A stretch of DNA of 64,000 bases from Mitsuokella multacida DSM 20544 (GTDB lineage: Bacteria > Bacillota > Negativicutes > Selenomonadales > Selenomonadaceae): NCBI RefSeq assembly GCF_000155955.1, contig NZ_GG697141.2, positions 1,334,086 to 1,398,085 on the forward strand, given 5' to 3'. The position numbers and the translations under genes were made by a program. The notes under the pieces were generated by a model. It had not been told where the DNA came from. It saw only the letters and a program-made list of their open reading frames with translations, and ran no database searches. Position 1 is the first letter of the stretch; each line of letters begins with the position of its first letter. Below, piece after piece: positions 1 to 64,000 of this stretch.

Positions 1-185
1 CGCGCGGGCCGGCGCTCCGCGTGCGGCGTATCGCTGCCCGCGAGCCAGGCGAGCGCTTCCTGCGCCGTCGCGAAGCTCTTGTAGCGGGCGCCGGGGAAGC
101 CCGCGACCTGCTTCTCGCAGTCTGCCCAGCTCGTGAAGAGCCCGCAGCTGCGCCCGACGCGCACGGCATATACTTTTTTTGGCAT
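1..185 (-). CDS. rnhA: Ribonuclease H, N-terminal part (truncated by window edge)
   Basis: Reading the minus strand from the ATG at 185 gives 61 codons without a stop up to the window edge. The protein begins MPKKVYAVRVGRSCGLF and continues with SWADCEKQV and YKSFATAQEALAWL. This is the caulimovirus-viroplasmin-like domain found at the N-terminus of many bacterial and eukaryotic RNase H1 enzymes, where it binds RNA/DNA hybrids. A GGAGG ribosome site lies 5-9 bases upstream of the ATG (plus-strand 191-195). The catalytic RNase H domain would lie outside the window, so the enzyme assignment rests on the N-terminal domain only. This is the only minus-strand gene seen and it is divergent from the envelope cluster. 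Confidence 0.8.
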   Translation of the reverse strand, partial: MPKKVYAVRVGRSCGLFTSWADCEKQVAGFPGARYKSFATAQEALAWLAGSDTPHAERRPA

Positions 186-214
186 AATTTCCTCCAAGAT
201 ACCTGTTTTTTCTT

Positions 215-243
215 ATTATAAGGGATTTGGGGGCAGAAAAGAA
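215..243 (-). promoter_or_regulatory. Candidate promoter of rnhA
   Basis: On the minus strand a perfect TATAAT (-10, plus positions 215-220) lies 17 bases from a weak TTCTTT (-35, 238-243). It is about 30 bases upstream of the rnhA start. Confidence 0.4.
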
Positions 244-276
244 TCAAATTTTTGTGTTCAAGATAGTAAACTTTTC

Positions 277-305
277 TTTACTATTTCGGAATTGCTTGCT
301 ACAAT
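277..305 (+). promoter_or_regulatory. Candidate promoter of the mla operon
   Basis: TTTACT (277-282), a 17-base spacer and TACAAT (300-305) form a sigma-A-like promoter in the AT-rich divergent region between rnhA and mlaE. Confidence 0.5.
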
Positions 306-384
306 CGTAACTATGGAGCTTTATACATAAGCGCTTCACTAGAAAATTAAGGAAATAGAAAGACAGAAAGGAAGGGGGAGCTGG

Positions 385-1155
385 ATGCTGCTTCGGATAC
401 TCAGCACCATCGGCGCATTCGTGCTGCGACGCTTCGAAGAGCTTGGCACGATCGTGCTGCTCTACGGCGAGACGCTGCGCGCACTGCGCCACAAGCCGCG
501 CCTGCGCCATATCCTCGCGCAGATGTCGCATCTCGGCGTCGATTCCCTGATGATCGTCAGCTTGACGCTGCTGTTCACGGGCGTCGTCATCTCGCTGCAG
601 ACGGCCGATGTGCTCATCCGCTTCGGCGCGCAAGGCACGCTTGGCGGCATCGTCACGATTGCGATTGGCCGTGAACTCGGCCCGGTGCTCGTCGCTGTCG
701 TCTGTGCCGGCCGCGTCGGCTCGGCTATCACGGCGGAGATCGCGACGATGAAGGTCACGGAACAGATCGACGCGCTGCGCGTCATGGCCGTGAGCCCTGT
801 CGACTACCTGCTCGTGCCGCGCATGCTCGCCTGCATGATCGTCGTGCCGATTCTCACGGTCTTCGGCGACGTCATCGGCGTCTTCGGCGGCTGGCTCATC
901 GCCGTCTTCTACAAGGGGCTGACGACGTACAGCTACATGAACTCCATCCACATCTTTGCGGATTTGTTCGACATGACGGGCGGCGTCATCAAGGCCATCT
1001 TCTTCGGCAATGTCATCGCAGTACTCGGTTGCTACTACGGCCTGCACTGCCCAGATGGGGCGGAGGGCGTCGGCCGGGCGACGACGAAGACGGTCGTCGC
1101 CTCGATCATCGTCATCTTCCTGCTGAACGCCGTGCTGACGTTCCTGCTGTACTGA
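385..1155 (+). CDS. mlaE: MlaE-type phospholipid ABC transporter permease
   Basis: This 256-residue polytopic membrane protein belongs to the MlaE/YrbE permease family. The family works with MlaF and an MCE protein (MlaD) to move phospholipids between the inner and outer membranes. Family hallmarks visible are the central stretch around IGRELGPVLVAVVCAGRVGS and the following AEIATMKVTEQIDALRVM, which is the coupling region that contacts the ATPase. About five hydrophobic segments are present. It is the first gene of an mlaE-mlaF-mlaD operon, 15 bases before mlaF. No mlaA, mlaB or mlaC is present nearby, as known for diderm Firmicutes. Confidence 0.93.
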   Translation: MLLRILSTIGAFVLRRFEELGTIVLLYGETLRALRHKPRLRHILAQMSHLGVDSLMIVSLTLLFTGVVISLQTADVLIRFGAQGTLGGIVTIAIGRELGPVLVAVVCAGRVGSAITAEIATMKVTEQIDALRVMAVSPVDYLLVPRMLACMIVVPILTVFGDVIGVFGGWLIAVFYKGLTTYSYMNSIHIFADLFDMTGGVIKAIFFGNVIAVLGCYYGLHCPDGAEGVGRATTKTVVASIIVIFLLNAVLTFLLY

Positions 1156-1170
1156 TGAGGGGGATGGACT

Positions 1171-1926
1171 ATGATTGAATTCAAAGACGTCTGCATGCGC
1201 TTTGACGACAAGGATGCGCTCAAGCACATCAGTCTGACGATACGCGACGGAGAGACGCTCGCCATCATCGGCGGCTCGGGCTCTGGCAAGAGCACGTTCC
1301 TGCGCCTGCTCATCGGCCTCATCAAGCCGACGAGCGGCCAGATCCTCATCGACGGGCAGGACATCGTGCCGATGAGCGAGGCGGAGCTCAACAAGGTCCG
1401 CCTCAAGATGGGCATGGTCTTCCAGTACTCGGCGCTGTTTGACTCGATGACCGTCGGCGAGAACGTCGCCTTCGGCCTGCGCGAGCATACGAAGCTCAGC
1501 GATGCGGACATCAAGGAAATCGTCCACGACAAGCTGCACCTCGTCGGGCTCGACGGCGTCGAGGACATGATGCCGAATGAGCTCTCGGGCGGCATGAAGA
1601 AGCGTGTGAGCCTCGCGAGGGCTATCGCCGTCGAGCCGTCTATCATCTGTTACGATGAGCCGAGTTCGGGCCTCGACCCCTTGATGACCGAGAAAATCGA
1701 CGAGCTCATCGTCAACACGCAGAAGGCTCTCTCGGTGACGAGCATCGTCGTCACACACGATATGGCCAGCGCTTGCCGCATCTCGGACCGCATTGCTATG
1801 ATCTACGATGGAGAACTCATTGCGGTCGATACGGTCGAGCGCTTCAAGAAGATACAGGATGCGCGCGTGCAGGCCTTCTTCCGCACGCTGCGCACCGTCA
1901 AGTCCGAAAAGGAGGATGAGCGATGA
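1171..1926 (+). CDS. mlaF: MlaF-type phospholipid ABC transporter ATPase
   Basis: This 251-residue ABC ATPase energises the MlaE/MlaD lipid transporter at the cytoplasmic face. Walker A is GGSGSGKST (residues 34-42). The ABC signature is LSGGMKKRV (about 138-146), with the MKKR variant typical of MlaF/Mkl proteins rather than the usual QQR. Walker B ends in YDEP (D162, E163), and the switch histidine lies in VTHD. The gene follows mlaE directly, and its last codons overlap the mlaD start by four bases (ATGA), which indicates translational coupling. Confidence 0.95.
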   Translation: MIEFKDVCMRFDDKDALKHISLTIRDGETLAIIGGSGSGKSTFLRLLIGLIKPTSGQILIDGQDIVPMSEAELNKVRLKMGMVFQYSALFDSMTVGENVAFGLREHTKLSDADIKEIVHDKLHLVGLDGVEDMMPNELSGGMKKRVSLARAIAVEPSIICYDEPSSGLDPLMTEKIDELIVNTQKALSVTSIVVTHDMASACRISDRIAMIYDGELIAVDTVERFKKIQDARVQAFFRTLRTVKSEKEDER

Positions 1927-3209
1927 CAACAGAGGCAAAAGTAGGGGCGTTCACCGTCGTCGGTGTCGTGCTCTTCGTGGCAGTCGCCATGCTGCTCTCC
2001 GGCGTCTCTCTGTCGGGGCATAAGGGATATACACTTTACGCGGGATTCAAACAGGTCATCGGCGTCGAGCCGGAGTCGGTCGTGCGCCTCTCAGGCGTTC
2101 CCGTCGGCAAGGTCAAGAGCGTCCGCAACGATGGCGGCGGCGTGACCGTCGCCTTAGACATCGACGGCAAGGCCAAGATCCCGAAGGGGTCTTCCGTGAC
2201 CGTCGCCTCGGCCGGCGTCATGGGTGAGAAATTCATCAACATCCTGCCGGGCAAGGATCAGGGCATCTACCTCGGCGATGGCGATTACCTTATTGGCCAG
2301 GAAGAGGAGGGTATGGATTCGCTGATGGCGAAGGCAGGCAATGTGATGGACCAGGTCCAGGCATTGCTCGACTCGATGAATCAGGTCATGGGCAATCCGG
2401 ACTTCCAGAAGAATTTCCTGCAGATGGCCGTCAACATCCGCGACATGACGGCGCATATGGACGGCCTCGTCGCGGCGATGGAGCAGACGATGCGCGAGAA
2501 CCAGGGCAACATCACGGGCATGCTCTCGAATCTCAACGCGGCTTCTGCCGGCCTCAACCGCACGATGAACCAGGTCGAGGCGATGATGACGAATCTCGCC
2601 ACGGTCGGCGCGGACCCGCAGACGGCGGAGAACCTGCGCCTGACGCTCGCGAACATCAAGGACACGAGTGACCGCATCGCGCACATTGCCGAGAACATGG
2701 ATGGCGCCGTCGGCGACCCGCAGACGGCGGAGGACATCAAGACGACGATCCGCAATGCGCGCCAGATGTCCGAAAAAGCAGGAAATATGATGGGCAAGCT
2801 CGAAGATATCAAGGTCAAGCCATCTGCTGACCTGCTCTACAGCGGAGCGAAAGACGACTGGAAGGCAAACTTCAACGTCGACTTGGGGCCTGAGACGGGA
2901 AATTTTCTGCGGGCCGGACTCGATGACATCGGGGACGGCAACCGCGGCAACCTCGAAGTCGGCCGCCGCACGGAACACTACGCCGTGCGCGGCGGCGTCA
3001 TCAACGGCGATGTCGGCCTGGGCCTCGACGCCTACGCCGGCAAGCGCTTCGTCTTCTCGGTTGACGCCATGGACCCGAACGACCCTGCCCTGAGGCTCGG
3101 CGCCCAGTACCAACTCAATGACGCCGGCACCTGGCTCATGGGCCAGTGGGATGATGTCAACGACAGTGACAAGCGCGCCGCCTACGTCGGCCTGCGCCAG
3201 TCGTTCTGA
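1923..3209 (+). CDS. mlaD: MlaD-type MCE protein with long helical region and C-terminal barrel-like domain
   Basis: This 428-residue protein is more than twice the length of proteobacterial MlaD (about 180). It has one TM segment (about residues 7-27) and an MCE domain (about 37-115). A long helical region (about 125-290) follows, containing near-repeats built on NPDFQKN, DPQTAENLRLTL and DPQTAEDIKTTI. The final 130 residues are rich in alternating aromatic and polar residues and end in GLRQSF, as expected for beta strands of an outer-membrane barrel. In Veillonella parvula such a MlaD is known to bridge both membranes. The same trans-envelope architecture is inferred here: MCE ring at the inner membrane, helical needle, barrel in the outer membrane. 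It is translationally coupled to mlaF. Confidence 0.88.
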   Translation: MTTEAKVGAFTVVGVVLFVAVAMLLSGVSLSGHKGYTLYAGFKQVIGVEPESVVRLSGVPVGKVKSVRNDGGGVTVALDIDGKAKIPKGSSVTVASAGVMGEKFINILPGKDQGIYLGDGDYLIGQEEEGMDSLMAKAGNVMDQVQALLDSMNQVMGNPDFQKNFLQMAVNIRDMTAHMDGLVAAMEQTMRENQGNITGMLSNLNAASAGLNRTMNQVEAMMTNLATVGADPQTAENLRLTLANIKDTSDRIAHIAENMDGAVGDPQTAEDIKTTIRNARQMSEKAGNMMGKLEDIKVKPSADLLYSGAKDDWKANFNVDLGPETGNFLRAGLDDIGDGNRGNLEVGRRTEHYAVRGGVINGDVGLGLDAYAGKRFVFSVDAMDPNDPALRLGAQYQLNDAGTWLMGQWDDVNDSDKRAAYVGLRQSF

Positions 3210-3226
3210 TACAATGCAGATTTTGG

Positions 3227-3248
3227 GTACCATTCTTTGTAATGGTGC
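3227..3248 (+). other. Intergenic hairpin between mlaD and tolC
   Basis: GTACCATT (3227-3234) and AATGGTGC (3241-3248) pair over 8 bp with one G-U around a 6-base loop. No T-run follows, so it is more likely an RNA processing or stabilising element than a terminator. Confidence 0.35.
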
Positions 3249-3302
3249 TCGAATGAAGATTTAAGAAAGACATGTTACATTTTCTCTGAGGAGGAACTGA
3301 CC

Positions 3303-4904
3303 TTGAATAAGAACAATCGCTTCTATAAGAAACTGACTGCCCTCATCGCCACGGGGCTGCTGACGGCCGCTGTCTCAGGCACGGCCTTTGCCGCTGACAC
3401 CGTTCAGCTCGACCTGCACGACAGCGTGCAGATGGCACTCGAGAACAACCGCACGATCCGCCAGGCGCTGACGGATGTCGACACGGCCAAGTGGACGCTG
3501 TCTAAGGCGCGCCGTACGATGGGCCCGACGGTGACGTGGACTTCTGGTGCAAACCGCATCGGCGGTGATTCTCTGGATTCGGCTCATAACGCACATGCGC
3601 TTGGCATGGGACCGGCTTATGATTATTCTTGGACGAATACGGCACAGGGCGTGATGCCGCTCTACAATGGCTCGGTCAAGGGCCAGATCAAGCAGGCGCG
3701 CTATGGCCTCAATGCGCAGGACCTTGCGCTCGAGGAGACGAAGCAGGCCATCCGCCTGCAGGCGACGTCGGACTATTACAACATCCTGCAGTGCCGCAAT
3801 CTCATCGATGTCGAGCAGGAGTCGGTCAACACGCTGCAGGAGCACCTCGACAACGTCAATGCGCAGTACCGTGTCGGCACGGTCGCGAAGTCCGACGTGC
3901 TCGCCTCGCAGGTCCAGCTCGCCAATGCACAGCAGGCGCTCGTGACGGCACAGAACAACTACGACATCGCGGTCTCGACGCTCAACAACGTCATCGGCCT
4001 GCCGACGGACACGGTGCTCGACATCCGCGACCAGCTCAAGTACACGAAGTACGACCTGACGCAGGATGACTGCACGAATTACGCGCTCGACAACCGCGCG
4101 GACGGTGCGGCAAAGCGCTATGCCGTCAAGGCGGCTGAGGCAGCTGTCGAGACGGCCAAGGCTGGCTATCAGCCGACGGTCAATGCTGTCGTCAACAAGT
4201 CCATCGGCGGCGAGAAACCGTTCCGTCATGACCATACGAATAGTGATAGCTGGTCGGCTGGTGTCAATGCCTCATGGAACGTCTTCGATAACGGCCAGAC
4301 GCAGGCCAGCGTCAACTCGGCCAACATGGCGCTCGCCAAGGCGAAGGAAGCCGCTGCCCAGACGGATGACCAGATCCGCCTCGACGTGCGCACGGCCTAC
4401 CTCGGCCTGCAGGCTGCCGAGAAGAACATCCAGACGACTTCCGTCGCCGTGACGCGCGCCGAGGAAGACTACAAGATTGCGCAGGTCCGCTACAGCGCCG
4501 GCGTCGGCACGAACCTCGATGTCATGGATGCCAACGAGAAGCTCACGACGGCCCGCACGAACTACTACACGGCCCTCTACAACTACAACACGAGCAAGGC
4601 CTCGCTCGACAAGGCGATGGGCATCCCTGTCGACCTCGATGTCGTCAAGTACACGGAGGCCGAGCAGGCTGGCGATACGGCACCGAAGGCGCGCGATGCG
4701 GCCAAGCTCAAGGACGATGCCATCTTCGAGATGGAGCAGCTGCAGAAGCTCGAGAAGGCCAACGCAGCCGCTGAGGCCGCTACAGTGCAGGAGACGGCTC
4801 AGACTGCTCAGAAGTCAGCTGATGCAGCAAGCGCAGCCGCGGCAGAGAATCCTTCGGCTGCTACGGTCACGAGCGAGGCGGTCGCCTCGGATATGGCAAA
4901 CTGA
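3303..4904 (+). CDS. tolC: TolC-like outer membrane efflux protein
   Basis: This 533-residue outer-membrane factor starts at TTG (3303) behind a strong AGGAGGA site. A signal peptide (about residues 1-30, ending VSGTAFAA) leads into two OEP repeats rich in coiled-coil helix, for example ARYGLNAQDLALEETKQAIR and VRYSAGVGTNLDVMDANEKL. The latter is the classic second-repeat motif. The last 70 residues are an Ala/Gln/Glu-rich tail after the OEP fold, which is unusual and probably disordered. It would act as the trimeric exit duct for efflux pumps or type I secretion. No pump genes are adjacent. Its place between mlaD and tamB suggests it belongs to the envelope cluster. Confidence 0.9.
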   Translation: MNKNNRFYKKLTALIATGLLTAAVSGTAFAADTVQLDLHDSVQMALENNRTIRQALTDVDTAKWTLSKARRTMGPTVTWTSGANRIGGDSLDSAHNAHALGMGPAYDYSWTNTAQGVMPLYNGSVKGQIKQARYGLNAQDLALEETKQAIRLQATSDYYNILQCRNLIDVEQESVNTLQEHLDNVNAQYRVGTVAKSDVLASQVQLANAQQALVTAQNNYDIAVSTLNNVIGLPTDTVLDIRDQLKYTKYDLTQDDCTNYALDNRADGAAKRYAVKAAEAAVETAKAGYQPTVNAVVNKSIGGEKPFRHDHTNSDSWSAGVNASWNVFDNGQTQASVNSANMALAKAKEAAAQTDDQIRLDVRTAYLGLQAAEKNIQTTSVAVTRAEEDYKIAQVRYSAGVGTNLDVMDANEKLTTARTNYYTALYNYNTSKASLDKAMGIPVDLDVVKYTEAEQAGDTAPKARDAAKLKDDAIFEMEQLQKLEKANAAAEAATVQETAQTAQKSADAASAAAAENPSAATVTSEAVASDMAN

Positions 4905-4978
4905 GACTTCCTGCAAGACACAAGATACAGCAAATTTCATAATCCGATACAGCAAGAGTGAATTTTGGGGAGATCGTC

Positions 4979-7900
4979 ATGAAACGGAAAACCATCGGGA
5001 TAGGCATCGGCGCGCTTTTTGGCGTGCTGCTGCTGGTACTGGGCGGCATCTGGTACTACATACAGACCAGCGCGTTCATGGACAAAGTAGAGAGCACGGC
5101 GTCCACTGTAGCCAGTGAGACGCTCGGTGTGCCGGTCTCCGTCGGCGCCATCAAGGTGAATTCGCTTCATGACCTTGAGATTCATGATCTTGCCATCTAT
5201 GATAAGCAGGCGGAATGCATCGCCCAGGCCGATACGGCCCGGGTGGAGCTCCGCCTGCTTTCTGCATACCGCGACCCGGCCTACGTCGTCAAGGAAGTCA
5301 CGCTCTCGAATGTCAAGGCAAACCTCATCCAACGCGAGGACGGCAGCTGGAACGTCGAGGACATCAAGACGCAGAGCTCGGGCTCTAGCTCGTTCTTCGG
5401 CACGGTCACGGTGGAGAACGGCACGGTCACGGTGTCGGCGCAGGGCCATGAGGTCACGGCGCAGGACATCGAGGGCTCGGCTGATTTCTCGGACTATCCC
5501 GTGCTGAAGCTCGCGGCCAAGGCAAACTGTCTCGATTCGGCCGTCGATTTCTCGGGCACCTACCGCAAGGAGCGCCAGATCTTCAACCTGAAGGTCTCGG
5601 GCCTCGACCTCATGAACGTCCTGCCCTTGCTGCCGGATGGCACGATCCCTGACGGCGTCGAAGTCCTCGGCGGCACGGTCACGGAGGCCAAGGTCTCGGG
5701 CCAGTACATGGGCAGCCAGCTCTCCTTTGCAGGACAGGCTCAGTACGAGAACGGCTCGGTCAAGGTCAAGGACACGCAGGTCGACGACATCCACGGCTTT
5801 GCCTCGTTCACAGATGCAGAGGTGCTGCTCTTTACGGACGCAGAGGCGGCCGGCCAGCAGGCACATGCCGAGGGCAAGGTCCGCTACGACACGGATACCC
5901 CGTACCTCGACCTCACGATCTCATCCGATTCGCTTGACCCCGCAAAGGTGCTCAAGGACATCCCCTATGAAGGTGCGGCTTCGCTCAAGGCACATATCAC
6001 AGGCCCGGTGAAGGACCCCGTCATCGACGGTGATGTCCGCGTCGCTTCCGGCGCGGCCAATGGCATCCCGTTCACGAATGCGAGCGCACACGTCCGCTAT
6101 GAAGGCGGGCGCGTCTCTGTTCAGGATGTCTCGGTCAGCGCTTTCGGCGGCACAGTGCGCGGCGAGGGTACGTTCTCGCCGAGCAGCCTGACGTATGCAG
6201 CTCATCTCGTCGGCAGCGATATCGACACGCAGCAGGCGGCTTCGTACATCCCGGAGCTTGCGGACCTCACGGGCCGTGTCTCCTTCAACATGGGCCTTTC
6301 CGGCACGGGCACAGATACGAGCGATCTGCAGGCGTACGGCAGCGCCGCCCTGCAGGCTGGTTCGTACAAGGGCCTGCCGATCGAGAGCCTCACGGCCTCG
6401 TTCTTCGCGCAGGGCACGGATGTCACGATCGACTACGCGAGCCTCAACCTGCCGCATCGCTCGAGCCTTGGCATCGAGGGCAAGGTCAAGGGCGGCCGCA
6501 AGATCGACCTCGCCTTCTACGGCGGCCATGTCGACCTCTCGCTCGCGCGGACGCTGATCCCCGAGGCCGATGTCACGGGGCTCGGCGACTTTGAGGGCAC
6601 GGCACAGGGCGATATCGCTGATCCTGTGGTGAACTTCAAGTTCACCGCGACGAACGGCACGCTCTTCAAGCAGCCGTACGACAGCCTGAAATTCAACGCT
6701 GGCGGCAGCCTCGACGGCGTCACGATCGACGAGTTCTCGCTCGTCAAGGACGGCAAGCAGACCTGGTACGTAGACGGCTCGGTCGGCCTCACAGGGGAGC
6801 GGCGCATCGACATGCGCATCGACACGGTCGGTGCCCGCATGGAGGATATCGCGGCGCTCGCCTTCCCCGACCAGCCCATCACGGGTAATGTCGACAACAC
6901 CATCAAGATCACGGGCACGCTCGACCATCCCAATGCCGTCGGCTACATCCACTTCTACCGCGGCAGCTACAACGGCATCCTGCTTTCCGGCATGGACGGC
7001 GACTACTTCATGGAGGATGGCTTCACGCGCCTGCAGGACTTCCACGTCTTCTCGCCGATGGTCGACATGGACCTCAACGGCACAGTCGACCGCAACTGGA
7101 ACCTCGACATGATCGCGAGCGTCCACGAGATCAACATGGAGCGCTTCGCGAACAAGTTCCCGTATCCGGTCAGCGGCAAGGGCACGTTCGCTGGCCAGAT
7201 TGGCGGCACGCTCATGGACCCGACTTTCCACGGCATCCTCACGGCACCTTCCATCACGCTCAACGACCAGGAGCTCACGGATGTCCGTGGCATGGTCGAC
7301 TATGAGGACCGCGTCGTCAGCCTGAGCCAGTTCGGCTTCCGCCAGGGCGGTGGCAGCTATCAGGCGTCGCTCTCCATCAATATCGATACGCACGATGCCG
7401 ACGGCAGCGTCAAGGTGCAGGACGGCGATGTCAATGCAATCGCGGCCATCTGCAATTTCAAGAACGAGATTGTCTCCGGCAAGGTCAGCAGCGATGTCCA
7501 GGTCGGCGGCACCTACGACAATCCGGAGCTCACGATCACCGGGCAGCTGGCGGACGGCAAGATCTCTGGGTACGACGTCCACGATGTCGATGCCAATCTG
7601 CACTTGCTCGACCACGTCGTCTACATCGATAAGCTCGCGGGCCAGCAGGGCACGGACGGCAGCTTCACGGCAGATGGCTATGTGACGATCGGCGGACCGA
7701 TCCAGGCGCATTTCTCGGCGCAGAAGCTCGCGCTCGGCATGTTCACGAAGTCGGCCGGCCTCGCGCGCGAGGTGCACGGTACGGCTGACATCGAGGCGAC
7801 GTTCGGCGGCACGACGGATAACCCCTCTGCCGATGTCACGATTGCCGCGAACAACGGCGGCTTCCAGGGCTCGACGTTCGATGCGATGAACGGCGAGTTC

Positions 7901-9310
7901 CACCTCAAGAACGGCCTCGTCGATGTCAAGGACTTCTCGGTCGCGAAGGCCATCAACGGCAAGGACTACACGGCCTCGGCCAAGGGCATCGTGCCGATCA
8001 AGGCACTTTTTGCCAACCGCAATGAGGACCTCAACGACTACGAGCGCATCAAGCTCGATGTCAGCCTCGACCAGGCCGACCTTTCCATCCTGCCGTTCGT
8101 CTCCGACCAGATCGACTGGGCGCTCGGTCCGACGAAGGGCACGCTGGAGTTTACGGGCACGCTCGCGCACCCGCTCGTCACGGGCAGCATCTCCCTGTCG
8201 GACGGCGCCGTCAAGTTCAAGCCGCTCACCGTGCCAGTCACGGAGATGACGGCCCAGATTGATTTTAATGGCGATACGATGACAGTCCGCGATTTTTCTG
8301 GTAAAATGGGCGAAGGTATGTATACGGGGCAGGGTACGCTCAAGATGAACGGCCTGACACCCTCTGAGTACGATTTTTCGTTGACAGCGGACAAGCTCGA
8401 CGTGCAGAGCAGCTTCTTCAAGGGGCCTCTGAGCGGACAGCTGCGCGTCAACAAAGACAAGTTCTACGGCATGGAACTGCCGAAGATATCAGGGCAGGTC
8501 GACCTCGCAAACTGCACGATCTCGGTGCCGGCCATCCCCGACAGCGACGGCGAGCTGCCGGACATCATCCTCGACGCCGACGTCAATGTCGGCGACAAGG
8601 TCCACGCCTACAGCTCGTACCTCTACGATATGTACCTGACGGGCAACGTCCACTTCGGCGGTACGACGCGCCATCCGAAGACGTCGGGCTCGGTGTCCGT
8701 CAAGCGCGGCGGCACGATCAACTACCTCAAGACGGAGTTCAACGTCCGCGAGGGAACGGCCTACTTCAACCAGGTCGATTCGTTCTTGCCGAGCATCACG
8801 TTCCTGGCGGACACGCGCTTGACGCAGGCCAAGGTCTACCTTTCCATCACGGGGCCGCTCGACAACATGACGTTCACGCTGCGGTCGACGCCGGAGATGA
8901 GCCAGTCGGAGATCATCCAGCTGCTGACCCTGCGCGATGCCTACAAGGCCGGACAGGCCAACCTCGATGCCGGCGACCTCCTGATCGTCGGCCTGCAGAT
9001 GAGCTTCCTGTCCGAGGTCGAGGACGTCATGCGCAACATGCTCTGGCTCGACCGCTTCACGATCGCGCGCGGCAGCGGCTCTGCCTTTGATACGCACGAC
9101 GAGGAGTCGAGCAAGGACATCGATGTCTACCACGTCGAGATGGGCAAGTACATCACCGACAAGGTCATGCTCAAATACACGCAGCAGATCGGCGGCGATG
9201 ATACGCACCGCTTCGGCGTGCAGTACGACATGAACGACCGCTTTGGCCTGTCGCTCGATAAGGAGTCGCAGAAGTTCATCGTGGGCCTCGAAGCCCGCGT
9301 CCATTTCTGA
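4979..9310 (+). CDS. tamB: TamB/YtfN-like translocation and assembly module protein
   Basis: This very large AsmA-like protein has 1443 residues. The ATG at 4979 is preferred over an upstream in-frame GTG (4958) because GGGGAG precedes it by 7-8 bases. One N-terminal TM segment (about residues 6-26) is followed by an AsmA-like region. A long series of beta-rich repeats comes next, with recurring phrases such as ITGTLDHPNAVGYI, GGTYDNPELTITG and GGTTRHPKTSGSV, consistent with the TamB hydrophobic-groove fold. The DUF490 C-terminal domain (about 1100-1443) ends in VGLEARVHF. TamB-like proteins are proposed bridge-type lipid transporters. It lies in one operon-like run with mlaEFD-tolC; no tamA is seen, so BamA downstream is the likely outer-membrane partner. 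Confidence 0.92.
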   Translation: MKRKTIGIGIGALFGVLLLVLGGIWYYIQTSAFMDKVESTASTVASETLGVPVSVGAIKVNSLHDLEIHDLAIYDKQAECIAQADTARVELRLLSAYRDPAYVVKEVTLSNVKANLIQREDGSWNVEDIKTQSSGSSSFFGTVTVENGTVTVSAQGHEVTAQDIEGSADFSDYPVLKLAAKANCLDSAVDFSGTYRKERQIFNLKVSGLDLMNVLPLLPDGTIPDGVEVLGGTVTEAKVSGQYMGSQLSFAGQAQYENGSVKVKDTQVDDIHGFASFTDAEVLLFTDAEAAGQQAHAEGKVRYDTDTPYLDLTISSDSLDPAKVLKDIPYEGAASLKAHITGPVKDPVIDGDVRVASGAANGIPFTNASAHVRYEGGRVSVQDVSVSAFGGTVRGEGTFSPSSLTYAAHLVGSDIDTQQAASYIPELADLTGRVSFNMGLSGTGTDTSDLQAYGSAALQAGSYKGLPIESLTASFFAQGTDVTIDYASLNLPHRSSLGIEGKVKGGRKIDLAFYGGHVDLSLARTLIPEADVTGLGDFEGTAQGDIADPVVNFKFTATNGTLFKQPYDSLKFNAGGSLDGVTIDEFSLVKDGKQTWYVDGSVGLTGERRIDMRIDTVGARMEDIAALAFPDQPITGNVDNTIKITGTLDHPNAVGYIHFYRGSYNGILLSGMDGDYFMEDGFTRLQDFHVFSPMVDMDLNGTVDRNWNLDMIASVHEINMERFANKFPYPVSGKGTFAGQIGGTLMDPTFHGILTAPSITLNDQELTDVRGMVDYEDRVVSLSQFGFRQGGGSYQASLSINIDTHDADGSVKVQDGDVNAIAAICNFKNEIVSGKVSSDVQVGGTYDNPELTITGQLADGKISGYDVHDVDANLHLLDHVVYIDKLAGQQGTDGSFTADGYVTIGGPIQAHFSAQKLALGMFTKSAGLAREVHGTADIEATFGGTTDNPSADVTIAANNGGFQGSTFDAMNGEFHLKNGLVDVKDFSVAKAINGKDYTASAKGIVPIKALFANRNEDLNDYERIKLDVSLDQADLSILPFVSDQIDWALGPTKGTLEFTGTLAHPLVTGSISLSDGAVKFKPLTVPVTEMTAQIDFNGDTMTVRDFSGKMGEGMYTGQGTLKMNGLTPSEYDFSLTADKLDVQSSFFKGPLSGQLRVNKDKFYGMELPKISGQVDLANCTISVPAIPDSDGELPDIILDADVNVGDKVHAYSSYLYDMYLTGNVHFGGTTRHPKTSGSVSVKRGGTINYLKTEFNVREGTAYFNQVDSFLPSITFLADTRLTQAKVYLSITGPLDNMTFTLRSTPEMSQSEIIQLLTLRDAYKAGQANLDAGDLLIVGLQMSFLSEVEDVMRNMLWLDRFTIARGSGSAFDTHDEESSKDIDVYHVEMGKYITDKVMLKYTQQIGGDDTHRFGVQYDMNDRFGLSLDKESQKFIVGLEARVHF

Positions 9311-9345
9311 GTTTTATCATCTTGTTTCGAGAGGAGGTGAGCCGC

Positions 9346-9972
9346 ATGCAGCTCGCAGATTACCTGAAGGAGCTCCGCAAGGTAAAGACACTGGACCTTG
9401 AAGAGGAGCAGGCGCTTTGGGCCGCGTTCAAGGAGCGCGGCGATGAAGGCGCGCGCCAGCGGCTCATCGAATCGTATCAGCCGCTCGTCTTCAAGCAAGC
9501 GGCACCTTTTGCGCAGCTCGACTGCGCTCTCGACCTCATCCAAGAGGGCACGGTCGGCCTCATCGAGGCGGCGGAGCGCTACGACCATACGCGCGGCGTG
9601 GCCTTCAGCCTGTTTGCCGTGCACCGCATCCGCGGCCGCATGATGGATTTCCTGCGGCGCGAGGGGCAGGTCGATGTCGCCTGCATGGAGGAGAATCTCG
9701 AGGGCGGAAACCTCAAGGAGAATCTCGTCGACACGGGGGCATCCGTGCCGGAGCAGGCGGAGAGCCATGAGCTCGCGCACCGCCTCCATCAGGCGATGGC
9801 GCGCCTGCCGGACAAGGAGCGCGCCGTGCTCGAGGGCATGTACCTGAGCAGCGAGGACGCTGCGGGCATGGCCGACGCCCTGCACGTCAGCGCCTCGCAC
9901 ATCTACCGCCTGCAGAAGAACGGCATCCGCCGCGTCCGCGGCATGCTCTCTCGCTTCATGCATTACTGGTGA
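9346..9972 (+). CDS. Small sigma-70 family RNA polymerase sigma factor
   Basis: This protein has 208 residues. The ATG at 9346 is chosen because GAGGAGG sits 8-9 bases upstream; an in-frame TTG at 9322 precedes that site. Region 2 spans about residues 36-106, with DLIQEGTVGLIEAAERYD and FSLFAVHRIRGRMMDFLRR resembling the core-binding and -10 recognition helices of sigma-70 group 3 factors. Region 4 spans about 145-208, with LPDKERAVLEGMYL and a helix-turn-helix ending HIYRLQKNGIRRVR. The linker is short and a full region 3 is not evident. It lies between tamB and bamA. No anti-sigma factor is recognisable, although the next gene encodes a one-TM protein with a basic cytoplasmic end. Promoter specificity is unknown. 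Confidence 0.88.
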   Translation: MQLADYLKELRKVKTLDLEEEQALWAAFKERGDEGARQRLIESYQPLVFKQAAPFAQLDCALDLIQEGTVGLIEAAERYDHTRGVAFSLFAVHRIRGRMMDFLRREGQVDVACMEENLEGGNLKENLVDTGASVPEQAESHELAHRLHQAMARLPDKERAVLEGMYLSSEDAAGMADALHVSASHIYRLQKNGIRRVRGMLSRFMHYW

Positions 9973-10126
9973 AAGAAAAGAAATCGAGTAGGAAGCGCAA
10001 GGAAATAGTGGAAAACAGAAGCCATTTGAACGGCATCCGCTCTCATCGCGCGATACGGCATGTCATTATGACGGGAACACCTCGGATTATAGGAATAAGT
10101 CTGTGGAATCGGGCAGGAGGTGTGTC

Positions 10127-10717
10127 ATGAAGGACCGGAATCAGAAACAGCGCCGTCACATCCGGGCGGCAAGGCAGTGGCTCGGGGAGGCGGAGACTTC
10201 GCTCGCGGAGAATCACAGAGTGCGCGGAGAGCTCAAAGTCATGCTGGCCAAGGCAGAACTGGCCCGGGTGGAAGGCACGCCGGGCCATCGCTTTGTCAAG
10301 CGGTGGTCGATGCGCCTGATGCCAGCACTTGTGGCGCTCGTCATCGCGGGCGGCGGTTATGCGCTCTGGCAGAGCCGGACGGCCGTCTACACGGCAGCGC
10401 CGGCTCCTGTGAGGGCACAGGTAGATGCCGTGGATGCGGTGGAGGACGCCGCCGAGCCGCAGGAAGCTCCTGCGGTGCAGGTGACGACTGCCACGAGCGC
10501 ACCAGAGGCGGAGCCCGCCGCAGTTGCGCCGCCGCAGCAGATGTCAGAGGCAGAGGCGCCCGCTAAGGTGACGGCAGCGGCTTCACCGCAGGCTGCACCC
10601 CAAGAGACAGCCCCCGCGGCAGCAGAGCCGCACGCGGTAGTGCAGAGCGCGCCGAAAGTCCCGGATGACGGGATGCAGAAATTGATGCAGACCGCAGGCA
10701 AGACCTTGCGGCGGTGA
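10127..10717 (+). CDS. Uncharacterised single-pass membrane protein with Ala/Pro/Glu-rich tail
   Basis: The product is 196 residues from the ATG at 10127, which has CAGGAGG upstream (an in-frame GTG at 10103 precedes the site). I do not recognise a family. Residues 1-62 are basic and predicted helical, with many Arg/Lys (KQRRHIRAARQWL). One TM segment follows (about 64-81, PALVALVIAGGGYALW). The remaining 115 residues are low-complexity Ala, Pro, Glu, Thr and Val. The topology suggests a cytoplasmic N-terminus and an extended periplasmic tail. It follows the sigma-factor gene by 154 bases and precedes bamA. An anti-sigma role is conceivable from position and topology, but no anti-sigma motif is visible. 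Confidence 0.7.
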   Translation: MKDRNQKQRRHIRAARQWLGEAETSLAENHRVRGELKVMLAKAELARVEGTPGHRFVKRWSMRLMPALVALVIAGGGYALWQSRTAVYTAAPAPVRAQVDAVDAVEDAAEPQEAPAVQVTTATSAPEAEPAAVAPPQQMSEAEAPAKVTAAASPQAAPQETAPAAAEPHAVVQSAPKVPDDGMQKLMQTAGKTLRR

Positions 10718-10765
10718 TGATTACTCCCTCCCTATCAGGAAGGTATTGCATAGGAGGTTTGACCT

Positions 10766-12739
10766 TTGAAGAAACAGAACTACAGATCCCTCGCTTACGC
10801 TGTGGCAATTGCCCTTGGCTGCACGGCTATGCCGGGTACATCTTGGGCAGCCGAGGCCCCAGCTGCGAGCACAGAGCCCGCGGCAACGGCTGAGACGGCT
10901 GCGCAGGATGCGGCCGCCGTTGCACCGGCAGCGGCGAAAGCAGCTGAGACAGCTGCTGCGCCTGAGACAAAGGCCGCAGCCGAAACTTCTGCTTCGGCGC
11001 AGGCGGATGCCGTTGCGACGAGCACAGTGGACGAGCGCACGCTGAACTGGGGCAAGACGCGCCCGCAGGAGACGGCTATCGCGGACAGCATGAAGCAGTA
11101 CGAAGGTCAGACTGTCGTCGAGACCGTGTTCGACGGCACTTCCGCCCTGACGGAGGGCACGGCGAAGGCCGCCATCTCGATGAAGGCCGGCGACATGTTC
11201 ACGGTCAAGGGCCTCGAGGCCGACCGCGACAAGATCTACAACACGGGCTACTTCTACGATATCTATCCGAGCTTTGAGAAGGTGCCGGAAGGTGTCGTCG
11301 TCACGTACCACGTGCTGGAGAACCCGGTCCTCAAGGGCATTAGCCTCAGCGGCAACACGGTCGAGAGCACGGAGACGCTCCAGGGGCTCATCACCATGAA
11401 GACGGGCGAGATCCTCAACAGCCGCGAGCTCAACAAGGACGTCATGGCCATCCAGGAACAGTACCGCCGCGACGGCTACATCCTCGCAAAGATCACGGAC
11501 ATGAACATCGACAAGAATGGCATCCTGACCCTCAAGGTCAACGAGGGCATCCTCGAGGGCTACAAGGTCAAGGGCAATACGAAGACGAAGGAGCGCGTCA
11601 TCCTGCGCGAGATGCGCCAGAAGCCGGGTGAGCCGTTCAACTCGAAGCTCGCGCGCCGCAGCATGCAGCGCGTCTACAACCTCGGCTTCTTCGAGGATGT
11701 CAACATCAAGATGAACCCGGGTGTCGACCCGAATGCCGTCGTCATGGAGCTCGACGTCACGGAGAAGCGCACGGGATCGTTCGGCATCGGTGCTGGCTAC
11801 TCGAGCGAGGACGGCGTCGTCGGCATGGTCTCAATCGGCGACACGAACTTCCGCGGCACGGGCGATGCCATCAGCCTCTCGTACGAGACGAGCGGCGATG
11901 ACACGGATGCGCACGGCTACACGTTCTCCTACCGCCGGCCGTGGCTCGACAGCAAGGAGACGGTCGGCACGTTCCGCATCTACAACCGCACGTACGAGTA
12001 CGATGATTACGATGAGAGCGGCGACCTCAAGGAGACGTACATGCGCAAGTACTCCGGCGGCGAGCTGACGTTTGGCCGTCCGGTCAGCGAGTACTCGACG
12101 AACTACCTGACGCTGCGCAATCGCAAGGACTCATATGTAAAGCACGTCGATGACGGTAACCTCGGCGACCGCAGCACCCCAGCGTATGAGGGCTGGCGCA
12201 GGGACAACTTCGGCACGACGCGCAGCGTAACGTTCGAGCACGTGACGGATACGCGCGACAACGTCTACAACCCGATGAGCGGCAGCCGCCTGAGCCTCTC
12301 GGGCGAGTTCGCGGGCTTCGGCGGCGACTTCGACTTCCAGAAGTACACAGTCGACGGCCAGCGCTACATCCGTGCAGGCCGCTCCCAGGTCTTCGCGCTG
12401 CGCGCCCGTTATGGCGTCGGCACGGGCGACATCTCGGAGTTCAACCAGTACCGCATCGGCGGCCAGGGCTCGCTGCGCGGCTACCGCGAGGACCAGTTCC
12501 GCGGCGACCGCGAGTTCCTCGGCACGGTCGAGTACCGCTTCCCGGTCGTCAAGAAGGTGCAGGGTGCTCTGTTCACGGACTGGGGCGGCGCTTGGGACAG
12601 CGGCCTGACGCCGGACGACCTGCACGCGAGTGTCGGTGTCGGCATCTCGCTGACGACGCCAATCGGACCGCTGCGCTTCGACTACGGCTGGGGCGAGGAC
12701 GGCGGACGCGTCCACTTCAACGTCGGCAGCACGTTCTGA
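10766..12739 (+). CDS. bamA: BamA outer membrane protein assembly factor
   Basis: This 657-residue Omp85 protein starts at TTG (10766), with TAGGAGG upstream. A signal peptide (about 1-28, ending GTSWAA) is followed by a 60-residue Ala/Glu/Thr-rich linker. Three POTRA domains follow, at about 112-187, 188-261 and 262-335 (for example NLGFFEDVNIK in the last). Proteobacterial BamA has five. The 16-strand barrel domain (about 336-657) contains GQGSLRGYRE, the VRGF/Y-like loop-6 motif, and ends in a C-terminal Phe (HFNVGSTF). It is essential for folding barrel proteins into the outer membrane. It is followed at 43 bases by another probable outer-membrane protein gene and then by chaperone-like genes. 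Confidence 0.95.
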   Translation: MKKQNYRSLAYAVAIALGCTAMPGTSWAAEAPAASTEPAATAETAAQDAAAVAPAAAKAAETAAAPETKAAAETSASAQADAVATSTVDERTLNWGKTRPQETAIADSMKQYEGQTVVETVFDGTSALTEGTAKAAISMKAGDMFTVKGLEADRDKIYNTGYFYDIYPSFEKVPEGVVVTYHVLENPVLKGISLSGNTVESTETLQGLITMKTGEILNSRELNKDVMAIQEQYRRDGYILAKITDMNIDKNGILTLKVNEGILEGYKVKGNTKTKERVILREMRQKPGEPFNSKLARRSMQRVYNLGFFEDVNIKMNPGVDPNAVVMELDVTEKRTGSFGIGAGYSSEDGVVGMVSIGDTNFRGTGDAISLSYETSGDDTDAHGYTFSYRRPWLDSKETVGTFRIYNRTYEYDDYDESGDLKETYMRKYSGGELTFGRPVSEYSTNYLTLRNRKDSYVKHVDDGNLGDRSTPAYEGWRRDNFGTTRSVTFEHVTDTRDNVYNPMSGSRLSLSGEFAGFGGDFDFQKYTVDGQRYIRAGRSQVFALRARYGVGTGDISEFNQYRIGGQGSLRGYREDQFRGDREFLGTVEYRFPVVKKVQGALFTDWGGAWDSGLTPDDLHASVGVGISLTTPIGPLRFDYGWGEDGGRVHFNVGSTF

Positions 12740-12782
12740 TGGACGCGCAGACGCGAAAGTGGCTTGAGAGAAGGGATGCCTC

Positions 12783-14111
12783 TTGACGATGACGTCCATG
12801 ATGGGGAGAGAGCGGAACGGGCTGCTCGCGTGCCTGTTCGCGCTCCTATGCGCATTCGCGCTGCCGCAGCCTCAGGCTGAAGCAGCCGGGCGCGTCGAGG
12901 CGGTGGCGGCCCACGTCACCGCCTCGGAGGGGCTGCCGCCTCTCGTGCAGCAGCGCATGGAGCGGAGCGTGCAGGTCATCGCCGAGCAGCTATTGCTCGG
13001 CATGTCCCCCGATTCGTCCGACGCAGATGCCGCCGCGCAGAGTGAGGTCATCCGCCAGGTCTTCGACAAGGTGCTTGTCGGCTACACGGTGCGCGGCGTC
13101 AGCCTGAGGCTCGGCGATACGGCCGATGTCACAGTCGAGCTGATGCCGTGGTCGGACCAGATCCGCACGATCTCGGTCGAGACGAGTGTCGAGGGCATGC
13201 CGCCTGAGGTGGAGCGCCTCGTCCGCCAGGACCTCGCCGATGTCGGCTCGGTCTTCTCGGACGCGCTCTACGGCCTGCCAGTCGCAGCGGCCGACTGGAC
13301 GAACGGTGTCCTCAAGCATCACCTCGAAACGTACCTCGCGAGCCACCTGCCGGAGTTCCGCGGCGACTTCGAGATCGACACCGAGGGCAGCTGCGCGAAG
13401 GTCCGCCTGACGGTCTACCCGCGCCTGCCCGTCATCCGCACGGCGGACCTCTCAATGCGGTCAGACACGATCCCAAACCTCACGCTGCTCAACCACCGCG
13501 AGCTCATGCAGGAGCAGGTCGACATGCTCGTCGGCGTGCCCGTCGCCTTTGTCGCGCGTCATCAGCATGACTTCGAGCAGCTGTTTGCCGAGCGCCTCGA
13601 TGTGCAGCGCGACTTCCAGGCCTTGCGCATGAAGACCGTCGTGACGATTGCGCCGCAGGAGCGCATGGCAGTCATGAGCCGCTCCGACTCCTCGCGCTAC
13701 CGCGCGCGGCTGACGGGGTGGGTCGACATGGGGCGCAAGGAGAGCAAGTACGAGCGCGAGGTGGACAGCCTGCGCTTCCGCCTCCACGCCGGGCGCATGG
13801 TGACCGCTCGAGATGAGCTCTTCACGCAGCTCGACTTCATGCCGCAGAAGGTGGACTGGGGCTGGGAGATGGGCTACAGCCACCGGATCGGCATGGGCAC
13901 AACGCCGATGCTGCGCTACGACATGCGCGAGAAGCGCTTCGTGCTCGGCGCCATGCAGGCGCTCGCACCGCGCTGGCAGCTCCGCTATGAGTACCGCTTC
14001 ACCGACCACCTCGGCGAGGCCGGGCTCCTCTATCAGATTCACGACTTCCTCGGTGTGGAGTACGTCCTCGACAAGACACAGGGCTGGCTCCGCCTCATCG
14101 GGAATTTCTGA
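12783..14111 (+). CDS. Putative outer-membrane protein of unknown family, downstream of bamA
   Basis: This 442-residue protein starts at TTG (12783); internal ATGs at codons 3, 6 and 7 are alternatives. A signal peptide is visible (hydrophobic about 13-28, cleavage near AEAA at 32-35). The middle part (about 40-270) is a mixed alpha/beta region with no motif I recognise. The last 140 residues alternate polar and aromatic residues (YRARLTGWVDMG, WGWEMGYSHRIGMG, WQLRYEYRFTDHLGEAGLLY) and end in RLIGNF with a terminal Phe. That pattern fits about eight to ten transmembrane beta strands. It could be an outer-membrane barrel with a periplasmic domain working with BamA, or simply a BamA client. Confidence 0.7.
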   Translation: MTMTSMMGRERNGLLACLFALLCAFALPQPQAEAAGRVEAVAAHVTASEGLPPLVQQRMERSVQVIAEQLLLGMSPDSSDADAAAQSEVIRQVFDKVLVGYTVRGVSLRLGDTADVTVELMPWSDQIRTISVETSVEGMPPEVERLVRQDLADVGSVFSDALYGLPVAAADWTNGVLKHHLETYLASHLPEFRGDFEIDTEGSCAKVRLTVYPRLPVIRTADLSMRSDTIPNLTLLNHRELMQEQVDMLVGVPVAFVARHQHDFEQLFAERLDVQRDFQALRMKTVVTIAPQERMAVMSRSDSSRYRARLTGWVDMGRKESKYEREVDSLRFRLHAGRMVTARDELFTQLDFMPQKVDWGWEMGYSHRIGMGTTPMLRYDMREKRFVLGAMQALAPRWQLRYEYRFTDHLGEAGLLYQIHDFLGVEYVLDKTQGWLRLIGNF

Positions 14112-14117
14112 ATGCTC

Positions 14118-14146
14118 CGCAGGGGAAATCCTTGTAGACCCCTGCG
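14118..14146 (+). promoter_or_regulatory. Inverted repeat overlapping the ompH promoter
   Basis: CGCAGGGG (14118-14125) and CCCCTGCG (14139-14146) form a perfect 8-bp inverted repeat with a 13-base centre. The right arm lies in the spacer of the promoter at 14132-14160 and the left arm lies upstream of its -35. This is a plausible operator; no T-run follows, so it does not look like a terminator. Confidence 0.45.
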
Positions 14147-14160
14147 AAGTCTGCTATAAT
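14132..14160 (+). promoter_or_regulatory. Promoter of the ompH/lpx cluster
   Basis: TTGTAG (14132-14137), a 17-base spacer and a perfect TATAAT (14155-14160) lie 40 bases before the first ompH-like gene. Confidence 0.6.
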
Positions 14161-14199
14161 AAACGTGTTTCTTTGGAATCGTAAGAAGGAGAAGATAAA

Positions 14200-14664
14200 A
14201 TGGTTACATTGCAGAAAAAACAGGTCAAGATCATCAGTGTCCTCATCGCACTCGTCTTTGTCGGCTCCGTTGTCGCACTCGCTCTCACGCAGTCCGGCTC
14301 GGGCATCGCAAGTGCCGCAAGCTCGAATGTCGGCGTCGTCGATTACCGCCAGATCGCACAGCAGAGCTCGCAGCTCCAGGACATCCAGTCCCAGATGCAG
14401 AAAGAAGTCCAGGACGCTCAGAAGGAGTTCGAGGAGAAATCCGCTAACATGAGCGACCAGGAGAAGAACGACTACTATCAGCAGACGCAGCAGCGCCTCG
14501 CTCAGAAGAATCAGGAACTCATGGAGCCGTTCCAGAAGAGCATCGAGAATTCCGTCAAGAGCGTAGCAGAGGCTAAGGGCCTCTCCGTCGTCCTCGAGAA
14601 GAGCTCGGTGGTCTACGGTGGCCAGGATATCACGCAGGATGTCATCAACAAGCTCAGCAAGTAA
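14200..14664 (+). CDS. OmpH/Skp-family periplasmic chaperone-like protein (paralogue 1)
   Basis: The product is 154 residues with the ATG at 14200 behind AAGGAG. A hydrophobic N-terminal segment (about 11-31) is a signal peptide or an anchor. Next comes the OmpH start (VGVVDYRQIAQQSSQLQDIQ), a charged Gln/Glu/Lys coiled coil (about 60-115), and the family C-terminus (GLSVVLEKSSVVYGGQDITQ). In Gram-negative bacteria Skp trimers hold unfolded outer-membrane proteins for BamA. It is the first of three OmpH-like genes in a row here and has its own promoter. Confidence 0.88.
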   Translation: MVTLQKKQVKIISVLIALVFVGSVVALALTQSGSGIASAASSNVGVVDYRQIAQQSSQLQDIQSQMQKEVQDAQKEFEEKSANMSDQEKNDYYQQTQQRLAQKNQELMEPFQKSIENSVKSVAEAKGLSVVLEKSSVVYGGQDITQDVINKLSK

Positions 14665-14690
14665 TCCTCTGAGGGTCATATGGAGCGTCG

Positions 14691-14719
14691 AGTACCGAGC
14701 GGGTTTTACGCTCGGTACT
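14691..14719 (+). other. Strong intergenic hairpin between the first two ompH-like genes
   Basis: AGTACCGAGCG (14691-14701) and CGCTCGGTACT (14709-14719) form a perfect 11-bp stem with a 7-base loop (GGTTTTA). No T-run follows. It may set relative expression of the two genes by attenuation, or mark an mRNA processing point. Confidence 0.55.
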
Positions 14720-14741
14720 ACTTGTAAGGGGGCGAGAGCGC

Positions 14742-15896
14742 GTGGACAATCCAGATAAAACAACGCCCTCGGGCACCCCGAAGAAGCCAAGTCTCTGGAA
14801 GACGAAGCGCAAGGAGATCCTGCTCGGCAGTGCCATCGCCATCGGCCTCGTCTTCCTCGGGGCATGGGGCATCCGCGCCCTGATGCCGGGGCATGAAGCC
14901 GTCAAAGAGACAGCTGCCGCGAGCATCGGTCTCGTCGACATGCAGAAGGTCATGGAGGCGCATCCCGACTACGAGAAGCTCCAGACCCTCCAGAAGGAGT
15001 ACAAGAGCCTGGAACTCTCCTTGAAGGATACGGAGAAGCTGCCCGAGATGCAGGTGGAGCCGCCTGCGGTCGAGTCGAAGCCGTTCGACGATTCGGTCTG
15101 GCAGAAGAATGCCCAGACGGTCATCGGCGGCCGCACAGAGCTCGAGCGCGAGGCCAAGAAGGTCGAGAAGGCGTATCGCGAGGCCCATGAGGCCGAGTAC
15201 GAGAGCCGTCGCAAGGCTGTCGATGAGGATTACCAGAACGCGATCCTCAACCTCAACATCAAGATCGACAACCAGAAGGCCATGCACCATCCTTGGACGA
15301 AGCAGCAGGACCTCGATGAAGAGCGGGCGGGCTGGGAGAACCAGCGCGCCCTCCTGCAGGAGGAGCGCGGCATGCGCCAACAGCAACTCGCGAAGGAGTG
15401 GGAGCGCGAGGTCAATGATTATGTGCAGTCGGTCATGGGACCGAAGCTCGCCGCCTGGCGCGAGCAGGCCAAGAACTCGCTCTCTCAGCAGAAATCCGCA
15501 GCGGTGCTCAAGCAGTCTGAAGCGCAGCAGCGCGACACGGCGGCCATGCAGCAGCAGATGCAGATGACGGCAGCGCAGAAGCTCCAGCAGCGCGCCCAGA
15601 TCAAGGAGATGATGGCGCAGAAGGCCGAGGAAATCCAGGCCCTCGACACGCACATCCGCAATGACATCTCGGGTAGGGCGGCCAAGATTGCCATCCTGCA
15701 TCACTTCACGATGATCCTGGCAAATCCTGCCGAGGATCTCGCGTTCAAGCTCCCCGTGGACCTGCCCGCGAGCATGAAGCCGGAGCGCTTCATGCCGGTT
15801 ATCGGCAGCGATACGGAGGATGTCACGGATGAGCTCGTCAGCGAAGTCAGCACGCTCGGTGATGACGGCGCGGACGGCTTGTCTGGGAACTCATGA
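14742..15896 (+). CDS. Long membrane-anchored OmpH/Skp-like coiled-coil protein (paralogue 2)
   Basis: The product has 384 residues and starts at GTG (14742) behind AAGGGGGCG. A basic cytoplasmic start is followed by one TM segment (about 28-46). Then come an OmpH-like entry (SIGLVDMQKVMEAHPDYEKL) and a long coiled-coil region (about 80-310) very rich in Gln, Glu, Lys and Ala. The C-terminal part resembles the end of OmpH proteins (DTEDVTDELVSEV). It is more than twice the usual Skp length. It is flanked by two other OmpH-like genes, which suggests a specialised periplasmic holdase or a spacer protein. Function is inferred from family resemblance only. Confidence 0.78.
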   Translation: MDNPDKTTPSGTPKKPSLWKTKRKEILLGSAIAIGLVFLGAWGIRALMPGHEAVKETAAASIGLVDMQKVMEAHPDYEKLQTLQKEYKSLELSLKDTEKLPEMQVEPPAVESKPFDDSVWQKNAQTVIGGRTELEREAKKVEKAYREAHEAEYESRRKAVDEDYQNAILNLNIKIDNQKAMHHPWTKQQDLDEERAGWENQRALLQEERGMRQQQLAKEWEREVNDYVQSVMGPKLAAWREQAKNSLSQQKSAAVLKQSEAQQRDTAAMQQQMQMTAAQKLQQRAQIKEMMAQKAEEIQALDTHIRNDISGRAAKIAILHHFTMILANPAEDLAFKLPVDLPASMKPERFMPVIGSDTEDVTDELVSEVSTLGDDGADGLSGNS

Positions 15897-15943
15897 TACC
15901 ATCTTATCCCTAACCCAATCATAGAAAGAAGCGAATCATCAAC

Positions 15944-16381
15944 ATGAAATTACGTAAGAAATCCGTTGGACTCCTGGCAGCTGCTTTTGCGGCAACGATG
16001 CTCATGAGCGGTTGCGGTCAGGTCAAGATCGGTTATATCGAAGGCTCCCGCGTCATGCAGGAGGCCCCGCAGGTCAAATCCCTCGTCGATGAGGGCAACC
16101 AGAAGATCAATGAGGCGCGCGAAGAGGCGCAGAAGTCGCTGCAGGACAACCCGGACATGAGCCAGGAGGACGCGCAGAAGACGCAGGCCGAGGCACAGCG
16201 CAAGATGGCCAGCCTCAACCAGTCGTACCAGATGCAGCTGCAGCAGAAGGTCAGCGCTGCGCTGCAGGACATCGCGAAGGAGAAGAAGCTCGATGTCGTC
16301 GTGGATAGCGAGAAGGAACAGCCGACGGCACTGATGGGCTGCGTCGATGTGACGGATGACGTCATCGCCAAGCTGCAGTAA
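15944..16381 (+). CDS. OmpH/Skp-family lipoprotein (paralogue 3)
   Basis: The product is 145 residues. A lipoprotein signal peptide with lipobox MSGC (Cys24) is followed by an OmpH domain (IGYIEGSRVMQEAPQV, then a Gln-rich coiled coil at about 45-105, then KLDVVVDSEKEQPTALMG and DVTDDVIAKL). Lipid attachment implies anchoring to a membrane, unlike soluble Skp. It sits 14 bases before lpxD; skp next to lpxD is a conserved arrangement also seen in E. coli (bamA-skp-lpxD-fabZ-lpxA-lpxB). Confidence 0.87.
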   Translation: MKLRKKSVGLLAAAFAATMLMSGCGQVKIGYIEGSRVMQEAPQVKSLVDEGNQKINEAREEAQKSLQDNPDMSQEDAQKTQAEAQRKMASLNQSYQMQLQQKVSAALQDIAKEKKLDVVVDSEKEQPTALMGCVDVTDDVIAKLQ

Positions 16382-16395
16382 GGATGTGATGTGAC

Positions 16396-17415
16396 ATGAA
16401 AAAGACCTTGCAGGAAATCGCAGAATACGTGGGCGGCCGCGTCGAGGGGGATGCCTCGATCGTCATCAGCGGCCTCGACAACATCGAGGGCGCTGGCGAG
16501 CACGACCTGACCTTCGCCGTGGACCCGCACATCGAAGAGGCCAAGGCATGCCGCGCGGCAGCCGTCATGCTGCCGGAGGGCGTCGCGGACTTCCCGAAGA
16601 CGGCACTCTACGTCGAGGAGCCGCGCGCGGCGTTTGCACGCCTCTTAGAGCTCTTCACGCCGAAGCTCCAGTTCCCCAAGGGCGTCAGCGAGCAGGCCCA
16701 CATCGGCAAAGACGTCAAGCTCGGCAAGGATGTCGTCATCATGCCGTTCGCCGTCGTCGACGACCATGCCGTCATCGGTGACCGCGTGACGCTCTACCCG
16801 CACACGTACATCGGCCAGTACGCCGAGATCGAGGACGATACGGTCATCTACTCGAGTGCGACAGTCCGCGAGCACTGCCACGTCGGCAAGCGTTGCGTCA
16901 TCCACTGCTCGGCTGTCATCGGTTCGGACGGCTTCGGCTTCACGACGCACGAGGGCGTGCACACGAAGGTGCCGCAGGTCGGCAACGTCGTCCTCGAGGA
17001 CGATGTCGAGATCGGCGCACACGACGGCATCGACCGTGCGGCCATGGGCTCGACGGTCATCGGCCACGGCACGAAGATCGACAACCTCGTCCACATCGGC
17101 CACAACTGCAAGATCGGGCCGAACTGCCTGATCGTCGCACAGACGGGCATCTCGGGCTCGACGACGGTCGGCCACAATGTCACGTTCGGCGGCCAGGTCG
17201 GCACGGTCGGCCACATCAAGATTGGCGCCAACTCTGTCTACGCTGCGCGCTCCGGCATCATCGGCGACATGCCGGAAGGCGTCTTCTGCGCGGGCTTCCC
17301 CGTCCAGAGCCATGCGGAGTGGCTGCGCATGCAGGCTTCGATGAAGCACCTGCCGGAGATGTACAAGAAATTCCGCCAGCTCGAGAAGAAGCTGGCCAAG
17401 TACGAGTCGAAATAA
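16396..17415 (+). CDS. lpxD: UDP-3-O-acylglucosamine N-acyltransferase LpxD
   Basis: This 339-residue enzyme (E. coli 341) transfers a hydroxyacyl chain from acyl-ACP to the 2-amino group of UDP-3-O-acylglucosamine, the third step of lipid A synthesis. It has the N-terminal uridine-binding domain (about 1-100), then a left-handed beta-helix of hexapeptide repeats (about 100-310, for example IGKDVKLGKDVVIMPFAVVD). A C-terminal helical end (HLPEMYKKFRQLEKKL) finishes the protein. The catalytic-histidine region reads NLVHIGHNCKIGPNCLI. The usual NTTIDR motif reads AHDGIDRA here. Confidence 0.95.
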   Translation: MKKTLQEIAEYVGGRVEGDASIVISGLDNIEGAGEHDLTFAVDPHIEEAKACRAAAVMLPEGVADFPKTALYVEEPRAAFARLLELFTPKLQFPKGVSEQAHIGKDVKLGKDVVIMPFAVVDDHAVIGDRVTLYPHTYIGQYAEIEDDTVIYSSATVREHCHVGKRCVIHCSAVIGSDGFGFTTHEGVHTKVPQVGNVVLEDDVEIGAHDGIDRAAMGSTVIGHGTKIDNLVHIGHNCKIGPNCLIVAQTGISGSTTVGHNVTFGGQVGTVGHIKIGANSVYAARSGIIGDMPEGVFCAGFPVQSHAEWLRMQASMKHLPEMYKKFRQLEKKLAKYESK

Positions 17416-17431
17416 CGCGCATGGCGCGATG

Positions 17432-17461
17432 AAAGCCTTCCGGAACAGGGAAGGCTTTCTT
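17432..17461 (+). terminator. Hairpin terminator after lpxD
   Basis: AAAGCCTTCC and GGAAGGCTTT form a perfect 10-bp stem with a 7-base loop, followed by a short T-rich tail (TTTCTT, 17456-17461). The next gene starts 20 bases on, so it may be only partly effective. Confidence 0.65.
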
Positions 17462-17480
17462 GCTGAAAGAGGGGAAAACG

Positions 17481-18347
17481 ATGTTGTCATACTATCTGTT
17501 GAAGGCGCTGAGCAAGATCTGCTGCCTGCTGCCGCGCGGCGTCTGTGAGGTCATCGGCCGGGCCCTCGGAGCGCTCGCCTGGCCACTCGTGCCGAAGCGG
17601 CGCAAGAAGCTCGCGAAGGACCAGATCATGATGTGCCTCGGCGTCGACGAGAAGGAGGCCGAGCGCCTCGCGAAGGCCAGCAGTGTCCGCTTCGGCCCGA
17701 TGCTCATGGAGGTCCTGCGCTTCCCAATCATCCGCAAGCACATCGGCGATTACGTGCGCATCGAGGGCCTCGACAAGCTCGAGCGCGGTCTCGCGCTCGG
17801 CAAGGGCTGCATCATCGCGGCGGCACACAGCGGCAACTGGGAGCTCATGGGCGGCGCTTTCGCGCAGGCCGGCATCCCGCTCGTCGGCGTCGCGATGAAG
17901 CAGAAGTCGACGGGCGCCGACCGCTTCATCAACGAGTACCGCACGCTCATCGGCATGCACATCACCTACAAGAGCGGCGTGCGCGAGATGTTCGACATGC
18001 TGCAGAAGGGCTGGGCCATCGGCCTCATCATGGATCAGGACACGAACCGCCGCAGCGGCATCGTGCTCGACTTCTTCGGCAAGCCGACGAACTGCGTGCC
18101 GGGCGCTGCCTCGATGGCGCGCTTCCAGGGCGTGCCGATCTTCCCCGCGTTCATGCATCGCGATGAGCACGGCTTCCACACGCTGATCGTGCAGGATCCT
18201 GTTTTCGTCGAGAAGACAAAGGACAAGCGCGAGGACATCCGCAGGACGACGCAGATCCTGACGAAGTGCATCGAGGTTCACGTGCGCCGCTACCCCGAGG
18301 AATGGTTCTGGCTGCACGACCGCTGGAAGTCTATGCGGGAAGAATAA
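17481..18347 (+). CDS. LpxL/HtrB-family lipid A acyltransferase (copy 1)
   Basis: The product has 288 residues; the ATG at 17481 follows AGAGGGG (an in-frame TTG at 17460 lies inside the terminator hairpin tail). It belongs to the LpxL/LpxM lysophospholipid acyltransferase superfamily that adds secondary acyl chains to lipid A at the inner membrane. The HX4E catalytic motif is in AAHSGNWELMGG. Other motifs are LIMDQDTNRRSGIVLDFFG and, near the C-terminus, RRYPEEWFWLHDRW, typical of the family. A second family member lies at 30328, so the two probably act at different positions. Confidence 0.9.
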   Translation: MLSYYLLKALSKICCLLPRGVCEVIGRALGALAWPLVPKRRKKLAKDQIMMCLGVDEKEAERLAKASSVRFGPMLMEVLRFPIIRKHIGDYVRIEGLDKLERGLALGKGCIIAAAHSGNWELMGGAFAQAGIPLVGVAMKQKSTGADRFINEYRTLIGMHITYKSGVREMFDMLQKGWAIGLIMDQDTNRRSGIVLDFFGKPTNCVPGAASMARFQGVPIFPAFMHRDEHGFHTLIVQDPVFVEKTKDKREDIRRTTQILTKCIEVHVRRYPEEWFWLHDRWKSMREE

Positions 18348-18356
18348 TCGGCTGAC

Positions 18357-18385
18357 TTGCATCGTGGACCATTGTTTTGTACAAT
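18357..18385 (+). promoter_or_regulatory. Promoter of lpxC
   Basis: TTGCAT (18357-18362), a 17-base spacer and TACAAT (18380-18385). Transcription from here would start near 18392, which rules out any lpxC start upstream of that point. Confidence 0.65.
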
Positions 18386-18418
18386 AGAGTAAGGCATATT
18401 ACGGCAGGGGGTATGATT

Positions 18419-19255
18419 TTGCAGAAACAGAGAACATTGAAGACAGAAGTCTCTTATACGGGCATCGGGCTGCATTCCGGCCGTGAGGTCCATGCAACGC
18501 TGAAGCCGGCGCCAGAGGACACGGGCATCGTCTTCGTGCGCAAGGATCTCTCCGGTGAGCCGCAGATCCACGCGAAGGCCCAGAATGTCACGTCGACATT
18601 GCGCGCGACGACGGTGGAGGAGAACGGCAACAAGGTGTTCACGATCGAGCACCTGATGAGCGCGTTCCACGCGCACCGCATCGACAATGCCTACGTCGAG
18701 CTCGATTCGGAAGAGCCGCCGGTGGCGGACGGAGCCTCGCTCGTTTTCTTCGAGCTCATGGCGAAGGCCGGCATCGTGGAGCAGGCGAAGGACCGCAAAG
18801 AGATCGTCATCGACAAGGTCTACCGCATCGATGATGAGAAGACGGGCCGCTTCGTCATGGTCCTGCCGTACGACGGCTTCCGCGTGAGCTTCACGTCCCT
18901 GAATCCGCACAAGCTCATCGGCGTCCAGTACGAGGACTTCCACGTCGATGAGGCGGTCTACCACAAGGAGATCGCTCCGGCTCGCACGATCGCGTACGAG
19001 GAGGAGATCCAGGCGCTGCGCGAGATAGGACTCGGCCTCGGCGGCTCACTTGAGAACGTCATCGTCTACAACGACGAGGGCTGGCTCAATCCGCTCCACT
19101 TTGAGGATGAACTCGTGCGCCACAAGATCCTCGACGTCATCGGCGACCTGCGTCTTGCCGGCATCATCCGCGGCCACGTGATCGCCGTGGCCTCCGGCCA
19201 CGCGCTCAACACGCAACTGGCAAAGCAGATTGCCGCTGCCTTTGTGCATCAATGA
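18419..19255 (+). CDS. lpxC: UDP-3-O-acyl-N-acetylglucosamine deacetylase LpxC
   Basis: This zinc enzyme performs the committed step of lipid A synthesis. The TTG at 18419 is chosen as the start: AGGGGG precedes it by 7 bases, and the product MQKQRTLKTEVSYTGIGLHS aligns with the E. coli start MIKQRTLK. An ATG at 18413 is too close to that ribosome site, and an upstream TTG at 18377 overlaps the promoter. The 278-residue protein shows the zinc motif TIEHLMSAF and HKILDVIGDLRLAG (HKxxDxxGD), plus the catalytic EEPPVADGAS region. It has its own promoter and is followed by fabZ. Confidence 0.95.
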   Translation: MQKQRTLKTEVSYTGIGLHSGREVHATLKPAPEDTGIVFVRKDLSGEPQIHAKAQNVTSTLRATTVEENGNKVFTIEHLMSAFHAHRIDNAYVELDSEEPPVADGASLVFFELMAKAGIVEQAKDRKEIVIDKVYRIDDEKTGRFVMVLPYDGFRVSFTSLNPHKLIGVQYEDFHVDEAVYHKEIAPARTIAYEEEIQALREIGLGLGGSLENVIVYNDEGWLNPLHFEDELVRHKILDVIGDLRLAGIIRGHVIAVASGHALNTQLAKQIAAAFVHQ

Positions 19256-19306
19256 GAACTCGTAAGAAACTATCCTGACAACGTTTAAGAGGAAGAGGGA
19301 GAAATC

Positions 19307-19747
19307 ATGGTATTAGATATCAACGACATCCAGAAGATTTTACCGCATCGTCCGCCGATGCTGCTCGTCGACCGCATCATCGAGCTCGAGCCGTTTAAGT
19401 CGGCCACGGGCATCAAGAACGTCACGATGAATGAGCCGCACTTCCTGGGCCACTTCCCGGGCCATCCAATCATGCCGGGCGTGCTGATCCTCGAGGCAAT
19501 GGCACAGGTCGGCGGCGTCGCCATGCTGTATCCGGAGGAGCACCGCGGCAAGATCGCGCTGTTCGGCGGCATGGAACACGTCAAGTTCAAGCGTCAGGTC
19601 GTGCCGGGCGACCAGCTCGTCACGAAGGCACAGCTCGTCCGCACGCGCGGTGACTTCGGCCTGCTCCACTGCGATGGCTATGTCGACGGCGAACTCGCCG
19701 CTTCGGCAGACTTCAAGTTTGCATTGAAAAAGGGCGAAGATCTTTGA
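19307..19747 (+). CDS. fabZ: 3-hydroxyacyl-ACP dehydratase FabZ
   Basis: This 146-residue hotdog-fold enzyme dehydrates 3-hydroxyacyl-ACP in fatty acid elongation. It competes with LpxA for the hydroxyacyl-ACP used in lipid A. The active-site helix region reads HFLGHFPGHPIMPGVLILEA, with the catalytic His and Glu. The start MVLDINDIQKILPHRPPMLL is typical. Its position between lpxC and lpxA is the widely conserved arrangement that links fatty acid and lipid A flux. Confidence 0.96.
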   Translation: MVLDINDIQKILPHRPPMLLVDRIIELEPFKSATGIKNVTMNEPHFLGHFPGHPIMPGVLILEAMAQVGGVAMLYPEEHRGKIALFGGMEHVKFKRQVVPGDQLVTKAQLVRTRGDFGLLHCDGYVDGELAASADFKFALKKGEDL

Positions 19748-19923
19748 TTTCAGCCTGTATCAATTGCCTAATCGCATGTAGTCTTTGTTCAACTCGTAAA
19801 ACGCCCAGATTTGCAGTCAAATGAGATACAAGAATGATGAGGGTATTCAGGAGTATATAAAAAAGGACAGAGCAAACTGGCCGGAAAGACCGGCTTTGGA
19901 GGAAGGTTAAGGAGTTGGAGCAG

Positions 19924-20736
19924 ATGAATACGGACAACAAGGTCACTGCAAATATACATGAAACAGCTGTCGTCGCACCTGGTGCGAAGATTGCGGAGAA
20001 CGTCGAGATCGGGCCTTACTCGGTCATCGGCGAGAACGTCGAGATCGGCGAGGGCACGAAGATCGGCCCGCATGTCGTCATCCACGGCTGGACCCAGATC
20101 GGCAAGGACTGCCGCATCTTCCAGGGGGCTTCCATCGGCGAAGAGCCGCAGGACCTCAAGTTCAAGGGCGAGAAGAGCTACACGATCATCGGTGACCGCA
20201 CGACGATCCGCGAGGGCGCTACGATCCATCGCGCGACGGGTGAGGGCGAGGAGACGCGCGTCGGCAACGACTGCCTGCTCATGGCACTGACGCATGTCGC
20301 GCATAACTGCGTCGTCGGCAACCACGTCATCATGTCGAACCTCGCGAGCCTCGCAGGCCACGCCATCGTCGAGGACCGCGCGGTCATCGGCGGCATGGCT
20401 GGCGTTCATCAGTTCGTCAAGATCGGCCGCAACGCGATGGTCGGCGGCATGTCGAAGCTCACGCAGGACGTCGTGCCGTACACGATCGTCGACGGGCAGC
20501 CGGCCAAGGTCGTCGGCCTCAATGCCGTCGGCATCTCGCGCGCCGGCATCAAGCTCGATGCGCGCCGCAATATCAAGAAAGCATACAAGCTCCTCTATCG
20601 GTCGGGCCTGAGCCTGCAGCAGGCGATTGCCGTCATCGAGCAGGAAGTCGATTCCTGCGAGGAGGTCGAGCACTTCCTGCGCTTCCTGCGCAATGCAGAG
20701 CGCGGCATCTGCCGTGAGCGCAGAGAGCGCGACTGA
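19924..20736 (+). CDS. lpxA: UDP-GlcNAc O-acyltransferase LpxA
   Basis: This enzyme adds the first hydroxyacyl chain to UDP-GlcNAc. The product is 270 residues from ATG 19924; AAGGAG ends 9 bases upstream. A TTG at 19915 is an alternative that would add three residues. The left-handed beta-helix of hexapeptide repeats spans about 10-190 ([20 protein letters not shown]), and the catalytic His is in [16 protein letters not shown] helical C-terminal domain (about 195-265) contains the family phrase AVGISRAGI. It is followed by lpxI and lpxB. Confidence 0.95.
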
Positions 20737-20785
20737 GACGGTCGGGAATCGGCCAGAAGCTTTGAGAAATATCGGGGGAATCGTT

Positions 20786-21589
20786 ATGGAAAGAATCGGA
20801 CTGCTGGCCGGTGCCGGCAAACTGCCAGTCGAGTGTGCGAGAGCGGCAAAGCTCCTCGGTTATGAGGTCTATGCCGTCGCCCTGCTGCCGGAGACGGATG
20901 CAGAGCTCAAGGAATGCACGGCGGACTGCCAGTTCATCAGCATTGCGCATCTTGATGATGTGCTGAACTACCTCAAGGAACATCAGGTCAGCAAGGTCAC
21001 GATGATCGGCAAGGTCACGAAGGAGCTGCTGTTCTCGGGCAAGGTCCAGCCGGATGCGCGCATGATGAAGCTCATCATGGAGCTGCCGGACCGCAAGGAC
21101 GACACGATCATGATGATGTTCGTGCGTGAACTCGCCAAGGCCGGCATCCAGGCCTTTGACCAGACGGCACTCATCCGCCGCCTGATGCCGCACCGCGGCG
21201 TCATCACGAAGCGCGAGCCGACGGCCGAGGAGCGCAAGGACATGGAATTCGGCTTCCGCATGGCCAAGGAGATCGGCCGCCTCGATGTCGGCCAGACGGC
21301 CGTCGTCAAGAACATGGCGGTCATGGCGCTCGAGGCCATCGAGGGCACAGATGCCTGCATCCACCGCGGCGGCGAGCTCGCGCGCGGCGGCGCTGTCGTG
21401 GCCAAGGTCGCCAAGCCGCAGCAGGATGACCGCTTCGACGTGCCGACCGTAGGCCTGGCCACGATCCAGAGCATGGTGGATGTCGGGGCGACGGCTCTGG
21501 CCATCGAAGCAGATAAGACGCTCCTCGTCGAGCGCGAGGAGATGCTTGCCCTGGCAGAGGCCAACAACATAACGATTGCAGCCCTGTAA
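20786..21589 (+). CDS. lpxI: UDP-2,3-diacylglucosamine diphosphatase LpxI
   Basis: The product is 267 residues with ATG 20786. LpxI (the former DUF1009 family) cleaves UDP-2,3-diacylglucosamine to lipid X and UMP, replacing LpxH of gamma-proteobacteria by attack on a different phosphate. The family start ERIGLLAGAGKLPVECARAA is clear. The C-terminal catalytic part has NMAVMALEAIEGTDACIHRGG and GGAVVAKVAKPQQDDRFDVP, matching the family Glu-Gly-Thr-Asp and Asp-Arg-Phe-Asp motifs. It lies between lpxA and lpxB. No lpxH is seen in the window. Confidence 0.93.
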   Translation: MERIGLLAGAGKLPVECARAAKLLGYEVYAVALLPETDAELKECTADCQFISIAHLDDVLNYLKEHQVSKVTMIGKVTKELLFSGKVQPDARMMKLIMELPDRKDDTIMMMFVRELAKAGIQAFDQTALIRRLMPHRGVITKREPTAEERKDMEFGFRMAKEIGRLDVGQTAVVKNMAVMALEAIEGTDACIHRGGELARGGAVVAKVAKPQQDDRFDVPTVGLATIQSMVDVGATALAIEADKTLLVEREEMLALAEANNITIAAL

Positions 21590-21602
21590 GCGTGTGATTG
21601 TG

Positions 21603-21644
21603 AGACGCGGCGGAACCAAGAATGCTGGTACCCTCGCGTCTTTT
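21603..21644 (+). terminator. Possible hairpin terminator between lpxI and lpxB
   Basis: AGACGCG (21603-21609) pairs with CGCGTCT (21635-21641). An inner ACCA/TGGT pairing is also possible, and the stem ends in TTTT. The 25-base loop makes it weaker than the others in the window. Confidence 0.4.
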
Positions 21645-21684
21645 CGGCTTTTCTTATGAGATGCGATCCTGAGGAGGTGTGTGG

Positions 21685-22833
21685 ATGAAGATCATGCTGT
21701 CAGCCGGCGAGGTGTCGGGCGACCTGCACGGGGAGCGCCTCGCGCGCGCCATACGCGAGCAGGCGCCCGATACCGAGCTCATCGGCTTCGGCGGAGCGCG
21801 CATGGAGCGCGCGGGCGTCAGGCTCTTCCGCAATTTCGCAGACTACAATGTCATGGGCGTCTGGGAGGTCATCAAGAACCTCCGGCGCATCCTGAAGCTG
21901 CTCGACGACCTGACGGCCTACATGGAGAAGGAGCGGCCGGACCTCCTGGTGCTCATCGACTACCCGGACTTCAACTGGCGCCTCGCGAAGCGCGCCAAGA
22001 AGATCGGCATCCCGGTATTCTCGTACATCCCACCGTCGGCCTGGGCCTGGCGCAAGGGACGGGCGAAGAAGTGCGCGGCTCTCGCCGACACCTTCGTCGC
22101 GATCTTCCCGCACGAGCTGCCCGTCTACGAGGCGGCTGGCGCCAACATCTCATTCCTCGGGAACCCGCTCGTCGACACGGTCAAGGCGGAGCTTCCGGAA
22201 AAAGAGGCGCGCGCGTTCTTCGGCATCGCGCCGGAGGACCACGCCGTGCTGTTGATGCCGGGCAGCCGTCGCCAGGAGATCACGATGCTCCTGCCGGCCA
22301 TGCTCGAGGCGGCGAAGCTGCTCGCGGCAAAGCGCCCCGGGACGAAGTTCTTCCTGCCCGTGGCGGCCGCCTCGTACGAGCCGCTCATCGAGCAGCTCGT
22401 GGCGGAGCATGGCGTAGAGGTAAAGCTCACGCACGAGAACCGCTATGCGCTCATGGGCCTTGCCGATGTGGCGGCGGCGGCTTCGGGGACGGTCGTCATG
22501 GAAGCGGCCCTGATGGGGCTGCCGTGCGTCTCGCTCTACCGCCTGGCTCCGCTCAACTACATGATCGGGCGCGCGCTCGTCCACGTCGAGCACTTCACCC
22601 TGCCGAACATCTTGCTCGGTGAGACCATCCAGCCGGAGCTCCTGCAGGACGAGGTCGAGCCCCATCGCATCGCCGATGCGCTCGCGCGCCTCTACCGCGG
22701 CGAGGCGGCGCGCGAGAAGACGCGTGCCAAGCTCCAAGAAGCCTGCCAGCGACTCGGTCCACCGGGCGCGGCGGGCCGCGTGGCGGCCAAGATCCTAGAG
22801 GCGGCGCACGACAAACGACATTCAGGAGAATAA
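21685..22833 (+). CDS. lpxB: Lipid A disaccharide synthase LpxB
   Basis: This 382-residue GT-B glycosyltransferase joins UDP-diacylglucosamine and lipid X to form the tetraacyl disaccharide 1-phosphate. ATG 21685 has GAGGAGG 7 bases upstream. Family motifs are LSAGEVSGDLHGERLARAI, GFGGARMERAG, IDYPDFNWRLAKRAKK and YIPPSAWAWRKGRAKK. A late MPGSRRQEI loop and the SGTVVMEAAL nucleotide-binding region are also present. msbA begins one base after its stop, so the two are tightly coupled. Confidence 0.95.
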   Translation: MKIMLSAGEVSGDLHGERLARAIREQAPDTELIGFGGARMERAGVRLFRNFADYNVMGVWEVIKNLRRILKLLDDLTAYMEKERPDLLVLIDYPDFNWRLAKRAKKIGIPVFSYIPPSAWAWRKGRAKKCAALADTFVAIFPHELPVYEAAGANISFLGNPLVDTVKAELPEKEARAFFGIAPEDHAVLLMPGSRRQEITMLLPAMLEAAKLLAAKRPGTKFFLPVAAASYEPLIEQLVAEHGVEVKLTHENRYALMGLADVAAAASGTVVMEAALMGLPCVSLYRLAPLNYMIGRALVHVEHFTLPNILLGETIQPELLQDEVEPHRIADALARLYRGEAAREKTRAKLQEACQRLGPPGAAGRVAAKILEAAHDKRHSGE

Positions 22834-22834
22834 C

Positions 22835-24565
22835 ATGAAGAATTACAAGCGGCTGCTCCAATACATGCGGCCATATGTCAAGCAGCTCATACTGGCCATC
22901 ATCTGCATCATCATGGCGGCGGCGGCCAACCTCTACCTGCCATGGATCATCAAGGACATGATCGATAAGGTGCTGGCTGAGAAGGACATGGTGATGCTCA
23001 ACCTCATCTGCGTCGGCATCGTCGTCGTCTTCCTCTTGCGCGGCATCTTCTACTACGGGCAGTCGTACCTCGTCTCCTTCATCGGCCAGAAGGTCATCAT
23101 CGATGTGCGCGAGGTCATGTTCCGCAAGTTCCAGCGCATGCCGATGGCCTACTTCGACCGCCATCAGACAGGCGAGGTCATGAGCTACATCACGAACGAT
23201 GTGGCGGCCATCCAGTCGGCTCTCGTCGACCAGCTCATCGAGATGGTCACGGAGGGATCCATCCTCATCGGTTCGCTCGTCATGATGATCGTGCTGGACT
23301 GGAAGCTCTCCATCCTGACGCTCGTCATCATCCCGCTCGTCGGCCAGGCCATGAAGATCTTCGGCCGCAAGATCAAGCGCAACGGCACGGTCATCCAGGA
23401 GCGCATGGCTGACATCACTTCTCTTCTGCAGGAGAGCGTCTCGTCCATCCGCGTCGTCAAGTCCTTCGTGCGCGAGAACTACGAGATCAAGCGCTTCTGC
23501 CGCCAGAACGAGCTCAACTTCCAGGCGGCGATGAAGAACGTCCAGCTCACGAGCCTCCTGACGCCTTCGGTCGAGTTCCTTGCGGCCATCTCGGTCACGG
23601 TCATCATCTGGTTCGGCGGCTACGAGGTCGTCAACGAGCAGCTGACGGCCGGCGCACTTGTCGCCTTCCTGACGTACGCCGTCAACCTGGCCAACCCGGT
23701 CAAGCGCCTCTCGCGCGTCTACGGCAACCTGCAGCGCGCGATGGCGGCCGTCGACCGCGTCTTCGCCGTCATCGACCTCAAGGAGACGATTGCGGACAAG
23801 CCGGATGCCAAGGAACTGCCGAAGGTCAAGGGCCACGTCGTCTTCGACCATGTTTCCTTCGAGTACAAGAAGGGCGTGCCGGCTCTGTCGGACGTCAGCC
23901 TCGAAGTGAAGCCCGGCCAGATGATCGCCTTCGTCGGCCCGAGCGGCGCCGGCAAGTCGACGATCGCCAACCTGATCCCGCGCTTCTATGAAGTCACCTC
24001 GGGCAGTATTTCCATCGATGGCTTCGACATCCGCGACGTCACGGTCGCGTCGCTGCGCGAGCAGATCGGCATCGTGCCGCAGGAGACGATGCTCTTCTCG
24101 ACGACGGTGCGCGAGAACATCCGTTACGGCCGCCTCGACGCGACGGACGAGGAAGTCGAGCAGGCGGCCAAGGCCGCCAACGCCGACGGCTTCATCCGCG
24201 AGCTGCCGAACGGCTACGACACGAAGATCGGTGAGCGCGGCCTCAACCTCTCGGGCGGCCAGCGCCAGCGCATGGCCATTGCGCGCGCCATCCTCAAGAA
24301 CCCGCAGATCCTGATCCTCGATGAGGCGACCTCCGCGCTCGACACGGAGAGCGAGAAGATCGTGCAGGCGGCCCTCGACAAGCTCATGGTCGGCCGGACA
24401 TCGTTCGTCATCGCGCACCGCCTCTCGACCATCTTTAACGCCGACCAGATCTACGTCATCGACAACGGCCACATCAAGGAGCACGGCACGCATGAAGAGC
24501 TGCTCAAGCTCGGCGGCCTCTACAGCTATCTCTACAACATCCAGTTCAACAAGAAAAACGCTTAG
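22835..24565 (+). CDS. msbA: MsbA-type lipid A flippase, ABC transporter
   Basis: This 576-residue ABC exporter has a six-helix transmembrane domain (about 1-320) fused to an ATPase domain. Walker A is GPSGAGKST (368-376), the signature is LSGGQRQRM (about 472-480), Walker B is LILDEATSALD, and the switch histidine is in VIAHRLST. From its position between lpxB and waaA-lpxK it should flip lipid A-core across the inner membrane. A general multidrug exporter role is possible but less likely in this context. Confidence 0.92.
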   Translation: MKNYKRLLQYMRPYVKQLILAIICIIMAAAANLYLPWIIKDMIDKVLAEKDMVMLNLICVGIVVVFLLRGIFYYGQSYLVSFIGQKVIIDVREVMFRKFQRMPMAYFDRHQTGEVMSYITNDVAAIQSALVDQLIEMVTEGSILIGSLVMMIVLDWKLSILTLVIIPLVGQAMKIFGRKIKRNGTVIQERMADITSLLQESVSSIRVVKSFVRENYEIKRFCRQNELNFQAAMKNVQLTSLLTPSVEFLAAISVTVIIWFGGYEVVNEQLTAGALVAFLTYAVNLANPVKRLSRVYGNLQRAMAAVDRVFAVIDLKETIADKPDAKELPKVKGHVVFDHVSFEYKKGVPALSDVSLEVKPGQMIAFVGPSGAGKSTIANLIPRFYEVTSGSISIDGFDIRDVTVASLREQIGIVPQETMLFSTTVRENIRYGRLDATDEEVEQAAKAANADGFIRELPNGYDTKIGERGLNLSGGQRQRMAIARAILKNPQILILDEATSALDTESEKIVQAALDKLMVGRTSFVIAHRLSTIFNADQIYVIDNGHIKEHGTHEELLKLGGLYSYLYNIQFNKKNA

Positions 24566-24579
24566 AAAGGGAAGAGGAT

Positions 24580-27066
24580 ATGCAACTACTGTATAATATA
24601 GCGGGCATCATCATCGTGGTCCTGATCATCCCGATGTTCATGGTCCGCTCGGTGCGTGAGAAAGGCTTTGTCGAACGCATCCGGCAGAGTCTGGGCTTCT
24701 TCCCCGAGCACGCCCTCGACAAGGTGGAGAAGAAGGACTGCATCTGGGTGCACGCGGCTTCCGTCGGCGAGATCGTCGCGACGAGTCCGCTGATCAAGGA
24801 GTTCCGCAGGGAGTTCCCGAAGAGCCCGATCCTCGTCTCCGTCGTCACGACGAGCGGCTACGAGATGGCCAACCGCATCATCAAGGATGCCGACGCCATC
24901 ATCTACTTCCCGCTCGACCTGCCGTGGCTTGCCGGCCACGTGCTGCGCCGCATCCGGCCGCGCGTCTTCCTGCCGGTCGAGACAGAGCTCTGGCCGAACT
25001 TCCTGCGCACGGCGCGCAAGATCCACGTGCCGGTCATGATGGTCAACGGCCGCATCAGCGACAAGAGCGTCAAGCAGTACAAGCACTTGCACAGCCTGTT
25101 GCGCGACATGATCGGGACGGTCAAGCTCTTCGCGATGCAGTCGCCTATTGATGCGGAGTACATCATGCGCCTCGGCGCACCGAAGGAGCTCGTGACGGTC
25201 ACGGGCAACACGAAGTTCGACCAGACGTACACGGACGTTAGCCCCGAGGAGAAGCAGCGCATCATCGAGGAGATGGGGCTCACCGAGAACGACGGTATCT
25301 TCCTCGCGGGCTCGACGCACCGCGGTGAGGAGGAGCCCGTGCTGCAGGCCTTCAAGGCCGTGCGCAAGACGCATCCGCACGCGCGCCTCGTCATCGCACC
25401 GCGCGAGCTCCTGCGCACGACGGAGGTCGTGCACCTCTGCCGCAAGGCCGGTTTCACAGTCACGACGCGCACGAAGCTCCAGCACGAGACGCCGCAGGGT
25501 GAGGACATCGTCATCCTCGATACGATCGGCGAGCTCGGCAAAGTCTACAGCATCGGCGACGTCGTCTTCGTCGGCGGCAGCCTCGTGCCGCACGGCGGTC
25601 ACAACATCCTCGAGCCAGCTGCACACGGCAAGGCCATCATCGTCGGCTCGCACATGTTCAACTTCAAGGACACGTACGCGCTCTTCAAGAACCGCGACGC
25701 CTGCCTGACGGTGAAGAACGGCGAGGAACTGGCGACGGAGGTCACGCGCCTCTTCGACGAGCCGGAGCACCGCCATCGCATGGAGGAGGAGACGCGCGCC
25801 ATCGTGCGCGAGAACAAGGGCGCTTCGCGCAAGTCGGCCGTCCTGCTCCACCAGATGCTCGACGCCTACGAGAGCAGCCCGGAGAACCGGCACCACGTGC
25901 GCTCCACCCAGAAGATCACGAACTTCCAGACCTATTTCATCGACCTTGTCCATAGTAAAGAAGTGGATGGATTCTTCCCGAACATCATCATGGGCATCCT
26001 CTACGTCTTCTCGCTGATCTACGGAATGCTCGTCAACATCAAGCTGGCCGGTTACCGGTGCGGCATCTTCAAGAAGGCGAAGCTCGACTGCTTCGTCATC
26101 AGCCTCGGCAACGTGACGGTTGGCGGTACGGGTAAGACGCCGACGGCGCAGCGCCTCGCGCGCGACATCCGCGACATGGGCTACCGCGTCGTCATCCTCA
26201 ACCGCGGCTACCGCGCCAAGTGGCACGGCGAGGTTGGCATTGTCTCCGATGGCAAGCGCCTGCACATGGATGCGGCGGAGGCCGGCGACGAGGCCTACAT
26301 GCTCGCCAAGCACCTGCCGGAGGTCCCCGTGCTCATCGGCGCGGAGCGCGCCAAGACGGGCTGCTACGCGATGGAGCACTTCGGCGCGGAGGTCGCCATC
26401 CTCGATGACGGCTACCAGCACTGGCAGCTCGAGCGCGACCTCGACATCCTGCTCGTCGACGCGGTGAACGTCTTCGGCAACGGCTACATCCTGCCGCGCG
26501 GCACGCTGCGCGAGCCGATCTCGCATATCAGCCGCGCCGACATCTGCCTGATGACGAAGGTCGACCAGGCGGCGGCCGGCTCCTGTGACTACATCCGCGA
26601 GACGGTGCACCGCTACAATCCGGATGCGCGCATCGTCGAGAGCATCCACCAGCCGCGCTGCTTCATCCCACTGACGGAGTGGTATGTCAACATCGCGAGC
26701 CAGGGCATCGATATCGCGAAGATGCGCGGCAAGCGCATCATGGCCGTTTCGGCCATCGGCAACCCGGCCTCGTTCGAGCAGACGATCTCGGACATCGGCG
26801 CGGTGATCATCGAGAGCCTGCGCTATCCGGACCATCATGACTACGCGATGTCCGAGATGACGGATATCTTCCAGCAGGCGGAGAACGCCGGCGCGGAGGC
26901 CATCGTCATCACGGAGAAGGACGCCGTCAAGATCCCGGCGGATGTGGCTCGCGAGAAGTGGTCCATCCCGATTTACGTCATCTGCGTGGAGGTCAACTTC
27001 CAGAAGGGCAGCGAAGGCCTTTCTGAGATGCTGCAGAAGCGCCTCGCTGAGCGCTTCGGCCACTGA
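24580..27066 (+). CDS. Bifunctional Kdo transferase / tetraacyldisaccharide 4'-kinase (WaaA-LpxK fusion)
   Basis: This 828-residue protein contains two complete enzymes. Residues about 1-430 are Kdo transferase (WaaA/KdtA): an N-terminal membrane helix, HAASVGEI with catalytic Glu64, ETELWPNFLR, GSTHRGEEEPVL, and GGSLVPHGGHNILEPAAHG. Residues about 465-828 are LpxK, with P-loop GNVTVGGTGKTP (510-521) and DDGYQH (609-614). LpxK phosphorylates the lipid A precursor, and WaaA then adds Kdo. They are separate genes in E. coli; here they share one uninterrupted frame with no stop or ribosome site between them. kdsB follows. Confidence 0.93.
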   Translation: MQLLYNIAGIIIVVLIIPMFMVRSVREKGFVERIRQSLGFFPEHALDKVEKKDCIWVHAASVGEIVATSPLIKEFRREFPKSPILVSVVTTSGYEMANRIIKDADAIIYFPLDLPWLAGHVLRRIRPRVFLPVETELWPNFLRTARKIHVPVMMVNGRISDKSVKQYKHLHSLLRDMIGTVKLFAMQSPIDAEYIMRLGAPKELVTVTGNTKFDQTYTDVSPEEKQRIIEEMGLTENDGIFLAGSTHRGEEEPVLQAFKAVRKTHPHARLVIAPRELLRTTEVVHLCRKAGFTVTTRTKLQHETPQGEDIVILDTIGELGKVYSIGDVVFVGGSLVPHGGHNILEPAAHGKAIIVGSHMFNFKDTYALFKNRDACLTVKNGEELATEVTRLFDEPEHRHRMEEETRAIVRENKGASRKSAVLLHQMLDAYESSPENRHHVRSTQKITNFQTYFIDLVHSKEVDGFFPNIIMGILYVFSLIYGMLVNIKLAGYRCGIFKKAKLDCFVISLGNVTVGGTGKTPTAQRLARDIRDMGYRVVILNRGYRAKWHGEVGIVSDGKRLHMDAAEAGDEAYMLAKHLPEVPVLIGAERAKTGCYAMEHFGAEVAILDDGYQHWQLERDLDILLVDAVNVFGNGYILPRGTLREPISHISRADICLMTKVDQAAAGSCDYIRETVHRYNPDARIVESIHQPRCFIPLTEWYVNIASQGIDIAKMRGKRIMAVSAIGNPASFEQTISDIGAVIIESLRYPDHHDYAMSEMTDIFQQAENAGAEAIVITEKDAVKIPADVAREKWSIPIYVICVEVNFQKGSEGLSEMLQKRLAERFGH

Positions 27067-27086
27067 TCCCTGCTTAGTTATAGAGA

Positions 27087-27122
27087 AAGGACAGGAAACC
27101 CATGAAGGACAGGAAACCCATG
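27087..27122 (+). repeat. Tandem 18-bp duplication carrying a ribosome site and start codon
   Basis: Two perfect copies of an 18-base unit (27087-27104 and 27105-27122), each reading AAGGACAGGAAACCCATG, lie head to tail at the 5' end of kdsB. Each copy supplies AAGGACAGGA and an ATG, in the same frame. Confidence 0.9.
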
Positions 27123-27854
27123 AATGTTCTCTGTGTCATCCCGGCGCGCTACGCATCGACGCGCCTGCCCGGCAAGCCGCTCAAGGACATTGCCGGCAAA
27201 CCCATGATCTGCCGCGTCTATGAGCGCGCGGCCAAGGCCTCGCGCGTGGCGGCCGCCATCGTCGCGACGGACGACAGCCGCATCTACGATGCCGTCCTGC
27301 AGCACGGCGGCGAGGCTGTCATGACGCGCAAGGACCACCCGACGGGCACGGACCGCCTCGCCGAGGTCGCCGAGAAGTATCCCGATGTCGACCTCATCAT
27401 CAATGTCCAGGGGGATGAGCCGCTCATCGAGCCGAAGCTCATCGACGAGCTGGCCGCTGCCTTCGATGGCGATGCGGACCTGCAGATGGCGACGGTCTGC
27501 ACCGAGATCACGGATGAGGCTGAGCAGCAGAATCCCAACAACGTCAAGGTCGTCATGGACAAGCAGGGCTATGCGCTCTACTTCTCGCGCTCGCTGATGC
27601 CATACCCGCGCCATCCGGGCACGCCGGTCTACAAGCACATCGGCATCTACGCCTACAAGCGCGACTTCCTGCTCGCCTACGCGAAGATGGCAGAGACGCC
27701 CTTGGAGCACGCCGAGAGCCTCGAACAGCTGCGCGCGCTCGAGAACGGCTACCGCATCAGGGTCATCAAGACGCCGTACCGCTTCGTCGGCGTCGACACA
27801 GCAGAGGACCTCGCGAAGGTCAACGCAATCTACCGCCAGATGATGCAGGGATAA
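27120..27854 (+). CDS. kdsB: CMP-Kdo synthetase KdsB
   Basis: This enzyme activates Kdo with CTP for transfer by WaaA. From ATG 27120 the product is 244 residues (E. coli 248) and starts MNVLCVIPARYASTRLPGKP, the expected family N-terminus. An upstream in-frame ATG at 27102, created by the tandem duplication, would add MKDRKP. Motifs visible are the nucleotide-binding PARYASTRLPGKPL, NVQGDEPLIEPKLID, and the C-terminal LEQLRALENGYRIRV. It is the first of four kds genes. Confidence 0.95.
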   Translation: MNVLCVIPARYASTRLPGKPLKDIAGKPMICRVYERAAKASRVAAAIVATDDSRIYDAVLQHGGEAVMTRKDHPTGTDRLAEVAEKYPDVDLIINVQGDEPLIEPKLIDELAAAFDGDADLQMATVCTEITDEAEQQNPNNVKVVMDKQGYALYFSRSLMPYPRHPGTPVYKHIGIYAYKRDFLLAYAKMAETPLEHAESLEQLRALENGYRIRVIKTPYRFVGVDTAEDLAKVNAIYRQMMQG

Positions 27855-27926
27855 GCCCTGCTCGTATCGAATCCTTATGGATGGCAGTTGGATAGTGATA
27901 GATACAGAAAGTGGAAGGTGAAACGC

Positions 27927-28751
27927 ATGAATAAGGTCAAGGTTGGAAATTTCATGATCGGTGAGGGAGAGCCCCTCACGTTGCTCGCAGGCCCCTGTGT
28001 CCTCGAGGGCATGGACCGCTGCCTGCTGATCGGGCGCACGATCAAGGAAATCTGCGGCCGTCTCGGCATCAACTACGTGTTCAAGGCTTCTTTCGATAAA
28101 GCAAACCGCTCGTCCTATCATAGCTTCCGTGGCCCAGGCCTCAAGAAAGGCCTCGAGATGCTGCAGGAGATCAAGGAGACGCTCGATGTGCCCATCGTGA
28201 CGGACATCCACGAGACGACGCAGGCAGAGCCCGTCGCCAAGGTGGCCGACATCCTGCAGATCCCGGCATTCCTCTGCCGCCAGACGGACCTCCTGCACGC
28301 CGCTGCCCAGACGGGCCGCGTCGTCAACGTCAAGAAGGGCCAGTTCCTCGCGCCGGAGGACATGCGCAACGTCGTCGACAAGCTGCACGAGTGCGGCTGC
28401 GAGCAGATGCTGCTGACGGAGCGCGGTGCTTCGTTCGGCTACCACAACCTCGTCGTCGACATGCGCAGCCTGCCGATCATGCGCAGCCTCGGCTATCCGG
28501 TTGTCTTTGACGGCACGCACAGCGTGCAGCTGCCGGGCGGCAACGGCACGACGTCCTCGGGCAACCGCGAGTACGTCGAGTACCTCGTGCGCGCAGCGGC
28601 CGGCGCCGGCATCGACGCGCTCTTCCTCGAAGTCCACGACAATCCGGAGGAAGCGCTGTCGGACGGCGCCAACATGGTCTACCTCGACAAGCTCGAGGGC
28701 CTGCTGACGGACGCCCTGGCCATCCACAAGATCGTCCACCGTCAGGCATGA
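27927..28751 (+). CDS. kdsA: Kdo-8-phosphate synthase KdsA
   Basis: This enzyme condenses phosphoenolpyruvate with arabinose 5-phosphate. The product is 274 residues from ATG 27927 (GGAAGGTG upstream; an in-frame TTG at 27888 lacks a site). Motifs are [73 protein letters not shown], and [12 protein letters not shown]. The metal-type KdsA Cys is present in LAGPCVLE. It is part of the kdsB-A-D-C set. Confidence 0.96.
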
Positions 28752-28763
28752 GGAGGAACTAGC

Positions 28764-29735
28764 GTGAGTATCAAAGAGAGAGCAATCGAGACCCTGGACA
28801 TCGAGGGCAAGGCCGTCCTCGCACTCAAGGATCGCATCGGCGACGAGTTCGTCGCGGCTGTCAACTGCATCCTGAAGTGCCCGGCGCGCGTCGTCGTCAC
28901 CGGCATGGGCAAGTCCGGCCACGTCGGCCGCAAGATCGCGGCGACGCTCGCGAGCACCGGCACGCCGTCTTTTTTCCTGCATCCGGCTGAGGCGTTCCAC
29001 GGCGACCTCGGCATGGTGACGGAGAACGACGTCGTCATCGCTATCTCCAACAGCGGTGAGTCGACGGAGATCGTCAACATCCTGCCGATCATCCGCCGCA
29101 TCGGCGCGACGATCATCGCGATGAGCGGCCGCCGCGAGTCGCAGCTCGGCAAGTTCTGCGACTACTTCATCGACATCAGCGTGGAGCGCGAGGCGTGCCC
29201 TCTAGGGCTCGCCCCGACGGCCAGCACGACGGCGACGCTCGCCATGGGCGATGCCATCGCCATGGCCTTGATGTCGGAGCGCAACTTCACGAGCCAGGAC
29301 TTTGCGATGTTCCATCCGGGCGGCGCGCTTGGCCGCCGCCTGCTGCTGAAGGTCGAGAATGTCATGCACACGGGCAAGGACAACCCGCTGATCCACTGCG
29401 GCAAGACGGTCAAGGATGCGTTGTTCGTCATGACGGACAAGGGCCTCGGCGCTGTCTCCGTCGTCGACGACGAGGGCAAGTTCGTCGGGCTCATCACCGA
29501 TGGCATCATCCGCCGCGCGCTCGCGAAGGACTACAAGTTCCTCGACGAGGCCGTGGAGAAGATCATGTTCACGGAGCCGTTGACGATTGCGCCGCAGCAG
29601 ATGGCGGCGGCTGCGCTCTCCGTCATGGAGAAGCACAAGCCGCGCCCGGTCACGGTCCTGCCAGTCATCGACGAGAAGGGCGTCCCGGTCGGCATCGTCC
29701 ATCTGACCGACCTCTTGCGCCAGGGAGTGGTCTGA
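28764..29735 (+). CDS. kdsD: Arabinose-5-phosphate isomerase KdsD
   Basis: This 323-residue enzyme starts at GTG (28764) behind GAGGAGG. It converts ribulose 5-phosphate to arabinose 5-phosphate for KdsA. The N-terminal SIS domain (about 30-170) contains VVTGMGKSGHVGRKIA and ISNSGESTEI. The catalytic-site region PLGLAPTASTTATLAMGDA follows, and two CBS domains occupy about 200-323. It is 12 bases after kdsA and one base before kdsC. Confidence 0.95.
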   Translation: MSIKERAIETLDIEGKAVLALKDRIGDEFVAAVNCILKCPARVVVTGMGKSGHVGRKIAATLASTGTPSFFLHPAEAFHGDLGMVTENDVVIAISNSGESTEIVNILPIIRRIGATIIAMSGRRESQLGKFCDYFIDISVEREACPLGLAPTASTTATLAMGDAIAMALMSERNFTSQDFAMFHPGGALGRRLLLKVENVMHTGKDNPLIHCGKTVKDALFVMTDKGLGAVSVVDDEGKFVGLITDGIIRRALAKDYKFLDEAVEKIMFTEPLTIAPQQMAAAALSVMEKHKPRPVTVLPVIDEKGVPVGIVHLTDLLRQGVV

Positions 29736-29736
29736 T

Positions 29737-30297
29737 ATGGAATTCACAGCAGAAGCAATCCGCCGCGCGGAGCGCGTGCGGCTCATCATCTTTGATGTTG
29801 ACGGCGTCCTGACAGACGGCGGCATCTACATCGGTCCTGACGGCGAGCTCTTCAAGCCGTTCTTCTGCCGCGACGGCCTCGGCATCACACTCGCGCACCG
29901 CGCGGGGCTCAAGACGGCCATCATCACGGGGCGCGAGTCGGAACACCTGCGCTACCGCGCCAAGGAGCTCCACATCACGGAGGTCTACCAGGGCAATCTC
30001 GACAAGCGCGCGGCCTACGCGGACCTCAAGGCAAAGCTCGGCCTCGCGGATGAGGAGATCGCCTACTTCGGCGACGACCTCGTCGACCTGCCCATCATGG
30101 GGCAGGTCGGCTTCCCCGCTGCCGTCGCCGACGCCGTGCAGGAAGTGCGTGAGGTGGCTGTCCTGCAGTCGGACTATCCGGGCGGGCACGGTGCCGTGCG
30201 CCAGCTCATCGAGTTCATCCTCAAGGCGCAGGGCAAGTGGGAAGACTTAGTTGCAGGTTTCCAGGCGAAGAAGAGCATGGAAGGCCTTGCCCAGTAA
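29737..30297 (+). CDS. kdsC: Kdo-8-phosphate phosphatase KdsC
   Basis: This 186-residue HAD-superfamily phosphatase removes the phosphate from Kdo-8-phosphate. Motif I is FDVDGVLTDGGIYIG (the nucleophile is the first Asp of DVD), motif II is in TAIITGRES, and motif III and IV are in FGDDLVDLPIM. There is no cap domain, as in tetrameric KdsC. A short C-terminal extension (FQAKKSMEGLAQ) follows. It starts one base after the kdsD stop. Confidence 0.95.
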   Translation: MEFTAEAIRRAERVRLIIFDVDGVLTDGGIYIGPDGELFKPFFCRDGLGITLAHRAGLKTAIITGRESEHLRYRAKELHITEVYQGNLDKRAAYADLKAKLGLADEEIAYFGDDLVDLPIMGQVGFPAAVADAVQEVREVAVLQSDYPGGHGAVRQLIEFILKAQGKWEDLVAGFQAKKSMEGLAQ

Positions 30298-30327
30298 GAA
30301 TCAGAAAGACATTGGAGGCATTTTTTC

Positions 30328-31242
30328 ATGCAGTATAAACTCGTGATGTTCTTGAGCAAAGTGGCCTGCCACACGCCGTACCGGCTGCTGATGGCTGTCG
30401 GCTGGGTGCTCGGCAATCTCTACTATCTCCTGATCAAGAAGGAGCGCGAACGCGCCGTATCGCAGATGATGCCGGCGCTCGGCATCGAGGAGCCGGAGGC
30501 CCGCCACCTCGTGCGGCTGTCCTTCATCAACCTTGCCCGCAATGTCTTGGAAATCCTCTACATGCCGCATCTCAATGAGAAGAACTTCGGCGAGTATATC
30601 GAGATCGACCATCTCGAGCGCCTGACGGACGCGCTGGCAGAGGGCCACGGCGTTGCCATCGTCACGGGCCATATCGGCACGTGGGAGTGGCTGTCGGCCG
30701 CCTTCACCTTGAACGGCCTGCCCGTCACGGCCATCGCCAAGCCGCAGCCGAACATGCAGTACACGTACGCGCTCAACGATCTGCGCAAGACCATCCACGT
30801 CGAGATCTTCTCGCGCGGCACGAGCGAGCTCATCGCGGCGGCAAGGGCACTCAAGAGCGGCAAGATTCTCGGCTTCCTCGTCGATCAGGATGCGGGCCCG
30901 GGCGGCGCCTTCCTGCCGTTCCTCGGCCGCATTGCGGCGACGCCGATGGGCCCGGCGGTCTTTGCGCGCAAGTTCAATTCGCCCGTCATCCCTGCGTTCA
31001 TCCTGCGCCAGCCGAACGGCAAGCACAAGGTTGTCGTCGGCGAGGTCATGCGCTATCATGATACGGGGGACACGGACAAGGATCTCTTCGACTTCACGGC
31101 CCGCATGACGAAGGTCGTCGAGCAGATCATCCGCGACAACCCGACGCAGTGGCTCTGGTTCCAGAAGCGCTGGAACACGAAGCCGGAGCAGCAGAAGACG
31201 GGCAAGCATCACACGGTAAGGGGGCAGGAGCAGCAGAAATGA
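30328..31242 (+). CDS. LpxL/HtrB-family lipid A acyltransferase (copy 2)
   Basis: The product is 304 residues with ATG 30328. This is a second lysophospholipid acyltransferase of the LpxL superfamily. The HX4E motif is in VTGHIGTWEWLSAAF. Further motifs are LGFLVDQDAGPGGAFLPFLG and NPTQWLWFQKRWNTKP. One N-terminal membrane segment is visible. It is coupled to lptC (ATGA overlap), which suggests it completes the lipid A just before export. It is only distantly similar to the copy at 17481. Confidence 0.9.
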   Translation: MQYKLVMFLSKVACHTPYRLLMAVGWVLGNLYYLLIKKERERAVSQMMPALGIEEPEARHLVRLSFINLARNVLEILYMPHLNEKNFGEYIEIDHLERLTDALAEGHGVAIVTGHIGTWEWLSAAFTLNGLPVTAIAKPQPNMQYTYALNDLRKTIHVEIFSRGTSELIAAARALKSGKILGFLVDQDAGPGGAFLPFLGRIAATPMGPAVFARKFNSPVIPAFILRQPNGKHKVVVGEVMRYHDTGDTDKDLFDFTARMTKVVEQIIRDNPTQWLWFQKRWNTKPEQQKTGKHHTVRGQEQQK

Positions 31243-31802
31243 ATGGCAAGCAGAAGACATTAGTCGCACTCGGCATCCTGTTCTTTGCCTGTGTGGTCAT
31301 CTGGGCGGTGCGCACGGTGCCAGAGGCGCCGAAGATCGACCACTCAGATGACGATCAGCCGCGCATCATGTCGTACGACAACAACACGATCAGCGAGGAG
31401 AAGGACGGCGTCAAGATCTGGGATCTCACGGCGGACCACCTCGAGGTCGACATCGACTCCCGCAATGCGGAGATGACAGGCATCACGGGCCATTTCTACC
31501 AGAAGGACGGCCGCTCGGCCGAAGTCACGGCAGATCACGGCTCGTATGACAATGAGACGAAGGACATCCAGATCGACGGCAACGTCAAGATCACGACGAG
31601 CGACGGTGCGACATTGACGAGCGACCAGCTCTTATGGACAGCAGAGCAGGGCATGCTCTCTGCCATCGGCCAGGCCAAGGTGTCGAATGACACGATCCGC
31701 GCCTGGGGCGAGCGCATCGACAGCACCGACGGCTTCAACAAGGTCAAGATTTCTGGCAAAGCACATATCGAGAAACTCATGGAGGGGGCAGAACAACAAT
31801 GA
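31239..31802 (+). CDS. lptC: LPS export protein LptC
   Basis: The product is 187 residues; the ATG at 31239 overlaps the stop of the preceding gene. One N-terminal TM segment (about 6-24) anchors a periplasmic beta-jellyroll domain, with phrases typical of LptC/OstA folds (DGVKIWDLTADHLEVDID, VTADHGSYDNETKDIQIDGN). LptC receives LPS from LptBFG and hands it to LptA. It overlaps lptA by four bases. Confidence 0.92.
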   Translation: MNGKQKTLVALGILFFACVVIWAVRTVPEAPKIDHSDDDQPRIMSYDNNTISEEKDGVKIWDLTADHLEVDIDSRNAEMTGITGHFYQKDGRSAEVTADHGSYDNETKDIQIDGNVKITTSDGATLTSDQLLWTAEQGMLSAIGQAKVSNDTIRAWGERIDSTDGFNKVKISGKAHIEKLMEGAEQQ

Positions 31803-32488
31803 ACAACAAGAAGATGAAGGGCGTGCTCGCAGCGGCTGCAGCCATCCTGTCCCTGCACATGGGCACGATCTACGCCGCAGAGAGCGTGCCGGCATCGCTC
31901 GATGCTGATACGCTCGAATACGATATGCGCACGGGCGAGGCTACGGCCACGGGCTACGTGCTCCTGACGCGCGGCGACTCGCACGTCACCGGCAACCGCG
32001 CGACCTACAACTCGAAGACGCAGGCCGCGACGGTTGAGGGCAATGTCATCGCCGTCTATCAGGGCACGCGCCTGACCTGCGACTACCTGATGTCGGACGG
32101 CCAGGAGCACATGATGGCCACGGGCAACGTCCACGGGACGCGCGACGACAAGACCTTCTCGGGTGAGCAGGTCGACTACTTCCCGCAGCAGAACGACTAC
32201 ATCGTCATCGACCGCGGCGGCCAGCTCACGAGCGGCGACGATACCTTCACGGCGGACCGCATCTACGGCTGGCTCAAGGATGAGCATTACATCGGCGAGG
32301 GCAATGCACACGTCGTGAGCCCGTCGCGCGCGATGGAAGCCGGCGGCGATCAGATGGACTACTACGGCAAGGAACAGGGCAAGGCCGTCATCACGGGCAA
32401 TGCCTGGGCCGTACAGGAGAATAACACGATGCGCAGCAACCGCATGACGATTTATCTTGCCGATGACGGGTCCGCTAAGGTACAATAA
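31799..32488 (+). CDS. lptA: LPS transport periplasmic protein LptA
   Basis: This 229-residue OstA-domain protein has a signal peptide (about 1-26). Repeated beta strands (ADTLEYDMRTGEATATGYVL, GNRATYNSKTQAATVEGNVI, TFSGEQVDYFPQQNDYIVID) form the jellyroll that stacks into the periplasmic LPS bridge. At 229 residues it is longer than E. coli LptA (185), so it could span more of the periplasm per monomer. It is translationally coupled to lptC. Confidence 0.92.
   Translation: MNNKKMKGVLAAAAAILSLHMGTIYAAESVPASLDADTLEYDMRTGEATATGYVLLTRGDSHVTGNRATYNSKTQAATVEGNVIAVYQGTRLTCDYLMSDGQEHMMATGNVHGTRDDKTFSGEQVDYFPQQNDYIVIDRGGQLTSGDDTFTADRIYGWLKDEHYIGEGNAHVVSPSRAMEAGGDQMDYYGKEQGKAVITGNAWAVQENNTMRSNRMTIYLADDGSAKVQ
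32457..32486 (+). promoter_or_regulatory. Candidate internal promoter for lptB
   Basis: TTGCCG (32457-32462), an 18-base spacer and TACAAT (32481-32486) lie inside the last codons of lptA. Confidence 0.4.
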
Positions 32489-32507
32489 AGTGATAGGTTG
32501 AGCGAGG

Positions 32508-32525
32508 CTGCCGCAGCTGCGGCAG
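32508..32525 (+). promoter_or_regulatory. Perfect 18-bp palindrome before lptB
   Basis: CTGCCGCAG followed at once by CTGCGGCAG forms a perfect dyad with no central loop. It lies about 22 bases downstream of the candidate -10 and 24 bases before the chosen lptB start. A protein-binding operator fits better than an RNA hairpin. Confidence 0.5.
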
Positions 32526-32548
32526 AGGATATGTTGGAGGGCACGATT

Positions 32549-33268
32549 TTGCATATCGAGGCAAGGAATCTGGTAAAGACATTCAAGAAGCGCACGGTCG
32601 TCGACCGCGTTTCTCTGCGTGTGGACAAGGGAGAGATCGTCGGACTACTCGGGCCGAATGGCGCGGGCAAGACGACGACGTTCTACATGATCGTGGGGCT
32701 CGAGCGCCCGACGTCCGGCGAGGTGTTCCTCTCGGACGTCAACATCACGGACGAGCCGATGTACCACCGGGCGGCGCTCGGCATCAGCTACCTCACGCAG
32801 GAGGCCTCGATCTTCCGCAAGCTCACCGTCGAGGAGAACATCATGGCCATCCTCGAGACGACGAAACTCTCGAAGGCCGAACAGAAGGACAAGTTCGAGG
32901 AACTGCTCGAGGAGTTCCACATCGGCCACGTGCGCGAGCGCAAGGGTACGGAGCTCTCGGGCGGCGAGCGCCGCCGCGTGGAGATCGCGCGCTGCCTGGC
33001 GCTCGAGCCGCAGTTCATCCTGCTCGACGAGCCGTTCGCCGGCGTCGACCCGCTGGCCGTCGCCGACATCCAGGAGATCGTCCAGTACCTCAAGGAGCGC
33101 GGCATGGGCATCCTGATCACCGATCACAATGTCCGCGAGACGCTGCAGATCGTCGATCGGGCCTACATCCTCAACAGCGGCAAGATCCTCCTCGAGGGCG
33201 ACAGCCAGACCATCGCGAACAGCCCGATCGCCAAGAAGTTCTACCTCGGCGACAATTTCACACTGTAA
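32549..33268 (+). CDS. lptB: LPS export ABC transporter ATPase LptB
   Basis: The TTG at 32549 is preferred because GGAGGG lies 7 bases upstream and the product (239 residues; E. coli 241) starts [20 protein letters not shown] like other LptB. An upstream TTG at 32498 would add an Ala-rich stretch encoded by the palindrome. Walker A is GPNGAGKTT (35-43), the signature is [13 protein letters not shown], Walker B is [13 protein letters not shown], and the switch His is in [10 protein letters not shown]. It powers extraction of LPS from the inner membrane with LptF/G. Confidence 0.94.
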
Positions 33269-33282
33269 CGGAGACTCAGCAA

Positions 33283-34377
33283 ATGCATATCAGAATCTTA
33301 GACAAATACATATTCCGGGAGGTCTTCAAGGCCTTCATCTTCGGCATCTGCGCATTCTCTGCTGTCTTCATCGGTTCGGGTACGCTCTTCAAGATTGCCA
33401 AGTACATCACGGATTACGGCGCATCGCTCTCGGCCGTCATCAAGGTCTTCGTCTTCGGCCTGCCGTCGGTCATCATGTGGACGTTCCCGATGTCCATGCT
33501 GCTCGCGACGCTCCTGACGTTCGGACGTCTCTCGAGCTCGAGCGAGATTACGGCCATGAAGTCGTGTGGCATCGGTTTTTACCGCATCGCCGCGCCGGCC
33601 GTCATCATGGGCTTTCTCGTCAGCATCGGTGCAATCGCCTTCAACGAGTACGTCGTGCCGTGGGCCAATACGGCCTACCGCAATGTGGTCTACTACGAGA
33701 TCCAGGGCAATAACGGCATGAAGTCGCAGGAGCACATCATCCTCAAGGACATCCAGGACGGCAAGATCCAGCGCCTCGTCTACGCGCGTCGCTACGACGG
33801 CGACACGCAGACCCTGCAGGGCGTGACCATGCAGGACTTCAACCAGGACGGCAAGGTCAGCCACGTCGAGAACGCGGAGTACGCCGAGTACAGCATGGAC
33901 AAGTGGATCATGCACAACGGCATGCTCTACGACATCTCGGAGGGCCAGAGCGAGCACAGCATGCGCTTTGACACGCAGGTCCTGCCGATTAAGGCAAATC
34001 CGAAGCAGATCGTGCGCGAGCAGAAGGACCCAGAGGAGCTCACGATGAAGGAACTGCGCGCGCAGATCAACATCATGAAGACGCAGTACGTCGATACGAA
34101 CAAGCTCGAGGCGGAGCTCTACCAGCGCATCACCGTGCCGATGGCCAGCCTGATCTTCGCGCTCATCGGCGTGCCGCTCGGCCTGCAACCGACGCGCAAC
34201 AGCTCTTCAGCGGGCTTCGCGATGAGCGTCATCATCATCTTCTTCTACTACGCGCTGATGACGATGGGCAACGCTCTGGCGCGCAGCGGTGCTGTCGCAC
34301 CGATCATTGCCGTCTGGATCCCGAACATTGTCGGGCTCATCGCGGGCTTCATCCTCATACGCAGGGCCTCGCGCTGA
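33283..34377 (+). CDS. LptF/LptG-family LPS export permease
   Basis: This 364-residue YjgP/YjgQ-family permease has three N-terminal TM helices (about 12-110), a periplasmic jellyroll domain (about 130-265), and three C-terminal helices (about 275-360). The start MHIRILDKYIFREVFKAFI is typical of the family. It lies 14 bases after lptB. Proteobacteria have two such genes, lptF and lptG; only one is present here and the next gene is unrelated. The partner is either elsewhere or the permease works as a homodimer. Confidence 0.92.
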   Translation: MHIRILDKYIFREVFKAFIFGICAFSAVFIGSGTLFKIAKYITDYGASLSAVIKVFVFGLPSVIMWTFPMSMLLATLLTFGRLSSSSEITAMKSCGIGFYRIAAPAVIMGFLVSIGAIAFNEYVVPWANTAYRNVVYYEIQGNNGMKSQEHIILKDIQDGKIQRLVYARRYDGDTQTLQGVTMQDFNQDGKVSHVENAEYAEYSMDKWIMHNGMLYDISEGQSEHSMRFDTQVLPIKANPKQIVREQKDPEELTMKELRAQINIMKTQYVDTNKLEAELYQRITVPMASLIFALIGVPLGLQPTRNSSSAGFAMSVIIIFFYYALMTMGNALARSGAVAPIIAVWIPNIVGLIAGFILIRRASR

Positions 34378-34434
34378 TGGCAGCGAGAATCTAAGGACAG
34401 GAATCAAGAAAGAAGGAAAGGTGGTAGATACAGG

Positions 34435-35715
34435 ATGTATGGTGTCCTACTAATCGTCGTACTCATCATCACGGGCGGAGCCATTGCCTTCATCGGCGAC
34501 CGCCTGGGCTCGAAGGTGGGCAAGAAGAAGCTCTCCATCTTCGGCCTGCGCCCTCGTCATACATCTATCATCGTGACGATCTTCACGGGCGTCTGCATCA
34601 CGACCCTGACGTTCGGCGTCATGGCGGCGGCTTCGCAGAATGTGCGCACGGCGCTCTTCGGCATGGAGAAGCTCAACCAGAAGATGAAGACGACGCAGGC
34701 GGACCTCAATCAGGCCACGGCCGACCTGCAGACAGCGCAGCAGCAGCAGCAGGAAGCCAATGATGCGCTCGACCAGTCGCGCAAGGACGTTGAGACGCTC
34801 AAGGCACAGCAGCAGGAGCTCGAGGCAGAGTCGCAGCGCCTGCAGGAGGGCAACCGCCTCTTAGAGCTCGCGAAAGCAGAGCTCATGCAGCGCAACGATG
34901 TGCTCGTCGCGCAGAACGACCAGCTCGGGGCGCAGAACAGCGAGCTTTCTTCGGCCAACTCCTCGCTGCAGGGCCAGAACTCCTTGCTGACCGGCAAGAA
35001 CGCGGAGCTCACGGGCAAGAACGCGAGCCTGACTTCGGACAACAAGGACCTCGAGAAGCGCAACCAGGATCTGCGCAACGGCATCATGACGATCCGCGAG
35101 GGCGACATCGTCTTCCGCGCCGGTGAGGTCATCGCGAGCGGCGTCATCCGCGGCAATCGTCCGGCGGCAGAGGTCGATAAGGACCTCCAGTCGCTGGCAC
35201 AGCTCGCGAGCCGCAACGTCTCGACGCGGCTCGGCCAGGACGTCTCGGATAAGGACGTCTGGATCTACAAGCCCGAGTACAATTCGGCCGTGCAGGCCAT
35301 CGCGAGCAGCCCGCAGGACATGGTCGTGCGCATCGTGGCCGCCGGCAACCTCGTGCGCGGTGAGGAAGTCAGAGCCTCGCTCGAGCTCTACAAGAACCGC
35401 GTCATTTACAAGGACCGCGAGTTCATCCTCGCGCGCCCGATTGCGCTCAAGGGCGTCGGCAATGGCGAAGCCGAGCAGGCTGTCATGGGCTTCCTCAAGG
35501 AAGTCAATGCGGCAGCATCGGCTAAGGGCATCCTGCCGGACCCGATTCGCGGGTCGATCGGCGTCATGGACGGCGCGCAGTTCTACGAAGTAGTCAACGC
35601 CATCAACGGCGTACACGGCACGGTCGTGCTCTCCGCCTATGCGAGGGGGGATACGGACGCGCTCGGACCGCTACGCCTGATCATCAAAGAAGAACAGCTG
35701 CCAGACCAGCCGTGA
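34435..35715 (+). CDS. DUF3084-type membrane-anchored coiled-coil protein
   Basis: The product is 426 residues with ATG 34435. Two N-terminal TM segments (about 3-22 and 44-64) flank a short basic loop (GSKVGKKKLSIFGLRPRHT) typical of DUF3084 proteins. A long coiled coil (about 80-215) contains tandem phrases such as GKNAELTGKNASLTSDNKDL. A conserved C-terminal domain (about 220-420) is of unknown function. The family is found in cyanobacteria and Negativicutes, both diderm. It closes the lpt cluster, which suggests an envelope role; no reaction can be assigned. Confidence 0.82.
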   Translation: MYGVLLIVVLIITGGAIAFIGDRLGSKVGKKKLSIFGLRPRHTSIIVTIFTGVCITTLTFGVMAAASQNVRTALFGMEKLNQKMKTTQADLNQATADLQTAQQQQQEANDALDQSRKDVETLKAQQQELEAESQRLQEGNRLLELAKAELMQRNDVLVAQNDQLGAQNSELSSANSSLQGQNSLLTGKNAELTGKNASLTSDNKDLEKRNQDLRNGIMTIREGDIVFRAGEVIASGVIRGNRPAAEVDKDLQSLAQLASRNVSTRLGQDVSDKDVWIYKPEYNSAVQAIASSPQDMVVRIVAAGNLVRGEEVRASLELYKNRVIYKDREFILARPIALKGVGNGEAEQAVMGFLKEVNAAASAKGILPDPIRGSIGVMDGAQFYEVVNAINGVHGTVVLSAYARGDTDALGPLRLIIKEEQLPDQP

Positions 35716-35721
35716 TACGCA

Positions 35722-35760
35722 GGGCTCTGCCAGGCCAACAGCCTTGAGCAGGGCCCTTTT
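35722..35760 (+). terminator. Terminator at the end of the envelope supercluster
   Basis: GGGCTCTGC (35722-35730) and GCAGGGCCC (35748-35756) form a 9-bp stem with one G-U, followed by TTTT. Confidence 0.65.
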
Positions 35761-35813
35761 GCTGTCGTCATCTGGAGGATTTTAGATTTTAGAAGAAGAG
35801 AAGGGAAATGGTT

Positions 35814-36221
35814 ATGGAACGGATTGCTGCACTCGATCCCGGCCGCGAGAAGTGCGGCTTCGCCGTGCTCAGAGAGGACGGCAAGGTGCTTATGCAGCGC
35901 GTCATCGAGACGGCGCAGCTTGAGCAGGAAGTCCGAGCAGCACGGGAGGAGCACGGTTTCGCTGTGCTCGTCGAGGGCAATGGCACGACGAGCCGCGAGG
36001 CGCGTGCCCGCCTGCAAAAGGCTTTGCCGGACCTATGCATCGAGGTGGTCGACGAGTATCGGACGACGGACCTCGCCAAGAAGGCGTACTGGAAAGCAAA
36101 GCCGCCGCGCGGCTGGCGCCGCCTGCTGCCGGTGACCATGCAGGTCCCGCCGGAGCCCGTCGACGACTTTGTCGCCGTCATCCTCGCATCGCGTTATATA
36201 AAGGAGAACCATCATGAATGA
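35814..36221 (+). CDS. RuvC-like/RNase H-fold protein of uncertain function
   Basis: The product is 135 residues from ATG 35814; an ATG at 35808 is an alternative. The start MERIAALDPGREKCGFAVL carries the first acidic residue of an RNase H-like fold, as in RuvC and YqgF (DPGxxxxG). A later Glu lies in VLVEGNGTTSREAR and a C-terminal acidic pair in EPVDDFVAVILA, so three to four metal ligands appear conserved. It is shorter than E. coli RuvC (173). It could be a pre-16S rRNA nuclease-like or resolvase-like protein. It overlaps the next gene by 8 bases. Confidence 0.7.
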   Translation: MERIAALDPGREKCGFAVLREDGKVLMQRVIETAQLEQEVRAAREEHGFAVLVEGNGTTSREARARLQKALPDLCIEVVDEYRTTDLAKKAYWKAKPPRGWRRLLPVTMQVPPEPVDDFVAVILASRYIKENHHE

Positions 36222-36675
36222 AAAACAGCATCGTCCCGACTGGACGGAATACTTCCTCGACATCGCCAAGGCTGTCGGCCGCCGCGCGACCTGCCTGCGC
36301 CGCCGCTACGGTGCCATCATCGTCAAGGACAAGATCATCATCAGCACGGGCTACAACGGCGCGCCGCGCGGCGAGGCCAACTGCATCGACACGGGCAACT
36401 GTGAGCGCGAGCGCCTCCACGTGCCGAAGGGGCAGAATTACGAGCTCTGCGTGGCTGTCCATGCCGAGCAGAACGCCATCATCAACGCCGACTCCGCCGC
36501 GATGGAGGGCGCGACGATCTACATCGTCGGCGTCAACGCTGACGGCAGCCTCGCATCGGGCAAGCCGTGCCTGCTCTGCCGCCGCATGTTGCGCAATGCC
36601 AAGCTCGCCAAGGTCGTCTACTACGAGACGGATGGCAGCATCGTGAGCTGCCGCCCCGACGAGATCCACGACTGA
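36214..36675 (+). CDS. Deoxycytidylate (dCMP) deaminase family protein
   Basis: This 153-residue zinc deaminase is of the ComEB/dCMP deaminase family. The catalytic HAE motif (83-85, VHAEQNAII) and PCLLC (Cys119 and Cys122) supply zinc ligands and the proton shuttle. The upstream Cys-rich insert (ANCIDTGNCERERLHVP) is the second zinc site seen in dCMP deaminases. It would convert dCMP to dUMP for thymidylate synthesis. It has AAAGGAG before the ATG at 36214 and overlaps the previous gene. Confidence 0.9.
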   Translation: MNEKQHRPDWTEYFLDIAKAVGRRATCLRRRYGAIIVKDKIIISTGYNGAPRGEANCIDTGNCERERLHVPKGQNYELCVAVHAEQNAIINADSAAMEGATIYIVGVNADGSLASGKPCLLCRRMLRNAKLAKVVYYETDGSIVSCRPDEIHD

Positions 36676-36682
36676 CAAATGA

Positions 36683-36711
36683 TTGACAGGCTCAGGCCCT
36701 TGCGTTAAAAT
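36683..36711 (+). promoter_or_regulatory. Promoter of the wecA/tagO-like gene
   Basis: A perfect TTGACA (36683-36688), a 17-base spacer and TAAAAT (36706-36711). A second TATAAT lies at 36720-36725. Confidence 0.65.
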
Positions 36712-36796
36712 AGGTTTGTTATAATGGATTGCACTCTGGATGCCTGTCGCATTGCAGGAGTGCAGCTGTGTATTCGAGAAAAAGGAGTGCGCTTGT

Positions 36797-37849
36797 ATGC
36801 CAGTCTATATGTTGGCGTTCATCATTGCTGCCGGTGTGGCACTGCTGTTGACGCCTGGTGTCATCTGCCTTGCGGGGAAAACGGGGGCAATGGATGCCCC
36901 GGATGCGAGAAAGGTCCACAAGAAGCCGATTCCGCGCATTGGCGGCATTGGCATCTATCTCGCTTTCATGGTGGCAATCCTCAGCGTCCTGGCCTTCACC
37001 GAGGTCTCGCCGGAGGTCCTCTACGAGATCATCGGCCTCTTGGTCAGCGGCTCGATCATCTTCATCGTCGGCCTCATCGACGACTACGTCAATCTGCCGG
37101 CCAAGGTGAAACTCCTGGGCCAGATCATCGCGGCCTGTGTGCTCGTCTTTGCCTTTGATGTCCGCATCGACTTCATCACGGACCCGTTCGGCGACTACAT
37201 CTACCTCGAGTTCCTCGCCATTCCGGCGACGATCTTCTGGCTCGTCGGCCTGACGAACACGGTCAACCTCATCGACGGCCTTGACGGCCTTGCCGCAGGC
37301 GTCTCGACGATCGCGTCCATCACGATCTTCCTCGTGGCCCTGCAGCAGGGCATCATCCTCGTCGCCGTGCTGACGGCTGCCCTCGCAGGCGCAGCCTTCG
37401 GCTTTCTCTACTACAACTTCAACCCGGCCAAGATCTTCATGGGCGACTCGGGCAGCCAGTTCCTCGGCTTCATGCTCGCGGGCATCTCGGTCATCGGCGC
37501 CGTCAAGAGCGCTGCGACGATTGCGCTGATCGTGCCGATCCTCGCACTCGGCCTGCCAATCCTCGACACGACCTTCGCCATCGTGCGCCGCTACCGCGGC
37601 GGCGTGCCAATCTTCAAGCCGGATAAGGGACATCTTCATCACCGCCTGCTCGATCTCGGTTTCTCGCAGCGCCAGGCCGTGCTGCTGATGTACGTCATCA
37701 GCGCGCTTCTCGGCCTCAGCGCCGTGGCCCTGACGGAAGTCAGCACCCAGATCGCCGTCGCGATCGTCTGCGTCGTCGTGGCCGTCGTGCTCTTTGGCGC
37801 CAAGAAACTCGGGATTTTCCATATGAAGGATTCTGCACACCAGCATTAA
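36797..37849 (+). CDS. WecA/TagO-type undecaprenyl-phosphate GlcNAc-1-phosphate transferase
   Basis: The product is 350 residues from ATG 36797, with AAGGAG 9 bases upstream. This polytopic enzyme (about ten TM helices) transfers an N-acetylhexosamine 1-phosphate to undecaprenyl phosphate to start a surface polysaccharide. Motifs are LIDDYVNLPAK, NLIDGLDGLAAG, the NFNPAKIFMGDSGSQFLG catalytic segment, and KGHLHHRLLDLG, whose HxHH is specific to the WecA/TagO branch rather than MraY. It is followed by the epimerase that makes UDP-ManNAc, so the pair may initiate an O-antigen-like or enterobacterial-common-antigen-like polymer. Confidence 0.92.
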   Translation: MPVYMLAFIIAAGVALLLTPGVICLAGKTGAMDAPDARKVHKKPIPRIGGIGIYLAFMVAILSVLAFTEVSPEVLYEIIGLLVSGSIIFIVGLIDDYVNLPAKVKLLGQIIAACVLVFAFDVRIDFITDPFGDYIYLEFLAIPATIFWLVGLTNTVNLIDGLDGLAAGVSTIASITIFLVALQQGIILVAVLTAALAGAAFGFLYYNFNPAKIFMGDSGSQFLGFMLAGISVIGAVKSAATIALIVPILALGLPILDTTFAIVRRYRGGVPIFKPDKGHLHHRLLDLGFSQRQAVLLMYVISALLGLSAVALTEVSTQIAVAIVCVVVAVVLFGAKKLGIFHMKDSAHQH

Positions 37850-37861
37850 GGAGGTCTTGCA

Positions 37862-39022
37862 GTGGAACAGAAGAAGATCAAGGTCATGACGGTCTTCGGC
37901 ACGCGCCCGGAGGCAATCAAGATGGCACCAATCGTGCTCGAGCTCCAGAAGCATCCGGATACGATCGTGCCGGTCGTGGCCGTTACGGCACAGCATCGCG
38001 AGATGCTCGATCAGGTACTCAATCTCTTCCATATCAAGCCGGATCATGATCTCAACATCATGGCCGCCGGCCAGACGCTCTTCGACATCACGACGAGAGC
38101 CATGATGGGACTCGACAAGGTCCTGACGGAGGAGAAGCCGGACATCGTGCTCGTCCATGGCGACACGACGACGACGTTTGCCGGCGCACTGGCTGCCTAT
38201 TACCATCAGACGGCCGTCGGGCACGTCGAGGCGGGCCTGCGCACGCACAACAAGTACTCGCCGTTCCCCGAGGAGATGAACCGCCGCCTGACGGGTTGCA
38301 TCGCTGACCTCAACTTTGCGCCGACGAGCACATCGGAGGCCAACCTGCTCGCGGAGAACGTCCCGCCGGAATCCATCTTCGTCACGGGCAACACGGTCAT
38401 CGATGCACTGCACCACACGGTCCGCGATGACTTCGACTTCCAGGAGAATTCCCTCAAGGACGTTGATTTTGCCAATAAGCGCATCATCCTCGTCACGACG
38501 CACCGTCGCGAGAACCTCGGCGAGCCGATGCGCCACGTCTACAAGGCGCTCAAGCAGCTGACGGAGGAGTTTGACGACGTCGAGGTCGTCTTCCCGGTCC
38601 ACAAGAATCCGAAGGTCCGCGAGGTCGTCAACGAAGAGCTCGGCGGACTGGCGAAAGTCCACCTCATCGACCCGCTCGACTACGAGCCGTTTGCCAACCT
38701 CATGCATCGGGCCTACCTGATCCTCACGGATTCGGGCGGCGTCCAGGAAGAGGCGCCGGCGCTCGGCAAGCCGGTCCTCGTGCTGCGCGACACGACGGAG
38801 CGCCCTGAGGCTGTCGATGCCGGCACGGTCAAGCTCATCGGCACGGACCGCGAGCGCGTCTACGAAGAGGCGAAGAAGCTCCTGACAGACAAGGCGGAGT
38901 ACAGCCGCATGGCCGAGTCGGTCAACCCGTACGGCGACGGCAAGGCCGCCGCACGCATCATCCAGGCCATCCTCTACCACTACGGCCTGGCCGACGGGCG
39001 TCCGGACGTCTTTGAAGGCTAA
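37862..39022 (+). CDS. wecB: UDP-N-acetylglucosamine 2-epimerase (non-hydrolysing)
   Basis: This 386-residue GT-B-fold epimerase starts at GTG (37862) behind AAGGAGG. It interconverts UDP-GlcNAc and UDP-ManNAc. Motifs are FGTRPEAIKMAPIVLEL, LVHGDTTTTFAGALAAYY, HVEAGLRTHNKYSPFPEEMN, and LTDSGGVQEEAPALGKPVLV followed by RDTTERPEAV. It is the last gene of the two-gene polysaccharide unit and is followed by a strong terminator. Confidence 0.95.
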   Translation: MEQKKIKVMTVFGTRPEAIKMAPIVLELQKHPDTIVPVVAVTAQHREMLDQVLNLFHIKPDHDLNIMAAGQTLFDITTRAMMGLDKVLTEEKPDIVLVHGDTTTTFAGALAAYYHQTAVGHVEAGLRTHNKYSPFPEEMNRRLTGCIADLNFAPTSTSEANLLAENVPPESIFVTGNTVIDALHHTVRDDFDFQENSLKDVDFANKRIILVTTHRRENLGEPMRHVYKALKQLTEEFDDVEVVFPVHKNPKVREVVNEELGGLAKVHLIDPLDYEPFANLMHRAYLILTDSGGVQEEAPALGKPVLVLRDTTERPEAVDAGTVKLIGTDRERVYEEAKKLLTDKAEYSRMAESVNPYGDGKAAARIIQAILYHYGLADGRPDVFEG

Positions 39023-39026
39023 GATC

Positions 39027-39056
39027 AAAAGCTCTCCCAGATGGGAGAGCTTTTTT
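39027..39056 (+). terminator. Terminator after wecB
   Basis: AAAAGCTCTCCC and GGGAGAGCTTTT form a 12-bp stem with a 4-base loop (AGAT) and run into TTTTTT. Confidence 0.85.
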
Positions 39057-39168
39057 AGTGCATGCACATCATAAATCCTGTTTAGGCAGACAATGTGATT
39101 ATTTTATGGTTTCTTGTCGGTTTTTATCGAATCTGCAAGGTGCAGGATAAAATAAAAGGAGGAGTCAA

Positions 39169-39429
39169 ATGGACCAGAAGAAGGACAAAGATGCGCAGCA
39201 TGAGATGCTGCGCACGGGGCTGCGGCAGGCTGTCAAGGCCTTTGCCGTCCTCAGCGGCGTCGGCATCTACCTCGCTGTATTCGTCGGCATCTGCCTGTTT
39301 CTCGGGAGTCTGGCGGATACCTACCTGCTCGGAGGAGGCTCTTTCGGCAAGCTCACAGGCATCCTCATCGGTTTCCCCGGCGCGTTCTACACGCTGTTCC
39401 GGCAACTCAAGCACAACGGGATTGTCTGA
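39169..39429 (+). CDS. atpZ: AtpZ/AtpI-family small membrane protein
   Basis: This 86-residue protein with two TM segments (about 29-50 and 58-76) sits upstream of the ATP synthase operon. The second segment contains GGGSFGKLTGILIGFPGAFY, as in the AtpZ/AtpI family (the domain once called F0F1-ATPase gene 1). AtpZ proteins associate with ATP synthase assembly or Mg/Ca transport. The ribosome site AAAGGAGG precedes ATG 39169. A 321-base gap with its own promoter separates it from atpI, so it may be transcribed separately. Confidence 0.8.
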   Translation: MDQKKDKDAQHEMLRTGLRQAVKAFAVLSGVGIYLAVFVGICLFLGSLADTYLLGGGSFGKLTGILIGFPGAFYTLFRQLKHNGIV

Positions 39430-39488
39430 TCTGTTTTCTCGTCTGACACGTCACAATTATACGACTTTTTTGTTTGATGAAAAAAAGC

Positions 39489-39517
39489 TTGCTATCTCAT
39501 CTGCTATCGCATATAAT
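39489..39517 (+). promoter_or_regulatory. Promoter of the atp operon
   Basis: TTGCTA (39489-39494), a 17-base spacer and a perfect TATAAT (39512-39517). Confidence 0.7.
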
Positions 39518-39750
39518 AGTCATTGCGATGAATCAATAGGAAACAATACAAATGATTTATCGCAGTATAAATCTCTCTTATGGATAACGTTTGCCATGAT
39601 AGTGAAAATAGATGTTTTTACCGTTTGGGTCTCTGGAATAGCAGGAATCCCATGGCAGATGTCGAACTAAGAGAAGTGGGAAGCTATGACTTCCCGTTCA
39701 TCACTATGATATTCATCAAAGACGGCGCCCGCCGTCGTCAGAGGAGGAAT
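39518..39750 (+). other. Long 5' leader of the atp operon with two hairpins
   Basis: About 230 bases separate the promoter from the atpI start. The leader holds GGGAAG/CTTCCC (39678-39695) and a tight GACGGCG/CGCCGTC dyad (39721-39736) that ends five bases before the GAGGAGG ribosome site (39741-39747). The rest is AT-rich with no recognised riboswitch. An open frame running through it from 39580 has no ribosome site. Confidence 0.5.
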
Positions 39751-40122
39751 ATGAAACAAATTTTATCGGTCTTCATGAAGCGCCTTGCGATTGCCCTTGC
39801 GCTCGCGACGCTGATGATCGGCAGCCTGCTCTTCGCGAGAGGAGAGGGGATGCTCATCGGCGCGCTGCTCTTGGGATATCTCGCGGCGCTGGTGTTTGTC
39901 TGGAACATGGCCTGGCGCCTCTGGCGCCTGACGTATGTGCAGGACGGCGGCAAGCGGCAGATGCTCTGGGGCATGGCTCTCCGGATGCTTGTGCTCTTTC
40001 TCGTACTGCTCGTCGCCGTGACGATCTCCGTCCCGGTATTCCTCGTCACGGCGCTCGGCTTCCTCGTCTGCTACGGGATGGCCCTGTTTCTGTTCATCCA
40101 CATGAACCTCGGTAAAAAATAA
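39751..40122 (+). CDS. atpI: ATP synthase subunit I (AtpI)
   Basis: The product is 123 residues from ATG 39751, which is behind GAGGAGG. Four hydrophobic segments are visible (about 10-28, 34-53, 72-92, 96-116), as in AtpI, which assists assembly of the c-ring. Sequence conservation in this family is low, so the call relies on topology, size and position just ahead of atpB. A longer in-frame extension upstream is rejected because it lacks a ribosome site. Confidence 0.8.
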   Translation: MKQILSVFMKRLAIALALATLMIGSLLFARGEGMLIGALLLGYLAALVFVWNMAWRLWRLTYVQDGGKRQMLWGMALRMLVLFLVLLVAVTISVPVFLVTALGFLVCYGMALFLFIHMNLGKK

Positions 40123-40154
40123 TTGGGGTTTTACCTAGGAGGGAGGTATAGGTT

Positions 40155-40832
40155 ATGCATGAAATTGGTGTTCGCGAAGTAGTGCATTTCGCCGGTCTCA
40201 CATTCAACTGGGAGACCCTGTGCATGACTTGGCTCACGATGGCGATCGTCATCCTGATCTCATGGTTGGCCACGCGGAATCTCAAAATGATCCCGACGGG
40301 CTGGCAGAATGTGGTGGAGATCCTCGTCTCGTGGCTCGATACACAGGTGAGCTCCATGATGGGCAAGCGGGGACTGTTCCTTGCGCCGTTCATCATGTCG
40401 CTGTTCATGTTCCTGCTGACGTCGAACTGGCTGGGACTCATCCCTACGTTGTCTTCACCGACGAATGACTTGAACACCACCTTAGGGCTGGCGCTGCTCG
40501 TCGTCGTACTGGTACATGTACTCGGTGTCCATATGAAAGGCGGTCATTATATCGCGCATTTCTTCAAGCCGACGCCGGTATTTGTCATCATCAACGCGAT
40601 CGAAGAAATCGCCAAGCCAATCACGCTGTCGTTCCGTCTATTCGGCAACATCCTGGCAGGTGAGATCCTGATCATCATCCTGCTCAAGCTGATGCCGATC
40701 TGGATGCCGATCCCGTCAGTTCTCTGGCTGGCATTCAGTATCTTTGTCGGCGGAGTCCAGGCGTTCATCTTCACGATGCTGTCGATGGCATATCTTGCCA
40801 ACGCGGTCAAGGAAGACGAAGAAGAGTCGTGA
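40155..40832 (+). CDS. atpB: F-type ATP synthase subunit a
   Basis: This 225-residue polytopic protein forms the ion half-channels next to the c-ring. The essential Arg lies in the helix KPITLSFRLFGNILAGEIL, and the C-terminal helix shows GGVQAFIFTMLSMAYLANAV. The N-terminus is short compared with E. coli (271). It is the second gene of the atp operon. Confidence 0.96.
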   Translation: MHEIGVREVVHFAGLTFNWETLCMTWLTMAIVILISWLATRNLKMIPTGWQNVVEILVSWLDTQVSSMMGKRGLFLAPFIMSLFMFLLTSNWLGLIPTLSSPTNDLNTTLGLALLVVVLVHVLGVHMKGGHYIAHFFKPTPVFVIINAIEEIAKPITLSFRLFGNILAGEILIIILLKLMPIWMPIPSVLWLAFSIFVGGVQAFIFTMLSMAYLANAVKEDEEES

Positions 40833-40910
40833 TGACTGTCGCAATGGTGTAGGAAAAACTTTTAGGAAAACGTTATTGATTCTGTTTCTGAATTCAAGGA
40901 GGATCTTTTC

Positions 40911-41162
40911 ATGGAAAACGCAATCATGGTCGCAGCAGCTCTCGTCGGTGCAGGTCTTTGCATGGGTTTGGCTGCCATCGGCGCTGGCCTCGGTGATGGT
41001 CTTGTCACGAGCCGCTTCATCGAGGGTATCACGCGTCAGCCAGAAGCACAGAGCAAGCTCTTCACGAACACGCTGATTTCCGTCGGCCTCATCGAGTCCA
41101 TGGCGATCATCGCAACGGTCGTTGCTCTGATCATGCTCTATGCGAACCCGCTCATCAAATAA
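40911..41162 (+). CDS. atpE: F-type ATP synthase subunit c
   Basis: This 83-residue hairpin protein forms the rotor ring. The conserved loop is ITRQPEAQ and the ion-binding Glu62 is in VGLIESMAII. Ser63 next to it is a feature of Na+-binding c-subunits, and the C-terminal ALIMLYANP resembles Propionigenium. However, the Gln that completes the Na+ site is replaced by Asp29 (GLGDG) and the Val position is Leu60. The coupling ion is therefore unclear. Confidence 0.96.
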   Translation: MENAIMVAAALVGAGLCMGLAAIGAGLGDGLVTSRFIEGITRQPEAQSKLFTNTLISVGLIESMAIIATVVALIMLYANPLIK

Positions 41163-41201
41163 TTCCATTTTGATGAAGAACGTAAAAGGGGGGCATAGCA
41201 A

Positions 41202-41705
41202 TTGATAGATATCAATGCCACATTGATCGCTCAGATCTTGAACTTCTTGATCTTGGCTGGTATCCTTCGCGCATTTGCCTATAAGCCGGTCGTCCGGATG
41301 CTCAAGGCTCGTCAGGACCGCATCCAGGAGAGCCTCGACAAGGCGGATGCGGATGCTGAGGAGGCCGACAAGCTCTTGGCCGAGTACAAGGCGAAGCTTG
41401 CTGAGGCGAACGTCAAGGCCGAGAACATCGTCTTGATGGCCGAGAAGCGTGCAAGTGAAGAGCGTGAGGCAAAACGCGCAGAAGTCAAGCGCGAGATCGA
41501 ACAGATGCGCAAGGCCGCGAAGGCAGAGATCGAGCGCGAGCGCGAGCATGCAGTCCAGCAGCTGCGCGCTGAGATGATTACGCTGTCTATGGCAGCTGCC
41601 GGTAAGATCGTTGCTAAGAACATGGATAAATCCGAGAACGAAGCATTGATCACGGATTTCGTCAAAGAACTCGACAAGGACAAGATTGGTGATCTGCCAT
41701 GCTAA
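41202..41705 (+). CDS. atpF: F-type ATP synthase subunit b
   Basis: This 167-residue peripheral stalk protein starts at TTG (41202) behind AAAGGGGGG. One N-terminal TM helix (about 5-24) is followed by a long charged helix (about 30-150, for example KADADAEEADKLLAEYKAKL). It overlaps atpH by seven bases. Confidence 0.95.
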   Translation: MIDINATLIAQILNFLILAGILRAFAYKPVVRMLKARQDRIQESLDKADADAEEADKLLAEYKAKLAEANVKAENIVLMAEKRASEEREAKRAEVKREIEQMRKAAKAEIEREREHAVQQLRAEMITLSMAAAGKIVAKNMDKSENEALITDFVKELDKDKIGDLPC

Positions 41706-42241
41706 ACTTACAGCTTGTACGGAAATACGCCAAGGCAATCTTCGAGATTGCGCAGGAAGAGGGCAAGCTCGTGGAGTATGGCGATGAGCTCAAGGCCGCG
41801 CGCGAGGGCATCGAGTCAGTGCCGCAGGCAATCGAGTTCTTCTCCAACCCGCAGGTTGATCCGAAGCTCAAGAAGGAGCTCCTGCAGAAATGCTTCAAGA
41901 AGGAGCTCTCGAAGGACGTGTACCACTTCCTGTTGCTGCTGGTCGACAAGCACCGTTTCGTGCTGTTCCCGGCAATAGTGGACGAGTACCGCGCTCTCTC
42001 GAATGAAGCCAGAGGCATCCTGATTGCAGACGTGACGACTGCCACTGCCGCTTCAAAGAAGCAGCAGAAGGCCATCGCAGACAAACTGGAACAGATAACG
42101 GGCAAGAAGGTGGAGCTCCGCCTCCACGAGGACAAGTCCCTTATCGGCGGTGTTGTCGTCAAGATCGGCGACCGCCGCATCGATGGCAGTGTCGCTGGCC
42201 GTCTCGAGACGATGAAGAGAAAATTACTGGCTAATGAGTGA
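41699..42241 (+). CDS. atpH: F-type ATP synthase subunit delta
   Basis: This 180-residue OSCP/delta subunit connects the peripheral stalk to the F1 head. The N-terminal helical bundle starts LVRKYAKAIFEIAQEEGKL. The C-terminal motif DKSLIGGVVVKIGDRRIDGS is the family signature. Its ATG lies within the end of atpF, showing translational coupling. Confidence 0.96.
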   Translation: MLNLQLVRKYAKAIFEIAQEEGKLVEYGDELKAAREGIESVPQAIEFFSNPQVDPKLKKELLQKCFKKELSKDVYHFLLLLVDKHRFVLFPAIVDEYRALSNEARGILIADVTTATAASKKQQKAIADKLEQITGKKVELRLHEDKSLIGGVVVKIGDRRIDGSVAGRLETMKRKLLANE

Positions 42242-42265
42242 TGAAACTGGGGTGACAGCGAAGTT

Positions 42266-43783
42266 ATGAAAATGAATCCGGAAGAAATAACGGCCATCAT
42301 CAAGGACCAGATCAAGAACTATGATGTGGACCTCAACGTTGATGATGTTGGTTCCGTTATCGAGATCGGTGACGGCATCGCGCACATCCATGGCCTCGAC
42401 AAGGCTATGGCGGGCGAGCTGCTCGATTTCGGCAATGATATTTATGGTCTGGTCCTGAACCTTGAGCAGGACAACGTCGGTGCCGTTATCTTAGGCGGCG
42501 AGACGAAAATCAAAGAGGGCTCGCAGGTCAAGCGCACGGGCCGCATCATGCAGGTCCCTGTCGGCGAGGCCATGATCGGCCGCGTCGTCGATGCTCTCGG
42601 CCGTCCGATTGACGGCAAGGGCAAGATCGAGACGACAGAGACGCGTCCGGTCGAGTACCCGGCACCGGGCATCGCAGACCGCAAGCCGGTCAAGGAGCCG
42701 CTGCAGACAGGCATCAAGGCCATTGACGCCCTCGTACCAATCGGCCGTGGCCAGCGTGAGCTCATCATCGGCGACCGCGGCATCGGCAAGACGGCCATTG
42801 CGATCGACACGATCCTCAACCAGCACGACCAGAACTGCATCTGCGTCTATGTCGCCATCGGCCAGAAGGCCTCGACAGTTGCGCGCGTCGTCAAGACGCT
42901 CGAAGAGCGCGGCGCGATGGACTACACGATCGTCGTAGCCGCTACGGCTGCTGACAGCTCACCGCTGCAGTATCTCGCACCGTATGCCGGTGTTGCGATG
43001 GCTGAGCACTTCATGTATCAAGGCAAGGCATGCCTCTGCGTCTACGATGACCTCACGAAGCATGCAGCGGCTTACCGCGCCATGTCCCTGTTGCTCCGTA
43101 GACCGCCAGGACGTGAAGCATATCCGGGCGATGTCTTCTACCTCCATTCCCGTCTGCTCGAGCGCGCAGCGAAGCTCAACGATGAGCTCGGCGGCGGCTC
43201 CATTACGGCCCTGCCAATCATCGAGACGCAGGCCGGTGACCTCTCGGCCTACATCCCGACGAACGTCATCTCCATCACGGACGGCCAGATCATGCTCGAG
43301 ACGGATTCCTTCTACTCTGGTATCCGTCCGGCCATCAACGTCGGCCTCTCCGTATCGCGTGTCGGCGGCTCGGCTCAGATCAAGGCCATGAAGCAGGTAG
43401 CAGGTACGCTGCGCCTCGACCTCGCGCAGTACCGCGAGCTCGCAGCGTTCTCGCAGTTCGCCTCGGACCTCGACAAGGAGACGAAGGCACAGCTCGACCG
43501 CGGTATCCGCATGGTCGAGACGCTGAAGCAGCCGCAGTACAGCCCGCTGCTCGTCCAGGAACAGGTCATGGTCATCTACACGGCCGCCAAGGGCTATCTC
43601 GTCGATATCCCGGTCGAGAAGGTCGTCGAGTTCCAGACGGACTTCCTGAAGTTCATGCGCACGCAGCATCCGGAAGTCGCACAGAAGATCATTGAGCAGA
43701 AGAAATTCGATGACGCTCTGGAGACGGAGCTCAAGAATGCGATCATGGAGTTCAAGGAAACTGTACCGTATAAAATGGCGTAA
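42266..43783 (+). CDS. atpA: F-type ATP synthase subunit alpha
   Basis: This 505-residue non-catalytic nucleotide-binding subunit has P-loop GDRGIGKT (169-176), the start [20 protein letters not shown], and the C-terminal [21 protein letters not shown] region. [20 protein letters not shown] is the conserved alpha motif. It is the largest gene of the atp operon and is full length. Confidence 0.97.
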
Positions 43784-43799
43784 GGCGAGGTGATTCTTT

Positions 43800-44657
43800 T
43801 TGGCTAGTTTACAGGATATTCGCCATCGCATCAAGAGCGTAAAGAGTACCAAGCAGATCACGAGTGCCATGAACATGGTCGCCACGAGCCGTCTGCGCCA
43901 TGCCAAAGAGGCTGCAACCGAGAACCGTCCCTATGCGCAGAAGGTCAGCGAGGTCGTCCACGCCGTCGCCAAGAACGCCGGTACGGACTTCTCGCACCCG
44001 CTGCTTGAGAAACACGAGGACGGCAAGAAGCTCGTCTTCCTGATCACCTCGGACAAGGGACTTGCAGGTGCGTATTCGTCGAATGCCTGCAAGGCGGCAG
44101 AAGCCCTCATAGAGAAAGCGAATGACACGGATTTCGTCATCGTCGGCCGCAAGGGCGTGGGACACTTCAAGTCCCGCGGCCACAACGTCGTCAAGGAGTT
44201 CATCGGCATCAGCGAGCATCCTTCTTCGGAGGACGCGCGCGACATCGCACTCGAGCTCATCCGCCTCTACAAGACGGGCGAGTACCGCGAGATCGTCATG
44301 GTCTACACGAAGTTTGTCTCGGCCATTAGCTGCGAGCCGAAATCGGGGGCACTGCTGCCGTTTGCTCCGCTGAAGGCAGAGGATCAGGACGATCTGAACG
44401 TCGAGTACATCTATGAACCGGATGCCGCCACGGTGCTCGGTTTCATGCTGCCGCAGTATCTCTTCACGGTCGTTTACGCAGCGCTTCTGCAGTCGGCTGC
44501 CAGCGAGCTCTCCTCGCGCATGAACGCGATGAGCAACGCGACGGACAACGCAGAAGACCTCATGGATAAACTCAATCTGCATTACAACAAGGTACGTCAG
44601 GCTGGCATTACCCGTGAGATCACTGAGATTGTCGGCGGCGCCGAAGCCCTTAAGTGA
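43800..44657 (+). CDS. atpG: F-type ATP synthase subunit gamma
   Basis: The product is 285 residues, starting at TTG (43800) behind GGCGAGGTGA. The N-terminal helix MASLQDIRHRIKSVKSTKQI and the C-terminal helix NKVRQAGITREITEIVGGAE form the central rotor coiled coil. ITSDKGLAGAYSSN is the conserved internal motif. A TTG start for such a highly expressed subunit is uncommon. Confidence 0.96.
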   Translation: MASLQDIRHRIKSVKSTKQITSAMNMVATSRLRHAKEAATENRPYAQKVSEVVHAVAKNAGTDFSHPLLEKHEDGKKLVFLITSDKGLAGAYSSNACKAAEALIEKANDTDFVIVGRKGVGHFKSRGHNVVKEFIGISEHPSSEDARDIALELIRLYKTGEYREIVMVYTKFVSAISCEPKSGALLPFAPLKAEDQDDLNVEYIYEPDAATVLGFMLPQYLFTVVYAALLQSAASELSSRMNAMSNATDNAEDLMDKLNLHYNKVRQAGITREITEIVGGAEALK

Positions 44658-44667
44658 GGGCATATAA

Positions 44668-46092
<1,425 letters not shown>

Positions 46093-46095
46093 TCG

Positions 46096-46530
46096 ATGGC
46101 GACTATCAAGCTAGAGATTGTCTCACCGGATAAAGTGGTCTACGAGAATGACATCAGCATGCTGATCGTCCGCTCCACGGGCGGCGAGCTCGGCATCCTG
46201 CCGCACCACGCACCGCTCGTCGCGGGCCTCGTGCCGCATGCCATGCGCATCCGCCTCGGTGCCGACCGCGATGAACAGCTCATCGCAGTCGCGGGTGGCT
46301 TCATGGAAGTCACGCCGGAGAAGATCACGGTGCTCGCGACGGCTGCTGAGCAGCCGATCGACATCGATATCAACCGCGCGAAGGAAGCTATGGCCCGCGC
46401 CAAGGCCCGCATTGCCGCTTTCCATCAGGGTACGCCTGAAGGCAAGGATGTCGATATCGACCGCGCCGAATTGGCGCTGCGCCGTTCGATTGCGCGCCTG
46501 CGCGCCATCGGCTCGGAGTTCGAGGAATAA
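46096..46530 (+). CDS. atpC: F-type ATP synthase subunit epsilon
   Basis: This 144-residue regulatory subunit has an N-terminal beta-sandwich (ILPHHAPLVAGLVPHAMRI, GGFMEVTPEKITVLA) and a C-terminal helical hairpin (about 95-140) that can inhibit ATP hydrolysis. It begins three bases after atpD and ends the operon at a terminator. Confidence 0.96.
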   Translation: MATIKLEIVSPDKVVYENDISMLIVRSTGGELGILPHHAPLVAGLVPHAMRIRLGADRDEQLIAVAGGFMEVTPEKITVLATAAEQPIDIDINRAKEAMARAKARIAAFHQGTPEGKDVDIDRAELALRRSIARLRAIGSEFEE

Positions 46531-46545
46531 TGACCGGAAAGGTAA

Positions 46546-46578
46546 GTCCTGCAGTCCAGCTGCAGGGCTTTTCTTTTT
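46546..46578 (+). terminator. Terminator of the atp operon
   Basis: GTCCTGCAG (46546-46554) and CTGCAGGGC (46560-46568) form a 9-bp stem with one G-U around a 5-base loop, followed by TTTTCTTTTT. Confidence 0.85.
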
Positions 46579-46607
46579 GCCGGTTGGGTCCTGATTTATG
46601 ATATAAT
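46577..46607 (+). promoter_or_regulatory. Candidate extended -10 promoter of the TSUP permease gene
   Basis: A perfect TATAAT (46602-46607) has an extended TG (46599-46600). A weak TTGCCG (46577-46582) lies 19 bases upstream. It starts within the T-run of the atp terminator. Confidence 0.45.
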
Positions 46608-46642
46608 GAGAGATATCAATCAAGAAAGGGCGTTAAATTTTT

Positions 46643-47407
46643 ATGGAATTATTGGATATCAATACGCTTGGCTTCCTCGTGTTCTTCGGCTTCATGGCGG
46701 CCTTCATCGACTCGGTCGTCGGCGGCGGCGGGCTCATCGCGATCCCGGCGCTGATGTGGACGGGCCTGCCGCCCCTCACGGTGCTCGGCACCAACAAGGT
46801 CGCGGCCGTCATGGGCGCGTTCACGAGCTTCGTGACGTTCGTGCGCTCCGGCAAGGTCGACGGCTGGCTCATCCGCCGGCTCTTCCCGATTTCGCTCGTG
46901 GGATCGGCCGTCGGCGTGCTGGCCGTGCGCCAGATCCCGTCGGAATTCCTGCGGCCGCTCGTCGTCGTCATGCTGATCCTCGTACTGATCTACAGCATCT
47001 GCAAGAAGGACTGGGGCCGCGAGTCGACGTATCAGGGCATGAGCACGCGGCTGCTCGTGCTCTCAGGGGTTGTGGCGTTCACCTTCGGTTTCTACGATGG
47101 CTTCTTCGGACCGGGTACGGGCTCTTTCCTGCTCTTTGCCTTCCTGATGGTCGGCTTCGACTTCCTCGGCGCGGCGGCCAATGCGCGCGCGCTGAACTTC
47201 GCGAGCAACATCGCGGCGGCCGTGCTCTTCAGCTACTTCGGCATCGTCGACTTTGCGCACGCCATCCCGATGGGCCTCGCGATGATTGTCGGTGCCTGGT
47301 GCGGCGCGCACGTGGCGCTCTCGAAGGGCGCAGGCTACGTGCGCCCGCTCTTCATCATCATGACGACGGTGCTCATCGGCAAGCAGCTCTTCGAGTTTTT
47401 CAAGTGA
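46643..47407 (+). CDS. TauE/SafE (TSUP) family anion permease
   Basis: This 254-residue polytopic membrane protein has about eight TM segments. The two internal repeats of the family start FIDSVVGGGGLIAIPALM and FYDGFFGPGTGSFLLFAFLM; the Gly-rich turns are diagnostic. TSUP proteins export or import sulfite, sulfonates, sulfoacetate or related organic anions. No sulfur-metabolism gene lies next to it, so the substrate is unknown. Confidence 0.9.
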   Translation: MELLDINTLGFLVFFGFMAAFIDSVVGGGGLIAIPALMWTGLPPLTVLGTNKVAAVMGAFTSFVTFVRSGKVDGWLIRRLFPISLVGSAVGVLAVRQIPSEFLRPLVVVMLILVLIYSICKKDWGRESTYQGMSTRLLVLSGVVAFTFGFYDGFFGPGTGSFLLFAFLMVGFDFLGAAANARALNFASNIAAAVLFSYFGIVDFAHAIPMGLAMIVGAWCGAHVALSKGAGYVRPLFIIMTTVLIGKQLFEFFK

Positions 47408-47416
47408 GCGCGGCGC

Positions 47417-47445
47417 TTGCTTTTCTTTGCCGTTGACCTTACAAT
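47417..47445 (+). promoter_or_regulatory. Candidate promoter of the ygbA-like gene
   Basis: TTGCTT (47417-47422), a 17-base spacer and TACAAT (47440-47445). An overlapping alternative is TTGACC-17-TTATCT. Confidence 0.5.
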
Positions 47446-47489
47446 AGAGTAGTATTTATCTTTAGAAACCACAGTGAAGGGTGATTGAC

Positions 47490-47945
47490 ATGAGTATTTT
47501 CTCGCGTTTCCTGCCGAAGAAGAAACCGGTAGAGATCAAGAATAACATCCCGAAGGAAAAGGCCGATATCCGCAAGCGGTTCGGCATCTACTGCCACAGC
47601 CATCATGGCACTTCGGGCAATAAGCTCTGCCCGAAGTGCACGGCGCTTTTAGCGACAGTCATGACGAAGATGGACCGCTGCCCGTACGGCATCACGAAGC
47701 CGATCTGCGACCGCTGCGAGCGCCCGTGCTTCGGCGCGAAGCAGACGCAGGAGTTCCTCAAGATCATGGACTCGACGAGCAAGCGCATGTTCCTGCGCCA
47801 TCCGATGATGAGCGTCAAGCACAAGCTGGCGAGCATGGGCGTCGACTACGCGAAGTATCAGCAGCAGAAGAAGCTTGATGACAAGGTCAAGGCGAAGGAG
47901 AAGGCTGCGAAGGAACGTGCGAAGGAGCGCAAGGGCAAGAAATGA
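47490..47945 (+). CDS. YgbA-like 'nitrous oxide-stimulated promoter' family protein
   Basis: The product is 151 residues from ATG 47490 (AAGGGTGA upstream; an in-frame GTG at 47481 overlaps that site). A Cys/His-rich core (about 30-80) contains IYCHSHHGT, LCPKCTALL, RCPYG and CDRCERPCFG, enough ligands for zinc or a metal cluster. The tail is Lys-rich (AKEKAAKERAKERKGKK) and may bind nucleic acid. In enterobacteria ygbA belongs to the NO-responsive NsrR regulon, which suggests a nitrosative-stress role here; this is inference from the family. Confidence 0.78.
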   Translation: MSIFSRFLPKKKPVEIKNNIPKEKADIRKRFGIYCHSHHGTSGNKLCPKCTALLATVMTKMDRCPYGITKPICDRCERPCFGAKQTQEFLKIMDSTSKRMFLRHPMMSVKHKLASMGVDYAKYQQQKKLDDKVKAKEKAAKERAKERKGKK

Positions 47946-48130
47946 ACCGGTCAATGCTCAGGAAGATCTCGAATCTCCTCGTCGTCGTGCTCGTCGGACT
48001 GGCACTCTGCGCAAAGGTAGAGGAAGGCGGCTCTGAGGCCCTCTTCGGCAAGAACGACATCGCTATCGTCATCGGCGCAGTGGTTCTCTTTTTGGCCATC
48101 CTCTTTGCACGGCGGCAGCAAAAACGATAG
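47942..48130 (+). CDS. Small two-TM membrane protein, unknown
   Basis: This 62-residue protein has two hydrophobic segments (about 9-24 and 40-56) separated by a charged loop (KVEEGGSEALFGKND), with a basic end (ARRQQKR). The ATG overlaps the stop of the ygbA-like gene by four bases, which supports translation by coupling even though no clear ribosome site is present. I do not recognise a family. Confidence 0.6.
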   Translation: MNRSMLRKISNLLVVVLVGLALCAKVEEGGSEALFGKNDIAIVIGAVVLFLAILFARRQQKR

Positions 48131-48144
48131 ATAGACGTGCAGTC

Positions 48145-48217
48145 TGTGGATAACTTGGCGTTTTTCGGCGTAGTTATCCACATTTTTATGCACATTTTTA
48201 ACAGGGACGGTGGATAA
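48145..48217 (+). promoter_or_regulatory. Cluster of DnaA boxes
   Basis: TGTGGATAA (48145-48153) and TTATCCACA (48174-48182) are perfect DnaA boxes in opposite orientations, and the dyad extends to 11 bp per arm. TTATGCACA (48186-48194) is a third consensus match. GGTGGATAA (48209-48217), directly before the decarboxylase ATG, has one mismatch. Confidence 0.75.
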
Positions 48218-49735
48218 ATGCCAGGACTGGCAGAAAGAAGAAGGGTGAATGAGGTGGAGAAACGACACGATGAGGCGCTTCGGGCGCCGATTGCCGAGGC
48301 CATGAAGGCGTATGCGGCGGATGGCGCGAGGGCCTACCACACGCCGGGGCACAAGCAGGGGCTTGGCGCGCATCCGCTCTTGAAGGCGCTCGTGACGGAA
48401 GAGGGACTGCGCGAGGAGGTCTCCCTGATGGAGGAGCTCGATGACCTGCACGAGCCGACGATGTGCATCAAGGAGGCGCAGGAGATGGCGGCCGCGCTCT
48501 ACGGCGCGGACCAGGCCTTCTTCATGATCAATGGCACGACGGGGGCCATCCACACGATGCTCATGGGCGCTTTAGCGCCCGGCGACACCGTCCTCGTGCC
48601 GCGCAATGCGCACCGCTCGGTCATCGGCGGCATCATCCTCGCGGGCGCGCGGCCCGTCTTCCTGCAGCCAGAGATCGACGAGCGCCTCGGCATCGCGATG
48701 GGCTTGACTGAGGAGACGGTCCGCAGTGCTATCGCTTTGCATCCCGAGGCGAAGGCGCTCGTCTGCGTCTACCCGACATACTACGGCGTGACGTACGGCT
48801 TGGAAGCAATCGCGAAGCTCGTCCATGCGCACGGCATGCTGCTGCTCGTCGACGAGGCGCACGGCCCGCACCTGCGCTTCTCGGACGATCTGCCGCCGCA
48901 GGCCATCGACTGCGGCGCCGACATGGCCGCGCAGAGCACGCATAAGATCCTCGGCGCGATGACGCAGGCCTCGATGCTGCTTACTAGCGGACCGCGCGTC
49001 AGCAGGGAGCGCGTGCGCGAGGCCGCGAGCCTCCTGCAGTCGACGAGCCCGAACCAGCTGCTCTTAGCCTCGCTCGATATCGCGCGGCTGCAGATGGCAG
49101 AGGATGGCCGCGAGACGGTCGGCAGCGCTGTGCGTCTTGCAGAGAAGCTGCGCTGCGCCATCAACGAGATTGATGGGCTCTGGTCGTTTGGCCTGGAGTA
49201 CACGGACTATCCCGGCGCGACGGGGCTCGATACGACGAAGATCACGGTGCAGGTCACGGGCCTCGGCCTCAGCGGCGTCGAGGCCGAATCCATCCTGCGC
49301 CACGAGTACAAGGTCCAGTGCGAGCTCTCCGATGCGCGCAACCTGCTCTTCATCCTCTCGTACGCGGATGGGAAAGAGCAGGCGGACTACCTGCTGGCGG
49401 CACTGCAGGGACTCGCGCGTGACCACCGTCGCGCGACAGTTGCGGCCAGTGCTGTGGCGGCAGAGCTGCCCGCCGTGCCCGCGCAGGGCATGACGCCGCG
49501 CGAGGCGTTCTTCGCGCCGAAGTGCAGCGTGCCGTTTGGCGAGGCGGAGGGGCGTATCGCGGCCGAGCAGGTCATGTTCTACCCGCCGGGCATCCCGATC
49601 CTCTGCCCCGGCGATATCATCGATGCGGCGAGCCTGCACTACATCCGCGCGATGCAGTCGCTCGGCCTCAAGGTCGTCGGTCCGCGCGACGCATCGCTTA
49701 CGGAACTGCAGGTCGTCGGAAGAGGGGAGCAGTGA
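48218..49735 (+). CDS. Orn/Lys/Arg decarboxylase family protein (YaaO-like)
   Basis: This 505-residue fold-I PLP enzyme starts at ATG 48218; an in-frame GTG at 48254 behind AAGGGTGA is an alternative. The PLP-binding Lys243 is in the STHKILGAM motif. Also seen are YHTPGHKQGLGAHP, FFMINGTTGAIHTMLMG, VDEAHGPHLRFSDDLP, and a C-terminal domain with VMFYPPGIPILCPGDII. It decarboxylates a basic amino acid to a polyamine precursor; lysine versus arginine cannot be told from sequence. Its association with tmk matches Bacillus yaaO-tmk. Confidence 0.92.
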   Translation: MPGLAERRRVNEVEKRHDEALRAPIAEAMKAYAADGARAYHTPGHKQGLGAHPLLKALVTEEGLREEVSLMEELDDLHEPTMCIKEAQEMAAALYGADQAFFMINGTTGAIHTMLMGALAPGDTVLVPRNAHRSVIGGIILAGARPVFLQPEIDERLGIAMGLTEETVRSAIALHPEAKALVCVYPTYYGVTYGLEAIAKLVHAHGMLLLVDEAHGPHLRFSDDLPPQAIDCGADMAAQSTHKILGAMTQASMLLTSGPRVSRERVREAASLLQSTSPNQLLLASLDIARLQMAEDGRETVGSAVRLAEKLRCAINEIDGLWSFGLEYTDYPGATGLDTTKITVQVTGLGLSGVEAESILRHEYKVQCELSDARNLLFILSYADGKEQADYLLAALQGLARDHRRATVAASAVAAELPAVPAQGMTPREAFFAPKCSVPFGEAEGRIAAEQVMFYPPGIPILCPGDIIDAASLHYIRAMQSLGLKVVGPRDASLTELQVVGRGEQ

Positions 49736-49740
49736 AGTAG

Positions 49741-50493
49741 ATGGAACGAAAGGGAAAACTCATCATCATCGAAGCGGGCGACGGCTCGGGCAAGGCGACG
49801 CAGACGAAGGCGCTCTACGACCACCTCTGCCGCGAGGGCTATCGCGTGCACCGCATCGAGTTCCCCGACTATGCGGCGGACTCCTCGATGCTCGTGCGCA
49901 TGTACCTGCGCGGCGACTTCGGCGGCCATGCAGAGGACGTCAACGCCTACGCAGCTTCGACGTTCTTCGCGGTCGACCGCTACGCCTCGTACCGCATGAA
50001 GTGGAAGAAGGCGTACGAGGCGGGCGCGATCATCCTCGCCGACCGCTACACGACCTCGAATATGGTGCATCAGGCCGTCAAGCTGACCGACCGGAAGGAG
50101 CGCGAGGCGTTCCTCGACTGGCTCTGGGACTTTGAGTTCCACAAGCTCGGCCTGCCCGTGCCCGACAAGGTCGTCTTCCTCGACATGGACCCCGAGGTGG
50201 CCGACCGCCTGATTGCGGCGCGGGCCGAAGAAACGGCGCAGGAGAAGGACATCCACGAGCGCGACAGGGCATATCTGCACCGCTGCCATGCGGCCTACGA
50301 AGAACTGGCCGCGAAGTACGGCTGGACGCGCGTCGCGTGCAGCGAGAATGGCGAGCCGCGCTCCGTCGCGGCCATCTATGCCGATGTCTACGCGGCCGTC
50401 CGACCGCTGCTCGAAGGCGTGCCGAAAGGACAGGAAGGACAGGACAGAAAAGAAGCGAAGCCCCAGCAGGGCTTTGAGAAGGGAACGATATGA
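49741..50493 (+). CDS. tmk: Thymidylate kinase
   Basis: The product is 250 residues, longer than the usual 205-215. P-loop is GDGSGKATQT (13-22), which carries Ala in place of the more usual Ser/Thr at residue 19 of the motif. EFPDYAADSS and VDRYASYRMKWKKA are the substrate-binding regions, with ADRYTTSNMVHQAVKL as the DRY motif. The 40-residue Lys/Gln-rich C-terminal tail is extra. It phosphorylates dTMP to dTDP. It overlaps rnmV by four bases. Confidence 0.9.
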   Translation: MERKGKLIIIEAGDGSGKATQTKALYDHLCREGYRVHRIEFPDYAADSSMLVRMYLRGDFGGHAEDVNAYAASTFFAVDRYASYRMKWKKAYEAGAIILADRYTTSNMVHQAVKLTDRKEREAFLDWLWDFEFHKLGLPVPDKVVFLDMDPEVADRLIAARAEETAQEKDIHERDRAYLHRCHAAYEELAAKYGWTRVACSENGEPRSVAAIYADVYAAVRPLLEGVPKGQEGQDRKEAKPQQGFEKGTI

Positions 50494-51056
50494 TCAAGGA
50501 AGTTTTGGTGGTCGAGGGCAAGATGGACGTCGTCGCCATCGACAAGGCAGTCGAGGCCGACTGCATCATCACGGAGGGATTCAACCTCAAGCCGCAGGCG
50601 CTCAAGAACATCGAGCAGGCCTACAAGAAGCGCGGCATCATCATCATGACAGATCCGGACTCGGCCGGCGAGCGCATCCGCAAGTACCTCTCGCGGCGCT
50701 TCCCCGAGGCCAAGCACGCGTTCGTGCCCGTCGAGGAGGCGACGGCCAACGACGACATTGGTATCGAGCAGGCAAAGCCCGATGCCATCCGCAAGGCGCT
50801 CGCGAAAGTCCGCACGCTGGACTGGGAGCCGAAGAAGATCTTCACGGGTGCCGACCTCATCCTCCACGGCCTCTCGGGCGCTGTGGATGCTTCGGCGCGC
50901 CGCGCGCGCCTCGGCGAGAAGCTCGGGCTCGGCTTTGCCAACGCCAAGACGTTCTTGACGCGCCTCAATCACTACGGCGTCACGAGAGAGGAATTTGACC
51001 GCGCCATCGAGGAGATAGAGCGCGAGGACAGAGAGCAGGAGGAAAGTCATGAATAA
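50490..51056 (+). CDS. rnmV: Ribonuclease M5
   Basis: This 188-residue TOPRIM nuclease matures the 5S rRNA ends in Firmicutes. The N-terminal Toprim Glu is in VVEGKMDVVAIDKA, and the DxD pair is in MTDPDSAGERIRKY. The C-terminal double-stranded-RNA/protein-binding region ends in ERIEDREQEES-type charged sequence. It overlaps tmk and ksgA; rnmV-ksgA is the classic Firmicute pair. Confidence 0.94.
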   Translation: MIKEVLVVEGKMDVVAIDKAVEADCIITEGFNLKPQALKNIEQAYKKRGIIIMTDPDSAGERIRKYLSRRFPEAKHAFVPVEEATANDDIGIEQAKPDAIRKALAKVRTLDWEPKKIFTGADLILHGLSGAVDASARRARLGEKLGLGFANAKTFLTRLNHYGVTREEFDRAIEEIEREDREQEESHE

Positions 51057-51927
51057 AGAAGACGAGAAAGTACTGCAGCCGAAGATTGCGAGCCGCGAGG
51101 TCACGCTGCACATCCTCAAGGCATTCGGCCTGCGCATGAGCAAGAAGCTCGGTCAGAACTTCCTCATCGATGCGCGCATCGTGCAGGGCATCGTCGAGGC
51201 GGCCGAGATTGAGCCGGGCGACCGCGTGCTCGAGATCGGGCCGGGCATCGGCACGCTGACGCAGGGCCTCGCAGAGGCCGGCGCCGACGTCACGGCCGTC
51301 GAGCTCGACAAGAAGCTGCCGACCGTGCTCAAGGAGACACTCAAGGCCTACGACAACGTGCGCATCGTGCCGGGCGACATCCTCAAGGTCAACATCCCCG
51401 AGATCATGGGGGATGCGCCGTTCAAGGTTGCGGCCAACCTGCCGTACTACATCACGACGCCGATTCTCATGACGCTCTTGGAGCGCCGCCTGCCCATCAC
51501 GCACATGGTCACGATGGTGCAGAGGGAAGTGGCGGAGCGCATGACGGCCAAGCCGGGCTCGCGCATCTACGGCGCGCTCTCCGTGGCGGTCCAGTACTAC
51601 ACGGAGCCTCAGATCGTGCTCGACGTGCCGCCGCGCTCCTTCATCCCGGCGCCGGAGGTCATGAGCGTCGTTGTCTCGTGCCGCGTGCGCAAGGAGCCGG
51701 CCGTGGCCGTGCAGGACGAGAAGCTCTTCTTCCGCGTCGTCAAGGCCGCCTTCGGGCAGCGCCGCAAGACGCTCATGAACGCCCTGAAGGGCGGCGGCTT
51801 CTCGAAGGAAGCCGTGCGCGATGCGCTCGAGCAGTCGGGCATCGACCCGACGCGCCGCGGCGAGACGTTGACGCTCGAGGAATTCGGCCGCCTCGCCGAT
51901 GCCTTTGCCGCAGAGGAAAATGCATAA
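51049..51927 (+). CDS. ksgA: 16S rRNA dimethyladenosine transferase KsgA/RsmA
   Basis: This 292-residue SAM-dependent enzyme dimethylates two adenosines near the 3' end of 16S rRNA during small-subunit assembly. The start has KKLGQNFLIDARIVQGIVEA. The SAM motif is VLEIGPGIGTLTQGLAEA, and the catalytic NLPYYITTPIL motif is present. A C-terminal small domain contains FGQRRKTLMNAL. The gene overlaps the end of rnmV by eight bases. Confidence 0.97.
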   Translation: MNKEDEKVLQPKIASREVTLHILKAFGLRMSKKLGQNFLIDARIVQGIVEAAEIEPGDRVLEIGPGIGTLTQGLAEAGADVTAVELDKKLPTVLKETLKAYDNVRIVPGDILKVNIPEIMGDAPFKVAANLPYYITTPILMTLLERRLPITHMVTMVQREVAERMTAKPGSRIYGALSVAVQYYTEPQIVLDVPPRSFIPAPEVMSVVVSCRVRKEPAVAVQDEKLFFRVVKAAFGQRRKTLMNALKGGGFSKEAVRDALEQSGIDPTRRGETLTLEEFGRLADAFAAEENA

Positions 51928-51932
51928 AGTAT

Positions 51933-51961
51933 TTGCTACTATGACAATCTTGTTATAGAAT
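51933..51961 (+). promoter_or_regulatory. Promoter of nhaC-like gene
   Basis: TTGCTA (51933-51938), a 17-base spacer and TAGAAT (51956-51961), 47 bases before the start codon. Confidence 0.55.
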
Positions 51962-52008
51962 ATGTCTGTATCGATCCGCAAAACATATACAAGAAAGTAG
52001 GTATGATA

Positions 52009-53526
52009 ATGGCAGCAACAGCCTGGTCCATCCTGCCGCCGGTCATCACGATCGTGCTGGCGCTCTGGACAAAAGAGGTCTACATGTCCCTGATCATCGG
52101 CATCTTCTCCGGTGCCCTGCTGTTCACGGGCGGCAACATCCTCGAATCCATCCTCACGATGTTCACGGTCATGTCCGACAAGGTCGGCAGCAACGTCAAC
52201 ATCCTCGTCTTCCTCGTCATCCTCGGCATCCTCGTCGCGGCCATCAGCCGCTCCGGCGCGACGCGCGCCTACGGCGAGTGGGCCTCGAAGACCATCAAGG
52301 GGCAGCGCAGCGCCCTCCTCTTGACGGCCCTTCTCGGCATTGTCATCTTCATCGATGATTACTTCAACTGCCTGACGGTCGGCACCGTCATGCGCCCGGT
52401 CACGGACAAGCTCAAGGTCGCGCGCACGAAGCTCGCTTACATCATCGATGCGACGGCAGCGCCTGTCTGCATCATCGCGCCGGTCTCGAGCTGGGCGGCC
52501 GCCGTCGGCTCCTCGCTGCCGGAGGACAGCACAATCGACGGCTTCAGCCTCTTCCTGCAGACCATCCCGTTTAACCTCTACGCCTGGCTGACGATCCTCT
52601 TCATGATCTTCATCATCTGGACGGCCCGCGACTTTGCGGCGATGGGCGAGAGCATCCGCGAGAACAGCAAGAAGTTCGTCATCCCGAAGGAATATGCGGA
52701 CGCAGAGCAGAAGTCGGCTGACATGGAGCTCGGCCATGGCAAGATCCTCGACCTCATCCTGCCGCTCATCGTGCTTATCGCGGCCTGTGTTTACGGCATG
52801 CTCTACACGGGCGGCATCCACGAGGGCAAAACGATCGCCGAGGCATTCGCGAACTGCGATTCGGCCAAGTCACTCGTGCTCGGCTCTTTCATCGCCTTCG
52901 TCTTCACGGGCTTCCTCTACCTGCCGCGCCGCATCATCTCCTTCAACGCGTTCTGCGACAGCTTCGGTTGGGGCTTCAAGGCGATGACGCCGGCCATCTT
53001 CATCCTCTGCCTGGCCTGGACGCTCTCGGGCATCTGCAGCAAGGAGTACTTGAACCTCGGCGGCTTCGTCGGCGCAATCGTCAGCACGCACGCCTCCATC
53101 ATCATGTTCCTGCCGCCGATCTTCTTCCTCGTGGCCTCGGGTCTCGCCTTTGCGACGGGCACGTCGTGGGGCACGTTCGGCATCCTGATCCCGATCGCGA
53201 TCGCCGTGCTCGGCATGAATGACCCGAGCATGCTCGTCGTCTGCGTGGCGGCCGTCCTTTCAGGCGCCGTCTGCGGCGACCACGCCTCGCCGATCTCTGA
53301 TACGACCATCCTTGCCTCGGCCGGCGCCCAGTGCCACCACATCGACCACGTCAGCACGCAGCTGCCGTACGTCGGCGTCGTCGCTACCTGCAGCTTCTTC
53401 GGCTACATCGTGGACGGCCTGACGGAGAACGGCTGGCTCGGCCTCCTGACGGGCATCATCTGCCTCGCCATCGCGATGGTCATCATCCGGGCGAGAGTCC
53501 CGGTCATCGACGCGGAGAAAGACTGA
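52009..53526 (+). CDS. NhaC-family Na+/H+ antiporter
   Basis: The product is 505 residues from ATG 52009 (an ATG at 52003 is too close to its AGG site). It has about twelve hydrophobic segments. Conserved stretches include FIDDYFNCLTVGTVMRPVTD, IDATAAPVCIIAPVSSWAAA, ATGTSWGTFGILIPIAIAVL, and GAVCGDHASPISDTTILASA, all hallmarks of the NhaC superfamily. It would exchange Na+ (or an organic anion/cation pair) for protons; exact substrate is inferred from the family only. Confidence 0.9.
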   Translation: MAATAWSILPPVITIVLALWTKEVYMSLIIGIFSGALLFTGGNILESILTMFTVMSDKVGSNVNILVFLVILGILVAAISRSGATRAYGEWASKTIKGQRSALLLTALLGIVIFIDDYFNCLTVGTVMRPVTDKLKVARTKLAYIIDATAAPVCIIAPVSSWAAAVGSSLPEDSTIDGFSLFLQTIPFNLYAWLTILFMIFIIWTARDFAAMGESIRENSKKFVIPKEYADAEQKSADMELGHGKILDLILPLIVLIAACVYGMLYTGGIHEGKTIAEAFANCDSAKSLVLGSFIAFVFTGFLYLPRRIISFNAFCDSFGWGFKAMTPAIFILCLAWTLSGICSKEYLNLGGFVGAIVSTHASIIMFLPPIFFLVASGLAFATGTSWGTFGILIPIAIAVLGMNDPSMLVVCVAAVLSGAVCGDHASPISDTTILASAGAQCHHIDHVSTQLPYVGVVATCSFFGYIVDGLTENGWLGLLTGIICLAIAMVIIRARVPVIDAEKD

Positions 53527-53534
53527 GGTGCACG

Positions 53535-54311
53535 ATGATCTTTGACAGCCACAGCCACACCGCCTTTTCGGCGGATTCTGAGATGCAGGCGGCCGATGCC
53601 ATCGAGAAGGCGCGGGAGGCGGGCGTCGGGCTCGCGTTCACCGAGCACCTCGACCTCGACTACCCGGGCGAGATGGACTTCACCTTCGATCCGCAGGCTT
53701 ACTGGCAGGCCTATGAGCCCTATCGCGGCGAGCGCCTGCACCTCGGCATCGAGATCGGCATGAACGAGTCCATCCTTGAGGGCAATTGCAACTTCCTCCA
53801 GCAGGCGCCGTTTGACATCGTCATCGGCTCGCAGCACATCGTCGACGGGCAGGACATCTACTACCCGGCCTACTACGAGGGCAAGAGCAAAGAGGCAGCG
53901 TTTCATCGCTACTACGCGCTTATGGTGGAGAATGTTCGCCGCTACGGCGCGCACATCGACGTGCTCGGCCATATCGACTACATCGCGCGCTATGCGCCTT
54001 ACGATAATCCCGAGGTCTCCTACGGCACCTTCCAGGAGGACATCGATGCCATTCTGCGCGCGGCCATCGAGACGGACACCGTCCTCGAGCTCAACACGCG
54101 CCGCCTTGGGAGCCGCACGGCCTGCAAGGAGCTCATGCCCGTCTACACGCGCTACCGCGAGCTCGGCGGCCGCTATGTGACGCTCGGCTCCGACGCGCAC
54201 ACGGCCTCTGCCATCGGCGCGAACTTCGGCGCGGCCGAGAAACTCGCAGCGATGGCGGACCTCGCCATCGTGACGTTTGTGGAGCGCCGCATGGTGGCCT
54301 GCACAAAATAA
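53535..54311 (+). CDS. PHP-domain histidinol-phosphatase (HisJ family)
   Basis: The product is 258 residues from ATG 53535. Metal-binding motifs of the PHP fold are FDSHSHTAFSADSEM near the N-terminus, FTEHLDLDY, a middle IGSQHIVDGQDI, HIDVLGHIDYIARYA, and LGSDAHTA near the C-terminus. It would dephosphorylate histidinol phosphate in histidine synthesis, although no other his gene lies nearby. Other PHP phosphoesterase activities are possible. It begins nine bases after the nhaC-like gene. Confidence 0.85.
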   Translation: MIFDSHSHTAFSADSEMQAADAIEKAREAGVGLAFTEHLDLDYPGEMDFTFDPQAYWQAYEPYRGERLHLGIEIGMNESILEGNCNFLQQAPFDIVIGSQHIVDGQDIYYPAYYEGKSKEAAFHRYYALMVENVRRYGAHIDVLGHIDYIARYAPYDNPEVSYGTFQEDIDAILRAAIETDTVLELNTRRLGSRTACKELMPVYTRYRELGGRYVTLGSDAHTASAIGANFGAAEKLAAMADLAIVTFVERRMVACTK

Positions 54312-54316
54312 ATTCT

Positions 54317-54345
54317 TGCGAATACAGGCGAAAACAGATAAAATA
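54317..54345 (+). promoter_or_regulatory. Promoter of the SCIFF gene
   Basis: TTGCGA (54317-54322), a 17-base spacer and TAAAAT (54340-54345), followed by a 38-base leader. Confidence 0.55.
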
Positions 54346-54383
54346 AAGAGAGATATGATTTTATCTAGTTAGGAGGGCTGACG

Positions 54384-54521
54384 ATGAAACACATCAAGAC
54401 GGTCAACAAACCTTCGATGCAGGCTTCGCTCAAGACGGGCGGCTGCGGCGAGTGCCAGGCATCCTGCCAGTCTGCTTGCAAGACTTCCTGCACGGTAGGC
54501 AATCAGGTTTGCGAGAAATAA
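54384..54521 (+). CDS. SCIFF ribosomal-peptide precursor (six cysteines in forty-five residues)
   Basis: This gene encodes exactly 45 residues with six Cys at 21, 24, 28, 32, 36 and 43. It begins MKHIKTVNKP and carries TGGCGECQASCQSACKTSC. This is the SCIFF family, a widespread clostridial RiPP precursor whose Cys residues are crosslinked to other residues by a dedicated radical-SAM enzyme to form thioether (sactipeptide/ranthipeptide) links. The ribosome site AGGAGG precedes ATG 54384 by 7 bases. A perfect terminator-like hairpin lies between it and the maturase gene. No protease or exporter is adjacent. Confidence 0.93.
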   Translation: MKHIKTVNKPSMQASLKTGGCGECQASCQSACKTSCTVGNQVCEK

Positions 54522-54533
54522 TGTTTCGTGAAG

Positions 54534-54560
54534 AGCCTTCCCATCTGGGAAGGCTTTTTT
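54534..54560 (+). terminator. Terminator between the SCIFF gene and its radical-SAM enzyme
   Basis: AGCCTTCCC (54534-54542) and GGGAAGGCT (54547-54555) form a perfect 9-bp stem with loop ATCT, followed by TTTTT. It lies in the gap of a two-gene unit, so partial read-through would give more precursor than enzyme. Confidence 0.85.

Positions 54561-64000: not shown

Follow-up and report, generated by a model that had tools for sequence, protein, structure and literature searches.

A sigma factor gene and a candidate membrane anti-sigma gene conserved within the outer-membrane cluster of Negativicutes

The window analysed here, i.e. the whole stretch of 64,000 nucleotides from Mitsuokella multacida DSM 20544, carries a gene for a sigma-70-family factor (hereafter SIG) placed among outer-membrane (OM) assembly genes. 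It is followed by a gene for a conserved membrane protein (ORF196) and, directly behind bamA, by a gene for an uncharacterised predicted OM protein (P436). The genes of this part of the cluster are the following.

tamB: 4979..9310, + strand; Pfam PF04357 (5.8e-42), with a gap of 35 nt to SIG downstream.
SIG: 9346..9972, + strand; sigma-70-family factor of 208 residues, made of a region 1.2-like part (residues 1-35), region 2 (40-107) and region 4 (about 146-199), with a linker devoid of region 3.
ORF196: 10127..10717, + strand; conserved single-pass membrane protein of 196 residues and candidate anti-sigma, with a cytoplasmic part (1-58), a transmembrane (TM) segment (about 62-82), a Pro/Ala-rich periplasmic stretch and a conserved C-terminal motif.
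bamA: 10820..12739, + strand; Omp85 protein with POTRA domains (Pfam PF01103, 5e-44), downstream of the candidate promoter P1 described below.
P436: 12801..14111, + strand; signal peptide, three POTRA-like units and a 10-strand C-terminal beta barrel as predicted by AlphaFold.

The SIG reading frame starts with an ATG codon and has a good ribosome-binding site. Pfam recognised Sigma70_r2 (1.6e-14, residues 40-107) and Sigma70_r4 (1.1e-5, residues 150-198) and no region 3, and NCBIfam assigned the protein to the sigma-70 superfamily (1.4e-25), which confirmed the first-pass annotation of a sigma-70-type factor of 208 residues with regions 2 and 4 among OM assembly genes. The top NCBIfam subfamily scores were those of RpoH, WhiG, SigBFG and FliA, with no equivalog cut-off reached (76-87 bits for the group 3 subfamilies vs cut-offs of 190-343), and residues 2-35 aligned with region 1.2 of RpoH, RpoD and RpoS. 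Only three sigma-70-family proteins were found in the genome, i.e. RpoD, a SigH-like protein and SIG. Because full-length orthologs were retrieved from 36 of 41 relatives (17 families, 46-90 % identity), SIG is, judging from its conservation, a real gene; the nearest named genome by this protein is that of M. jalaludinii (90 % identity).

Orthologs of SIG were present in 120 of the 151 sampled genomes of the class Negativicutes, single-copy and in conserved synteny class-wide, and in 11 genomes outside the class belonging to 8 other families of the phylum (f30, f43, f49, f97, f99, f112, f121 and f122). The conservation of the locus across Negativicutes, on which the first-pass annotation had made its reading depend, thus reaches far beyond one genome. 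The gene almost always lies between tamB and bamA, and the order mlaEFD-tolC-tamB-SIG-ORF196-bamA-P436-skp-lpxD was kept almost everywhere in the class sample. The order tamB-SIG-ORF196-bamA is shared by all 11 genomes from outside the class, with ORF196 orthologs 3' of SIG and a gap of 14-30 nt between the two genes in five of them. The same order was seen in 72 of the 80 named loci, the remaining eight corresponding to contig ends or to SIG, alone or with ORF196, outside the cluster. The conserved position claimed at first therefore held for most loci and gave way in a few rumen metagenome-assembled genomes, where SIG is surrounded by unrelated genes away from the OM cluster (L108, L116, L118 and L121), and in one genus with a split cluster. 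SIG is probably outside the cluster in L137 as well. In L129, SIG and ORF196 are still adjacent, outside the cluster and without tamB; in L043, tamB was not found beside the pair, and some contigs of the sample are short. At locus L154 (genome G188), one of the 11 outside the class, about 3.2 kb separate SIG from ORF196 and the locus is otherwise conserved.

The split cluster belongs to genus g272 (family f18). It is broken exactly between SIG and ORF196, so that tolC-tamB-SIG and ORF196-bamA-P436-skp-lpxD are found on separate contigs (loci L182-L191 of genomes G371, G421, G425, G441 and G453). No part has been lost, which speaks for action in trans.

In the phylum sample, an Omp85 protein was found in all 19 genomes with a full-length SIG ortholog. 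As about 59 more genomes have Omp85 and no SIG, SIG is a property of a subset of diderm lineages. These Omp85 genomes without SIG are also without P436 (e.g. in families f25, f38, f66, f72 and f78). Sigma matches with E values of about 1e-26 in other families were set aside as different proteins rather than SIG orthologs, and no OM-gene match was found around such a protein in the one locus of this kind examined.

The AlphaFold model of P436 was confident (pLDDT 92) and comprised a signal helix, three b-a-a-b-b-like units and 10 strands. Foldseek returned TamA and BamA as best matches (E 1e-10, low TM-scores). The protein belongs to no Pfam or NCBIfam family, matched neither PF01103 nor a POTRA profile, and displayed no similarity to BamA in a profile comparison; ubiquitin matches were dismissed as chance.

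SIG and P436 are distributed together. Among the 151 class genomes, 120 have both, 30 have neither and one has P436 only (Fisher 8e-31, a value that overstates the evidence because related genomes are non-independent observations). In the exception, G440, the C-terminus of ORF196 is kept at a contig end, and its SIG gene may thus have fallen into a gap of the assembly. The 17 genomes with P436 in the phylum sample are all among the 19 SIG-positive ones (the other two being G052 and G253), and P436 was found in none of the SIG-less genomes, although about 59 of them have Omp85. The SIG-less genomes with a readable locus (G283, G009, G013, G038, G147 and G032) retain tamB and bamA, and none of SIG, ORF196 and P436 was found between or behind these two genes. 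Losses of SIG, roughly counted, include g8, part of g12, a single member of g16, part of f15 and, within f18, g40. As far as gene content can tell, SIG, ORF196 and P436 are one evolutionary unit.

The first-pass annotation had stated that no obvious anti-sigma gene was present, which we revise, since ORF196 lies directly downstream of SIG and is a conserved single-TM protein with anti-sigma anatomy. Two of its parts are conserved, i.e. a cytoplasmic stretch (HIRAARxWLGxAExSL...RGxLxLMLAxAEL) and the C-terminal motif (MQKLMxxAGKxLR). Searches of Pfam, NCBIfam and PDB yielded no relative and no match to a known anti-sigma domain. A fusion of SIG and ORF196 was taken from a Selenomonas ruminantium contig as a single frame, with stop codons replaced by glycine, and modelled with AlphaFold (pTM 0.58; the model was read for its helices). 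It contained two cytosolic ORF196 helices (residues 3-25 and 29-47, pLDDT 93-95) followed by the TM helix. ORF196 thus has the general layout of membrane anti-sigma factors: a sigma-adjacent gene, cytoplasmic helices, a TM helix and an extracytoplasmic part. On this sequence and model evidence, it is probably the anti-sigma factor of SIG.

Two candidate SIG promoters were identified in the window.

P1: 10062..10091, + strand; GTCATT (10062-10067), 16 nt, then GGATTATA (10084-10091).
P2: 19828..19857, + strand; before lpxA, with the -10-like box GGAGTATA at 19850-19857.
lpxA: 19924..20736, + strand; first gene behind P2, followed by lpxI and lpxB.

P1 sits 43 nt before the start codon of ORF196, and the -10-like box of P2 lies 74 nt before the ATG of lpxA (19924). 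Both are instances of a promoter-like motif, about GTCAAA-N16-GGATTATA, which most Selenomonadaceae carry upstream of both the partner-bamA operon and lpxA. Upstream of ORF196, in 73 loci of this family, it reads about G(T/C)(C/G)AAA, a fixed gap and GGA(T/A)TATA, 30-65 nt from the start codon, and it scored above 7 in 61 of the 73 loci vs 3.8 of 73 in shuffles. The -10-like box has a nearly invariant GA and is without the conserved final T of the sigma-A box. A position matrix was built from the ORF196-upstream sites of the Selenomonadaceae loci; in the 64-kb window P1 ranked first among its matches (score 20.4 at 10084) and P2 second (16.7 at 19850), and, the lpxA site having been left out of the matrix, P2 represents an independent prediction. 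Weaker matches (score about 13) occur at 39562 and 30591.

Among the 18 SIG-positive genomes with a readable lpxA (tblastn in relatives), 15 had a motif scoring above 13 upstream of this gene vs 5 of about 320 regions upstream of other genes in the cluster; loci without lpxA were left out as mis-hits, most likely on lpxD. The SIG-less comparison consisted of two lineages. G283, which belongs to the genus of the best-scoring genomes, shows no motif site upstream of lpxA (score -5.5). G009 has none either, and its intergenic gap of 46 nt leaves no space for a promoter. RpoD and at least one further sigma factor are retained in both, G009 having two sigma-70-family proteins other than SIG. The motif was defined and tested within one family, the sole checks being control regions and SIG-less genomes; outside Selenomonadaceae it is weaker, and some members lack it or have it at a shifted position. 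On these sequence data, SIG is very probably the sigma factor directing RNA polymerase to P1 and P2. Of the envelope regulon suggested by the first-pass annotation, what has gained support is this pair of candidate promoters, one ahead of the partner-bamA operon and one ahead of lpxA. In several genomes (e.g. L033, L037, L042, L049 and L185) a second, sigma-A-like TATAAT sequence stands further upstream of ORF196, and transcription of the bamA operon may thus start from two promoters.

Further targets were searched for with two patterns. The loose one (GGANTATA followed by a Shine-Dalgarno sequence) gave no excess over control, and the strict bipartite one gave few matches in three Mitsuokella-group genomes. 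Four other strict-pattern sites in the M. multacida genome were rejected, being seemingly intragenic or, where they stand at the start of a gene, not conserved. Among three Selenomonas genomes, the sole shared site besides P1 and P2 was attributed to coding constraint, since it lies in a gene end and overlaps the ribosome-binding site of a likely rpe. As no further convincing conserved target emerged from the pattern searches in these six genomes, the SIG regulon may be very small.

The OM gene cluster of diderm Firmicutes (tamB, bamA, skp, lpx) was described by Antunes et al. 2016 (PMC5007114), and it is the same locus as the one studied here. The word 'sigma' is absent from the main text of that paper, which mentions no regulator of the cluster. 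No paper describing SIG was found in our literature search, most subscription journals being outside its coverage. In Veillonella parvula, TamB, BamA and Skp bear the locus tags Vpar_0526, 0527 and 0528-30 (PMC5491611), a consecutive series that leaves no room for SIG or P436. Going by these tags, Veillonella, the usual laboratory model, may be without the SIG module, and SIG seems to have been overlooked partly for that reason.

The best reading of the sequence data is that SIG and ORF196 would form a switch dedicated to OM-protein and lipid A synthesis, working like RpoE/RseA and unrelated to it. SIG would direct RNA polymerase to P1 and P2, so that bamA, P436, skp and the following genes would be induced from P1 together with lipid A synthesis from P2 (lpxA, lpxI and lpxB). 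The two-helix cytoplasmic part of ORF196 (roughly 55 residues) would hold SIG in the minimal style of CnrY, and its conserved periplasmic C-terminus would read the status of OM assembly, perhaps via P436 or BamA/TamB. SIG would be released when OM assembly fails or needs scaling up, and the switch would be self-limiting because P1 drives ORF196, providing negative feedback. We consider this model as a whole, i.e. a dedicated alternative sigma factor of the OM cluster, its anti-sigma factor and sensing of the OM state, to be reasonably likely. A wider proposal, which we hold with less assurance and at slightly under an even chance, is that P436, ORF196 and SIG could constitute an undescribed trans-envelope system tuning OM-protein assembly with lipid A synthesis, inherited with the ancestral OM cluster and repeatedly lost as a unit, probably also in the Veillonella lineage. 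That P436 belongs to the signal path rather than being an effector only is a more tentative suggestion.

The same genes might instead serve biogenesis rather than stress: SIG would be active in growth and couple bamA and lpxA expression, ORF196 would be an anchor, a co-factor or a linker between inner and outer membrane, and P436 would act in OM assembly. Such a role fits with two candidate targets that are both core synthesis genes, with a conserved ORF196 C-terminal motif and POTRA-like domains in P436 as expected of assembly parts, and with the lack of likeness between ORF196 and any known anti-sigma factor. Nevertheless, SIG and ORF196 stand side by side (14-30 nt apart in distant relatives) and are absent together, and a short helical cytoplasmic domain on a single TM helix is the typical layout of a membrane anti-sigma factor, which makes this alternative rather unlikely in our view.

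It is less probable still, and indeed improbable, that the GGATTATA motif serves RpoD or another regulator, with SIG controlling something else and the conserved locus reflecting no more than old linkage. The TATA-like letters would suit RpoD, and genome-wide pattern counts were close to control counts; against this, the -10-like box has its nearly invariant GA in place of a sigma-A box with final T, two SIG-less lineages with other sigma factors have no such motif upstream of lpxA, and SIG is kept in genomes where it is no longer linked to ORF196-bamA. As for a motility, sporulation or general-stress sigma factor of the FliA/WhiG/SigB kind located here by chance, to which the top subfamily scores (RpoH, WhiG, SigBFG and FliA) could point, the unreached equivalog cut-offs, the missing region 3, the OM genes found as neighbours and behind the candidate promoters in many families, and the restriction of full-length orthologs to Omp85 genomes in the phylum sample leave it scarcely credible.

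If the sigma/anti-sigma reading holds, what is new would be the membrane partner and the OM protein of this envelope switch. No description of how the OM is sensed and controlled in diderm Firmicutes was found in our searches, and this group has a key place in discussions of outer-membrane loss. Encoded in the ancestral OM cluster, a dedicated sigma switch would offer a testable regulator, and the repeated loss of SIG shows which diderm Firmicutes live without the module. Caution is needed with V. parvula, the usual model, which may be one of them.

Compared with known systems, SIG resembles the group 3 sigma factors (RpoH, WhiG, SigB and FliA) in its best profile scores, which concern regions 1.2 and 2, and differs from them by the absence of region 3 and by its scores below equivalog thresholds. 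With ECF (group 4) factors it shares regions 2 and 4 without region 3. These factors are devoid of region 1.2, whereas residues 2-35 of SIG align with that of RpoH/RpoD/RpoS, and their -35 'AAC' motif is not seen in the candidate -35 element, about G(T/C)(C/G)AAA, assuming that the promoter is that of SIG. The arrangement is reminiscent of E. coli RpoE (sigma-E)-RseA-RseB, with an alternative sigma factor, a single-pass inner-membrane partner and (candidate) targets that include OM-protein assembly, i.e. bamA and skp. Unlike in that system, SIG has a region 1.2-like start and scores best with group 3 factors, ORF196 has no RseA-type domain (Pfam/NCBIfam), the genes lie inside the OM cluster, and no RseB or DegS link is shown. 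The first-pass annotation was thus right to place SIG in a sigma group different from that of RpoE: with its region 1.2-like start and different candidate promoter, it is not a standard RpoE/ECF factor.

P436 may resemble the Omp85 proteins TamA and BamA by its predicted POTRA-like units and OM barrel (Foldseek E 1e-10, low TM-scores), and departs from them by 10 predicted strands rather than 16 and by the absence of a Pfam Omp85/POTRA match. FecA-FecR-FecI surface signalling links an OM barrel protein, a TM anti-sigma factor and a sigma factor. P436-ORF196-SIG may be a comparable three-part chain, in which a signal could run along an analogous path; unlike FecA, P436 combines POTRA-like units with a small barrel and is not a TonB-dependent receptor. 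With CnrH-CnrY-CnrX of Cupriavidus (class II), no sequence similarity was found, SIG is not CnrH-like and the module has no metal sensor CnrX. Any likeness would lie in the anti-sigma factor. In this class a two-helix anti-sigma domain wraps the sigma factor; the cytoplasmic part of CnrY is very short, with two helices, and sits on a TM helix (PMC4598750, PMC7406223), and two cytosolic helices followed by a TM helix are predicted for ORF196.
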